Positions 1-39,451 of a stretch of 39,451 bases of DNA are shown here, one piece after another. Source of the stretch: Prevotella sp. Lineage in GTDB: Bacteria > Bacteroidota > Bacteroidia > Bacteroidales > Bacteroidaceae. The notes beneath the pieces are model-generated. The model ran no database searches. It saw nothing but the letters and a program-made list of their open reading frames with translations, and had not been told where the DNA came from. Position numbers and translations under genes: made by a program. The stretch spans positions 1 to 39,451 of the forward strand of contig JAFTGB010000006.1 in NCBI GenBank assembly GCA_017458125.1. The letters run 5' to 3'. How positions within the stretch are numbered: the first letter of the stretch is position 1; each line of letters begins with the position of its first letter.

Positions 1-821
<821 letters not shown>

Positions 822-883
822 AGCTTTTCTTTTTTATTGTTTTATTTATAATGAATTATCCGATTTAAATCGTTTTCTCTAAG

Positions 884-955
<72 letters not shown>

Positions 956-962
956 GAGCGTG

Positions 963-1035
963 AGCGGAAAACGGGGCTCAAACCCGCGACCCCCAGCTTG
1001 GAAGGCTAGTGCTCTATCAACTGAGCTATTTCCGC
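963..1035 (-). tRNA. tRNA-Gly (anticodon TCC)
   Basis: This 73-nt cloverleaf on the reverse strand has acceptor GCGGAAA paired with TTTCCGC. Its anticodon arm is CTAGC-CTTCCAA-GCTGG, which includes a T-G pair, and its T arm is GCGGG-TTTGAGC-CCCGT. The anticodon TCC makes it the glyT equivalent of the tRNA-tuf operon. No CCA is encoded. Confidence 0.95.
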
Positions 1036-1045
1036 AACATTGAAG

Positions 1046-1128
1046 TGGGTGGTGATGGATTCGAACCACCGAAGTCGAAAGACAACAGATTTACAGTCTG
1101 CCCCATTTGGCCACTCTGGAAACCACCC
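1046..1128 (-). tRNA. tRNA-Tyr (anticodon GTA)
   Basis: This 83-nt class II tRNA on the reverse strand has acceptor GGGTGGT paired with ACCACCC, anticodon arm CAGA-CTGTAAA-TCTG, and the long variable arm typical of bacterial tRNA-Tyr. The T arm is GGTGG-TTCGAAT-CCATC. It lies between tRNA-Thr(TGT) and tRNA-Gly(TCC), the tyrU position. Confidence 0.96.
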
Positions 1129-1155
1129 TCAATGTTTTTGCCTCTTCTCAGCCGG

Positions 1156-1229
1156 AGCCTCTTGTCGGATTCGAACCAACGACCCCGAGATTACAAATCA
1201 CGTGCTCTGGCCAACTGAGCTAAAGAGGC
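1156..1229 (-). tRNA. tRNA-Thr (anticodon TGT)
   Basis: This 74-nt cloverleaf on the reverse strand has acceptor GCCTCTT paired with AAGAGGC and a GCTCAGTTGGCCAGAGC D arm. The loop TTTGTAA gives anticodon TGT. The anticodon stem has one apparent T-T mismatch (CGTGA with TCTCG). It is the first gene after the promoter at 1282-1311, the thrU position. Confidence 0.92.
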
Positions 1230-1281
1230 GTGCCTTAAGCATCCGCTCCCCGATTGGAGTCTTTGTGTCGGAAAGCGGATG

Positions 1282-1311
1282 CAAAGGTAGGCATTATTTT
1301 TGAATTACCAA
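1282..1311 (-). promoter_or_regulatory. Promoter of the tRNA-tuf operon
   Basis: The reverse strand carries TACCTTTG (1282-1289), matching the Bacteroidota -7 consensus TAnnTTTG. A TTG at 1309-1311 sits exactly 19 nt upstream. The predicted start of transcription is near 1275, about 45 nt before the first tRNA. Confidence 0.75.
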
Positions 1312-1329
1312 AACTTTTCGGACTTTTTT

Positions 1330-1629
1330 TTATCTATTCCTTAATTTTTCCTTGAATTTCTGCAGTTGGACCTTCATGGAGTCCACGCAGAGGTCGGTAC
1401 TCTCCTCAAAAGTGTCGCTGACTTTCTCGACGAACAGCGTCGTTCCGGGTACGGTGGCCGTGAGGCTGACCTCTTTGTTTTGTGCGGTGGCGGGCTTTAC
1501 TACTTTGCACTGCACCTCCACTTTCTGGATATCCTCAAAAGTTTTTTCTAACTTGGCGACTTTCTTTTCGATGAACGCCTGTAGTTTCTCGGTAGCGTCG
1601 AAGTGGATCGACTGAATCTTGATTTCCAT
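1330..1629 (-). CDS. hpf: Ribosome hibernation promoting factor, short HPF/RaiA type
   Basis: This 99-residue protein begins MEIKIQSIHFDATEKLQAFI. It has the beta-alpha-beta-beta-beta-alpha layout of the HPF/YfiA (RaiA) family, with the lysine-rich first helix (EKKVAKLEK) that contacts 16S rRNA. It lacks the C-terminal dimerisation domain of long HPF, so it is the short form. The family binds the decoding and A-site region of idle ribosomes in stationary phase. The gene lies 45 nt downstream of the xerC-like gene on the same strand, and the hpf-xerC-rpsU order next to tRNA-tuf fits a growth-linked cluster. No separate promoter is evident in the short gap. Confidence 0.9.
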   Translation of the reverse strand: MEIKIQSIHFDATEKLQAFIEKKVAKLEKTFEDIQKVEVQCKVVKPATAQNKEVSLTATVPGTTLFVEKVSDTFEESTDLCVDSMKVQLQKFKEKLRNR

Positions 1630-1674
1630 AGTTACCTCCTGTTTTTAGTTAAAGGGTAAATAATTCATATAGTG

Positions 1675-2565
1675 TTATGCCCTTGGGTGGGCGTTTTTAT
1701 ACACTCGTTTCAGTTGCTCGAACGTCGTATGGGTGTAGATTTCGGTTGTGGCGACGCTCTCGTGGCCCAGCAGTTTGCGCACGCTTTCCAGTCCGGCGCC
1801 GTTGTTCAGCATGGCTGTGGCGAAGGTGTGGCGCAGTACGTGTGGCGACCGTTTCTTCATGGTGGTGACCTTAGACAGGTGCCGGTTGACGATGGTCTCC
1901 ACCTGATGGCGGGCTATGCGGTGTCCCTTCAGGTCGAGGAGCAGGGCGTCGCCGTCCAGGCGCACCTCCTGTTCGTTGCGCTGCCTGATGTATTCGCGCA
2001 GCACGTCCTCCAGCTCCTGGCCGAAAGGTATTATGCGCTGCTTGTTGCGTTTGCCCGTCACCTTCAGCTGGTGCATGGCGAAGTCGATGTCGCCGTCGTT
2101 CAGTCCCGTCAGCTCTGCCAGTCGGATGCCCGTCTCATATAATAATATTATTATGGTACGCGCGCGTAAGTCTTTGTAGCTGTCGCCCCAGCTTTGTGGC
2201 AGGTCTATCAGGCGGTCCATATCGTCCTCGCGCACGAACTGCGGCAGCGGTTTCTGCTTCTTCGGCCCGGTGACGGCGTAGGAGGGGTCGTTGCTCACCA
2301 GTCCTCTGGACAGGGCATAGCGAAAAAAAGAACGCACGGCACTCAGACAGTTGTTCACTGTTGAGGCCATGTCGCCTTTATCCATCCTCGACTCCATCCA
2401 GTCACGGATGATGTCTGAGTCTACCGACTCCCATGAGAGGTTGCTTTCCCGGTGTTTGAAGTACGACTCGAAGTCCTTCAGGCTCCGCTCGTAGTTGCGC
2501 ACGGTCAGTTCGGAACGGTTCCGCTCGTAGCGCAAGTAGTCCAGAAAATCCTCTATCTTCATCAT
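1675..2565 (-). CDS. Tyrosine recombinase, XerC/XerD type
   Basis: This 296-residue protein has the two-domain layout of chromosomal Xer recombinases: an N-terminal SAM-like core-binding domain (about 1-95) and a catalytic domain (about 105-290). The full catalytic set is present: R148 (TGIRLAEL), K172 (GKRNK), H242 and R245 (HVLRHTF), H268 (LLGHES) and nucleophile Y277 (TEIYTH). It is therefore likely active. Length and conserved housekeeping neighbours (rpsU upstream, hpf downstream) favour the XerC-type dimer-resolution enzyme over a phage or element integrase. Whether it is XerC or XerD cannot be settled without its paralog. The second codon is also ATG, so the start could be one codon later. 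Confidence 0.9.
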   Translation of the reverse strand: MMKIEDFLDYLRYERNRSELTVRNYERSLKDFESYFKHRESNLSWESVDSDIIRDWMESRMDKGDMASTVNNCLSAVRSFFRYALSRGLVSNDPSYAVTGPKKQKPLPQFVREDDMDRLIDLPQSWGDSYKDLRARTIIILLYETGIRLAELTGLNDGDIDFAMHQLKVTGKRNKQRIIPFGQELEDVLREYIRQRNEQEVRLDGDALLLDLKGHRIARHQVETIVNRHLSKVTTMKKRSPHVLRHTFATAMLNNGAGLESVRKLLGHESVATTEIYTHTTFEQLKRVYKNAHPRA

Positions 2566-2670
2566 CGTTGCTTCTGTTTTTCGGCAACGAATTTACGAAA
2601 AATTCTTGAAACTACCAAATTTTGAGGCGGCAAATCGAGAAAATATCGCTTTTTTCCTTTGCCGGGCGTT

Positions 2671-2698
2671 GCAGACTTGACTCCACGTCAATATTCTG
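2671..2698 (-). terminator. Hairpin just after rpsU, possible weak terminator or processing site
   Basis: Eight nt past the rpsU stop the sequence can pair GCAGA with TCTGC, and inside that TTGAC with GTCAA. No U-run follows on the rpsU strand, so it is not a canonical intrinsic terminator. It may be a 3'-end stabiliser between rpsU and the xerC-like gene. Confidence 0.3.
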
Positions 2699-2706
2699 CC
2701 CGCTTT

Positions 2707-2898
2707 TTAGTCCTCTGCAGCGCGCAGCTTCTGTACGTAAATGGCGTGCTCCATCTTGAGGCGCTTCAGTACAGAGGGCTTGTCGAACTGCTGACGGGCA
2801 CGGAGTTCCTTGATGACACCAGTCTTTTCGAACTTTCTCTTAAACTTCTTGAGGGCCTTCTCGATGTTCTCGCCTTCTTTTACAGGTACAATAATCAT
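2707..2898 (-). CDS. rpsU: 30S ribosomal protein S21
   Basis: This 63-residue protein, MIIVPVKEGENIEKALKKFK onward, is bS21 over its whole length. It has the conserved basic KRKFEKTGV segment and the Bacteroidota-type tail ending KLRAAED. S21 binds near the anti-Shine-Dalgarno end of 16S rRNA. In Bacteroidota it is linked to sequestering that tail, which fits the general absence of Shine-Dalgarno sequences in this window. It heads the rpsU-xerC-hpf gene group and has its own promoter at 2978-3008. Confidence 0.97.
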   Translation of the reverse strand: MIIVPVKEGENIEKALKKFKRKFEKTGVIKELRARQQFDKPSVLKRLKMEHAIYVQKLRAAED

Positions 2899-2941
2899 TT
2901 GCTTTTTTGGTTTTAATTTTATATTTGTTTATTATTCTTTT

Positions 2942-2959
2942 CTATGCTTTCGGGCATAG
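2942..2959 (-). other. Hairpin in the rpsU leader
   Basis: A 6-bp stem (CTATGC with GCATAG) and 6-nt loop lie about 45 nt upstream of the rpsU start, inside its predicted untranslated leader. It could take part in autoregulation of a ribosomal protein gene, but nothing beyond the stem supports that. Confidence 0.35.
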
Positions 2960-2977
2960 TGCCACGAAAAGCGGGTG

Positions 2978-3008
2978 CAAAGTTAATACAATTTCACCAA
3001 ACAACCAA
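2978..3008 (-). promoter_or_regulatory. Promoter of rpsU
   Basis: The reverse strand carries the -7 element TAACTTTG (2978-2985) and a TTG (3006-3008) 20 nt upstream. The predicted transcript would have a leader of about 75 nt before rpsU. Confidence 0.65.
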
Positions 3009-3426
3009 GTTTTTTGTAGACTTTTTGCATTATGCTGCTCATTTTCCTGCTTTTACGTCTGCGTTTGTCGGCGCTCTGCTTTTCTTCTCCGTTTCTTGTG
3101 CGGTATGACGGCGGCAGTCCCTGTCTGCATAGGCGTCGTCACCCGTTTTTATGCCCGTCTTCATCTGCTTTTCCCGAGCTTCATTTTACGTTTTCCCGAG
3201 ATTGCAGTTAATTTTTCCCGAGATTTAACTTATTTTTTCCCGAGATTTATGCCTGCAATCTCGGGAAAAAATATCTGCAATCTCGGGAAAAAATGATAAG
3301 CCCCTCGGGAAAACCTTACAGTATCGGACATGAAATGGGTAGCTTCGGTCCACGGTTTTTGCGGATTTAGCAGATTAAATGGGGTAACGGTAGGAAATTC
3401 CCTATGTGTTTTTCGGGAAAATCCCC
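3009..3426. other. Intergenic region without a convincing gene
   Basis: About 420 bp between the divergent rpsU and lipoprotein promoters. Open frames exist on both strands (2907-3296 plus, 3230-3472 minus), but their translations are low in structure, follow the repeat units and have no recognisable motif. The notable content is the repeat array at 3169-3313 and one further near-copy of its core (TTCGGGAAAA) at 3412-3421, just upstream of the lipoprotein promoter. Confidence 0.6.
3169..3313. repeat. Array of seven TTTTCCCGAG cores, four forward then three inverted, 22-bp period
   Basis: The 10-mer TTTTCCCGAG starts at 3169, 3191, 3213 and 3235. Its reverse complement CTCGGGAAAA starts at 3260, 3282 and 3304. 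Every step within an arm is exactly 22 bp. Between cores the sequence varies, partly conserved as ATTTA or ATTGCA. The two arms meet head to head across a 15-bp gap, so a transcript could also form a long hairpin. It lies 114 bp upstream of the lipoprotein -33 element and about 160 bp from the rpsU promoter. Confidence 0.9.
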
Positions 3427-3456
3427 TTGCGGGATGAAAGATAATTTGTAATTTTG
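3427..3456 (+). promoter_or_regulatory. Promoter of the glycine-zipper lipoprotein gene
   Basis: TTG at 3427-3429 and TAATTTTG at 3449-3456 are separated by 19 nt, a full match to the Bacteroidota housekeeping pattern. The predicted leader is about 25 nt. Confidence 0.75.
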
Positions 3457-3487
3457 CAGCGGTAAACAACAAGAAAACGTGACGACA

Positions 3488-4306
3488 ATGAAGAAGAGTG
3501 CATTAGTGATGATGGTTGTGGCACTGCTGCTTTCAAGCTGTGCCTCCTATACGGGACAGGGTGCTTACGCCGGCGGCATGATAGGCTCCGTGCTGGGTTC
3601 CGCCATCGGCGGTATCGGTGGCGGCTGGCGCGGCCATAACATCGGCACGGTGATAGGCATGGCAGGCGGTGCCGCCGTGGGTGCTGCCGTGGGTGCCGCC
3701 GCCGACCAGAAAGCCGCCGAGCGTTCCGAGGCATATCGTCGGCAGCGTGCTGACTACGAGCGCGAGCGCGAACGCCGCGACTACGGCAATAACGACAACG
3801 AGAGCGGCTACGACGGCACGAACAGCCATGACGACCGCATCGACTTCGACGGTGCCGGTCCGAAGGACGGCCGCGGCACTTACACGGTTGCCAAGCCGCG
3901 CACCTTCGACCCCACGAAGGCTAAGGTGGAGCCGGGCTACAGTGTGAAGTACAACGAGCAGATAGAGATTCGCAACGCCCGCATAGTGGATGCCGACCAC
4001 GACGGCATCATTCGCGGCGGCGAGGAGTGTCAGGTGACGTTTGAAATCATGAACCGCTCCGACCGCGTGCTCTATGACGTCCAGCCTACTGTCTTTGAGG
4101 TGACGGGCAACAAGCGCATCCACATCTCGCCCAATCTGCATGTGGAGAGCATTGCTCCGCATAGCGGCGTGCGCTATACGGCGACCGTTCTGGCCGACAG
4201 GAAAGTAAAGGATGGCGAGGCCGTCATCCGCGTTGCGGTGGCACAAGGCAACCGTGAGATTACTTCGCAGGTGCAGGAGTTCGTGGTGCAGACGCGCCGG
4301 AAGTAG
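3488..4306 (+). CDS. Glycine-zipper lipoprotein
   Basis: This 272-residue protein has a lipoprotein signal peptide with lipobox LLSSC (Cys18). Residues 25-75 are a glycine/alanine zipper ([18 protein letters not shown], then [16 protein letters not shown]) that would insert in or pack against a membrane. An Arg/Glu/Tyr-rich charged linker follows (about 80-110). The C-terminal domain (about 150-272) is predicted beta-rich and contains a calcium-loop-like DADHDG. An upstream in-frame GTG at 3479 would add three residues, but the ATG at 3488 gives the better signal peptide. The last 47 nt overlap the 3' end of the opposing RlpA-like gene. The function is unknown; an outer-membrane structural or stress role is a guess from the zipper. 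Confidence 0.85.
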
Positions 4307-4964
4307 CCGTCTCCTGTTCTTCTATTTCCTCTACGATGTCCTTTCTGACCTCCTGCCAGAAAGGCGTCGTTTTGTTGCTGCCTTCGTTGGTCTCCAGTTC
4401 GAGGTCGGGCAGCTCTATCTCCTCGATGGTAGGACGGAAGGGTATGATGATATCCTCCACCCGCTGCACCGTGACCAAGGCCACCCCTTTGGCTATAATG
4501 TCCAGCTCCTTGGCGGCGCGCCATGACAGGTCGATGATGCGCCCGCGCACAAAGGGGCCGCGGTCGGTGACGCGTACCACAACGGCCCGCCCGTTGGCGG
4601 GGTTGTAGACGCGCAGCTTCGTGCCGAAGGGGTAGGTGCGGTGGGCGCAGGTCAGGCTGTCGGGGTGCAGGCGTTCGCCGCTTGCCGTCCGCTGTCCGCT
4701 GAGCCGTTTGGCGTAGAATGACGCCTTGCCGCTTTGCACGTTCTGAGCGAACGTTAAATGAGAAATGGGTAATGAGTAGTGAGTAATGTTTTTATTTAAA
4801 TGAGAAATGAGAAATGAGTAATGAGTAATGTAAATGAGGAATGAGAAATGGAATAGGGCTACGGCTGCACAAAACCGTCTGATGGTCTGTGTTTCGCAGT
4901 AGCGTTTGACACTCCTTTTATGAACTCCCGTCAATCGTTCCCTCCTCATTTCTTCATTTTTCAT
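4260..4964 (-). CDS. RlpA-like double-psi beta-barrel protein with repeat-derived N-terminus
   Basis: Residues about 79-165 form an RlpA domain ([43 protein letters not shown]), known in other bacteria as a septal or peptidoglycan lytic transglycosylase fold. No SPOR domain is present, and a 65-residue acidic tail follows. The N-terminus is odd. Residues about 38-73 (containing [11 protein letters not shown] and [11 protein letters not shown]) are encoded by the 7-bp degenerate tandem repeats at 4756-4850. The proposed start also lies in a second such tract. The original signal peptide probably read from [10 protein letters not shown] straight to LTFAQ. The true start is uncertain. The 3' end overlaps the opposing lipoprotein gene by 47 nt. 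Confidence 0.8.
4756..4850. repeat. Degenerate 7-bp tandem tract (AATGAGA/AATGAGT units) inside the rlpA-like gene
   Basis: Units such as AATGAGA, AATGAGT and AATGGGT follow one another with little interruption. On the coding strand they read as CATTACTC-type units and encode part of the signal-peptide region. A matching tract in the opposite orientation lies at 4944-4999, so the two could pair. Confidence 0.85.
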
Positions 4965-4999
4965 TTACATTACTCATTACTCATTTCTCATTACTTATT
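4944..4999. repeat. Degenerate 7-bp tandem tract between gdhA and the rlpA-like gene
   Basis: CTCATTT, TTCATTT and CTCATTA units run from the gdhA 3' end into the proposed rlpA-like start. On the rlpA sense strand this is a purine-rich AATGAGTAATGAG tract that contains several ATG triplets, which makes the annotated start ambiguous. Confidence 0.8.
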
Positions 5000-5004
5000 T
5001 AAAA

Positions 5005-6342
5005 TCAGACGATTCCCTGAGCCATCATAGCCTTGGCCACCTTCATGAAACCGGCCACGTTGGCACCCTTTACGTAGTCGATGTAGCCGTCCTTCTGGCG
5101 ACCGTACTTGACGCACTGCTCATGGATGTTCGACATAATCTGGTGCAGCTTCTGATCCACCTCCTCGGCGCTCCAGCCTAAACGCATGGAGTTCTGCGTC
5201 ATCTCCAGACCGCTGGTGGCCACGCCTCCGGCGTTGACGGCCTTGCCCGGTGCAAAGAGCTGGCGGGCGCTGATGAACTTCTCGGCAGCCTCGGCGGTGC
5301 AACCCATGTTGCTCACCTCGGCCACGCAGAGCGGTTTGTTGGCCAGAATCTGGTCGGCGTCGCTGCCGTTCAGCTCGTTCTGTGTGGCGCAGGGCAGATA
5401 GATGTCGGCGGGCCGCTCCCAAGGCTTGCGTCCTGCGAAGAACTCGGCACCGTCGAAGTCGTCAGCGTATGGCTGGCAGACGTCGTTGCCCGAAGCCCTC
5501 AGCTCCAGCATGTAGTCAATCTTCTCGGCATCCAGGCCGGCCGGGTCGTAGATGTAGCCGTCCGGTCCGCTGATGGTGATGACCTTGGCCCCTAACTCCG
5601 TGGCCTTCTTGGCGGCACCCCACGCGACGTTGCCGAAGCCGGAGAGCGCAATGGTCTTGCCCTTAATGTCGAGGCCGTGGGTCTGCAACATCTGGTTGAC
5701 GAAGTACAGTGCACCGTAGCCTGTAGCCTCCGGGCGTATCTTGGAGCCGCCCCACTCGATGCCCTTGCCCGTGAGCACACCCTGAAACTGGTGCGTCAGC
5801 TTCTTGTACTGGCCATAGAGATAGCCAATCTCGCGCGCTCCCACACCGATGTCGCCCGCCGGAACGTCCTCGTCCGGGCCAATGTGGCGGTACAGCTCGG
5901 TCATGAAAGCCTGGCAGAAGCGCATCACCTCGTTGTCGCTGCGGCCGCGGATGCTGAAGTCGGCACCGCCCTTGCCGCCACCCATGGGCAGGGTGGTCAG
6001 CGAGTTCTTGAACGTCTGCTCGAAGCCCAGGAACTTCAGTATGCTCAGGTTGACGGAGGGATGGAAACGCAGACCGCCCTTGTAGGGACCTATGGCGCTG
6101 TTGAACTGCACGCGGTAGCCGATGTTGACATGCACCTCGCCTTTGTCGTCGACCCAGGGCACGCGGAAGGTGATGATGCGTTCGGGCTCGACAATGCGTT
6201 CAATCAGTTTTGCGCGCTCAAACTCAGGATGCTGGTTGTAGACATCCTCAATGGAAACCAACACTTCGCGCACGGCCTGCAGGTATTCTGACTCACCCGG
6301 ATGTTTGTGCTCCAGGTCCTGCATAATCTTCTCAACATTCAT
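5005..6342 (-). CDS. gdhA: NADP-type glutamate dehydrogenase
   Basis: This 445-residue hexameric-type GDH converts 2-oxoglutarate and ammonium to glutamate, the main ammonium-assimilation route in many Bacteroidota. The substrate region is intact: K88 (GPYKGGLRFHPSV), K112 and catalytic K124 (LPMGGGKGGAD). Residues DVPAGDIGVG and the Rossmann motif SGFGNVAWGA are also present. Length is normal for the small GDH family (about 445). The gene has its own promoter at 6397-6426 and a leader of about 50 nt. Upstream lies the DASS transporter gene on the same strand, separated by a hairpin-forming repeat tract, so it is probably a separate unit. Cofactor choice (NADPH) is inferred from the subfamily. 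Confidence 0.97.
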   Translation of the reverse strand: MNVEKIMQDLEHKHPGESEYLQAVREVLVSIEDVYNQHPEFERAKLIERIVEPERIITFRVPWVDDKGEVHVNIGYRVQFNSAIGPYKGGLRFHPSVNLSILKFLGFEQTFKNSLTTLPMGGGKGGADFSIRGRSDNEVMRFCQAFMTELYRHIGPDEDVPAGDIGVGAREIGYLYGQYKKLTHQFQGVLTGKGIEWGGSKIRPEATGYGALYFVNQMLQTHGLDIKGKTIALSGFGNVAWGAAKKATELGAKVITISGPDGYIYDPAGLDAEKIDYMLELRASGNDVCQPYADDFDGAEFFAGRKPWERPADIYLPCATQNELNGSDADQILANKPLCVAEVSNMGCTAEAAEKFISARQLFAPGKAVNAGGVATSGLEMTQNSMRLGWSAEEVDQKLHQIMSNIHEQCVKYGRQKDGYIDYVKGANVAGFMKVAKAMMAQGIV

Positions 6343-6396
6343 AGTATCAAGGTATTTTAGTTAATAAAAATAGGTCAATGTGTCACGATGACCACG

Positions 6397-6426
6397 CAAA
6401 AATAGGAATTTTCCTTGACATGACAA
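6397..6426 (-). promoter_or_regulatory. Promoter of gdhA
   Basis: On the reverse strand TTG (6424-6426) and TATTTTTG (6397-6404) are separated by 19 nt. The predicted transcription start is near 6390. Confidence 0.7.
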
Positions 6427-6481
6427 AGAAAATTCCCGAATATTTTCCGCAAACAGTTACAGTTTGTTAAATCAGGGGTTA

Positions 6482-6572
6482 GGAGGCAAGAAGCAAGAGG
6501 CAAGAAGCAAGAGAATACTTCTCTATGTTTACCAGCATATCTCTTGCTTCTTGCCTCTTGCCTCTTGCTTCT
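6482..6572. repeat. Inverted pair of 7-bp tandem tracts (AGGCAAG/AAGCAAG)
   Basis: Four units AGGCAAG or AAGCAAG at 6482-6511 face four to five reverse-complement units at 6540-6572. At least 21 contiguous bases can pair, across a loop of about 28 nt. It sits between the DASS stop codon and the gdhA promoter, so it could act as a 3' stabilising or insulating hairpin, though no U-run follows. Confidence 0.85.
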
Positions 6573-6589
6573 TTAATAAAGCACCGTTT

Positions 6590-8095
6590 CTACAGCACGT
6601 GCATGGTGCCGAGGATGTAGAGGACGATGTAACCCAGCAGCATGCTGAGCAAACCCATGATGAGTCCCATGCGCGACATGTCCTTCTGCTGCACCAGGTT
6701 GGTGGCGTAGGCCAGTGCGTTAGGCGGCGTGCTGATGGGCAGCACCATGGCGCTGGAGGCAGCTATGGCCACGCCGATGAGCACGGTGGGCGTGCCGCCG
6801 ATGCTGTCGAGCTTGTCGCCCATGGCGGTGCAGACGACAGCGAGGATGGGCATGAGCAGGGCTGCCGTGGCCGAGTTGGAGATGAAGTTGCTGAGCACGT
6901 AGCAGATGAGTCCCGAGAGCAGCAGGATGAGCAGCGGCGAGAACTCGCCGAAGGGTATGCTCTTCACGGCGTTGGCTGCCAGTCCTGAGGCGTTGAGTCC
7001 GTAGCCTAAGGCGAAGCCGCCGGCCACCATCCAGATGACCGACCAGTTGATTTGCTCTAGGTCGCGCTTGGTGATGACGCCCGTCAGGGCGAAGACGACG
7101 AAGGGCACCAAGGCCACGGTGTACGAGTTGATGCCCGTCACGGTGTCGAGCAGCCACAGGGCTACGGTGAGGAAGAAGGTGACGATGACGATGTAGGTGT
7201 GCGCGTTGCGCTTCATCTCGCCCTCAATCTCCAGTTCGACGGTCTTCTGCGAGAAGGGGAACAGCGTCTTCAGCAGCCACCATCCGGCCAGAAGCAGGAT
7301 GACGACCAAGGGCGTCATAAACAGCATCCACTCGCCGAAGCCCAACTGCATGTTGAGGCCCTCGGGGTCGTTCAGGTACTTCAGGGCAATGGTGTTGGGC
7401 GGTGTGCCGATGGGGGTGCCCATGCCGCCCAAGTTGGCGGCCAGAGGAATGCTCAGCGCCATGGCTATGCGCCCCTTGCCTTCGGGCGGCAGCTGGCGGA
7501 AGACGGGTGTCAGGAAGGTCAGCATCATGGCCGCTGTGGCCGTGTTGCTGACAAACATGGAGAAAAGGCCCGTGATGAGGATGAAGCCCAAGAGCACGTT
7601 CTCGCTTTTATTGCCGAAGGGTTTGAGCAGCACTTTGGCTAACTGAGCGTCGAGTCCGGTCTTTGTAGCCGCGATGGCGAGGATGAAACCGCCGATGAAC
7701 AGCATGATGACGGGGTCGGCAAAGGTAGCCATGACGCTCTTGTAGGAGAGCAGTGCACCCACCTGGTCAGGGTCGCACATCCACTTCAGCCCGGAGTCGG
7801 AGCAGAAGAGGAGCATCAGTCCGATGATGGCTACACTGGTAGCCCACGACGACACCACTTCGAGTACCCACATCAGGGTGGCGAAGGCGAAGATGGCGAT
7901 GATGCGTTGCTGGACGACGGTGAGGCCGTCGATGCCGAAAATGTCGGACGGCGCGTTCCAGAGCAGCAGGGTGACTATGGCCACGATGGTGGCCTGAATG
8001 GTTTTCTTGAAGCCGCCAGTGGGATGGAAGCGGCGGCCCATGCGCATGTTGTGGTAGGCTTCTACAAGCTCATACCCTTTGTAAATGTGAAACAC
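6590..8095 (-). CDS. DASS (SLC13) family sodium-coupled anion symporter
   Basis: This protein of about 501 residues has the two inverted repeats of the divalent anion:sodium symporter family. Each carries an SNT-type motif and a TPPN motif: FVSNTATAA with IGTPPNTIA, and FISNSATAA with ISTPPNALAY. In characterised members these bind sodium and dicarboxylate. About 11-13 hydrophobic segments are visible. The substrate (succinate, malate, citrate or sulfate) cannot be told from sequence. The longest frame starts with GTG at 8095; an ATG at 8047 (MRMGRRFHP) is an alternative that keeps the whole membrane domain. The leader contains a 7-8-bp repeat tract (8104-8146), and the -7 element is at 8173-8180. 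Confidence 0.93.
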   Translation of the reverse strand: MFHIYKGYELVEAYHNMRMGRRFHPTGGFKKTIQATIVAIVTLLLWNAPSDIFGIDGLTVVQQRIIAIFAFATLMWVLEVVSSWATSVAIIGLMLLFCSDSGLKWMCDPDQVGALLSYKSVMATFADPVIMLFIGGFILAIAATKTGLDAQLAKVLLKPFGNKSENVLLGFILITGLFSMFVSNTATAAMMLTFLTPVFRQLPPEGKGRIAMALSIPLAANLGGMGTPIGTPPNTIALKYLNDPEGLNMQLGFGEWMLFMTPLVVILLLAGWWLLKTLFPFSQKTVELEIEGEMKRNAHTYIVIVTFFLTVALWLLDTVTGINSYTVALVPFVVFALTGVITKRDLEQINWSVIWMVAGGFALGYGLNASGLAANAVKSIPFGEFSPLLILLLSGLICYVLSNFISNSATAALLMPILAVVCTAMGDKLDSIGGTPTVLIGVAIAASSAMVLPISTPPNALAYATNLVQQKDMSRMGLIMGLLSMLLGYIVLYILGTMHVL

Positions 8096-8103
8096 CTTGT
8101 ATT

Positions 8104-8146
8104 AATTTACGATTTGACGATTTACGATTTACTATTTACTATTTAT
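8104..8146 (-). repeat. 7-8-bp tandem tract in the DASS leader
   Basis: On the transporter's sense strand the units read AAATAGT, AAATAGT, AAATCGT, AAATCGTC, AAATCGT and end 9 nt before the GTG start. The same unit family, in the same orientation relative to the gene, precedes the starts at 34058 and 34610. Confidence 0.8.
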
Positions 8147-8172
8147 TGGGTTGTGTATTGATTAACAGCGTG

Positions 8173-8180
8173 CAAAGGTA
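8173..8180 (-). promoter_or_regulatory. -7 element of the DASS transporter gene
   Basis: TACCTTTG on the reverse strand, followed by GCA as in most promoters here. No clear TTG is found 19-20 nt upstream. It is placed back to back with the promoter at 8278. Confidence 0.6.
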
Positions 8181-8277
8181 CACTATTTTTTGCGATAAGA
8201 ACGTCATGCAGACCAGAAAAACTGGACTGCTGATGCTTTTTTTCCGCTTTTCTCTGCCTGCTCTGCTCATTATTTCG

Positions 8278-8285
8278 TACCTTTG
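8278..8285 (+). promoter_or_regulatory. -7 element of the PEP/pyruvate-binding gene
   Basis: TACCTTTG followed by GCA lies 22 nt before the ATG at 8308 and decides that start over the longer open frame beginning at 8146. A -33 TTG is not evident at the expected distance. Confidence 0.65.
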
Positions 8286-8307
8286 CAAAGTCTATATTAC
8301 AAAAAGT

Positions 8308-11300
8308 ATGAGCAATACGACAGCAAATATTCCGCAGGAGTTCAACAACTTCTTTCTGAAGGATGTGTCGTTTGTCAACCTGATGACAAAGCGCATCTTC
8401 AATATCCTGATAGTGGCTAATCCCTACGACGCCTTTATGCTGGAGGACGACGGGCGCATAGACGAGAAGCTCTTTGACGAGTACATGGAGCTCGGTCTGC
8501 GCTATCCGCCGACGTTCACGCAGGTCAGCACCACGGAGGAGGCCCACCACGTGTTAGAGACGACGGACATCGACCTGGTCATCTGCATGCCGGGTAATGC
8601 CGACAACGATGCCTTCACCGTGGCCCGTGACGTGAAGATGACGGCCCCGCACATTCCATGCGTGGTGCTGACGCCCTTCTCGCACGGCATCAGCAAGCGC
8701 ATAGAACACGAGGACATGACCATCTTCGACTACGTGTTCTGCTGGTTAGGCAACACGAACCTCATCCTCAGCATCATCAAACTGATAGAGGACCAGATGA
8801 ACATCGAGCACGACATCAAGGAGGCTGGCGTGCAGATGATACTGTTGGTGGAGGACAACATACGCTTTTACTCGTCGGTGCTGCCTAACCTGTATAACTA
8901 CATTCTGGCACAGTCGAAGAACTTCTCCACGGAGGCGCTGAACCCCCACGCCGCCGCTCAGCGCAAGCGCGGACGCCCAAAAGTGGTGCTGGCCACGACC
9001 TACGAGGAGGCCATACACTGGTATGAGATGTATCACAACAACGTGCTGGGCGTCATCTCCGACACGCGCTTCCCCATGAAGGGCGTGAACGGGCGGCTGG
9101 CTCATGTGGAAGAGGGCGACCCGGAGGCCGGTCTGAAGCTGTTGCGCGAAATCAGACGGCGCGACGAGTACGTGCCTCTCATCCTGCAAAGCTCAGAGAT
9201 ACAGAACAAAAAGAAAGCCGAGGCCGAGCATTTCCACTTCGTAGACAAGAACTCGAAGAGGATGAACGTCGACCTGCGCCAGCTGATAGAAGAGCACATG
9301 GGCTTTGGCGACTTCATCTTCCGCGACCCGGTCACGAAGCAGGAGATAGCCCGCGTCAGCTCGCTGAAGGAGCTGCAGGACAGCATCTTCAACATTGCCA
9401 ACGACTCCATGCTCTACCATATCTCACGCAACCACATGAGCCGCTGGCTCTCAGCGCGTGCCATCTTCCCCGTATCGCAGTTCCTGAAGACGGTCACATG
9501 GCATAAGCTGCAGGATGTCGACGCCCACCGCCAGATTATTTTCGACGCCATCGTGCAGTACCGCCGCATGAAGAACATCGGTGTGGTGGCCGTCTTCGAC
9601 CGTCTGAAGTTCGACCGTTACGCCCACTTCGCCCGCATCGGCGACGGTTCCTTGGGCGGCAAGGGCCGTGGCCTGGCCTTTCTGGATAACATCATCAAGC
9701 GGCATCCGGAGTTGAACCGCTTTCCCAATGCCACGGTGCAGATACCGAAGACCGTTGTTCTGTGTACCGACTTCTTTGACGAGTTCATGGACAAGAACAA
9801 CCTGTGGGGCATAGCCCTTAGCGACGCCCCTGACGAGGACATCCTTCAGCACTTCCTCAAGGCACAGTTGCCCGACACGCTGATAGCCGACTTCTTCACC
9901 TTCTTCGAGGCCGTCAAGTCGCCTATCGCCGTGCGCAGCAGTTCGCTGCTGGAAGACTCCCACTACCAGCCCTTTGCCGGCATCTATTCAACCTACATGA
10001 TTCCCTATCTCGACGACAAGTACGAGATGCTGCGCATGCTGGCCTGCGCCATCAAGGGCGTCTACGCCTCCGTCTACTACCGCGACTCAAAGGCTTACAT
10101 GACAGCCACCAGCAACGTCATCGACCAGGAAAAGATGGCCGTCATCCTGCAGGAAGTCGTAGGCAGCCAGCACGGACAGCGCTTCTATCCGACGTTCTCC
10201 GGCGTGCTCCGCTCGCTGAACTACTACCCCATAGGCGACGAACTGGCCGAGGAAGGCATAGCGTCGTTAGCCTTAGGACTGGGCAAGTATATCGTGGACG
10301 GCGGACAGACGCTGCGCGTGTCGCCCTACCACCCTAAGCAGGTGTTGCAGACCAGCGAGATGGAGACGGCACTCCGTGAGACGCAGACGCGCTTCTACGC
10401 CTTGGACATGAGCCATGTGGGCGGCGACTTCAAGGTGGACGACGGCTTCAACATCCTGAACTTGCGCGTGAAGGAGGCCGACAAGGACGGTTCGCTGCAG
10501 GGCATCGCCTCGACCTACGACCCCGTCGACCAGGTCATCCGCGACGGCATCTACGAGGGTGGCCGCAAAATCATCTCGTTCAGTGGCGTCTTGCAGCACG
10601 ACGTGTTCCCGCTGCCCGAGATCCTGCAGCTGGCCCAGAAGTACGGCTCCGACGAGATGCGCCGCCCCGTCGAGATAGAGTTTGCTTGCAATTTAGGCTC
10701 AGGAGCCTCACTGACGTCGCCCTCGGGGGACAACGAGGGAGCTTTCTACCTGCTGCAAATCCGTCCCATCGTCGACTCCAAGCAAGTGTTGGACGAAGAC
10801 CTGGCCGCCATTCCCGACGAGCAGTGCCTGCTGCGTTCGCACAACTCGTTAGGTCACGGCATTTCGGAAGATGTCACCGACGTGGTCTATGTCAAGGCGG
10901 GCGACGACTTCACGGCAGTCAACAACCCCTACATCGCCGACGAGATAGAGCAGATAAACCGCCGCTTCCTGGCCGACGACAAGAACTACGTGCTTATTGG
11001 ACCGGGACGCTGGGGAAGCAGTGACCCGTGGTTGGGCATTCCCGTCAAGTGGCCCCATATCTCGGCGGCGCGTGTCATCGTTGAGGCCGGACTGAAGAAC
11101 TACCATGTGGACCCGTCGCAGGGCACGCACTTCTTCCAGAACCTGACGTCGTTCGGTGTGGGCTACTTCACCATCAACACCTATACGGGCGACGGTGTGC
11201 TGCAAAAAGAAGTCCTCGACGCCATGCCTGCCGTCGAGGAAACCCAGTATGTGCGCCACGTCCGCTTTGAGCGTCCGCTCAAAATCATGATGGACGGCAA

Positions 11301-11352
11301 AAAGCAGCACGGCGTGGTGCTGCTGCCGTCGGCGGGCGACAAGCAGTCCTAA
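8308..11352 (+). CDS. Double receiver-like plus PEP/pyruvate-binding (PPDK_N-type) protein
   Basis: This 1014-residue protein was started at the ATG just after the -7 element rather than at 8146. Two response-regulator-like domains come first. The one at about 25-150 is degenerate (DLVICMPG, no phospho-acceptor Asp). The one at about 175-310 keeps a full receiver set: acidic pair VEDN, acceptor in ISDTRFPMKG, Ser in ILQSSE and Lys in FVDKNS. From about 440 an ATP-grasp domain like that of pyruvate phosphate dikinase and PEP synthase follows (SLGGKGRGLAFL near 445, AVRSSSLLEDS near 541). A conserved C-terminal part contains GPGRWGSSDPW. The swivelling phospho-His domain and PEP-binding barrel of true PEP synthase are absent. 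It is probably a regulatory phosphotransferase; substrate unknown. Two nt separate its stop from the opposing gene. Confidence 0.85.
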   Translation: MSNTTANIPQEFNNFFLKDVSFVNLMTKRIFNILIVANPYDAFMLEDDGRIDEKLFDEYMELGLRYPPTFTQVSTTEEAHHVLETTDIDLVICMPGNADNDAFTVARDVKMTAPHIPCVVLTPFSHGISKRIEHEDMTIFDYVFCWLGNTNLILSIIKLIEDQMNIEHDIKEAGVQMILLVEDNIRFYSSVLPNLYNYILAQSKNFSTEALNPHAAAQRKRGRPKVVLATTYEEAIHWYEMYHNNVLGVISDTRFPMKGVNGRLAHVEEGDPEAGLKLLREIRRRDEYVPLILQSSEIQNKKKAEAEHFHFVDKNSKRMNVDLRQLIEEHMGFGDFIFRDPVTKQEIARVSSLKELQDSIFNIANDSMLYHISRNHMSRWLSARAIFPVSQFLKTVTWHKLQDVDAHRQIIFDAIVQYRRMKNIGVVAVFDRLKFDRYAHFARIGDGSLGGKGRGLAFLDNIIKRHPELNRFPNATVQIPKTVVLCTDFFDEFMDKNNLWGIALSDAPDEDILQHFLKAQLPDTLIADFFTFFEAVKSPIAVRSSSLLEDSHYQPFAGIYSTYMIPYLDDKYEMLRMLACAIKGVYASVYYRDSKAYMTATSNVIDQEKMAVILQEVVGSQHGQRFYPTFSGVLRSLNYYPIGDELAEEGIASLALGLGKYIVDGGQTLRVSPYHPKQVLQTSEMETALRETQTRFYALDMSHVGGDFKVDDGFNILNLRVKEADKDGSLQGIASTYDPVDQVIRDGIYEGGRKIISFSGVLQHDVFPLPEILQLAQKYGSDEMRRPVEIEFACNLGSGASLTSPSGDNEGAFYLLQIRPIVDSKQVLDEDLAAIPDEQCLLRSHNSLGHGISEDVTDVVYVKAGDDFTAVNNPYIADEIEQINRRFLADDKNYVLIGPGRWGSSDPWLGIPVKWPHISAARVIVEAGLKNYHVDPSQGTHFFQNLTSFGVGYFTINTYTGDGVLQKEVLDAMPAVEETQYVRHVRFERPLKIMMDGKKQHGVVLLPSAGDKQS

Positions 11353-11354
11353 GG

Positions 11355-12356
11355 TTACTGCCCGCCGAGTCGTGAGAAGTATTCAATGATGTCGTCCCAC
11401 GTCTTGAACGTGTCTGAACCGTATGCTATGAGGGTGGCCATGGTGTCGCCCTCTTTTTGTTTGCTGATGAGGTAGTCGCCGTAGAGCAGGTCGCGCCGCC
11501 AGGTATAGACGACGTGGTGCCAGGCCGGCACGCCGATATACTCCGTGAGCCACGTCTCGGTGGCGGCTTCGTCGGTAGTCACGAAGTACACTTGATAGTG
11601 CTCTATAAGGAGTCGTACAGCCTTTTGGAACGACGGCTCGGGCCTTGGCTCCCCTCCTTTGGCGAGGGGTAGGGGGCTGGCCGTCTCCATACCTATATAT
11701 ATTATAGGTCGCTGACGGCCCTCCTGTCTGTCGTCAATCCAGCGGATGACGGGCACCACGGAGTGCATGAAACTCTTGTCGTTCATGCGGTGTTCGCCGT
11801 GGAAGTGTATGGCTTGCGGGTAGCGGCTGTGAAACAGGTCGTAGGTGTTCACCGTCGTGTCCTCGTCGCCGAAGAGGCCGAAGACGCGTTGCTGCTCTTC
11901 CGCGCTGTCGCACCCCTCGAAGCGGTGCTCCGTCTGTTCGCGGTATTCCTTGATGAGTGCCTTGTCCACGTAGAACTCCTGCACACCGTCCTGACGCGGG
12001 TTCTGAAACTGCTGCGTACCCGTCATGCCGTGGGCGCGCATGGTCTCGGCCATCTCTAAGGCAGGGTTCACACAGATGCGGTCGGTACCGTACAGCTGTT
12101 CGGCGTACATGCCGCCCATGCTGGTGCCGATGATGAGGCTGGGCTGCTCCTGCCGGCACACGTCGTGCAGCAGGGCCATGGCTTCGGCGGGGTGTATGGG
12201 CAGGTCGGGAGCCACCACGCGAGCCTGCGGCATCACCTCTCTGAGCCGTGCTACCGTGCCTGACTGTCCGCTGCTGGCAAAGCCGTGGACGTAGAGTACC
12301 GTCTTTCCTGCCATCAGTTCAGGAAACTGCTTGATGTATGGATTCTCTGTTGTCAT
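11355..12356 (-). CDS. YqiA-type alpha/beta hydrolase fused to a degenerate HAD-like domain
   Basis: This 333-residue protein has an N-terminal YqiA/YcfP esterase-like domain (about 15-205): oxyanion segment LYVHGFASSG, nucleophile elbow GTSMGG with Ser79, an acidic FGDEDTTV near 165 and HGEH near 185. The C-terminal part (about 214-333) resembles 5'-nucleotidase-like HAD proteins (PIIYIG, VYFVTTD, RRDLL). However, the expected DxD catalytic motif after PIIYI reads GMETA. It is followed by a segment, SPLPLAKGGEPRPE, encoded by a GC-rich hairpin-like repeat (about 11649-11680). The HAD half is therefore probably inactive or rebuilt. The gene lies 51 nt downstream of dinB on the same strand and is likely co-transcribed with it. 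The natural substrate is unknown. Confidence 0.75.
   Translation of the reverse strand: MTTENPYIKQFPELMAGKTVLYVHGFASSGQSGTVARLREVMPQARVVAPDLPIHPAEAMALLHDVCRQEQPSLIIGTSMGGMYAEQLYGTDRICVNPALEMAETMRAHGMTGTQQFQNPRQDGVQEFYVDKALIKEYREQTEHRFEGCDSAEEQQRVFGLFGDEDTTVNTYDLFHSRYPQAIHFHGEHRMNDKSFMHSVVPVIRWIDDRQEGRQRPIIYIGMETASPLPLAKGGEPRPEPSFQKAVRLLIEHYQVYFVTTDEAATETWLTEYIGVPAWHHVVYTWRRDLLYGDYLISKQKEGDTMATLIAYGSDTFKTWDDIIEYFSRLGGQ
11649..11680. repeat. GC-rich CCCCTC...GAGGGG repeat inside a coding sequence
   Basis: The sequence CCCCTCCTTTGGCGAGGGG, followed by a second G-run, can form a CCCCTC/GAGGGG hairpin. It resembles a repeat I recall as common between genes in Bacteroidota. Here it is in frame at the start of the HAD-like half of the hydrolase. 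Confidence 0.6.
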
Positions 12357-12407
12357 AGTTGTATGTATCTTGTTATGATTTTGAGTTGTCGTTGCGTTGC
12401 TGATGCT

Positions 12408-13502
12408 TCACTGCTCGTCGGGCCACGGCAGGAAGTGCAGTTCCATTTCGCGCCACTGCGGGGTGGCGGTGGTCGTGGCCTCCTTGTGGTTCGACACGCC
12501 TAAGCCTAACAGTCGGATGGGGTGCGTCGTGTAGTCCACCTCGCTTAGCAGCTGTTTGGCCAATGGCAGAATGTCGTCTTTCGTCGTCAGCACCTTGTTG
12601 ACGGTCATGCTGCGCGTAATCTGCTGGAAGTCGTGAAACTTCACCTTCAGCGTCAGCGTGTAACCCAGGAAACCGCTTTTTTCTATACGTCTGACCAGTT
12701 CGGTGACGGCATGGTACAGTTCGATGATGACTGCTGCCGACTGGCTGATGTCGTCCTCGAAGGTGCGCTCGCAGCTGACCGACTTGCGTTCCCATTCGGC
12801 CACGACGGGACGTGTGTCGACGCCGCGGGCGAAGTTGTAGAACACCTGTCCCATCTTGCCGAACTCCTGTGTCAGGTGGGTCAGCGAGTGCTGGTACAGG
12901 TCGCTGCCCGTGAAGATGCCCATGCGGTGCATCTTCTCTGCCGTCTTCTGTCCCACGCCCCATATCTTCTCCACCTTCAGCTTGGCAATGAAGTCCAAGG
13001 CGCGGTCCGGGTGCACCACCGTCAGCCCGTCGGGCTTGTGCCAGTCGGAAGCTACCTTGGCCAGAAACTTGCAGTAGCTGACACCTGCCGAGGCCGTCAG
13101 CTGTGTGGTGTCGACGATGCGCTGCTTGATTTCCTTGGCGATGTCGGTAGCCAGCATGTCCTTTATCCGTGTCACGTCTAAGAAAGCCTCGTCTAACGAC
13201 AGCGGTTCCACCAGGTCGGTGTAGTCGTGGAAGATGTCGCGTATCTGGTTCGACACCTCCTTATACCGGTGGAAGTGGGGCTCTACGATGATGAGGTCGG
13301 GGCACAGCCGCTTGGCCATCTGGATGGACTGGGCCGAGTGGACACCATAGCGGCGGGCCTCATAGCTGGCCGTAGACACCACACCACGCGAGGCATCCCA
13401 GCCCACGGCTATGGGCTTGCCCCTCAGCTCTGGCTGGTCGCGCTGCTCGACGGCCGCAAAGAACTGGTCCATGTCTATATGTATGATTTTCCGCGTCGTC
13501 AT
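12408..13502 (-). CDS. dinB: DNA polymerase IV (Y-family translesion polymerase)
   Basis: This 364-residue protein begins MTTRKIIHIDMDQFFAAVEQ. Catalytic carboxylates are D10 (IDMDQFF) and D104/E105 (SLDEAFLDVT), and the palm motif YEARRYGVHSAQS is intact. Helix-hairpin-helix residues (WGVGQKTAEKMHRMGI) and the little-finger domain complete a normal-length Pol IV. A C-terminal beta-clamp-binding peptide is not obvious; the tail ends LHFLPWPDEQ. The family performs error-prone bypass and is often SOS-induced, but no operator is recognisable upstream. It is the first gene of a likely dinB-hydrolase unit. Confidence 0.96.
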   Translation of the reverse strand: MTTRKIIHIDMDQFFAAVEQRDQPELRGKPIAVGWDASRGVVSTASYEARRYGVHSAQSIQMAKRLCPDLIIVEPHFHRYKEVSNQIRDIFHDYTDLVEPLSLDEAFLDVTRIKDMLATDIAKEIKQRIVDTTQLTASAGVSYCKFLAKVASDWHKPDGLTVVHPDRALDFIAKLKVEKIWGVGQKTAEKMHRMGIFTGSDLYQHSLTHLTQEFGKMGQVFYNFARGVDTRPVVAEWERKSVSCERTFEDDISQSAAVIIELYHAVTELVRRIEKSGFLGYTLTLKVKFHDFQQITRSMTVNKVLTTKDDILPLAKQLLSEVDYTTHPIRLLGLGVSNHKEATTTATPQWREMELHFLPWPDEQ

Positions 13503-13575
13503 TTTGTGAGCAAAATTACAAAAATGTCATTATAAAACAAAGAAAATATTCAAAAATCGCTCAACGCTGACCGCG
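13503..13575. other. AT-rich dinB upstream region
   Basis: AT-rich DNA before dinB. No good TAnnTTTG element was recognised. The rest of this 315-bp gap is taken by the palindromic elements listed next. Confidence 0.4.
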
Positions 13576-13576
13576 G

Positions 13577-13637
13577 AAATTCTGATGCTCATCATGAAAA
13601 TTCCCACCATGGGAATTTTTATTCTGGCCATCAGAAT
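13577..13637. repeat. Nested palindromes with CCA/CCAT centres
   Basis: AAAATTCCCA (13597-13606) pairs with TGGGAATTTT (13610-13619) around a 3-nt CCA. An outer ATTCTGATG (13579-13587) pairs with CATCAGAAT (13629-13637). Repeating motifs are spaced 21 bp (AAATTC at 13577 and 13598; CCAT at 13607 and 13628). Similar elements, AAATTCTGA-CCA-TCAGAATTT and a variant AAAATTCCCATGG, occur at 39228-39272. Confidence 0.8.
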
Positions 13638-13715
13638 GATTATGCTGAACGCAGTAACTTTTAGTAACCTTCTGCTTCGATGTACTATGTACTATGGATA
13701 GTAGAATGATTTTTT

Positions 13716-13787
13716 CTGCCTACACCCACGACACCCACAACACTGAAGTCCAGTGTTGTGGGTGTCGTGGGTGTAGGCAGTTTTTTT
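13716..13787 (+). terminator. 30-bp perfect palindrome followed by T7 (repeat copy 1)
   Basis: The arms 13716-13745 and 13751-13780 are perfect inverted repeats around the loop AAGTC, followed by seven T. That is a strong intrinsic-terminator shape for plus-strand transcription, yet the flanking genes are both on the minus strand. The element and its left flank (GAATGATTTTTTCTGCC) recur at 39391-39451. It is better seen as a dispersed palindromic repeat that can also terminate. Confidence 0.75.
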
Positions 13788-13817
13788 GTTATAGCAATTC
13801 AGGCGTTTTCCGGCCTG

Positions 13818-14870
13818 TTACAGTCTGAAACCGAAGAACGCTCTCAGTCTCCACTTGTTGTAGTTGATTTCGGCACTCCTGTCGCCGAGGAAAGAGTTGC
13901 TCATGACGAAGGTGGCACCCATGAAATAGCGGGTGTTGAACTGCCACACCAGCGAGGCACGCTCCGTCAGGATGAAGTCGGGGAACTTTGCGCCTATGTC
14001 GAGCCGTTGGCCTTTTTCCTCCACATTGTTGTAGCTGGCGATGACCAGCGTGGGCAGAGCCGACAGGTGCAGTAGCAAGTGCTTGCCCGCGACGAAGTTG
14101 TAGCCGTAGCCGCCGCCTATGCCCAGATGACCTATGTTTATTTTCATCTCGAAGTCTTCGGCGATTTTCTTTTCGGTGGTCTTGATTCTGGCGCCTAAGT
14201 AGGAGAACCCCACTAACCATGAGCCTGCACTGCGCTTTTGGAAGTACGACTGCGTGAAGGCGGCGGGGTAGGAGAACCGCCGGCCGTTGAAGGCGTAGTA
14301 TGCGTCGACGATGAGCATCTTCATGTCGGCCATGCCACGCTCCAGCATAGCGTAATGCCCGTTATGGGATATGAGGCCGCTAAGCGTCTGTGAGTTCTGG
14401 TACACCACGTCGATGCCGTACCGGTTGGCATAAGCGTTAACGTTGAGCTCAAAGTCCTTGTTGCGGCCGCTCAGACTGCCTGGGTTCAGTGCCAGTCCGA
14501 CGGAGATACCACGGTAGCTGGCTCCGACGCTGACGGTTGCCTTATGGGCGGTGCTCAGGCGGCCGCGGCCTTCGGCCCCGGCGATGCGCTGGTGGGTCTC
14601 AAACTCGGAGCCGGAGATGTTGGTGCGCAGCTTGAGCGTCAGCCGCTCCTGTGGACGTCCGATGTATGCCGTGTCGTACTTCGCGCTGAAGTATCTGGCG
14701 TTGAGTACGCTGTCTATGCGAACCTTGACTTTTTGACGCTTGCTCTGTGCTGCTGACGGCAAAGCTATGGTGGTGAAGAGCAGTGAATGCAGTATAAGGC
14801 ATGCTGTGAACATTACCCCTCCGATATGGTGTGTAAAACCTGCTGTGGCAGCATGTTTCTTGTTCTTCAT
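13818..14870 (-). CDS. DUF4421 family outer-membrane beta-barrel protein
   Basis: This 350-residue protein has a signal peptide (hydrophobic FTACLILHSLLFTTIALPSA, cleavage after SAAQ). DUF4421 hallmarks follow: a KYDTAYIGRPQERLTLKLR segment near 65-85 and then alternating amphipathic beta-strands ending in an aromatic-terminated strand (RLRAFFGFRL), which suits outer-membrane insertion. Function is unknown in the family. The start could be the internal Met at 14813, which gives a tidier signal peptide. The reverse-strand -7 element TATATTTG is at 14897-14904, about 26 nt upstream. It is divergent from the GH43 gene, with promoters less than 70 bp apart. Confidence 0.82.
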   Translation of the reverse strand: MKNKKHAATAGFTHHIGGVMFTACLILHSLLFTTIALPSAAQSKRQKVKVRIDSVLNARYFSAKYDTAYIGRPQERLTLKLRTNISGSEFETHQRIAGAEGRGRLSTAHKATVSVGASYRGISVGLALNPGSLSGRNKDFELNVNAYANRYGIDVVYQNSQTLSGLISHNGHYAMLERGMADMKMLIVDAYYAFNGRRFSYPAAFTQSYFQKRSAGSWLVGFSYLGARIKTTEKKIAEDFEMKINIGHLGIGGGYGYNFVAGKHLLLHLSALPTLVIASYNNVEEKGQRLDIGAKFPDFILTERASLVWQFNTRYFMGATFVMSNSFLGDRSAEINYNKWRLRAFFGFRL

Positions 14871-14896
14871 TTTTCGTCAAAATTCTGTTTTGGCTG

Positions 14897-14904
14897 CAAA
14901 TATA
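14897..14904 (-). promoter_or_regulatory. -7 element of the DUF4421 gene
   Basis: TATATTTG followed by GCA on the reverse strand. The -33 region is not recognisable at 19-20 nt. Confidence 0.6.
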
Positions 14905-14959
14905 ACAAAATTTTCTGAAATTCTCATGTTCCGACTTTATAATATTGAAAACTTTTTCG

Positions 14960-14967
14960 TACTTTTG
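14960..14967 (+). promoter_or_regulatory. -7 element of the GH43 gene, very close to its start
   Basis: TACTTTTG followed by GCA ends only 6 nt before the ATG at 14974. The expected transcription start falls on or next to the start codon, implying a leaderless or near-leaderless mRNA. No clear -33 TTG was found. Confidence 0.55.
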
Positions 14968-14973
14968 CAAGTG

Positions 14974-16524
14974 ATGAAGAACTTATTACTGACCATCATG
15001 CTTGCTTGCTGTGCGACGGTATTGCCCGCGCAGCCGCTAACCGAGTCGCAGCATGTGCTGCGCAACCCTGTCATCGCTGGTTTCCACCCCGACCCGTCGG
15101 TATGTCGTGTGGGCGACGACTTCTATTTGGTGAACTCGTCGTTCCAGTATTTCCCCGGCGTACCCGTCTACCACTCGAAAGACCTGGTGAACTGGACGCT
15201 CATTGGCAACGTGCTCGACCGTGAGAGCCAGTTGCCGCTGAAGGGTGCCACGTCGTGGCTCGGCATCTATGCCCCCACCATCCGCTACCACGAAGGTACT
15301 TACTACATGATTACCACCAACGTGGGGGGCGGCGGCAACTTCATGGTGACGGCCACGAACCCGCGCGGACCGTGGAGCGAACCCATCTGGCTGCAGCAGC
15401 AGGGCATAGACCCCTCGCTGTGGTTTGAGGACGGCAAGTGCTACATGATGTCGAATCCCGACAATACCATCATGCTGTGCGAGATAGACCCCGCGACGGG
15501 ACGCCAGCTGACGGAGAGCAAGCCCTTATGGCGCGGCACGGGCGGACGCTACCCCGAGGGCCCTCACATCTACAAGCGCGACGGCTGGTACTACCTGCTC
15601 ATCTCGGAGGGCGGCACCGAACTGGCTCACCGGCTGACCATAGCGCGCAGCCGCAACATCTACGGCCCCTACGAGGCCAACCCGCACAACCCGCTGCTGA
15701 CCAACTGCTCCATGGCAGGGCAGGGGATGCAGATACAGGGTACGGGGCACGGCGATTTCGTCGATGCGCCGGACGGTTCGTGGTGGGTGGTGTTTCTGGC
15801 CTACCGCCACTTCGGCGGTCAGTACCACCACTTGGGGCGTGAGACGTGCCTCGCCCCCGTGACGTGGACGGCTGACGGCTGGCCCGTGGTGAACGGCGGC
15901 AACCCCGTAGACACGCTCATGCAGGTCAGAACGCTGGCTCCCCAGCAGGTAGCATCTGGCTTGACCACCCGCCATCACATGGTGTACCTGCAGAACCCCA
16001 TCGCCCAGAACTACCAGCCCGTCGGTCGCGGCTGGAGGCTGACGGCCCACGGCTCGCTGACGGACAACGACCAGCCCACCTTCTTGGGCCGTCGCCAGGA
16101 GTCGGCCAACATGGTGGTGGAGACGGAGATTGACGCCAGCCAGCTGGACTTCGGCACCGAGGCCGGCCTTGCGGTGTACCAGATAGACCACGGTCACATG
16201 GAGATAGCCCTCACCAAGTACCAGACGGGAACGGTGGCCGTGGCCATGAAGTATCAGGTCAAGTCGCTGCAGGGCGAGGTGATGGGCGACGACTCCGGCA
16301 TGCCCGTGCTGCAAGGCAAGGTGCGGCTGCGCATCGAAAGCGACGGACAGCAGTACCGCTTTGCCTACTGCGTGGCTGGCGGCGAGTGGAAACAGGTGGC
16401 GGCTCACGACTGTCAGCTGCTGAGCACCGAGGTGGTGGGCGGCTTCACGGGAGTCACCGTGGGCATGTATGCCGACGGCGACGGAGCAGCCACGTTTAGC
16501 AGCTTTGACTACATAGAACGCTGA
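14974..16524 (+). CDS. Glycoside hydrolase family 43 (beta-xylosidase / arabinofuranosidase type)
   Basis: This 516-residue protein has a signal peptide (MKNLLLTIMLACCATVLPAQ), so it is probably periplasmic. The five-bladed propeller domain (about 25-310) shows the GH43 triad: catalytic base in AGFHPDPSVCRVGDDFY, pKa-modulating Asp in GIDPSLWFEDGK, and general acid in RYPEGPHIYKRDGWYYL. A beta-sandwich C-terminal domain (about 330-510), typical of xylosidase-type members, follows. This architecture fits removal of xylose or arabinose from plant oligosaccharides; the exact specificity is inference. No PUL neighbours (SusC/SusD) are present, so it appears to stand alone. The start was placed at 14974 because the -7 element ends at 14967. 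Confidence 0.93.
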   Translation: MKNLLLTIMLACCATVLPAQPLTESQHVLRNPVIAGFHPDPSVCRVGDDFYLVNSSFQYFPGVPVYHSKDLVNWTLIGNVLDRESQLPLKGATSWLGIYAPTIRYHEGTYYMITTNVGGGGNFMVTATNPRGPWSEPIWLQQQGIDPSLWFEDGKCYMMSNPDNTIMLCEIDPATGRQLTESKPLWRGTGGRYPEGPHIYKRDGWYYLLISEGGTELAHRLTIARSRNIYGPYEANPHNPLLTNCSMAGQGMQIQGTGHGDFVDAPDGSWWVVFLAYRHFGGQYHHLGRETCLAPVTWTADGWPVVNGGNPVDTLMQVRTLAPQQVASGLTTRHHMVYLQNPIAQNYQPVGRGWRLTAHGSLTDNDQPTFLGRRQESANMVVETEIDASQLDFGTEAGLAVYQIDHGHMEIALTKYQTGTVAVAMKYQVKSLQGEVMGDDSGMPVLQGKVRLRIESDGQQYRFAYCVAGGEWKQVAAHDCQLLSTEVVGGFTGVTVGMYADGDGAATFSSFDYIER

Positions 16525-16550
16525 ATGAGTGTTAAATAACACAAAAAAGC

Positions 16551-16585
16551 GGGACGGGAACGAAAATGTTGCCGCCCCGCTGTTG
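16551..16585 (+). terminator. GC-rich hairpin after the GH43 gene
   Basis: AGCGGGACGG can pair with CCGCCCCGCT with one mismatch, about 27 nt after the GH43 stop. It is not followed directly by a T-run, so terminator activity is uncertain. The purB -33 TTG lies at its 3' edge. Confidence 0.4.
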
Positions 16586-16612
16586 GTACTTCAATGTTTT
16601 TTCGTACCTTTG
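16583..16612 (+). promoter_or_regulatory. Promoter of purB
   Basis: TTG (16583-16585) and TACCTTTG (16605-16612) are separated by 19 nt. The predicted leader is about 45 nt. Confidence 0.75.
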
Positions 16613-16665
16613 CAACCTCATTGTGAGAAAGCAATATTATAAATAAGGTATTCAGAGAAAAACAA

Positions 16666-18015
16666 ATGGAACTGGATGTTTTGACAGCCGTCTCGCCTAT
16701 TGACGGCCGTTACAGAAGTAAGACAAAGGATTTGGCAGGATATTTTTCGGAGTATGCGTTGATACGCTACCGTGTCCGCGTGGAGATAGAGTATTTCATC
16801 ACACTGTGCGAACTGCCCCTGCCGCAATTGCAGGATTTCGACCATAGCCTGTTTGAGTCGCTGCGCGACATTTACCGCAACTTTACGGAGAAGGATGCTG
16901 CCCGAGTGAAAGAAATCGAGCAGACCACCAACCATGACGTCAAGGCTGTGGAGTATTTCATCAAAGAAAAGATTGACGTGCTCAGCGGTTTTCCCGTTGA
17001 GGCCAAAGAGTTCATCCACTTCGGACTGACCTCGCAAGACATCAACAACACCAGCGTGCCACTAAGCATCAAGGAGGCCTTGGAGCAGGTGTACTACCCG
17101 TTGGTGGAGGAGCTGATAGAGCAGTTGAACGACTACGCCGAGCAGTGGAAGAACGTGCCCATGCTGGCCAAGACGCACGGTCAGCCGGCTTCGCCCACAC
17201 GCTTAGGCAAGGAGGTCATGGTCTACGTCTACCGCTTGGAGGAGCAGTTGCGTGCCCTGAAGGACACGCCCGTCACTGCCAAGTTCGGTGGAGCCACGGG
17301 CAACTTCAACGCCCACCACGTAGCCTACCCGCAGTATGACTGGCGCGAGTTCGGCAACCAGTTCGTTAGCGAGAAGTTAGAGCTGGAGCGTGAGCAGTGG
17401 ACGACGCAGATATCGAACTACGACTGGCTCGGTGCCATCTTTGACGCCATGCGCCGCATCAATACCATCATCATCGACTTGGACCGCGACTTCTGGATGT
17501 ATATCTCGATGGAGTATTTCAAGCAGAAGATCAAGGCCGGCGAGGTGGGCAGCAGTGCCATGCCGCACAAGGTGAACCCCATAGACTTCGAGAACTCGGA
17601 GGGCAACCTCGGCATGGCCAATGCCGTGCTGCAGTTCTTAGCTCAGAAGCTGCCCGTCAGCCGTCTGCAGCGCGACCTCACCGACTCGACGGTGCTGCGT
17701 AACGTGGGCGTGCCCATGGGACATGCGCTCATTGCCCTGCAGAGCACGCTGAAAGGTCTGCGCAAGCTCATCCTCAACGAGGAGAAGTTGCAGGAAGACC
17801 TGGACAACACATGGGCCGTGGTGGCTGAGGCCATCCAGACCATTCTGCGCCGCGAGGCCTATCCGCACCCCTACGAGGCACTGAAGGCACTGACCCGTAC
17901 CAACCAGAAGATGACGGAGGAGACCATCCACGCCTTTATCCAGCAGTTGGAGGTCAGCGACGAGGTGAAGGCCGAGCTCATGGCTATCACTCCCATGAAC
18001 TATACTGGAATTTAA
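16666..18015 (+). CDS. purB: Adenylosuccinate lyase
   Basis: This 449-residue fumarase/aspartase-superfamily enzyme cleaves SAICAR and adenylosuccinate in purine synthesis. The family signature SSAMPHKVNPIDFENSEGN lies near residues 295-313, with the catalytic serine loop at its start. TSQDINNT (near 122) and KTHGQPASPT (near 165) supply the other active-site segments. Length and the MELDVLTAVSPIDGRY start match the E. coli-like subgroup rather than the shorter Gram-positive form. It heads a same-strand run with the pseudouridine synthase (72-nt gap) and asnS, and no promoter was recognised between them. Confidence 0.97.
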   Translation: MELDVLTAVSPIDGRYRSKTKDLAGYFSEYALIRYRVRVEIEYFITLCELPLPQLQDFDHSLFESLRDIYRNFTEKDAARVKEIEQTTNHDVKAVEYFIKEKIDVLSGFPVEAKEFIHFGLTSQDINNTSVPLSIKEALEQVYYPLVEELIEQLNDYAEQWKNVPMLAKTHGQPASPTRLGKEVMVYVYRLEEQLRALKDTPVTAKFGGATGNFNAHHVAYPQYDWREFGNQFVSEKLELEREQWTTQISNYDWLGAIFDAMRRINTIIIDLDRDFWMYISMEYFKQKIKAGEVGSSAMPHKVNPIDFENSEGNLGMANAVLQFLAQKLPVSRLQRDLTDSTVLRNVGVPMGHALIALQSTLKGLRKLILNEEKLQEDLDNTWAVVAEAIQTILRREAYPHPYEALKALTRTNQKMTEETIHAFIQQLEVSDEVKAELMAITPMNYTGI

Positions 18016-18087
18016 GCTTATAACACTTATATTTATCAACACACGAAGAGCCGTGAGGTTCTCAAAAAAAACAAAAGGAATAACATT

Positions 18088-19464
18088 ATGGAATTTGAAA
18101 ACGAAAAGAAAAACGAAGAGATGTCTGCTGACCAGCAGAACACACAGAACAACCACGAAGGTGGCTATCAGGGCTTTCGCCCCGGACGCTCACCGCGTCC
18201 CCGCATCCATCAGCCCCGACCCTATAACGCTCAGCAGGGCGGCTACAACCGTAATTACAACCAGGAGGAAGGCGGCTTTCGCCCAGAGGGCTTCGGCGCC
18301 GGCCTGCAAGGCGGTGCTCCCCAGCGTGGCGGCTACCGTCCCCGTAGCAATTATAACAACAACGAGGGTGGCTATCGTCCGCGCTCGCAGTACGGTCAGC
18401 AGGGTGGCTATCAGCCCCGTCAGGGCGGCTACCGTCCTCGCTACAATCAGCAGCAGGATGGCGAGGGTGGCTACCGTCCTCGCTCGCAGTACGGCCAGCA
18501 GGGTGGCTACCAGCCCCGCGAAGGCGGCTACCAGCCCCGTCAGGGCGGTTACGGTCAGCAGCGTCAGGGTGGCTACCTGCAGCGTGGCGGCTACGGCCAG
18601 CAGCGTCAGGGTGGCTACCAGCAGCGTGGTGGCTACGGTCAGCAGCGTCAGGGCGGCTTCCGTCCCCATCGTGGCGGTTATGACCCCAATGCCAAGTATT
18701 CGATGAAGAAACGCATAGAGTACAAGGAGGAGAACTACGACCCGAACGAGCCCATCCGTCTGAACAAGTTCCTGGCCAATGCCGGTGTGTGCAGCCGTCG
18801 TGAGGCTGACGAGTTCATCCAGGCTGGCGTGGTGACCGTCAACGGACAGGTGGTCACCGAGCTGGGTACCAAGGTGCTGCGCACCGACGAGGTGAAGTTT
18901 CACGACGCTCCCGTTACACCGGAGAAGAAGGTGTACGTGCTGCTCAACAAGCCCAAGGACTACGTGACCACCAGCGACGACCCGCAGCAGCGCAAGACGG
19001 TGATGGATCTAGTGAAGGGTGCCTGCCCAGAGCGCATCTACCCCGTGGGTCGTCTGGACCGTAACACGACGGGCGTGCTGCTGCTGACGAACGACGGCGA
19101 CCTGGCCTCGAAGCTGACGCATCCCAAGTTCCTGAAGAAGAAGATTTACCACGTCCACTTGGACAAAAACCTGACGGCTCACGACATGCAGATGATAGCC
19201 GACGGTATCACCTTGGAGGACGGCGACATCAAGGCCGATGCCATAGAGTATGCTGACGACAAGGACAAGAAGTCCATCGGCATCGAGATACACTCGGGCA
19301 AGAACCGCATCGTGCGCCGCATCTTCGAGAGCTTAGGCTATAAGGTGACCAAGCTCGACCGCGTGCAGTTTGCCGGTTTGACCAAGAAGAACGTGCGCCG
19401 CGGCGACTGGCGCTACCTGACCGAAGAGGAGGTAGACCGCCTGCGCATGGGTGCGTATGAATAA
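18088..19464 (+). CDS. RsuA/RluB-type rRNA pseudouridine synthase with long Gly/Tyr/Arg/Gln-rich N-terminus
   Basis: This is a 458-residue protein. Residues about 1-205 are low complexity, built of GGYRPR, GGYQPRQ and GGYGQQRQ units, an RGG/prion-like disordered region. An S4 RNA-binding domain follows (IRLNKFLANAGVCSRREADE, about 215-275). The catalytic domain (about 275-450) contains the pseudouridine-synthase motif PVGRLDRNTTGVLLLTNDGD with the catalytic Asp, and KNRIVRRIFESLGY. RsuA/RluB/RluF enzymes isomerise single uridines in 16S or 23S rRNA; which one cannot be assigned here. The tandem units at DNA level (about 18350-18670) make this region prone to length change. Confidence 0.9.
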   Translation: MEFENEKKNEEMSADQQNTQNNHEGGYQGFRPGRSPRPRIHQPRPYNAQQGGYNRNYNQEEGGFRPEGFGAGLQGGAPQRGGYRPRSNYNNNEGGYRPRSQYGQQGGYQPRQGGYRPRYNQQQDGEGGYRPRSQYGQQGGYQPREGGYQPRQGGYGQQRQGGYLQRGGYGQQRQGGYQQRGGYGQQRQGGFRPHRGGYDPNAKYSMKKRIEYKEENYDPNEPIRLNKFLANAGVCSRREADEFIQAGVVTVNGQVVTELGTKVLRTDEVKFHDAPVTPEKKVYVLLNKPKDYVTTSDDPQQRKTVMDLVKGACPERIYPVGRLDRNTTGVLLLTNDGDLASKLTHPKFLKKKIYHVHLDKNLTAHDMQMIADGITLEDGDIKADAIEYADDKDKKSIGIEIHSGKNRIVRRIFESLGYKVTKLDRVQFAGLTKKNVRRGDWRYLTEEEVDRLRMGAYE

Positions 19465-19506
19465 AGTAAGTTCCGTATGTTGCTATACTATAGCAACAAA
19501 CATAAC

Positions 19507-20955
19507 ATGAAGACAATGAAAAGAACAAAGATAGTTGACGTACTGCAAAGTACGGATTATGGAAAGGAAGTGTGTGTGAAGGGCTGGGTGCGTTCGCACC
19601 GTGGCAACAAGAACGTTGACTTCATTGCCCTGAACGATGGCTCTACCATCAAGACGGTGCAGGTGGTAGCCGACCCGACGAAGTTCGATGAGGAGCTGCT
19701 GAAGCAGATTACCACCGGAGCCTGCATCTGTGCTGTCGGTACGCTGGTGGAAAGCCAGGGTGCCGGACAGAGTAGCGAGATACAGGCTACGCAGCTGGAG
19801 GTCTACGGTCTGTGCGACAACACCTATCCGATGCAGAAGAAGGGCCAGTCGTTCGAGATGATGCGCAAGAACGCCCACATGCGTCTGCGTACCAATACGT
19901 TCGGTGCCGTCATGCGCATACGCCACAACATGGCTATGGCCATCCACACCTATTTCCACGAGCATGGCTTCTTCTATTTCCACACGCCGCTGATTACCGC
20001 CAGCGATTGCGAAGGAGCAGGCAACATGTTCCAGGTGACAACCAAAAACCTGTATGACCTGAAGAAGGACGAGAACGGGAAGATTATCTACGACGACGAC
20101 TTCTTCGGCGAACAGACCTCGCTGACCGTCTCGGGACAGTTAGAGGGTGAGCTGGGCGCCACGGCTTTGGGTGCCATCTACACTTTCGGCCCCACGTTCC
20201 GTGCCGAGAACTCCAATACGCCGCGCCATCTGGCTGAGTTCTGGATGGTGGAGCCCGAGGTGGCTTTCATGGATCAGGAAGAGCTGATGGACTTGGAGGA
20301 AGACTTCATCAAATACTGCGTGCGCTGGGCTTTGGACAACTGCAAGGACGACCTGCAGTTCCTGAACCAGATGATAGACAAGTCATTGATAGCCCGTCTG
20401 GAGGGTGTGCTGAACGAGACCTTCATCCGTCTGCCTTATACGGAGGGTATCAACATCCTGCAGGAGGCCATCAAGAAGGGTAAGAAGTTTGAGTTCCCCT
20501 GCAACTGGGGCGACGACTTGGCTTCGGAGCACGAGCGCTACTTGGTGGAGGAGCACTTCAAGAAGCCCGTCATCATGACCGACTATCCGCGGGCTTTCAA
20601 GTCGTTCTACATGAAGCAGAACGAGGATACGGCCGATGGCGGCAGCGTGGGCTACAAGGGCGCTGTGGCTCCCGGTCCTACGATGCAGGGCACCGACGTG
20701 CTGTTCCCGCAGATTGGTGAGATTATCGGCGGCTCGGTGCGCGAGGCGGACTATGACAAGCTGATGAGCGAGATTAAGCGCCGCGACATGGATATGACTC
20801 ACCTGTGGTGGTACATTGACACGCGCCGCTGGGGTTCCTGTCCGCACGCTGGCTTCGGCTTAGGCTTCGAGCGTCTCATCCTGTTCGTCACCGGCATGCA
20901 GAACATCCGCGACGTCATCCCCTTCCCCCGTACTCCTAAGAGCGCCGAGTTCTAA
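19507..20955 (+). CDS. asnS: Asparaginyl-tRNA synthetase
   Basis: This class IIb synthetase of about 482 residues has an N-terminal OB-fold anticodon-binding domain ([20 protein letters not shown]). The class II core follows, with motif 2 ([20 protein letters not shown]) and motif 3 ([15 protein letters not shown]). FRAENSNT and the absence of the archaeal AspRS pattern support Asn specificity. It starts at ATG 19507; a second ATG at 19516 is equally possible. Its last 96 nt overlap antisense with the end of the LolD-type gene on the other strand, including the motif 3 region. Likely transcribed with purB and the pseudouridine synthase gene, 42 nt after the latter. Confidence 0.97.
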
Positions 20956-21627
20956 AGGAGCCGGAGTTTCCGGGACACTTTCTAACAAACCGTCGCGCAT
21001 CTTAATGGTGCGGTCGGTGATGCTGGCCAGACCTTCGTCATGAGTAACGATGACGAAGGTCTGGCCGTATTGGTTTCGCAGGTCAAAGAACAGTTGGTGC
21101 AGCTCCTCCTTGTTCTTGGAGTCTAACGAGCCGCTGGGCTCGTCGGCCAGGATGACGGCAGGGTTGTTGACCAGTGCACGGGCTACGGCCACGCGCTGTT
21201 TCTCGCCGCCCGACAGTTCGTTGGGCTTGTGCTGTGCACGGTCGGTCAGTCCCATGAACTGCAACAGTTCCATGGCGCGCTGGCGGGCTGCCTTGTTGGA
21301 CGTACCGGCGATGTAAGCAGGGATAAGGATGTTCTCCAATGCCGTAAACTCAGGCAACAGCTGGTGGAATTGGAACACGAAGCCGATGTGGCGGTTGCGG
21401 AAGTCGCTCAGTTTCTTGCTTGACAGTCCCGTGGTGTCGATGCCGTCGACGCAGACGGTGCCGGCGTCGGGACGGTCCAGGGTGCCGATAATCTGTAGCA
21501 GGGTGGTCTTGCCCGCTCCGCTGGGACCGACGATACTGACCACTTCGCCCCGCTCTATGTGCAGGTCGATGCCTTTGAGCACTTCTAATGAGCCGAAGCT
21601 CTTCTTGATGCCTTTGATGTCTATCAT
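20860..21627 (-). CDS. LolD-type ABC transporter ATP-binding protein
   Basis: This 255-residue ATPase has Walker [11 protein letters not shown]-loop [17 protein letters not shown], signature LSGGEKQR, Walker B VILADEP and H-loop VTHDEG. The [13 protein letters not shown] pattern is that of LolD/MacB-type ATPases, which extract lipoproteins or drive MacB-like mechanotransmission. No membrane partner (LolC/E) is adjacent. The family usually ends near residue 220-225. The last 30 or so residues here (after PETPAP) are encoded antisense to asnS, an overlap of 96 nt. It starts only 3 nt after the stop of the CPA2 antiporter gene, so the two are co-transcribed. Confidence 0.88.
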
Positions 21628-21630
21628 TGT

Positions 21631-23754
21631 CTATCTTTTTTTATTTATCCACCGCGCTATGGCGTCATAGATGCTGCTCTCCTCCTGATGCTGTGCCGCG
21701 GTGAAGGTCATGCTGTCCTCCTTCTGCTCGCCGTACTGGTCGGGGAAGATAATCATGAGGTTCTTGCCCGAGAAGTGTTGCATCAGCTCGTTGGGCAGCC
21801 GCTCCAAGGCGTTCTTGTACGAGATGGTGCCCTTACGGGCGGTGATGACCACGAACATGTGGTCGTCGCTGACGTGGGCGGCCAGCGTGGGCAGCTCGTT
21901 CCAGTGAGCCATATAGGTGTACTCAGCGCGCACGCTGGGATGGTGGTTGTTGATGTATTCGCGGATGAGTTCTAACGACTCTTCGCGCCCGTGGAACTGG
22001 ATGCGGCAGTCCAGGTTGCTGGCCATGCGGCTCAGGCGTTCCAGCCAGCGGTGGAAGCCTGGCTCGAACTCCGCCCTGGAGGGCACCACCACCTGTATGC
22101 GTCGCAGCGTGTTCAGCGGTTGTACGAAGCGGGTGAGTACAATCTGGCGGTTCAGGCCGTTGTAGAGGCTCTGTATGAACTCTCCCCAGAACTTGGGGTT
22201 GACATCGGTGTGGACGTGCATGCCCATGATGATTTCGGAGGCACTGAACTCGCGGAAGGCATGCTTGATGCCGTTGGCGATGTTGGTGGCCAAGCGCACC
22301 TGTGTCTGCATGTGAATGTCGGAGGCCGCCGCACGTTGCTGCAACCGCTCCAGCAGTCGCAGTCCCTCCTCGCGGTGGGTGACGGAGCTGGTGTCGTCGT
22401 ACACAACGTTCAGGGCCACCAGTCCGCGGTTCAGCTTTTGGTTGCGCACCATGATAGCCAGCTCTAACAGTTGCGGGGCTATGTCGGGGTACTTTACGCA
22501 AATCAGTATCTTCTCGTCGTCCTGCTGTGTCGTCAGGGGGGTCTGCTGCACTTTCTCGTTCAGGATAATCTGCTGGGCGGCGTGCTCGGTCATCATGGTG
22601 GAGATGATGCAGGTGATGAGTATCATGATGACGACTCCGTTCAGCATCTCGTTGTTCACCAAATACTGCCCTGGGCTGACCTCTAACCGCATGCCCACCA
22701 TGACCATGGCTATAGCACCGGCAGCATGGGCACAGGTGAGTCCGAACATCATGTTGCCCGCCGACTTTGGCAGTCGGAACAGCAGGCTCGACAGGTAGGC
22801 GGCCACAGCCTTGCCGAAGGTGCCGAAAAAGGCTATCAGTGCCACCACCCATAGCATGTGCGGGCCTTCAAAGAGCGTCTTGATGTTGATGAGCATGCCC
22901 ACGCCGATGAGGAAGTAGGGGATGAACAAGGCGTTGCCGATGAACTCGATGCGGTTCATCAGCGGCGACACATGGGGAATGAAGCGGTTCAGGATGAGTC
23001 CGGCCAGAAAAGCTCCCACGATGCCCTCGACACCGATGAGCTCCGACATGGCTGCCGACAGGAACATGACGGCCAAGACGAAGATGAACTGCATGACGGC
23101 ATCCGAATAGCGGCGCAGGAAGTAGCGCGCCAACCGTGGTATGAGCCATACGCACAGGATGCAGAACAGGGAGAACTTCAACAGGAACATGAGCCAGAAC
23201 ACGGCTCCCGTGTCTTCGCCGTAAGCCGCCGACAGGGCCGCCAGCATCATCAGTGCCAAGAAAAGCGAAATCATCGACGACCCCACGCTCAGCATGACGC
23301 TGGAGTGGCGTTGCAGTCCGTATCGCGAGATGATGGGGTAGGCGATGAGCGTGTTGGAGGCCATGATGCAGCCCAGCAGGAACGATGCCGTGTGCGAGTA
23401 GTCCAGTAGCCAGCGCGACATGCCATAGGTCAGTGCCAGCGGCACCAGGCATGTCAGCAGTCCGAACAGCAGGAAGCGCCGCGAGTTCTTCTTCACACTC
23501 TCCATGTCCATCTCCAGTCCGGCCAGAAACATGATGTATAGCAGGCCGACCTTTCCGAACAGCTCGAACGACGAGTCGCGCTCCAGAATGTTCAGTCCGT
23601 ATTTGCCCACCACCATGCCTGCCAGCACCATGCCGATGATGTGCGGGATGCGTAGCTTACCCATGATGATGGGAGCAGAAAGGATGATGAGCAGCACGAC
23701 AAAGAAGATGAGTGTCGGGCTCGTAATGGGGAAATATGTTGTTAACAGCACCAT
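21631..23754 (-). CDS. CPA2 family cation:proton antiporter with C-terminal USP-like region
   Basis: This 707-residue protein has a Kef/NapA-type sodium/hydrogen exchanger domain of about 12 membrane segments (residues about 10-390; IPHIIGMVLAGMVVGKYGLN and GVEGIVGAFLAGLILNRFIP are characteristic). A soluble region of about 310 residues follows, resembling tandem universal-stress-protein folds (ILICVKYPDIAPQLLELAI, NRQIVLTRFVQPLNTLRRI). Such tails are common in Bacteroidota antiporters and are thought to sense nucleotides or redox state. No TrkA-N/RCK domain was recognised. The -7 element TATCTTTG (23763-23770) ends 8 nt before the ATG, so the leader is very short. It heads a two-gene unit with the LolD-type ATPase. 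Confidence 0.92.
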   Translation of the reverse strand: MVLLTTYFPITSPTLIFFVVLLIILSAPIIMGKLRIPHIIGMVLAGMVVGKYGLNILERDSSFELFGKVGLLYIMFLAGLEMDMESVKKNSRRFLLFGLLTCLVPLALTYGMSRWLLDYSHTASFLLGCIMASNTLIAYPIISRYGLQRHSSVMLSVGSSMISLFLALMMLAALSAAYGEDTGAVFWLMFLLKFSLFCILCVWLIPRLARYFLRRYSDAVMQFIFVLAVMFLSAAMSELIGVEGIVGAFLAGLILNRFIPHVSPLMNRIEFIGNALFIPYFLIGVGMLINIKTLFEGPHMLWVVALIAFFGTFGKAVAAYLSSLLFRLPKSAGNMMFGLTCAHAAGAIAMVMVGMRLEVSPGQYLVNNEMLNGVVIMILITCIISTMMTEHAAQQIILNEKVQQTPLTTQQDDEKILICVKYPDIAPQLLELAIMVRNQKLNRGLVALNVVYDDTSSVTHREEGLRLLERLQQRAAASDIHMQTQVRLATNIANGIKHAFREFSASEIIMGMHVHTDVNPKFWGEFIQSLYNGLNRQIVLTRFVQPLNTLRRIQVVVPSRAEFEPGFHRWLERLSRMASNLDCRIQFHGREESLELIREYINNHHPSVRAEYTYMAHWNELPTLAAHVSDDHMFVVITARKGTISYKNALERLPNELMQHFSGKNLMIIFPDQYGEQKEDSMTFTAAQHQEESSIYDAIARWINKKR

Positions 23755-23762
23755 TTTGATTG

Positions 23763-23770
23763 CAAAGATA
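23763..23770 (-). promoter_or_regulatory. -7 element of the antiporter gene, almost touching the start codon
   Basis: TATCTTTG followed by GCA lies 8 nt upstream of ATG 23754 on the reverse strand. The upstream region, where a -33 would sit, is the 7-bp tandem repeat at 23777-23804. Confidence 0.65.
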
Positions 23771-23776
23771 CGAAAT

Positions 23777-23804
23777 AATTCTTAATTCTTAATTCTTAAT
23801 TCTT
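23777..23804. repeat. Four exact copies of AATTCTT between divergent promoters
   Basis: AATTCTT is repeated four times without change. The tract fills the space between the -7 element of the antiporter gene (minus) and the -7 element of asd (plus), covering the -33 position of both. Confidence 0.9.
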
Positions 23805-23814
23805 ATTTTATTTG

Positions 23815-23822
23815 TACCTTTG
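23815..23822 (+). promoter_or_regulatory. -7 element of asd
   Basis: TACCTTTG followed by GCA. The -33 position (about 23793) lies inside the AATTCTT tandem repeat. The predicted leader is about 30 nt. Confidence 0.65.
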
Positions 23823-23857
23823 CACCCGAATTTAACCAACGAAAAGAAATCAGGCTT

Positions 23858-24880
23858 ATGAAAGTAGCTATTGTAGGCGCAAGTGGCGCTGTTGGTCAGG
23901 AGTTTCTGCGTATCCTTGACCAGAGAAATTTCCCCATGGATGAATTGGTGCTTTTCGGCTCCGAGCGGTCGGCAGGCACGACATACACTTTCCGCGGCAA
24001 GGAGCTGACCGTCAAGCTGCTGCAGCACAACGACGACTTCCGCGACATCGACATCGCTTTCACGTCGGCTGGTGCCGGCACGTCCAAGGAGTTTGCCGAG
24101 ACCATCACTAAGTACGGCTGTGTCATGATTGACAACTCCAGCGCTTTCCGCATGGACGACGACGTACCCTTGGTAGTGCCCGAGTGCAATGCTGAGGATG
24201 CCCTGAACCGTCCCCGTGGCATCATTGCCAACCCCAACTGCACCACCATTATGATGGTTGTCGTGCTGCAACCCTTGGAGCAGCTGTCGCACATCAAGCG
24301 CATCCACGTCAGCTCGTACCAGAGTGCTTCCGGTGCCGGTGCCGCTGCCATGGCCGAGCTACAGCAGCAGTATAAGGAGATGGTGGAAGAGGGCGAGGTG
24401 AAGACCATCAAGAAGTTCCCCCACCAGCTGGCCTACAATGTTATTCCCCAGATTGACGTCTTCCAGCCCAACGGTTATACGAAGGAGGAGATGAAGATGT
24501 ATAACGAGACGCGCAAGATTATGCATACCGACGCCAAGTGCTCGGCCATGTGCGTGCGTGTCAGCTCGTTGCGCTCCCATTCCGAGAGTGTGTGGATAGA
24601 GACGGAGCGTCCCCTCAGCGTCGAGGAAGCCCAGCAGGCCATTGCCGCTGCACCCGGCTGTACCTTAGTTGACGACCCCGCCACGCTCACTTACCCCATG
24701 CCGCTTGAGACGGCTGGCAAGGACGACGTTTATGTCGGCCGCGTGCGTAAGGACTTGGCCGACGAGAACGGGCTGACCTTCTGGCTCTCTGGCGACCAGA
24801 TACGCAAGGGTGCCGCGCTGAATGCCGTCCAGATTGGCGAATACCTGGTGCAAGCGAGAGACTTGCCATGCTTTGCATGA
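23858..24880 (+). CDS. asd: Aspartate-semialdehyde dehydrogenase
   Basis: This 340-residue enzyme reduces aspartyl phosphate to aspartate semialdehyde, the branch point to lysine/diaminopimelate, threonine and methionine. The NADP-binding motif [10 protein letters not shown] (7-16), the catalytic Cys128 in [15 protein letters not shown] and the substrate residues around [10 protein letters not shown] are all present. Length is normal for the short asd family. It stands alone on the plus strand, shares a divergent promoter region with the antiporter gene, and is followed by a strong hairpin at 24971-25006. Confidence 0.97.
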
Positions 24881-24970
24881 GCGAGTCCGAGTGCAGCAAG
24901 GTATGACCAACGTCAATACCTTATCAAGGTGGGCAACGTGAAGTAAAACGGCCCGCCGCTCTACGTATAA

Positions 24971-25006
24971 CGACCGCCCGCTTGTCGATTGACGAGCGGG
25001 CGGTCG
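24971..25006. terminator. 16-bp hairpin between convergent asd and DUF6850 genes
   Basis: CGACCGCCCGCTTGTC pairs with GACGAGCGGGCGGTCG around GATT, with one G-T wobble. It lies between two converging genes and could end transcription from both sides. T-runs are short on either side (CTGTTTG), so efficiency is uncertain. Confidence 0.65.
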
Positions 25007-25047
25007 CTGTTTGTCGCACGGTTGCACACCGTAGCTTTGCTGCGTAG

Positions 25048-26655
25048 TCAGAAGGTGCAACCTACGGCCATAGACAGGCGGAGGCGGCGGTTGCCGTCGG
25101 TGTATTCGTTGGAGGTATTGGTGAAAGCGTAGTCTGCGCCTCCCTTGACGAAGGCCGTCAGTCGTGTCTTGGGCAGCACGAAGGCATACTTGACATTTGC
25201 TCCCATGCCGTACTGCTTAGCTGTCAGGAGTCGGTATTCGCGGAAGAGCCATGCCTCCATGGTGGGAGGCGTGCGGTCTTGAGAAGACGGTGTCTGGTAG
25301 AGCCTGTCCTCGTAAGGTGTGCCGCTTCCCCCTTGGTAACTGAGGTGTGCCGTCAGCGACAGCACGCTGCCAGTCAGCACAATATGGCGCGTGCCGCTTG
25401 CGTAGACCAGCGTCGTGTTCAGCTTCTGTGTCCGGTAGTAGGGATAGACGATGCCCGTCACGTCGCGCTGTCTCCAGTCGATGCCCGCCGTCAGCGTCCA
25501 TGTCGGCAGTTCTCCGTTCACCATAAGGTCTGCCGTGTAGCTGACACTGATGTTCGTCCACTTTTTGTCGCCTGCCTTGACGGGGTCGTAATACTGGTAG
25601 TAGTGGGCGCCGTTGGCGTTGGTCAGCTCGCGGTATGTCTCCACGTTGTTCACCAGTTTCTCCCTGCTGACTGCCATGTTGAGGCGGTGTTCCGAGTTAG
25701 CGGCCCGGTATTGCAGCGTGCCCTGATAGCTGAACAGGTCGCGCTTGTGGTTGGTGAAGGTGACGGTGTAGGGCGATTTGCGTCCGTAGTATCCCGTGCC
25801 GTGGCTCAGGGTGAAACAGTTGTAGAATGCCCACTGCGCCGTGGGTTTCCATTCTACCTGAACGCTGCCGCCGTGGCGGTCTTCGACGAGTGGCAGTTCG
25901 CGTCCGCTCTCGGTGTAGCCTGTCGTGCCGAACTGTTCCACACGTCCCATGAACGCCCCGTAGCTGATGAGCGACTTGTAGACCCTGTCCTCCTTGCCGT
26001 AGGTGCTGAATGTGATGCTCTCCGTGTTGCGGTGGTACAGGTAGTTGGCACCAACGGTCAGCCATGGGGTCACTTCTCCAGTAGCGCCCACGCTCAGTTG
26101 CAGGTCCATGAGCTTGTTGCTGTGGCGCAAGTCCTTGTATTTGGCATAGTTGGCTGCCGTATAGCCGACGCGTGCACCCAGTGAGTAGCCCTTCCACAGT
26201 TCCACGCCGATGGCTCCCGTCAGCAGGTAGGTGTCGCGGTGCTTGCGCCCCGTGTTGGTCAGTGAGTCCTCCACGATGTCGAAGGGCTTGCGTGTGGGGT
26301 CGATGAATGCCGAACCAGCCATGTTACGCCCCGACAGGTTGTCGTAGCTGATGGCGCCGTAGACCACAGTACGGGCCGACAGGCGTTGGAAAGCCTCGGC
26401 ATGCACGGTGGCCTGCAGGGCCTTCGGCGGTTGCCAGTAGTCTGTCAGTCCGCCGTCGGCATAGCTGATGCCTGCTTCGGCCTCGGCTATGTTGGGAGCT
26501 GCGTATTGTGTCAGCCCTGCCGCGCACGGTGCGGTCAGCCAAGGGTTGCGCTGCTTCACGAACTGGAAGTCGCGAAGCAGCAGCGAGTCCTGTGCGCAGC
26601 AGGCTGATGCCGCGCACAGGAAAAGCGATAGACTGATTAGTTTCTTAACGAACAT
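25048..26655 (-). CDS. DUF6850 family outer-membrane beta-barrel protein
   Basis: This 535-residue protein has a signal peptide (MFVKKLISLSLFLCAASACC, cleavage after CCAQ). Long alternating beta-strand sequence ends in the membrane-type strand RRLRLSMAVGCTF. The QFVKQRNPWLTAPCAAGL start of the mature protein is what I recall for DUF6850, which accompanies DUF4876 lipoproteins and TonB-dependent receptors. It is the last gene of the operon and overlaps the DUF4876 gene by 19 nt, pointing to translational coupling. Function is unknown; a barrel that works with the upstream receptor is a reasonable inference. Confidence 0.82.
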   Translation of the reverse strand: MFVKKLISLSLFLCAASACCAQDSLLLRDFQFVKQRNPWLTAPCAAGLTQYAAPNIAEAEAGISYADGGLTDYWQPPKALQATVHAEAFQRLSARTVVYGAISYDNLSGRNMAGSAFIDPTRKPFDIVEDSLTNTGRKHRDTYLLTGAIGVELWKGYSLGARVGYTAANYAKYKDLRHSNKLMDLQLSVGATGEVTPWLTVGANYLYHRNTESITFSTYGKEDRVYKSLISYGAFMGRVEQFGTTGYTESGRELPLVEDRHGGSVQVEWKPTAQWAFYNCFTLSHGTGYYGRKSPYTVTFTNHKRDLFSYQGTLQYRAANSEHRLNMAVSREKLVNNVETYRELTNANGAHYYQYYDPVKAGDKKWTNISVSYTADLMVNGELPTWTLTAGIDWRQRDVTGIVYPYYRTQKLNTTLVYASGTRHIVLTGSVLSLTAHLSYQGGSGTPYEDRLYQTPSSQDRTPPTMEAWLFREYRLLTAKQYGMGANVKYAFVLPKTRLTAFVKGGADYAFTNTSNEYTDGNRRLRLSMAVGCTF

Positions 26656-27950
26656 TTCTGGCGCTCGTGGAAGTCGGCTGTCGAGTTGTTGGTGTCCTGG
26701 AAGATGATGTGAGCACCGTTCTTCATGGAGGCTTCAGCGTCGATGCCGCTCGGGTCGGTCGAGGCGTCTACACCTAATGCGTAGCTGTAGACCAGTTTGC
26801 CGGCGTTCTCAGCCAAAGCCTCGGTGGCAGCCTTGTCCACGTTGCGGTAGAGCACGTGACCCATGTAGTTGGTCAGTGTCACGTAACCGGCGTCGATGTC
26901 GCTGGTCAGTCGCTTCTGGCTGTCGGCCACCTTGGTGCTGGCATACACCTCCATACCGTCGAGTATCCACTTGTTGGGCACCTTCAGACAGGCGTAGACG
27001 GCATCGCCCTCCTTGCCACCGTCGTACCACACGTTGTCGGCCGACTCAGCAAAGGCAGCGGGGGTGACACCCTGCGTCTGGAAGATGAAGACGGCGGGCG
27101 ACGACACGCTGAACGTCCAGGCGTTGCCCAGTCCCAGCTTCTTGGCTTTCAGGTAGTGCGTGGTGGGTATGACGTCCGACGGTGTGGGATAGTAGTTGGT
27201 GTTGTTGTAGCCGCTCTCAGGGTCGTACATGCAGTAGTAGTCGGCGTTGGCGTAGTTGACGGACTGGCTGACGGTCTGCGTGTTGTCAATGGCACCGTTG
27301 ATGTTGAGCACCAGCTGTGAGTAGGGTGCTATGGTCACCTCGGCGGGGAACCACCAGAGACCGTGCTGGGCGGGGATGAACTCCTGCGACGCGTAGGTCA
27401 GCTTGCCGTCCTCGCCGTAGTTGTTGTTTTTGGCGTGTCCGTTGCCGGGTGTCACGGAGGCTATGCACAGGTTGTTGAGCACGGCCTGTTCGCCGCTGTT
27501 GTTATAGAGGATGATGCACTTGTCAAACTGGAATGTCTTGCCGTCATCCTTTGGGCAACCGCCGTTGTAGAGCTCCTTGATGATGACCTGGCTGCTCTTG
27601 GCCTCCTTCAGTTCTATGGTGGCTGTGGCCACCTTGCCTGCGGTCAGTGTGATGTTGGTGGCCGTACCGTTGAACACATAGCGGTAGCCCTCCGTGTAGC
27701 GTGTGGCCGACACGGTGGCGTTGTAGACACCCGGCGTCACCTTGAAGGTGGCTATACCGTTGATATCAGTGAAGGCAGAATAAGCGGATGTCGTCGTGGC
27801 GTTGGTCAGTTGTACCTCAAATCCGTCCACGTTGTCGGTTCCTGTCACCTGAATGGTCAGGTCGGTCAGTTGCACTTCGTCGTCTTTGTCGCTGCAGGCT
27901 GTCAGGCACAGGCTCATGACTGCCATCATCATTACAAAATACTTCTTCAT
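26637..27950 (-). CDS. DUF4876 domain lipoprotein
   Basis: This 437-residue protein has a lipobox (MMAVMSLCLTAC, Cys19). An N-terminal beta-sandwich (about 30-115) resembles a transthyretin/carboxypeptidase-regulatory fold (GFEVQLTNATTTSAY, GIATFKVTPGVYNATVSA). The DUF4876 region follows (IIKELYNGGCPKDDGKTFQF, KCIILYNNSGEQAVL, WWFPAEVTIAPYSQLVLNI). It should sit on the outer membrane facing out or in the periplasm. It is the middle gene of the receptor-lipoprotein-barrel operon: 15 nt after the receptor gene and overlapping the next by 19 nt. By position it may act like a SusD-type surface partner, although it has no TPR fold visible. Confidence 0.85.
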   Translation of the reverse strand: MKKYFVMMMAVMSLCLTACSDKDDEVQLTDLTIQVTGTDNVDGFEVQLTNATTTSAYSAFTDINGIATFKVTPGVYNATVSATRYTEGYRYVFNGTATNITLTAGKVATATIELKEAKSSQVIIKELYNGGCPKDDGKTFQFDKCIILYNNSGEQAVLNNLCIASVTPGNGHAKNNNYGEDGKLTYASQEFIPAQHGLWWFPAEVTIAPYSQLVLNINGAIDNTQTVSQSVNYANADYYCMYDPESGYNNTNYYPTPSDVIPTTHYLKAKKLGLGNAWTFSVSSPAVFIFQTQGVTPAAFAESADNVWYDGGKEGDAVYACLKVPNKWILDGMEVYASTKVADSQKRLTSDIDAGYVTLTNYMGHVLYRNVDKAATEALAENAGKLVYSYALGVDASTDPSGIDAEASMKNGAHIIFQDTNNSTADFHERQKCSLRN

Positions 27951-27965
27951 TGTTCTTTTTCTTTA

Positions 27966-30944
27966 TTATAATTTGAGTTTAAGTGATAGTCCGTAGTAGT
28001 AGCTCGGTATGTATCCGCTGCCGAAGAGCGTCGTCTCCAAGTCAGTCTGCGACGAGTGCACCGTGCGCATGCTGTTCAGGAAGTTGTTGGCGTAGAACGA
28101 CACGCTGACGTGGTTGCCTATCTCCTTGGTGACGCTCAGGTTGGCCGAGTAGTAGCTGCTGATGCGGTTGGCATTCATGATGTAGGGGTAGTTGCTGCGC
28201 ACCACCAGTTTCGTCAGGTCGTTGAAGAGCGTGGCGTCGTTGTCGCGCGCCCATGCCAGCTTCTCGGCAAAGGGTATCAGCTCCGTGGGGTTCTCCCATG
28301 TGGAGTAGTATTCGGGGTAGACGGCGATGTACTGGTTCTCCGTCGTGCCGTCGTAAGGCGTACCGAAGTAGTCGCCGGCCTTGGCCAGCACGATGCCTCG
28401 CGTGCCGTCCTCCAGTTCGCTCAGGTTGCGGCGGTAGTTGTATAGCGACGACTCAATGCGCAGCGCCACAATCATGCGTATCTTGGGAATGTGGGTGGTC
28501 AGTGTCACGTTCAGGTTGGCCTGCTTCGACAGCGAGCCGTTGGCCACCGCCGCATTGGCGCTATAGGTAGCCCCGGTGACGTTGGAGCCGCGGTAGTATC
28601 CGATGTAGGCGTACGGCTGGTTGCCTGACATGGTGGAGCTGACTCCCAGCGGGATGTCTGCAAAGAGCACGTCGTCCGTACCTTTATAATAATAGTAGTT
28701 GCCGTCGATGCGTATGGAGGTGCGCAGGGGACGTATCTGTGCGAAGTCGACTATCCACTCCAGTCCGTAGCGGTCCACGGCGCTGCCGTTGATGTAGCGG
28801 TCGTTGACGGCGTAGGTGTTGCGCTCCAAGTATTCCAGTTGCATGGGTGCTGTAGCTCCCGTGGCGTCCGTCACGGTGACCACGCCCGTCTGGCGGTCCA
28901 CGTCGAAGCGCCGGTTGTCGGCACTGACGGTCACCGCGTTCAGCGATGCCGGCGGTGTGTACTTGTAGGTCATCGGCGTATAGACGTCGGTGGACATGTA
29001 GGGGCGGCGCGTCTGGTGGTGGAAGGCCGACAGCGAGATGCGTGTGCCCTTGACGGTCATCTCCACGCCGATGTCGGTCTGGTTGGTGTACTGCCAGCGC
29101 AGGCCGGGGTTGTAGATGGCGCGCGACGGATAGGTGTGGTAGGCGTAATACGACCGGTTGTCGCTGGTCGACGTGGAGGCGAAGGCCAGCCTGTCGGCAT
29201 ACGACGGGGTGGGGTATAGCACCTGGAACGAGGGCAGTTTGACGCTCTTTCCCCATCCGGCATGCATGCTCAGCTCGCTCACCCACCGCTTGTGCTGGTT
29301 GCGCCAGAAGACGTAACGCCCGTTGAAGCGTGGCGACAGGCTGCTCACCGTGCCATAGTCGGAGCTGCCGATGACGGTCATGTCGTTGCGCAGTCCGGCC
29401 GTCAGCTCCAGTGTGGAGCGGCGGGTAGTGGGCACGCTGACCTTCTCCTCGGCGTAGAGGGCTATGTTGTTCATCGTGGGAAGCTCGTCGTACCGGTACT
29501 CGCGCCATGTGGGAGCGTAGCGCATGTCGTCGTAGTAGGTGCCGCGCCCGTTGTTGCGGCTGCCGCTGTAGTCGGCGCCCACCATGAGCTTGTTCAGCAC
29601 CCGTCCGAAGCGGTGTGTCCATTCGCCTTTCAGCTTGACTGCCCAGTTGAGGGGTTTCGAGTCGTTGAAGCCTTTGACGTACCAGTAGCCCGTCGGTCCG
29701 AGTATGATGGCGTTTGGTGTGTTGAGGCCGTCGTAGTCCTGAGCAATGAAGTAGCCCTCCTCTGTTGTGTGCAGGTAGGGCTGTGTGGAGGCGCTGCTGG
29801 TGCTGGTGTAGTTCTCCGATCGGTGGTCGCTGTAGCCTATGGAGCCGTGCAGCGACACGTTGGTGAGCCAGGGCTTGTTGACGAGCCACTGCAGGTCAGC
29901 GTGAGCCCGCAGCGTGTTGTCGCGCACCTTCGAGTAGTCGTCCAACTCGTTGTCGGGGTCGGCTTCCGAGTTGTAGCCGCCGATGTTGCCGCTCAGCCCG
30001 ATGTTCAGCGTCAGCGGCATGGCGTCCTTCATGTACGTGTTCATGTAGTTCAGCGACAGGATATTGCGCTGGTAAGCCGTATGGGGCGACACGGCGTTGG
30101 AGAACGAGCGCGCATGTTCAAACGAGGCATTCAGCACGCCGTTGCTGCCACCCAGGTCAAAGCCCTTGTTGACGGCAATCTGACGGGTGTGCTGGTTTAT
30201 CTTGCCTTCCACCACGAAGGGCGACTTACCCTTGCGTGTGTTGACCTTGACGATGCCGTTGGACAGGTCGCCATACTCCACCGAGGGAATACCCGTGATG
30301 ATTTCAACGCTTTCGATGTTGGAGGCACTGATGGTACGTGTCGAGGCTGCCAGCGTCTCGCCCGTCTCGGCATTGTTGCTCATGCGCACGCCGTCCACTT
30401 CGATGGCGGTGCCGAACGAGGCGTTGCCTTTCTCCGACGACCCGCTGCGCAGAGCCATACGGTTGTCGTTGACCAGTGTCGCGTTGGTTGTCTTGCCGCC
30501 GGGCAGCAGGGCGTCCAAGTCGCTGATGTTGAGTATCTGTTGGTTGTCGAGTGTCGACCGGTTGATGGTGTACGACGTGGTGCTCTCGTTGGTCTTGCGC
30601 TTGGCCGTCACCGTCACCTCGTCTAACCGCAGGCTCTCCTCCTTGATGCGCAGGTTCATGTTGGTGATGTCGTTGCTGACGTTCATGGTCCACGTGCGCT
30701 TCAGGAAGCCTAAGCACTGGACGCTGACGGTGAGTCTGCCCCGTGCCACGCCCTTGATGGTGAAGCGGCCTTTGGCGTCGGTGACCGCCCACTGCCCGCT
30801 TTCGGCTATCAGAATGCTGGCAAACTCCACCGGCTGTGCGGTTTCGTCGTTGACCACCTTGCCGCTTAGGGTCACCTGTGCCGTGACGCTCATGCAGCAG
30901 GTCAGCATAAGCAGTAGCAGGAGAAACGTCTTTTGCATGTTCAT
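27966..30944 (-). CDS. TonB-dependent receptor with carboxypeptidase-regulatory N-domain
   Basis: This 992-residue outer-membrane receptor has a signal peptide (MNMQKTFLLLLLMLTCCMSV, cleavage after TAQ). The CarboxypepD_reg-like domain (about 24-110; SGKVVNDETAQPVEFASILI) is typical of Bacteroidota. The plug domain (about 125-240; IEVDGVRMSNNAET, ESVEIITGIPSVEYGDLSNG) leads into a 22-strand barrel ending in SYYYGLSLKLKL. The open frame extends to 31013, but the promoter's -7 element at 30983-30990 lies inside that extension, so the start is set at 30944 (or 30938). No SusD gene follows; instead DUF4876 and DUF6850 genes do. The substrate is unknown. It is divergent from the M16 protease gene. 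Confidence 0.93.
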   Translation of the reverse strand: MNMQKTFLLLLLMLTCCMSVTAQVTLSGKVVNDETAQPVEFASILIAESGQWAVTDAKGRFTIKGVARGRLTVSVQCLGFLKRTWTMNVSNDITNMNLRIKEESLRLDEVTVTAKRKTNESTTSYTINRSTLDNQQILNISDLDALLPGGKTTNATLVNDNRMALRSGSSEKGNASFGTAIEVDGVRMSNNAETGETLAASTRTISASNIESVEIITGIPSVEYGDLSNGIVKVNTRKGKSPFVVEGKINQHTRQIAVNKGFDLGGSNGVLNASFEHARSFSNAVSPHTAYQRNILSLNYMNTYMKDAMPLTLNIGLSGNIGGYNSEADPDNELDDYSKVRDNTLRAHADLQWLVNKPWLTNVSLHGSIGYSDHRSENYTSTSSASTQPYLHTTEEGYFIAQDYDGLNTPNAIILGPTGYWYVKGFNDSKPLNWAVKLKGEWTHRFGRVLNKLMVGADYSGSRNNGRGTYYDDMRYAPTWREYRYDELPTMNNIALYAEEKVSVPTTRRSTLELTAGLRNDMTVIGSSDYGTVSSLSPRFNGRYVFWRNQHKRWVSELSMHAGWGKSVKLPSFQVLYPTPSYADRLAFASTSTSDNRSYYAYHTYPSRAIYNPGLRWQYTNQTDIGVEMTVKGTRISLSAFHHQTRRPYMSTDVYTPMTYKYTPPASLNAVTVSADNRRFDVDRQTGVVTVTDATGATAPMQLEYLERNTYAVNDRYINGSAVDRYGLEWIVDFAQIRPLRTSIRIDGNYYYYKGTDDVLFADIPLGVSSTMSGNQPYAYIGYYRGSNVTGATYSANAAVANGSLSKQANLNVTLTTHIPKIRMIVALRIESSLYNYRRNLSELEDGTRGIVLAKAGDYFGTPYDGTTENQYIAVYPEYYSTWENPTELIPFAEKLAWARDNDATLFNDLTKLVVRSNYPYIMNANRISSYYSANLSVTKEIGNHVSVSFYANNFLNSMRTVHSSQTDLETTLFGSGYIPSYYYGLSLKLKL

Positions 30945-30982
30945 GTCATTGCAACATTGTTTGAATGCGGATTTTGCGGGTG

Positions 30983-31013
30983 CAAAGGTACTGTATTTCA
31001 CCTGTTCCGTCAA
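30983..31013 (-). promoter_or_regulatory. Promoter of the receptor operon
   Basis: On the reverse strand TTG (31011-31013) and TACCTTTG (30983-30990) are separated by 20 nt. This excludes the longer start of the receptor at 31013. Confidence 0.75.
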
Positions 31014-31044
31014 TACCCAAAATTAGGTATTGTGTGCGAAATAC

Positions 31045-31075
31045 TTGTGACACTTGATAATTTTTAGTAATTTTG
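31045..31075 (+). promoter_or_regulatory. Promoter of the M16 protease gene
   Basis: TTG (31045-31047) and TAATTTTG (31068-31075) are separated by 20 nt. The predicted leader is about 26 nt before ATG 31108. Confidence 0.7.
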
Positions 31076-31107
31076 CAGCCATTATTAAAACCATAATAGA
31101 TAGTGTA

Positions 31108-33915
31108 ATGAAGAAACTGATTGTATGTTTTTTGACGGTGATGGCTGCCATGGCTGCACAGGCGCAGCCACTGCCGCAGGACCCTACCGTCCGTACAGGT
31201 AAGCTGAAGAACGGCATGACCTACTACATCCGCCACAATGCCAAGGAGGCCGGGCTGGCCGATTTCTACATCGCCCAGCGCGTGGGTGCCATCCTGGAGG
31301 AGCCGCGCCAGCGCGGACTGGCCCACTTTCTGGAGCATATGGCCTTCAACGGCACCAAGCATTTTCCTGGCAAGGGCAAGCAGTTGGGCATTGTGCCTTG
31401 GTGCGAGACCGTCGGTGTCAAGTTCGGTGCCAACCTGAATGCCTACACCAGCATTGACCAGACGGTTTACAACATCTCCTCCGTGCCCATCAAGCGTGAG
31501 GGCGTGCTCGACTCGTGCATGCTGATACTGCACGACTGGAGCCACTACCTGCTGCTGGAGGACAAAGAGATTGACAAGGAGCGCGGCGTCATCCATGAGG
31601 AGTGGCGCACCCGTCGTGCCGGCATGGCTGTGCAGCGGCTTATGGAACAGGCCATGCCCAAGGTGTATAAGGGCACCAAGTATGAGGACTGTCTGCCCAT
31701 AGGCTCCATGGACATCGTCGACCACTTCCCCTATCAGGACCTGCGCGACTACTACCAGAAGTGGTATCGTCCCGACCTGCAGGCCGTCGTCATCGTGGGC
31801 GACATTGACGTCGACAAGGTAGAGCAGAAGGTGAAGAAGCTGTTCTCCAAGATTCCCCTGCCCAAGCAGCGCGCCGAGCGTGTCTACTACCCCGTGAGTG
31901 ATAACGACTCGATGATAGTCGACATTGAGAAGGACGCCGAACAGCCTATTGTGCTGGTGCACCTCTACCAGAAGCGCGAGGCCACGCCCGACGCTGAGAA
32001 GAACAATATTAAATATGTACGCGCGAGCTACGTCGACGGGCTCATCTCCAACATGCTCAACGACCGTTTCTCCGAGTTGCGCCATCTGGCTAACCCGCCG
32101 TTCCAGAGCGCTACGGCCCGTGCCTCGTCGTTCTTCCTCAGTCGTACCAAGGATGCTTTCTCGCTGAGCATCAGCTGCAAGCAGGACAATGTGTTGGGCG
32201 GCATCATCACGGCTGTGGGCGTGGCAGAGCGTGCCCGTCAGCACGGCTTCACCCAGTCGGAGCTGGACCGCGCCAAGCGCGTCTACCTGAATGCTGCCGA
32301 GCGCCGCTACAACCAGCGTGACGACTACCGCAACTCGCACTACGTCAACCTGTGCATCAACCACTTCTTAGAGAGCGAGCCCCTGCAGTCGCAGGAGCAG
32401 AAGTTAGAGAACACCCGCAAGTTCGACGCCGAGGTGACGCTGGCCGAAGTCAACGAGGCCGTGCGCCAGCTCATCACCGACCGCAATCAGGTGGTTGTAG
32501 TCTATGCTCCTGACAAGGAGAGCGTCGTGCTGCCCACCGAGCGCCAGATAGAAGAGGTGGTCGTGGCAGCCCAGCAACAGCAGTATGCACCCTACGCCGA
32601 GCCGCAGATTGCCGACCGGCTGGTCAGCAGCCTGCCCCAGCCGGGCACCATCGTCAGCGAGAAGCCCTATCAGCATGGCTTCACCGAGCTGACACTGTCG
32701 AACGGCATGAAGGTGTATGCCAGGAAGACCGACTTCTCGGCCGATGCCGTGACCATGCAGATGAAGGCCGAGGGCGGCACGTCTGTCTACGGCGATGCCG
32801 ACATTCCCAACTTCACCCTCATTGCCAGTGCAGTGGCCGAGGGTGGCGTGGGCGACTTCGACGCCGTCACCCTGCGCCGCATGCTGAAGGGCAAGTCGGT
32901 GAAGGTGTCGCCGTCAGTGGGCACGCGCGGACAGAGCATCAGCGGCAGCTCGTCGGTGAAGGACATGAAGAGCATGTTCGAACTGGCCTACCTCTACTTC
33001 ACTGCGCCGCGCCGTGACACTACGGCTTACCAGGCTTTCATGAACCGTACCCGCGCGTTCCTCACCAACCGCAACGCCTCGCCGAAGGTCGACTACAACG
33101 ACTCCTGCTATGCCGCGCTCTACAACCACCATCCGCGTCTGGAGCCGGTAGTGCAGAAGACGCTCGACCGCGTCAGCTACGACCGCATCATGCAGATATA
33201 CAAGGAGCGCTTCAGCGACGCCTCCAACTTCGAGACCGTCATCATCGGCAACTACGACGAACAGCAGTTGCGCCAGTTCCTCTGTCAGTATCTGGCCGTG
33301 CTACCCGCCACCCACAAGGGCGAGAAAACCAACTGGCAGAACGTGCCGCAGATAGTGGACGGCCAGAAGGTGGTCAAGTTCAGCAAGAAGATGGCCACGC
33401 CGTTGGCCAACGTCACCCACTACTACACGGCCGACATCCCCTTCAGCGCACAGGCTGACCTGGAGCTCGACTTCCTGAGCCGTGTGCTGCAGATAGCCTA
33501 CACCGACTCCGTGCGCGAGGAGAAGGGAGGCACCTACGGCGTGCGTGTGGGCGTGAGCTTCGACAAGGACGACCACCCCACGGCCTTGCTCCGCATTGCC
33601 TACAATGCCGACCCGCAGCGTTACGGCGAGCTGAACCCCGTCGTCTACGACCAGCTGCGCCTGATAGCCGAGCAGGGACCTGCCGCCTCGTCGATGGAGA
33701 AGGTGAAGAAGTATCTGGTCAAACAGTACGACCAGCTGGCCATCACCAACGACTACTGGAGCTACATCATCTGGCACCAGTTAGAGGACGGTGTTGACTT
33801 CGACGTGAACTACTGCAAGATGGTGGAAGCCATGACAGCGGAGAATGTGCAGCAGATGGCTCGCCGCATACTGGATGCCAAGCGTCTGATTGAAGTCACC
33901 ATGCTTTCTGAGTGA
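31108..33915 (+). CDS. M16 family (pitrilysin/insulinase) zinc peptidase
   Basis: This 935-residue protein has a signal peptide (MKKLIVCFLTVMAAMAAQAQ), so it acts in the periplasm or envelope. The inverted zinc motif HFLEH is at residues 73-77, with the downstream ligand Glu in IHEEWRTRR near 163. Two M16 halves are visible: an active N-terminal one and an inactive C-terminal one (KGGTYGVRVGVSFDKD is the typical substrate-clamping segment). This is the large, two-halves-in-one-chain form common in Bacteroidota. The frame begins at 31054, but the start at 31108 gives the signal peptide and follows the promoter. It is divergent from the receptor operon; peptide degradation is the family role, and a link to the receptor's substrate is speculation. 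Confidence 0.93.
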   Translation: MKKLIVCFLTVMAAMAAQAQPLPQDPTVRTGKLKNGMTYYIRHNAKEAGLADFYIAQRVGAILEEPRQRGLAHFLEHMAFNGTKHFPGKGKQLGIVPWCETVGVKFGANLNAYTSIDQTVYNISSVPIKREGVLDSCMLILHDWSHYLLLEDKEIDKERGVIHEEWRTRRAGMAVQRLMEQAMPKVYKGTKYEDCLPIGSMDIVDHFPYQDLRDYYQKWYRPDLQAVVIVGDIDVDKVEQKVKKLFSKIPLPKQRAERVYYPVSDNDSMIVDIEKDAEQPIVLVHLYQKREATPDAEKNNIKYVRASYVDGLISNMLNDRFSELRHLANPPFQSATARASSFFLSRTKDAFSLSISCKQDNVLGGIITAVGVAERARQHGFTQSELDRAKRVYLNAAERRYNQRDDYRNSHYVNLCINHFLESEPLQSQEQKLENTRKFDAEVTLAEVNEAVRQLITDRNQVVVVYAPDKESVVLPTERQIEEVVVAAQQQQYAPYAEPQIADRLVSSLPQPGTIVSEKPYQHGFTELTLSNGMKVYARKTDFSADAVTMQMKAEGGTSVYGDADIPNFTLIASAVAEGGVGDFDAVTLRRMLKGKSVKVSPSVGTRGQSISGSSSVKDMKSMFELAYLYFTAPRRDTTAYQAFMNRTRAFLTNRNASPKVDYNDSCYAALYNHHPRLEPVVQKTLDRVSYDRIMQIYKERFSDASNFETVIIGNYDEQQLRQFLCQYLAVLPATHKGEKTNWQNVPQIVDGQKVVKFSKKMATPLANVTHYYTADIPFSAQADLELDFLSRVLQIAYTDSVREEKGGTYGVRVGVSFDKDDHPTALLRIAYNADPQRYGELNPVVYDQLRLIAEQGPAASSMEKVKKYLVKQYDQLAITNDYWSYIIWHQLEDGVDFDVNYCKMVEAMTAENVQQMARRILDAKRLIEVTMLSE

Positions 33916-34057
33916 ATTGAGAGTTGAGAGGTGAGAGTTGAGAGGTGAGAAATATGATTACTCTTGCTTCTTGTCTCTTGCTTCTAATAAATCGAAAATC
34001 GAAAATTCGTAAATCGAAAATAACAATAGTCCAATAGTGAAATAGTAAAATAGTAAA
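33914..34057 (+). repeat. Run of several different 7-8-bp tandem tracts
   Basis: Successive blocks are TTGAGAG/GTGAGAG units (33914-33950), CTCTTGCTTCTTGTCTCTTGC (about 33961-33985), ATCGAAA/ATTCGTA units (about 33990-34022) and AATAGTNA octamers (about 34024-34057). The last block runs right up to the start of the HMA gene. The block types are the same as those at 6482-6572 and 8104-8146. Confidence 0.85.
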
Positions 34058-34579
34058 ATGAAAAGGTTGTTTTTTTCCATGCTGGTCCTGCTGAGCGTAG
34101 GCGCATGGGCACAACAGAAAACCATGACAATGCGCATTGACGACATGCACTGCCGCAAGTGCGCAGACCGTATCACAGCCAAACTGGTGGAGCAGACCAG
34201 CGTCGACAGCATCCGCGTCAGCTTGGGCAAACACTGCGTCACCGTGCGCTACAACGAGGGCGAGATTACGCCCGACAGCATCCGCGCCATCGTCACCCAT
34301 GCCGGCTACACACCCGTCAGCTACTGCGAGTGTGGCAAGGGCGACTACGGCTACTTCCTCATTCCTGCCGAGCAGGCTACGCCGGAGACCATAGCCAAGG
34401 CGAAGGCCATCAAGGGCGTCAAGGATGCCAACACCAACGCCCGCCGCAAGTCGTTGGCTGTGAAGTACCATACCGACGTGCTCACGGCCGACCAGCTGCT
34501 GGCCGCCCTTCAGCAGGCCGGCATCCAGGCTGTGCTGCCCAAGCCGCACGTCTGCAAGGAAGAAGATAAAAACAAATGA
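34058..34579 (+). CDS. Periplasmic HMA (heavy-metal-associated) domain protein
   Basis: This 173-residue protein has a signal peptide (MKRLFFSMLVLLSVGAWA). An HMA fold at about 20-88 carries the metal motif MHCRKC (Cys32, Cys35). A second HMA-like repeat (about 97-160; YGYFLIPAEQATPETIAKA, then LAVKYHTDVLTADQLLAAL) lacks the CxxC. Extra cysteines are present at YCECG (90, 92) and near the C-terminus (HVC). It could bind copper or mercury-like ions in the periplasm, or one half may have become structural. It is followed 30 nt later by a small lipoprotein gene. The 7-8-bp repeats ending in AATAGTAAAATG immediately precede its start. Confidence 0.85.
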   Translation: MKRLFFSMLVLLSVGAWAQQKTMTMRIDDMHCRKCADRITAKLVEQTSVDSIRVSLGKHCVTVRYNEGEITPDSIRAIVTHAGYTPVSYCECGKGDYGYFLIPAEQATPETIAKAKAIKGVKDANTNARRKSLAVKYHTDVLTADQLLAALQQAGIQAVLPKPHVCKEEDKNK

Positions 34580-34580
34580 T

Positions 34581-34609
34581 GAGAAATAGTGAAATAGTCA
34601 AATCGTAAA
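34581..34609 (+). repeat. Octamer tract before the small lipoprotein gene
   Basis: AAATAGTG, AAATAGTC, AAATCGTA units end at the ATG at 34610. The arrangement and even the first codons (ATGAAAAGG) match the tract in front of the HMA gene. Confidence 0.8.
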
Positions 34610-35083
34610 ATGAAAAGGTTGCTCTTTGCCGTCGTGGCCTCCGTGGCTTTCATGGCATGTACCCAACAGCAGGCACGGTTCAACTACCGTGGCCTGCCAT
34701 TTACGCTGACCACTCAGCAGTTTACTGACTCCATGACAGCCCGCGGCTTCGTCGTCGACTCAGCAGCGTCTGACAGCGGGCGCACCCTCGTCTATGCCAA
34801 GGCGGGCGAGCACTACCGCGTGCTGATGGCCTACGAGCAGGACGCGATGAAGGTCGTACAGGAGACCTACGCCCTGTCGACCAACGACAGTACGCGCCGC
34901 CTGTGGCAGCAGTTGCGCGACGGACTGGAGCAGGAGCTGGGCGCGTGGCCCGACTGTCCCATTCTGAAGGACGACCACAAGGTGGCTAACTTCGATGCTA
35001 CCGACGGCATCGTCTCCGTCATTCTGGAAAACACCTACAAACCCACGCTGACCGTACGCTATACACCCAAGCGCAAAGAGTAG
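34610..35083 (+). CDS. Small lipoprotein of unknown function
   Basis: This 157-residue protein has a lipoprotein signal (MKRLLFAVVASVAFMAC, Cys17). The mature part has an N-terminal stretch reading FNYRGLPFTLTTQQFTDSMT, then alternating beta and helical segments (VYAKAGEHYRVLMAYEQD; a helix with LWQQLRDGLEQELGAWPDC). It has no family I recognise. It is 30 nt downstream of the HMA gene with similar leader repeats, so the two are probably expressed together and both are envelope-located. Confidence 0.7.
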   Translation: MKRLLFAVVASVAFMACTQQQARFNYRGLPFTLTTQQFTDSMTARGFVVDSAASDSGRTLVYAKAGEHYRVLMAYEQDAMKVVQETYALSTNDSTRRLWQQLRDGLEQELGAWPDCPILKDDHKVANFDATDGIVSVILENTYKPTLTVRYTPKRKE

Positions 35084-35308
35084 GACGTCAGCGCCTCATA
35101 ACCGTTTGATTTCCACGGCGTTGAAATTTTATGCCTGACGGCACCGAATTTTATGCCCCGCGGCACCAAAAAGTATCATCCGTTTTGGTAAATCGGGCAA
35201 TCAAATTTGGAACCGTCAGGCATAAAATTTGCCACCGTCGCCAATCTTTTTTACCACCGTCGCCAATCCTTTTCCATCGCATCGCTGGTAAAAATCACCC
35301 GCATCCCT
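35084..35308. other. Intergenic stretch made of repeats, no gene
   Basis: A frame at 35131-35367 can be translated, but it runs through the repeat array and into the promoter and leader at 35309, and it has no recognisable motif. The content is the mirrored 22-bp array described at 35125-35268. Confidence 0.6.
35125..35268. repeat. Second mirrored array with 22-bp period
   Basis: AATTTTATGCC starts at 35125 and 35147, and on the other arm ACCGTC starts at 35212, 35234 and 35256; all steps within an arm are 22 bp. CCACCGTCGCCAATC is repeated exactly at 35232 and 35254. AAATTTTATGCCTGACGG (35124-35141) is the perfect reverse complement of 35213-35230, so the arms face each other across about 70 bp. 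Core sequences differ from the array at 3169-3313, but period and head-to-head layout are the same. Confidence 0.88.
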
Positions 35309-35338
35309 TTGTCGTTTCAAAATTATTTCATATCTTTG
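35309..35338 (+). promoter_or_regulatory. Promoter, copy 1 of the shared promoter-leader
   Basis: TTG (35309-35311) and TATCTTTG (35331-35338) are separated by 19 nt. The surrounding bases GTTTCAAA-TTATT are shared with copies 2 and 3. Confidence 0.85.
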
Positions 35339-35344
35339 CAGCAT

Positions 35345-35413
35345 CGCTTGTTAGCCCTGAGGGGTGAGCGGGCGGTCTTATAGTATAAGAAAGACGTAGC
35401 AGTTACGACGATT
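35345..35413 (+). ncRNA. Shared leader RNA, copy 1 (toxin-antitoxin cassette)
   Basis: The leader begins near GCATCGCTTGTTAGCCCTGA. CGCT-AGCG can enclose a CCCT/GGGG hairpin, followed by a short CTTATA-G-TATAAG palindrome within GTCTT...AAGAC. The same sequence follows the promoters at 36001 and 36782. In copy 2 the palindrome reads CTTATT-GT-AATAAG, so pairing is kept although bases differ. Confidence 0.6.
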
Positions 35414-35647
35414 ATGGAAACAACAACAAGACGATACAGCACTTACCACTACGACCTCACACCATTTACCATGGAGGAACTGAACGCCCGTATTGATAAA
35501 GCCGAGACAGAAATTGCGGCTGGAAACGTCATTGACCACGAAGACTTATGGCGTGAGTTGGAAGAAGAGTTCGCAAAAGAGGATGCCGAGGAGGATGCCC
35601 GCTTTGCCAATTCATACGTTGAGGAAGAACAATTCGCAACGGTATGA
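35414..35647 (+). CDS. Antitoxin of a RelE/ParE-type toxin-antitoxin pair
   Basis: This 77-residue acidic protein begins METTTRRYSTYHYDLTPFTM. The MEELNARIDKAETEIAAGN and EDLWRELEEEFAKEDAEEDA segments are the helical, acidic kind that wraps RelE/ParE toxins in Bacteroidota. No clear DNA-binding domain can be named at the N-terminus, so autoregulation by operator binding is uncertain; the structured leader could replace it. The stop overlaps the toxin start by ATGA (4 nt). The first four codons are shared at DNA level with the small ORF of the next cassette. Confidence 0.75.
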   Translation: METTTRRYSTYHYDLTPFTMEELNARIDKAETEIAAGNVIDHEDLWRELEEEFAKEDAEEDARFANSYVEEEQFATV

Positions 35648-35955
35648 AGATAAAATGGAGTTCCACGGCCAGAGGTGACATGTGTCAGGTAGCCCGTTAC
35701 ATAACGAAAAAGTTCGGACGGAGAGCCAGAGAAGAATTCCTCCAGCGGATTAAGGACACAGAGAAACTTATCGAAAGCCAGCCGAACATTGGCCCTATTG
35801 ACCCGCTCTACGCCGACCGCGCCTTAACCTACCGTAGCGTCGTCATTAATGGCCTGAACAAAATGGTCTACCGCATAGATGGCGACATCATCTACATCGT
35901 TGATTTCTGGGACACCCGTCGCGAACCTGTTAGTAAGGCCTCGCAGACAGAGTAG
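35644..35955 (+). CDS. RelE/ParE family toxin
   Basis: This 103-residue basic protein (MKIKWSSTARGDMCQVARYI) has the fold and motif order of RelE/ParE toxins. Helices 1-2 include ARGDMCQVARYITKKFGRRA, then REEFLQRIKDTEKLIESQP. The beta-sheet carries YRSVVINGLNKMVYRIDGDI and the C-terminal strand IIYIVDFWDTRREP. ParE members poison gyrase and RelE members cut mRNA; the conserved residues visible here do not decide which. It is translationally coupled to the antitoxin gene. Confidence 0.85.
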   Translation: MKIKWSSTARGDMCQVARYITKKFGRRAREEFLQRIKDTEKLIESQPNIGPIDPLYADRALTYRSVVINGLNKMVYRIDGDIIYIVDFWDTRREPVSKASQTE

Positions 35956-36000
35956 CAAAACTTGTTAGCAGGACAGGCAAAAAATTCCTTGCCGTTATTT

Positions 36001-36030
36001 TTGCCATTTCAAATTTATTCCCTATCTTTG
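36001..36030 (+). promoter_or_regulatory. Promoter, copy 2 of the shared promoter-leader
   Basis: TTG (36001-36003) and TATCTTTG (36023-36030) are separated by 19 nt. The upstream sequence AAAAATTCCTTGCCG (from 35980) is shared with copy 3. Confidence 0.85.
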
Positions 36031-36106
36031 CAGCATCGCTTGTTAGCCCTGAGGGGTGAGCGGGCGGTCTTATTGTAATAAGAAAGACGAAGCAGCTACG
36101 ACGATT
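36031..36106 (+). ncRNA. Shared leader RNA, copy 2 (DUF6169-like cassette)
   Basis: Near-identical to copy 1 from CAGCATCGCTTG through AAGAAAGACG, and on through a linker (AGCAGCTACGACGATT, with TAGCAGTTACGACGATT in copy 1) to ATGGAAACAACA. The terminal palindrome has changed on both sides (CTTATT/AATAAG). Confidence 0.6.
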
Positions 36107-36235
36107 ATGGAAACAACACGCGAACAAGCTATCAACTGGCTCAAGGCAGCGCAAAAGCGTCAGCAGGAGTGGCAGCAGGAAGTGAAACAACGCTGGACCG
36201 AAAGACAGCAGAAGTCTATGGCAACAACAGCATGA
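36107..36235 (+). CDS. Small 42-residue helical protein, first gene of a coupled pair
   Basis: Translation gives METTREQAINWLKAAQKRQQ followed by a further Gln/Trp/Lys-rich helical stretch ending SMATTA. It starts at the same place relative to the leader as the antitoxin in copy 1, with the same METT start codons. Its stop overlaps the next gene's start by ATGA, exactly as in the toxin-antitoxin pair. I do not recognise a family. By layout it could be the antitoxin-like partner or a coupling leader peptide. It is too short for routine gene calling. Confidence 0.65.
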   Translation: METTREQAINWLKAAQKRQQEWQQEVKQRWTERQQKSMATTA

Positions 36236-36729
36236 AACTCTTCCAACTCGACCGCATTAATAAAATTGCCCCCTACGAGGTAAGTGTGGAGGGCAAGCAG
36301 TTTGTTTTCAGCACTATCCATGGTCTGCGCTATGAAGTGCGTTTCTTTGAGGAACAGCCCATTGGTGGCTGCGAGACATGGCAGTTCAGCTTTGCAAAAG
36401 CCAACAGCGAACCAGCTCCTGAAGACCCGTATGTTCGCTTTACCCTCTTCACTATCATTGACGAGTTCTTCCTTGAAAATCAGGACGTGCTGCTATATGT
36501 CTGCGATACCAGTGACAGCCGTGAAGCAGCTCGCAACCGTCTTTTTATACGCTGGTTCAAACAATCGGCTCAGCCTGACCGTTTTACTATCCGTTCTGCA
36601 AACACCGTTATAGAGGGCCAAGGCTTCTATGCAGCCATTATTGTTGAGAACAGTAATCCGCTGCTGACAGACATTACTGCCGACTTTGACCGAACGGCAG
36701 TATCGCTTACTAACAAACCAGGCGAATAG
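36232..36729 (+). CDS. DUF6169-like protein, second gene of a coupled pair
   Basis: This 165-residue protein begins MKLFQLDRINKIAPYEVSVE. VLLYVCDTSDSREAARNRLF followed by IRWF, and GFYAAIIVENSNPLL, match what I remember of DUF6169 proteins in Bacteroidota (function unknown). The start was set at the ATGA overlap with the small ORF rather than at the longer in-frame start 36169, which lies inside that ORF. It is compact, mixed alpha/beta and soluble, with no signal peptide. The cassette layout mirrors the toxin-antitoxin pair upstream, so a toxin or effector role is a hypothesis. Confidence 0.75.
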   Translation: MKLFQLDRINKIAPYEVSVEGKQFVFSTIHGLRYEVRFFEEQPIGGCETWQFSFAKANSEPAPEDPYVRFTLFTIIDEFFLENQDVLLYVCDTSDSREAARNRLFIRWFKQSAQPDRFTIRSANTVIEGQGFYAAIIVENSNPLLTDITADFDRTAVSLTNKPGE

Positions 36730-36781
36730 CAATAACACGCTTACAACGGGAGGGAAACTGAAAAATTCCTTGCCGTTTCCT

Positions 36782-36811
36782 TTGCCGTTTCAAATTTATT
36801 CCCTATCTTTG
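36782..36811 (+). promoter_or_regulatory. Promoter, copy 3 of the shared promoter-leader
   Basis: TTG (36782-36784) and TATCTTTG (36804-36811) are separated by 19 nt. It is identical to copy 2 across CAAATTTATTCCCTATCTTTG apart from flanking changes. Confidence 0.85.
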
Positions 36812-36817
36812 CAGCAT

Positions 36818-37088
36818 CGCTTGTTAGCCCCGAGGGGTGAGCGGGCGGTCTTATTGTATAAGAAAGACGTTTTCGAACGTCTGTCGTTGTGGGTCGTGAA
36901 CTTCGCAAATTCCATTCATCACAACAGGCAGATGGCAACGAAGCGTCACGTGGTGCGTATCTATATACCTTAAATATATAGTCCGTGCTGGCGTGGGCTA
37001 ACGAGCGTTGTCTATCCTGTGTGATGAGGGCAATGCGAAGGCCTACGACCCCAGGGTAGACTAAGAAGCAAACACCTACGCCTTTTTT
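36818..37088 (+). ncRNA. Structured RNA: shared leader, then branched domain ending in a U6 terminator
   Basis: The copy 3 leader matches copies 1-2 to AAGAAAGACG and then diverges into a 7-bp hairpin with a TTCG loop (36865-36882). Further helices are GTTGTG/CACAAC (36886-36891 with 36920-36925) and CTATATA/TATATAG (36961-36981). A 10-bp helix pairs GTCTATCCTG (37010-37019) with CAGGGTAGAC (37052-37061). A closing helix pairs GGCGTGGG (36990-36997) with CCTACGCC (37075-37082) and is followed directly by TTTTTT. It has no convincing ORF. It may be a stand-alone small RNA or an attenuating leader of the BspA-like gene. It resembles no RNA class I can name. Confidence 0.6.
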
Positions 37089-37164
37089 GTGCCGTAAGCC
37101 AACCCCCAAACGCATGACTTAATTGCCGAAGTTGAGGTGTGATAGGCAGAAAGAAAAGAGAAAA

Positions 37165-39051
37165 ATGAAGAAAAATTTACTAACCATGTTGCTGTCATTG
37201 CTCATCCCGTTAGGAGCTTTGGCACAGGAGGCTTATGCCGTGTTAACGGCTGACGGGACGCTTACATTCTACTATGACAACCAAAGGAGTGTAAGGGAAG
37301 GAACAACGTATGATTTGAATGCGGGAAGAAACCGTCCTGATTGGTATAAAGATAATGACGGTATAACACAAGTTATCTTTGATGCTTCGTTTCGCGATGC
37401 TCGGCCTTCGACTACTTATTCTTGGTTTCATGGCTGTACAAAATTGACTTCGTTGGATTTAAGCAACCTCAATACCAGTAATGTAACAGATATGAGTGAA
37501 ATGTTTGAATGGTGTACTGGGCTATCTTCATTAGATTTGAGTAATTTTGACACGAGTAATGTTACTGATATGGGGGCTATGTTTAGCTTTAGTCATATAG
37601 CATCAGTAAATTTAAGTAGTTTTGAGACAGGTAAAGTGACAGCCATGAATGCAATGTTTTCTTATTGTTCAAGCTTAACCTCGTTGGATTTGAGTAATTT
37701 TGACACCAGCAATGTTACGCAGATGAGCAGTATGTTCAAACAATGCTATGGACTAGTCTCATTGGATTTGAGTAATTTTGACACTCGAAATGTTACAGAT
37801 ATGAGTTCTATGTTTGATTACTGTTTCCAAATCTCCTCGTTGAATTTGAGTAATTTTAACACGGGCAATGTGGAGTATATGGAGAATATGTTCAGTGGCT
37901 GTCGCGGTCTGACATCATTGGATTTGAGCAACCTCAACACCAGCAATGTAACGAATATGAGCAATATGTTCAACGGCTGCAGCGGTTTGACATCATTGGA
38001 CTTGAGTAACCTCAACACCAGCAATGTAACGAGAATGGGCGGTATGTTCTATGACTGCCTCAGTCTGACTTCATTAGATTTGAGTAGTTTCGATACGAGT
38101 AATGTTACGGATATGAGTTCTATGTTCGGCGGTTGCTTTTCTCTTACAACTATCAATTGCGGTTTGGACTGGTCTACTGATAAGGTAACTAACTCCACTG
38201 ATATGTTTAAAGACTGTGTAGCACTTGTTGGTGGATATGGTACAGCTTACGATAGTAATTATATTGATAAAAGCTATGCATGCATAGACTTAGTCCCATA
38301 CTATTCTGGCTATTTGACATTGACACTTATATGTGACGAGAATAGTGAGGATTTGCCTTTGGCACTTGGCATGGAAACATGCATCAAGGTAAAACGTACT
38401 ATCAATGCAGACGAGTGGAGTACCATCAGTCTGCCGTTTGATATGACGGAAGAGCAAGTAAAGAAGGTCTTCGGAAATGACGTGCTGCTAAAAGAATATG
38501 TCGGTTATAATGTATATTTAGATAACGATAAAAACGTAACAGGCATTAATCTGAACTTTGTAGACGCGGACCTTACGAACGGGTTCCACTTGAACCACCC
38601 TTACCTAATAAAGGTGTCAAAGAACATAAAATCTTTTCTGGTTACTTCGACGATTAACGCTTCGAGTTGGGATGATGTGTATATAGAACAGTATGACGAA
38701 AAACGTGAGAAAAATATATACAGCGTGTTTTGGACAAATCCTGTAGCCAGAGTTTTGGATTCTGGTGAGTTATTCCTCAGCGGCAACAAATTCTGGTACT
38801 CGACGGGACTCACCAGGACAAAGGGGCTGCGGGCCAACTTCCGTTTAAGTGACCTCTTGATGTCGGCAAACGATGCTTCCGCCCGCATCAGCATGTCGTT
38901 CGACGACAGCGAGAGCACCACGGGAATAGGAAGCCTCACCCCGGCCCTCTCCGAAGACGATGGAGCTTACTACGACCTGAGCGGCCGCCGCGTGGAGAAG
39001 CCCGTGAAGGGTCTGTATATTAGAAACAACAAAAAAGTATTTGTGAAATGA
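37165..39051 (+). CDS. BspA-like surface protein with ten 24-residue repeats
   Basis: This 628-residue protein has a signal peptide (MKKNLLTMLLSLLIPLGALAQ). About ten repeats of the type LTSLDLSNFDTSNVTDMSSMF (24 residues; about 92-331) follow, the DUF285 / bacterial-surface-protein repeat related to leucine-rich repeats and linked to adhesion. A beta-sandwich region follows (INADEWSTISLPFDMTEEQV). The C-terminus has YDLSGRRVEKPVKGLYIRNN, a tail common on Prevotella surface proteins and possibly a sorting signal. The DNA up to about 38780 is AT-rich, and the last 270 nt are GC-rich like the core genes. The start at 37165 was chosen over 37123 for the signal peptide. The stop overlaps the next gene by ATGA. 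Confidence 0.9.
   Translation: MKKNLLTMLLSLLIPLGALAQEAYAVLTADGTLTFYYDNQRSVREGTTYDLNAGRNRPDWYKDNDGITQVIFDASFRDARPSTTYSWFHGCTKLTSLDLSNLNTSNVTDMSEMFEWCTGLSSLDLSNFDTSNVTDMGAMFSFSHIASVNLSSFETGKVTAMNAMFSYCSSLTSLDLSNFDTSNVTQMSSMFKQCYGLVSLDLSNFDTRNVTDMSSMFDYCFQISSLNLSNFNTGNVEYMENMFSGCRGLTSLDLSNLNTSNVTNMSNMFNGCSGLTSLDLSNLNTSNVTRMGGMFYDCLSLTSLDLSSFDTSNVTDMSSMFGGCFSLTTINCGLDWSTDKVTNSTDMFKDCVALVGGYGTAYDSNYIDKSYACIDLVPYYSGYLTLTLICDENSEDLPLALGMETCIKVKRTINADEWSTISLPFDMTEEQVKKVFGNDVLLKEYVGYNVYLDNDKNVTGINLNFVDADLTNGFHLNHPYLIKVSKNIKSFLVTSTINASSWDDVYIEQYDEKREKNIYSVFWTNPVARVLDSGELFLSGNKFWYSTGLTRTKGLRANFRLSDLLMSANDASARISMSFDDSESTTGIGSLTPALSEDDGAYYDLSGRRVEKPVKGLYIRNNKKVFVK
37438..38160 (+). repeat. Coding tandem repeats, 72 bp per unit
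   Basis: About ten 72-bp units encode the 24-residue repeats. Several neighbouring units are nearly identical in DNA (for example TTGGATTTGAGTAATTTTGA recurs), which favours slippage or recombination and repeat-number change. Confidence 0.85.
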
Positions 39052-39248
39052 AGAAGAACTATATTGCTCCGGCTATAACGAGAGAGGTTGCGCTGAAGGT
39101 ACACACCATGCTGTGTGCCTCCGGCGTGACGAGTGACGGCATTGGCTACGGTGGCGTGGACACTGGCGGCACCAAAGACCCTTCAGCCCGTGAAGGTGAC
39201 TTCTGGGACGATGAGGCTGATGACGAAAATTCCCATGGTTGGAAATAA
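39048..39248 (+). CDS. Small 66-residue protein coupled to the BspA-like gene
   Basis: The protein begins MKKNYIAPAITREVALKVHT. A short hydrophobic MLCASG is followed by a Gly/Asp-rich, strongly acidic tail (DDEADDENSHGWK). It has no signal peptide or cysteine framework. I recall similar MKKxYIxP small proteins in many Prevotella genomes without known function. The 4-nt ATGA overlap with the surface-protein stop implies translational coupling. The last codons (ENSHGWK) are encoded by a copy of the AAAATTCCCATGG palindromic element, so the repeat has contributed the C-terminus. Confidence 0.7.
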   Translation: MKKNYIAPAITREVALKVHTMLCASGVTSDGIGYGGVDTGGTKDPSAREGDFWDDEADDENSHGWK

Positions 39249-39272
39249 AATTCTGACCATCAGAATTTCTGT
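39228..39272. repeat. CCA-centred palindromes (second location)
   Basis: AAATTCTGA-CCA-TCAGAATTT (39248-39269) is a 9-bp perfect inverted repeat. Just upstream, AAAATTCCCATGG overlaps the end of the small-protein gene. Both correspond to the elements at 13577-13637 but in a different permutation. Confidence 0.75.
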
Positions 39273-39284
39273 AATCAGCATTAG

Positions 39285-39380
39285 AGTTTGAAATGTGAAG
39301 TTTGAATTTTGAAGTTTATGATTACTGTCATTTCTACATTTTTCATTTACATTTCTCATTCCTCATTTCTCATTTTATTT
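39285..39380. repeat. Degenerate 7-bp tandem tract
   Basis: Units of GAAGTTT/GAATTTT type pass into CATTTCT/CATTTTT/CTCATTC/CTCATTT units. The latter are of the same kind as at 4944-4999. The tract separates the small-protein gene from the large palindrome. Confidence 0.75.
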
Positions 39381-39390
39381 ATGTATAGTT

Positions 39391-39451
39391 GAATGATTTT
39401 TTCTGCCTACACCCGCGACACCCACAACACTGGACTTCAGTGTTGTGGGTG
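39391..39451 (+). repeat. 30-bp palindrome, copy 2, cut by the window edge
   Basis: The left arm 39403-39432 equals the left arm of copy 1 except for one base (CCCGCGAC for CCCACGAC). The loop is GACTT, the reverse complement of copy 1's AAGTC. The right arm begins at 39438 and runs off the window. The left flank GAATGATTTTTTCTGCC is in the same orientation as in copy 1. Here it lies downstream of plus-strand genes and could serve as their terminator. Confidence 0.85.

Follow-up and report, generated by a model that had tools for sequence, protein, structure and literature searches.

Transcription-terminating riboswitches and the protein- or RNA-responsive attenuators of bacteria combine a 5' leader, a covarying fold, a terminator helix and an antiterminator. 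OLE, GOLLD and ROOL are large orphan bacterial RNAs, comparable in size and in the complexity of their conserved fold to the element described here. The portions considered here of a survey of candidate structured RNAs from the human microbiome (PMC8040213) include Bacteroidetes candidates of 27–219 bp; one of them, HMP2_1881, is 108 bp long and lies near radical SAM domains. FopS/GibS, as described in the parts of PMC11697453 drawn on here, is a multicopy Bacteroides sRNA family transcribed from sigma-ABfr promoters, with members of ~65–70 nt that carry a single-stranded seed and one terminator hairpin and act in trans.

The window, by which we mean the whole 39,451-nt stretch of a Prevotella sp. 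genome that was analysed, contains three copies of a promoter and leader. We propose, with a probability of about 0.6, that the third copy belongs to a class of ~300-nt pseudoknotted leader RNAs in the Bacteroidales and is a cis-acting transcription attenuator. The family itself, its covarying pairings, its position before genes, the U-run, the competing complementarity and the truncation of the other two copies can be read from the sequences compared.

Three promoter-leader copies, one of them intact

An earlier note on this DNA placed three promoter-leader copies with a 19-nt spacing in the window, and all three are real and at the places claimed (Table 1). Their TTTG-N19-TATCTTTG sequences are what we take to be -33/-7 promoter elements of the Bacteroidota type, and CAGCATCGCTTGTTAGCCC begins directly after each promoter (35339, 36031 and 36812, exact matches). 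The copies form one 98-nt direct-repeat family, in which identity to copy 2 is 95% for copy 3 and 80% for copy 1. Between copies 1 and 2 the homology continues, as previously observed, through the linker and into the codons ATGGAAACAACA, a further 41-nt repeat with 95% identity. With up to three mismatches, a 19-mer from the leader occurs at 9 places in the window's genome, compared with 0 for a reversed-pattern control.

Table 1. Features of the three copies and their genes. Positions are those of the window; paired strands are separated by a slash.
Feature	Position	Strand	Basis or remark
Promoter, copy 1 (TTTG-N19-TATCTTTG)	35308–35338	+	sequence and 98-nt repeat family
Truncated leader, copy 1 (P1 hairpin and small palindrome)	35339–35396	+	ends AAGACG where P3 would begin
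77-aa ORF (METTTRRY...)	35414–35647	+	antitoxin by position alone
ParE-type toxin gene	35644–35955	+	PF05016, E 3.5e-8
Promoter, copy 2 (TTTG-N19-TATCTTTG)	36000–36030	+	sequence and 98-nt repeat family
Truncated leader, copy 2, chimeric	36031–36089	+	repeat comparison
42-aa ORF (METTREQ...)	36107–36235	+	no Pfam match
DUF6169 gene	36232–36729	+	PF19666, E 2.4e-30
Promoter, copy 3 (TTTG-N19-TATCTTTG)	36781–36811	+	sequence and 98-nt repeat family
Full-length structured leader RNA, copy 3, to U-run (37083–37088)	36812–37088	+	alignments, core model, fold
P1, local 5' hairpin	36816–36849	+	36816–36825/36840–36849; 36827–36830/36835–36838; weakly supported in wide set
P1alt 5' strand, candidate antiterminator	36818–36830	+	pairs with 36995–37007, 13 bp
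P3 (36866–36872/36941–36947)	36866–36947	+	encloses P4 and P5
P4	36878–36885/36927–36934	+	within P3
P5	36898–36900/36910–36912	+	within P3
K1, kissing loop	36901–36907	+	pairs with K2 at 37034–37040
P6 5' strand	36916–36923	+	pairs with 37020–37027; hypervariable, complementary
P9 5' strand	36936–36940	+	pairs with 37006–37010
P8, closing, terminator-like helix (36990–36997/37075–37082), then TTTTTT	36990–37082	+	
P10	37011–37018/37053–37060	+	enclosed by P8
P11	37028–37031/37041–37044	+	enclosed by P8
P12 (37072–37077/37135–37140)	37072–37140	+	pairing across U-run
Leucine-rich BspA / DUF285 / PARCEL-repeat surface-protein gene	37165–39051	+	signal-peptide-like start

What copies 1 and 2 share with copy 3 stops at AAGACG, the start of helix P3. 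Copy 3 extends as a conserved element ~220 nt past the leader seen earlier, and is regarded as intact because the alignment of twelve full-length members runs from the promoter past the T-run. We rejected the idea that the 60-nt leader is the unit: copies 1 and 2 fold locally no better than their shuffled versions (z -1.1 and -0.9, compared with -2.9 for copy 3). The common RNA regulator suggested in the earlier note is right in kind but too small in extent, since the conserved unit is ~300 nt and only copy 3 has it whole; conserved pairing consists mostly of long-range contacts outside the 60 nt. The terminal palindromes to which it drew attention are present (CTTATAGTATAAG, CTTATTGTAATAAG and CTTATTGTATAAG in copies 1, 2 and 3, respectively), but they make a weak argument for pairing because they amount to one compensated pair between two copies. 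In more divergent members this stretch is absent or unalignable.

Copy 1 precedes the 77-aa ORF and the ParE-type toxin gene, and copy 2 the 42-aa ORF and the DUF6169 gene. The 77-aa protein matches no family above cut-off (DUF1192, below its cut-off, is the sole match); the ParE/RelE-type toxin scores 34.3 bits against PF05016, where the cut-off is 23. Copy 2 is chimeric, its upstream side resembling copy 3 and its downstream side copy 1, and it is upstream of the leader that copies 2 and 3 are most alike. A second, paralogous toxin–DUF6169–LRR region with internal deletions lies on another contig of the same genome (C54). It holds two truncated leaders and one promoter without a leader, followed by the last part of an LRR gene and the first part of a small ORF that is the counterpart of the one following the LRR gene in the window. 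The truncation junction (up to three mismatches) was found in one of 150 genomes sampled from the genus, 68 of which are at least 90% complete; that genome is the window's own, with the junction at four places.

Copies 1 and 2 thus appear to have arisen by local recombination, retaining no more than the promoter and the 5' hairpin. A recombining cassette, as the earlier note had it, is borne out locally by the chimeric copy 2 and the second version on C54, but we find no evidence of mobility of the full element. The note had also held that a leader confined to one locus and lacking conserved pairing would be a simple duplication. That describes the truncated form, whose junction occurs in a single genome of the 150, and does not describe the full element, which is widespread with conserved pairing.

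Distribution of the element

Searching the window's own genome with 36780–37170 gave three further near-full-length matches (86% identity on C44, 79% on C77 and 79% on C72). Five other matches cover the first 80–91 nt alone (the two window copies, two on C54 and one at C77:360), three cover 33–34 nt of promoter only (C54, C49 and C71), and two cover the 3' block (C86 and C45). The same region was matched in 18 of 60 relatives, several over ~280–390 nt, with divergent members matching mainly in the 3' block; this and all other distribution and locus tallies include the window's own genome.

A model of the 3' core (R1), built from 21 sequences of this genome and its genus, matched 27 of the 60 relatives at E values up to 0.001. 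Among genomes sampled from the genus, 99 of 149 were matched, at up to 14 places per genome. The corresponding figures are 52 of 295 for the order and 1 of 247 for the phylum, the single one being the window's own genome, which has 8 matches; distant members may be missed, as filters were stricter beyond 40 genomes and R1 was drawn from this genome and genus. A DNA pattern searched against named contigs gave at least 114 stretches, 80 of them listed as loci, and R1 recovers 79 of these 80 (L130 is missed). Among the matches listed, contig titles name Prevotella, Bacteroides bouchesdurhonensis, Xylanibacter rarus, Prevotellamassilia timonensis, Parabacteroides, Muribaculaceae and Paludibacteraceae. 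Four of the listed loci are titled Clostridium, Clostridia or Lachnospiraceae, with titles as recorded and mis-binning possible. A viral origin was considered and set aside on one scan of viral contigs with the same pattern, which gave 3 stretches.

Most of the loci compared below were collected with a pattern in which K2 is fixed while K1, P6, P1alt and P12 are free to vary; 108 candidate elements were reduced to 106 by removal of duplicates. From promoter to T-run, the element measures 232–435 nt, with a median of 299 (87 loci).

Conserved pairings

In the kissing loop, K1 is exactly complementary to K2 in 98 of 101 loci, with three sequence types (59, 37 and 2 loci); by our own arithmetic, random re-pairing of the observed types would give ~49 exact matches. 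The count leaves aside L114 and L065, where the stretch ends first, L092 and L201, which are real K1 failures, and L067, which has a fourth type of K1. This fourth type, also seen in L071, is changed on both sides (TCTGGCA with TGCCAGA). Two of the three loci that do not match, L096 and L082, match at a site further upstream, and the third, L196, has lost its 5' part.

P6 joins the strand after the K1 hairpin to the loop before K2. Its sequences differ between loci, and its mean Watson-Crick run is 6.86, compared with 3.89 when strands are permuted between loci (sd 0.08; maximum 4.13 in 200 permutations). Observed values also exceed permuted ones for P3 (8.07 and 7.18, sd 0.12, 99 loci), P4 (7.00 and 5.77, sd 0.13, 99 loci), P5 (4.56 and 3.31, sd 0.11, 100 loci) and P9 (5.44 and 5.01, sd 0.05, 100 loci), with the anchor for these four misplaced in some loci. 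The same holds over 103 loci for P8 (7.80 and 7.39, sd 0.05), P10 (7.83 and 6.73, sd 0.10) and P12 (5.46 and 4.44, sd 0.10). Because permutation between loci keeps relatedness, the smaller of these differences are weaker evidence.

For the twelve close relatives, standard pairs fill 96.0% of the 941 pair cells. Their covariation score of 0.169 is reached by none of 500 shuffles, which give 0.115, and falls to 0.042–0.059 when the pairing is slid. Further pair types show no excess in this set (41, compared with 39.0 in shuffles), and pairs changed on both sides occur in P1, K and P6 alone.

Several candidate pairings were discarded. A GCGTTG/CAATGC pairing in the core, mismatched by eye in L022 and L031, was dropped in favor of P9, and a local hairpin, GACGTT-TTCG-AACGTC, is kept merely as an alternative to the long-range P3. 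Local P1 was rejected as the main 5' structure, its Watson-Crick value of 4.83 giving no clear signal over the permuted 4.73 (sd 0.08); when G-U pairs are allowed, the values are 7.25 and 6.59 (sd 0.12).

A terminator-like helix and a competing 5' strand

P8 closes the 3' part of the element. A simple terminator scan, which allows loops of 3–8 nt, does not report it, and its loop is very large. The T-run is missing in 3 of 106 loci (L091, L107 and L201).

Complementarity to the 5' strand of P8 and the junction that follows is seen in the first 36 nt of the RNA (mean run 8.98, compared with 7.20 permuted; sd 0.15, maximum 7.53), whereas a control stretch shows no excess (6.06 and 6.09). These tests of P1alt use the 88 loci that have both promoter and K1. 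In 58 of the 88 the 5' window is the best-scoring 36-nt window of its locus, where ~2.9 would be expected. Among the 78 loci in which overlap was counted, the best P1alt run overlaps P8 by at least 2 nt in 64 and makes no contact with it in 13. In three loci (L066, L123 and L144), the 5' strand resembles the 3' strand of P8 itself. P1alt is paired in 91.9% of cells in the twelve close relatives; among them no pair of P1alt or P8 has changed in both strands, and the P1alt version is not separated from shuffles by two of five whole-structure measures. The covariation of P1alt and P8 rests on the wide set, where permutation keeps relatedness.

Median duplex energies over 87 loci are -21.0 kcal/mol for P1alt, -15.8 for P8 and -10.5 for P12, and those of P1alt and P8 are comparable. 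Nested folds of 36812–37160 give -114.1 with P8 forced and -108.7 with P1alt forced. In the window, P1alt takes the top GGG of P8, and P12 takes CCT of the opposite P8 strand. P12 cannot help in the first decision, as it forms only after the U-run is passed; the simplest model does not need it, and it may act in the read-through RNA.

The same cis leader could instead act after transcription, protecting the mRNA or gating translation through P12 and a bound protein, with a U-run that is no working terminator. P12 links sequence before the U-run to the interval between the U-run and the start codon, beyond what permutations give, and an attenuator alone has no need of it; the P8 loop is, moreover, unusually large for a terminator. 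We nevertheless consider this alternative unlikely, given that, of 103 loci selected for having a recognisable T-run, 99 have at least 5 T within the 8 nt directly behind P8, and given the complementarity of the 5' strand to the P8 5' strand and the junction.

Genes downstream of the element

In 90 of 102 loci, an ORF of at least 60 aa begins on the same strand 110–260 nt after the start of the core, at a median distance of 176 (quartiles 164–184). The corresponding controls are 19 for the opposite strand and 8 to 22 for six shifted windows, which are present in part of the loci. This nearly fixed distance, together with the pairing of P12 into the downstream mRNA, argues against a structured noncoding RNA that acts in trans and has its own promoter and terminator, so that the gene would be reached by read-through only. 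Most loci do have a promoter-like TAnnTTTG upstream and a U-run downstream, and genomes carry many copies of the element, as such an RNA might; we find it distinctly improbable all the same.

The downstream proteins are diverse. A census of 81 of 103 ORF references, from which we left out short, doubtful or repeated ones, gave 54 clusters, 43 of them singletons. BspA-type LRR proteins (LRR_5) and Cys-Xaa-Xaa-Xaa repeat radical-SAM target proteins are the most frequent, with 7 of 81 each; LytTR occurs twice, and one gene (at L101) has what we take to be an AbiH-like start. No common pathway or strong functional theme was found among the 81 proteins. By a rough rule, signal-peptide-like starts are found in 42 of 81, compared with 121 of 322 neighbouring ORFs (Fisher p 0.023). 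Many copies before unrelated genes, and truncated copies recombined in their own genome, would be accounted for by a promoter/RNA cassette that is mobile or recombines and has no regulatory role, but this is hardly credible when the other near-full-length copies in that genome are just 79–86% identical to the window copy, pairing inside each copy is kept while the sequence changes, viral contigs gave so few stretches, and the top 25 downstream families hold no common transposase or recombinase.

A proposed model for transcription attenuation

In the proposed attenuator, the element's own promoter would start the leader RNA, and the middle would fold into P3–P6 and P9–P11, held by the K1/K2 kissing loop. 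P8 and the U-run would then end most transcripts ~75 nt before the start codon. In the alternative state, P1alt would form between the 5' strand of the RNA and the upper part of the P8 5' strand plus the junction after it, and P12 would take the matching part of the P8 3' strand. Together they would weaken or open P8, so that transcription reaches the gene. Which of the two states is adopted would depend on a signal sensed in the folded middle, be it a ligand, an ion, a protein or an RNA. Termination at the U-run, antitermination by P1alt and the sensing of a signal are inferred from the arrangement of these parts. Copies 1 and 2 would act as plain promoters, since they keep the promoter and 5' hairpin and have lost the switch. 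Their 5' strand is left free, and it might pair in trans with full copies.

We suggest, tentatively, that the element represents a new ~300-nt class of signal-sensing leaders, seen in our genome samples in the Bacteroidales only, in which a kissing-loop fold would choose between a terminator and an antiterminator formed by the 5' end of the same RNA, and a third helix would span the U-run. If so, up to 14 loci per genome would be under one signal, among them genes for surface proteins, CXXX-repeat RiPP precursors, LytTR regulators and others. As about two-thirds of the sampled genomes of the genus carry the element and it has no Rfam 15 match, this would be an uncharted regulon in major gut and rumen bacteria. 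The presence of several element-preceded genes in one genome could be used to look for the common signal. The tightly constrained pairings make fold, termination and switching directly testable, and the kissing loop with a hypervariable yet complementary P6 is good material for work on RNA 3D structure.

Comparison with known RNAs

Rfam 15 gave no match to 35100–37200 of the window up to E 5. In 18 loci searched at gathering thresholds it matched a tRNA and DUF805b beside the element and nothing on it, and in 8 loci searched up to E 1 it gave four weak sub-threshold matches, none of which lies over the element core by position. The element is presumably not a group II intron, an omega RNA or a bridge RNA. 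In the open-access literature searched, we recognised no paper describing the element; given this scope, prior description of a fragment is possible. The full element is not as such among the candidates in the sections of PMC8040213 considered, as those are 27–219 bp long; HMP2_1881 could conceivably overlap a fragment. The parts of PMC11109978 covered by a term search contain no Bacteroidales name.

Both FopS/GibS, as PMC11697453 presents it in part, and the element are multicopy, but the element is far longer. Its likeness to the raiA motif/ModT, on the partial descriptions considered, lies in size and a complex conserved fold. Unlike that RNA and unlike OLE, GOLLD and ROOL, the element is tied to a downstream gene at a fixed distance. 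It differs from most metabolite riboswitches in that its downstream genes are not of one pathway. The genes of second-messenger riboswitches likewise do not belong to a single pathway.

The closest resemblance appears to be with transcription-terminating riboswitches and protein- or RNA-responsive attenuators, with which the element shares a position in the 5' leader of a gene, a covarying fold, a terminator-like helix with a U-run, and an antiterminator-like strand. In contrast to these, the element is ~300 nt long, the strand that competes is formed by its very 5' end, part of its presumed sensor (K2, P6, P9 and P10) lies inside the terminator-like helix, and a further helix spans the U-run. 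The promoter, the large fold, the helix with its U-run, the competing strand and the fixed distance to the start codon are, taken together, consistent with a riboswitch-like cis attenuator.

A second copy of the region in the same genome

A second toxin–DUF6169–LRR region, partly deleted compared with window positions 35180-39250, is located on contig C54 of the same genome (loci L008/L018). This version contains two truncated leaders and one leaderless promoter. The middle part of its DUF6169 gene is gone, and the LRR gene is reduced to its end. This LRR remnant is followed by the start of the small ORF that also lies after the LRR gene in the window.

Repeats and a small ORF flanking the leader-bearing genes
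Feature	Window positions	Location
Direct repeats, 2 x 22 nt, 82%, family D4	35125-35168	Upstream of copy 1
Small ORF, MKKNYIAPAITREVALK...	39048-39248	Immediately 3' of LRR gene

Apparently rearranged elements at other loci

On contig C86, also from this genome, the 3' core of the element at L196/L019 is intact, as is the gene downstream of it. K1, the kissing-loop strand that pairs with K2, is altered, and a search for a promoter for this element found none. It is as if the 5' part had been replaced. In a relative, at locus L030 (G025:C34, approximately 1501-1650), an internal deletion seems to have fused the 5' part of the element straight to the terminator-like 3' end.

Motifs adjacent to the core

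Loci L118 and L080 have in common a TTGYGCCCGACACRAATTAGGG motif that lies 150–165 nt past the start of the core and directly 5' of the start codon. This motif is perhaps another small pseudoknot leader. At L158 the Rfam motif DUF805b (698-732) occurs immediately 3' of the core, at the place expected for P12, the helix across the U-run.
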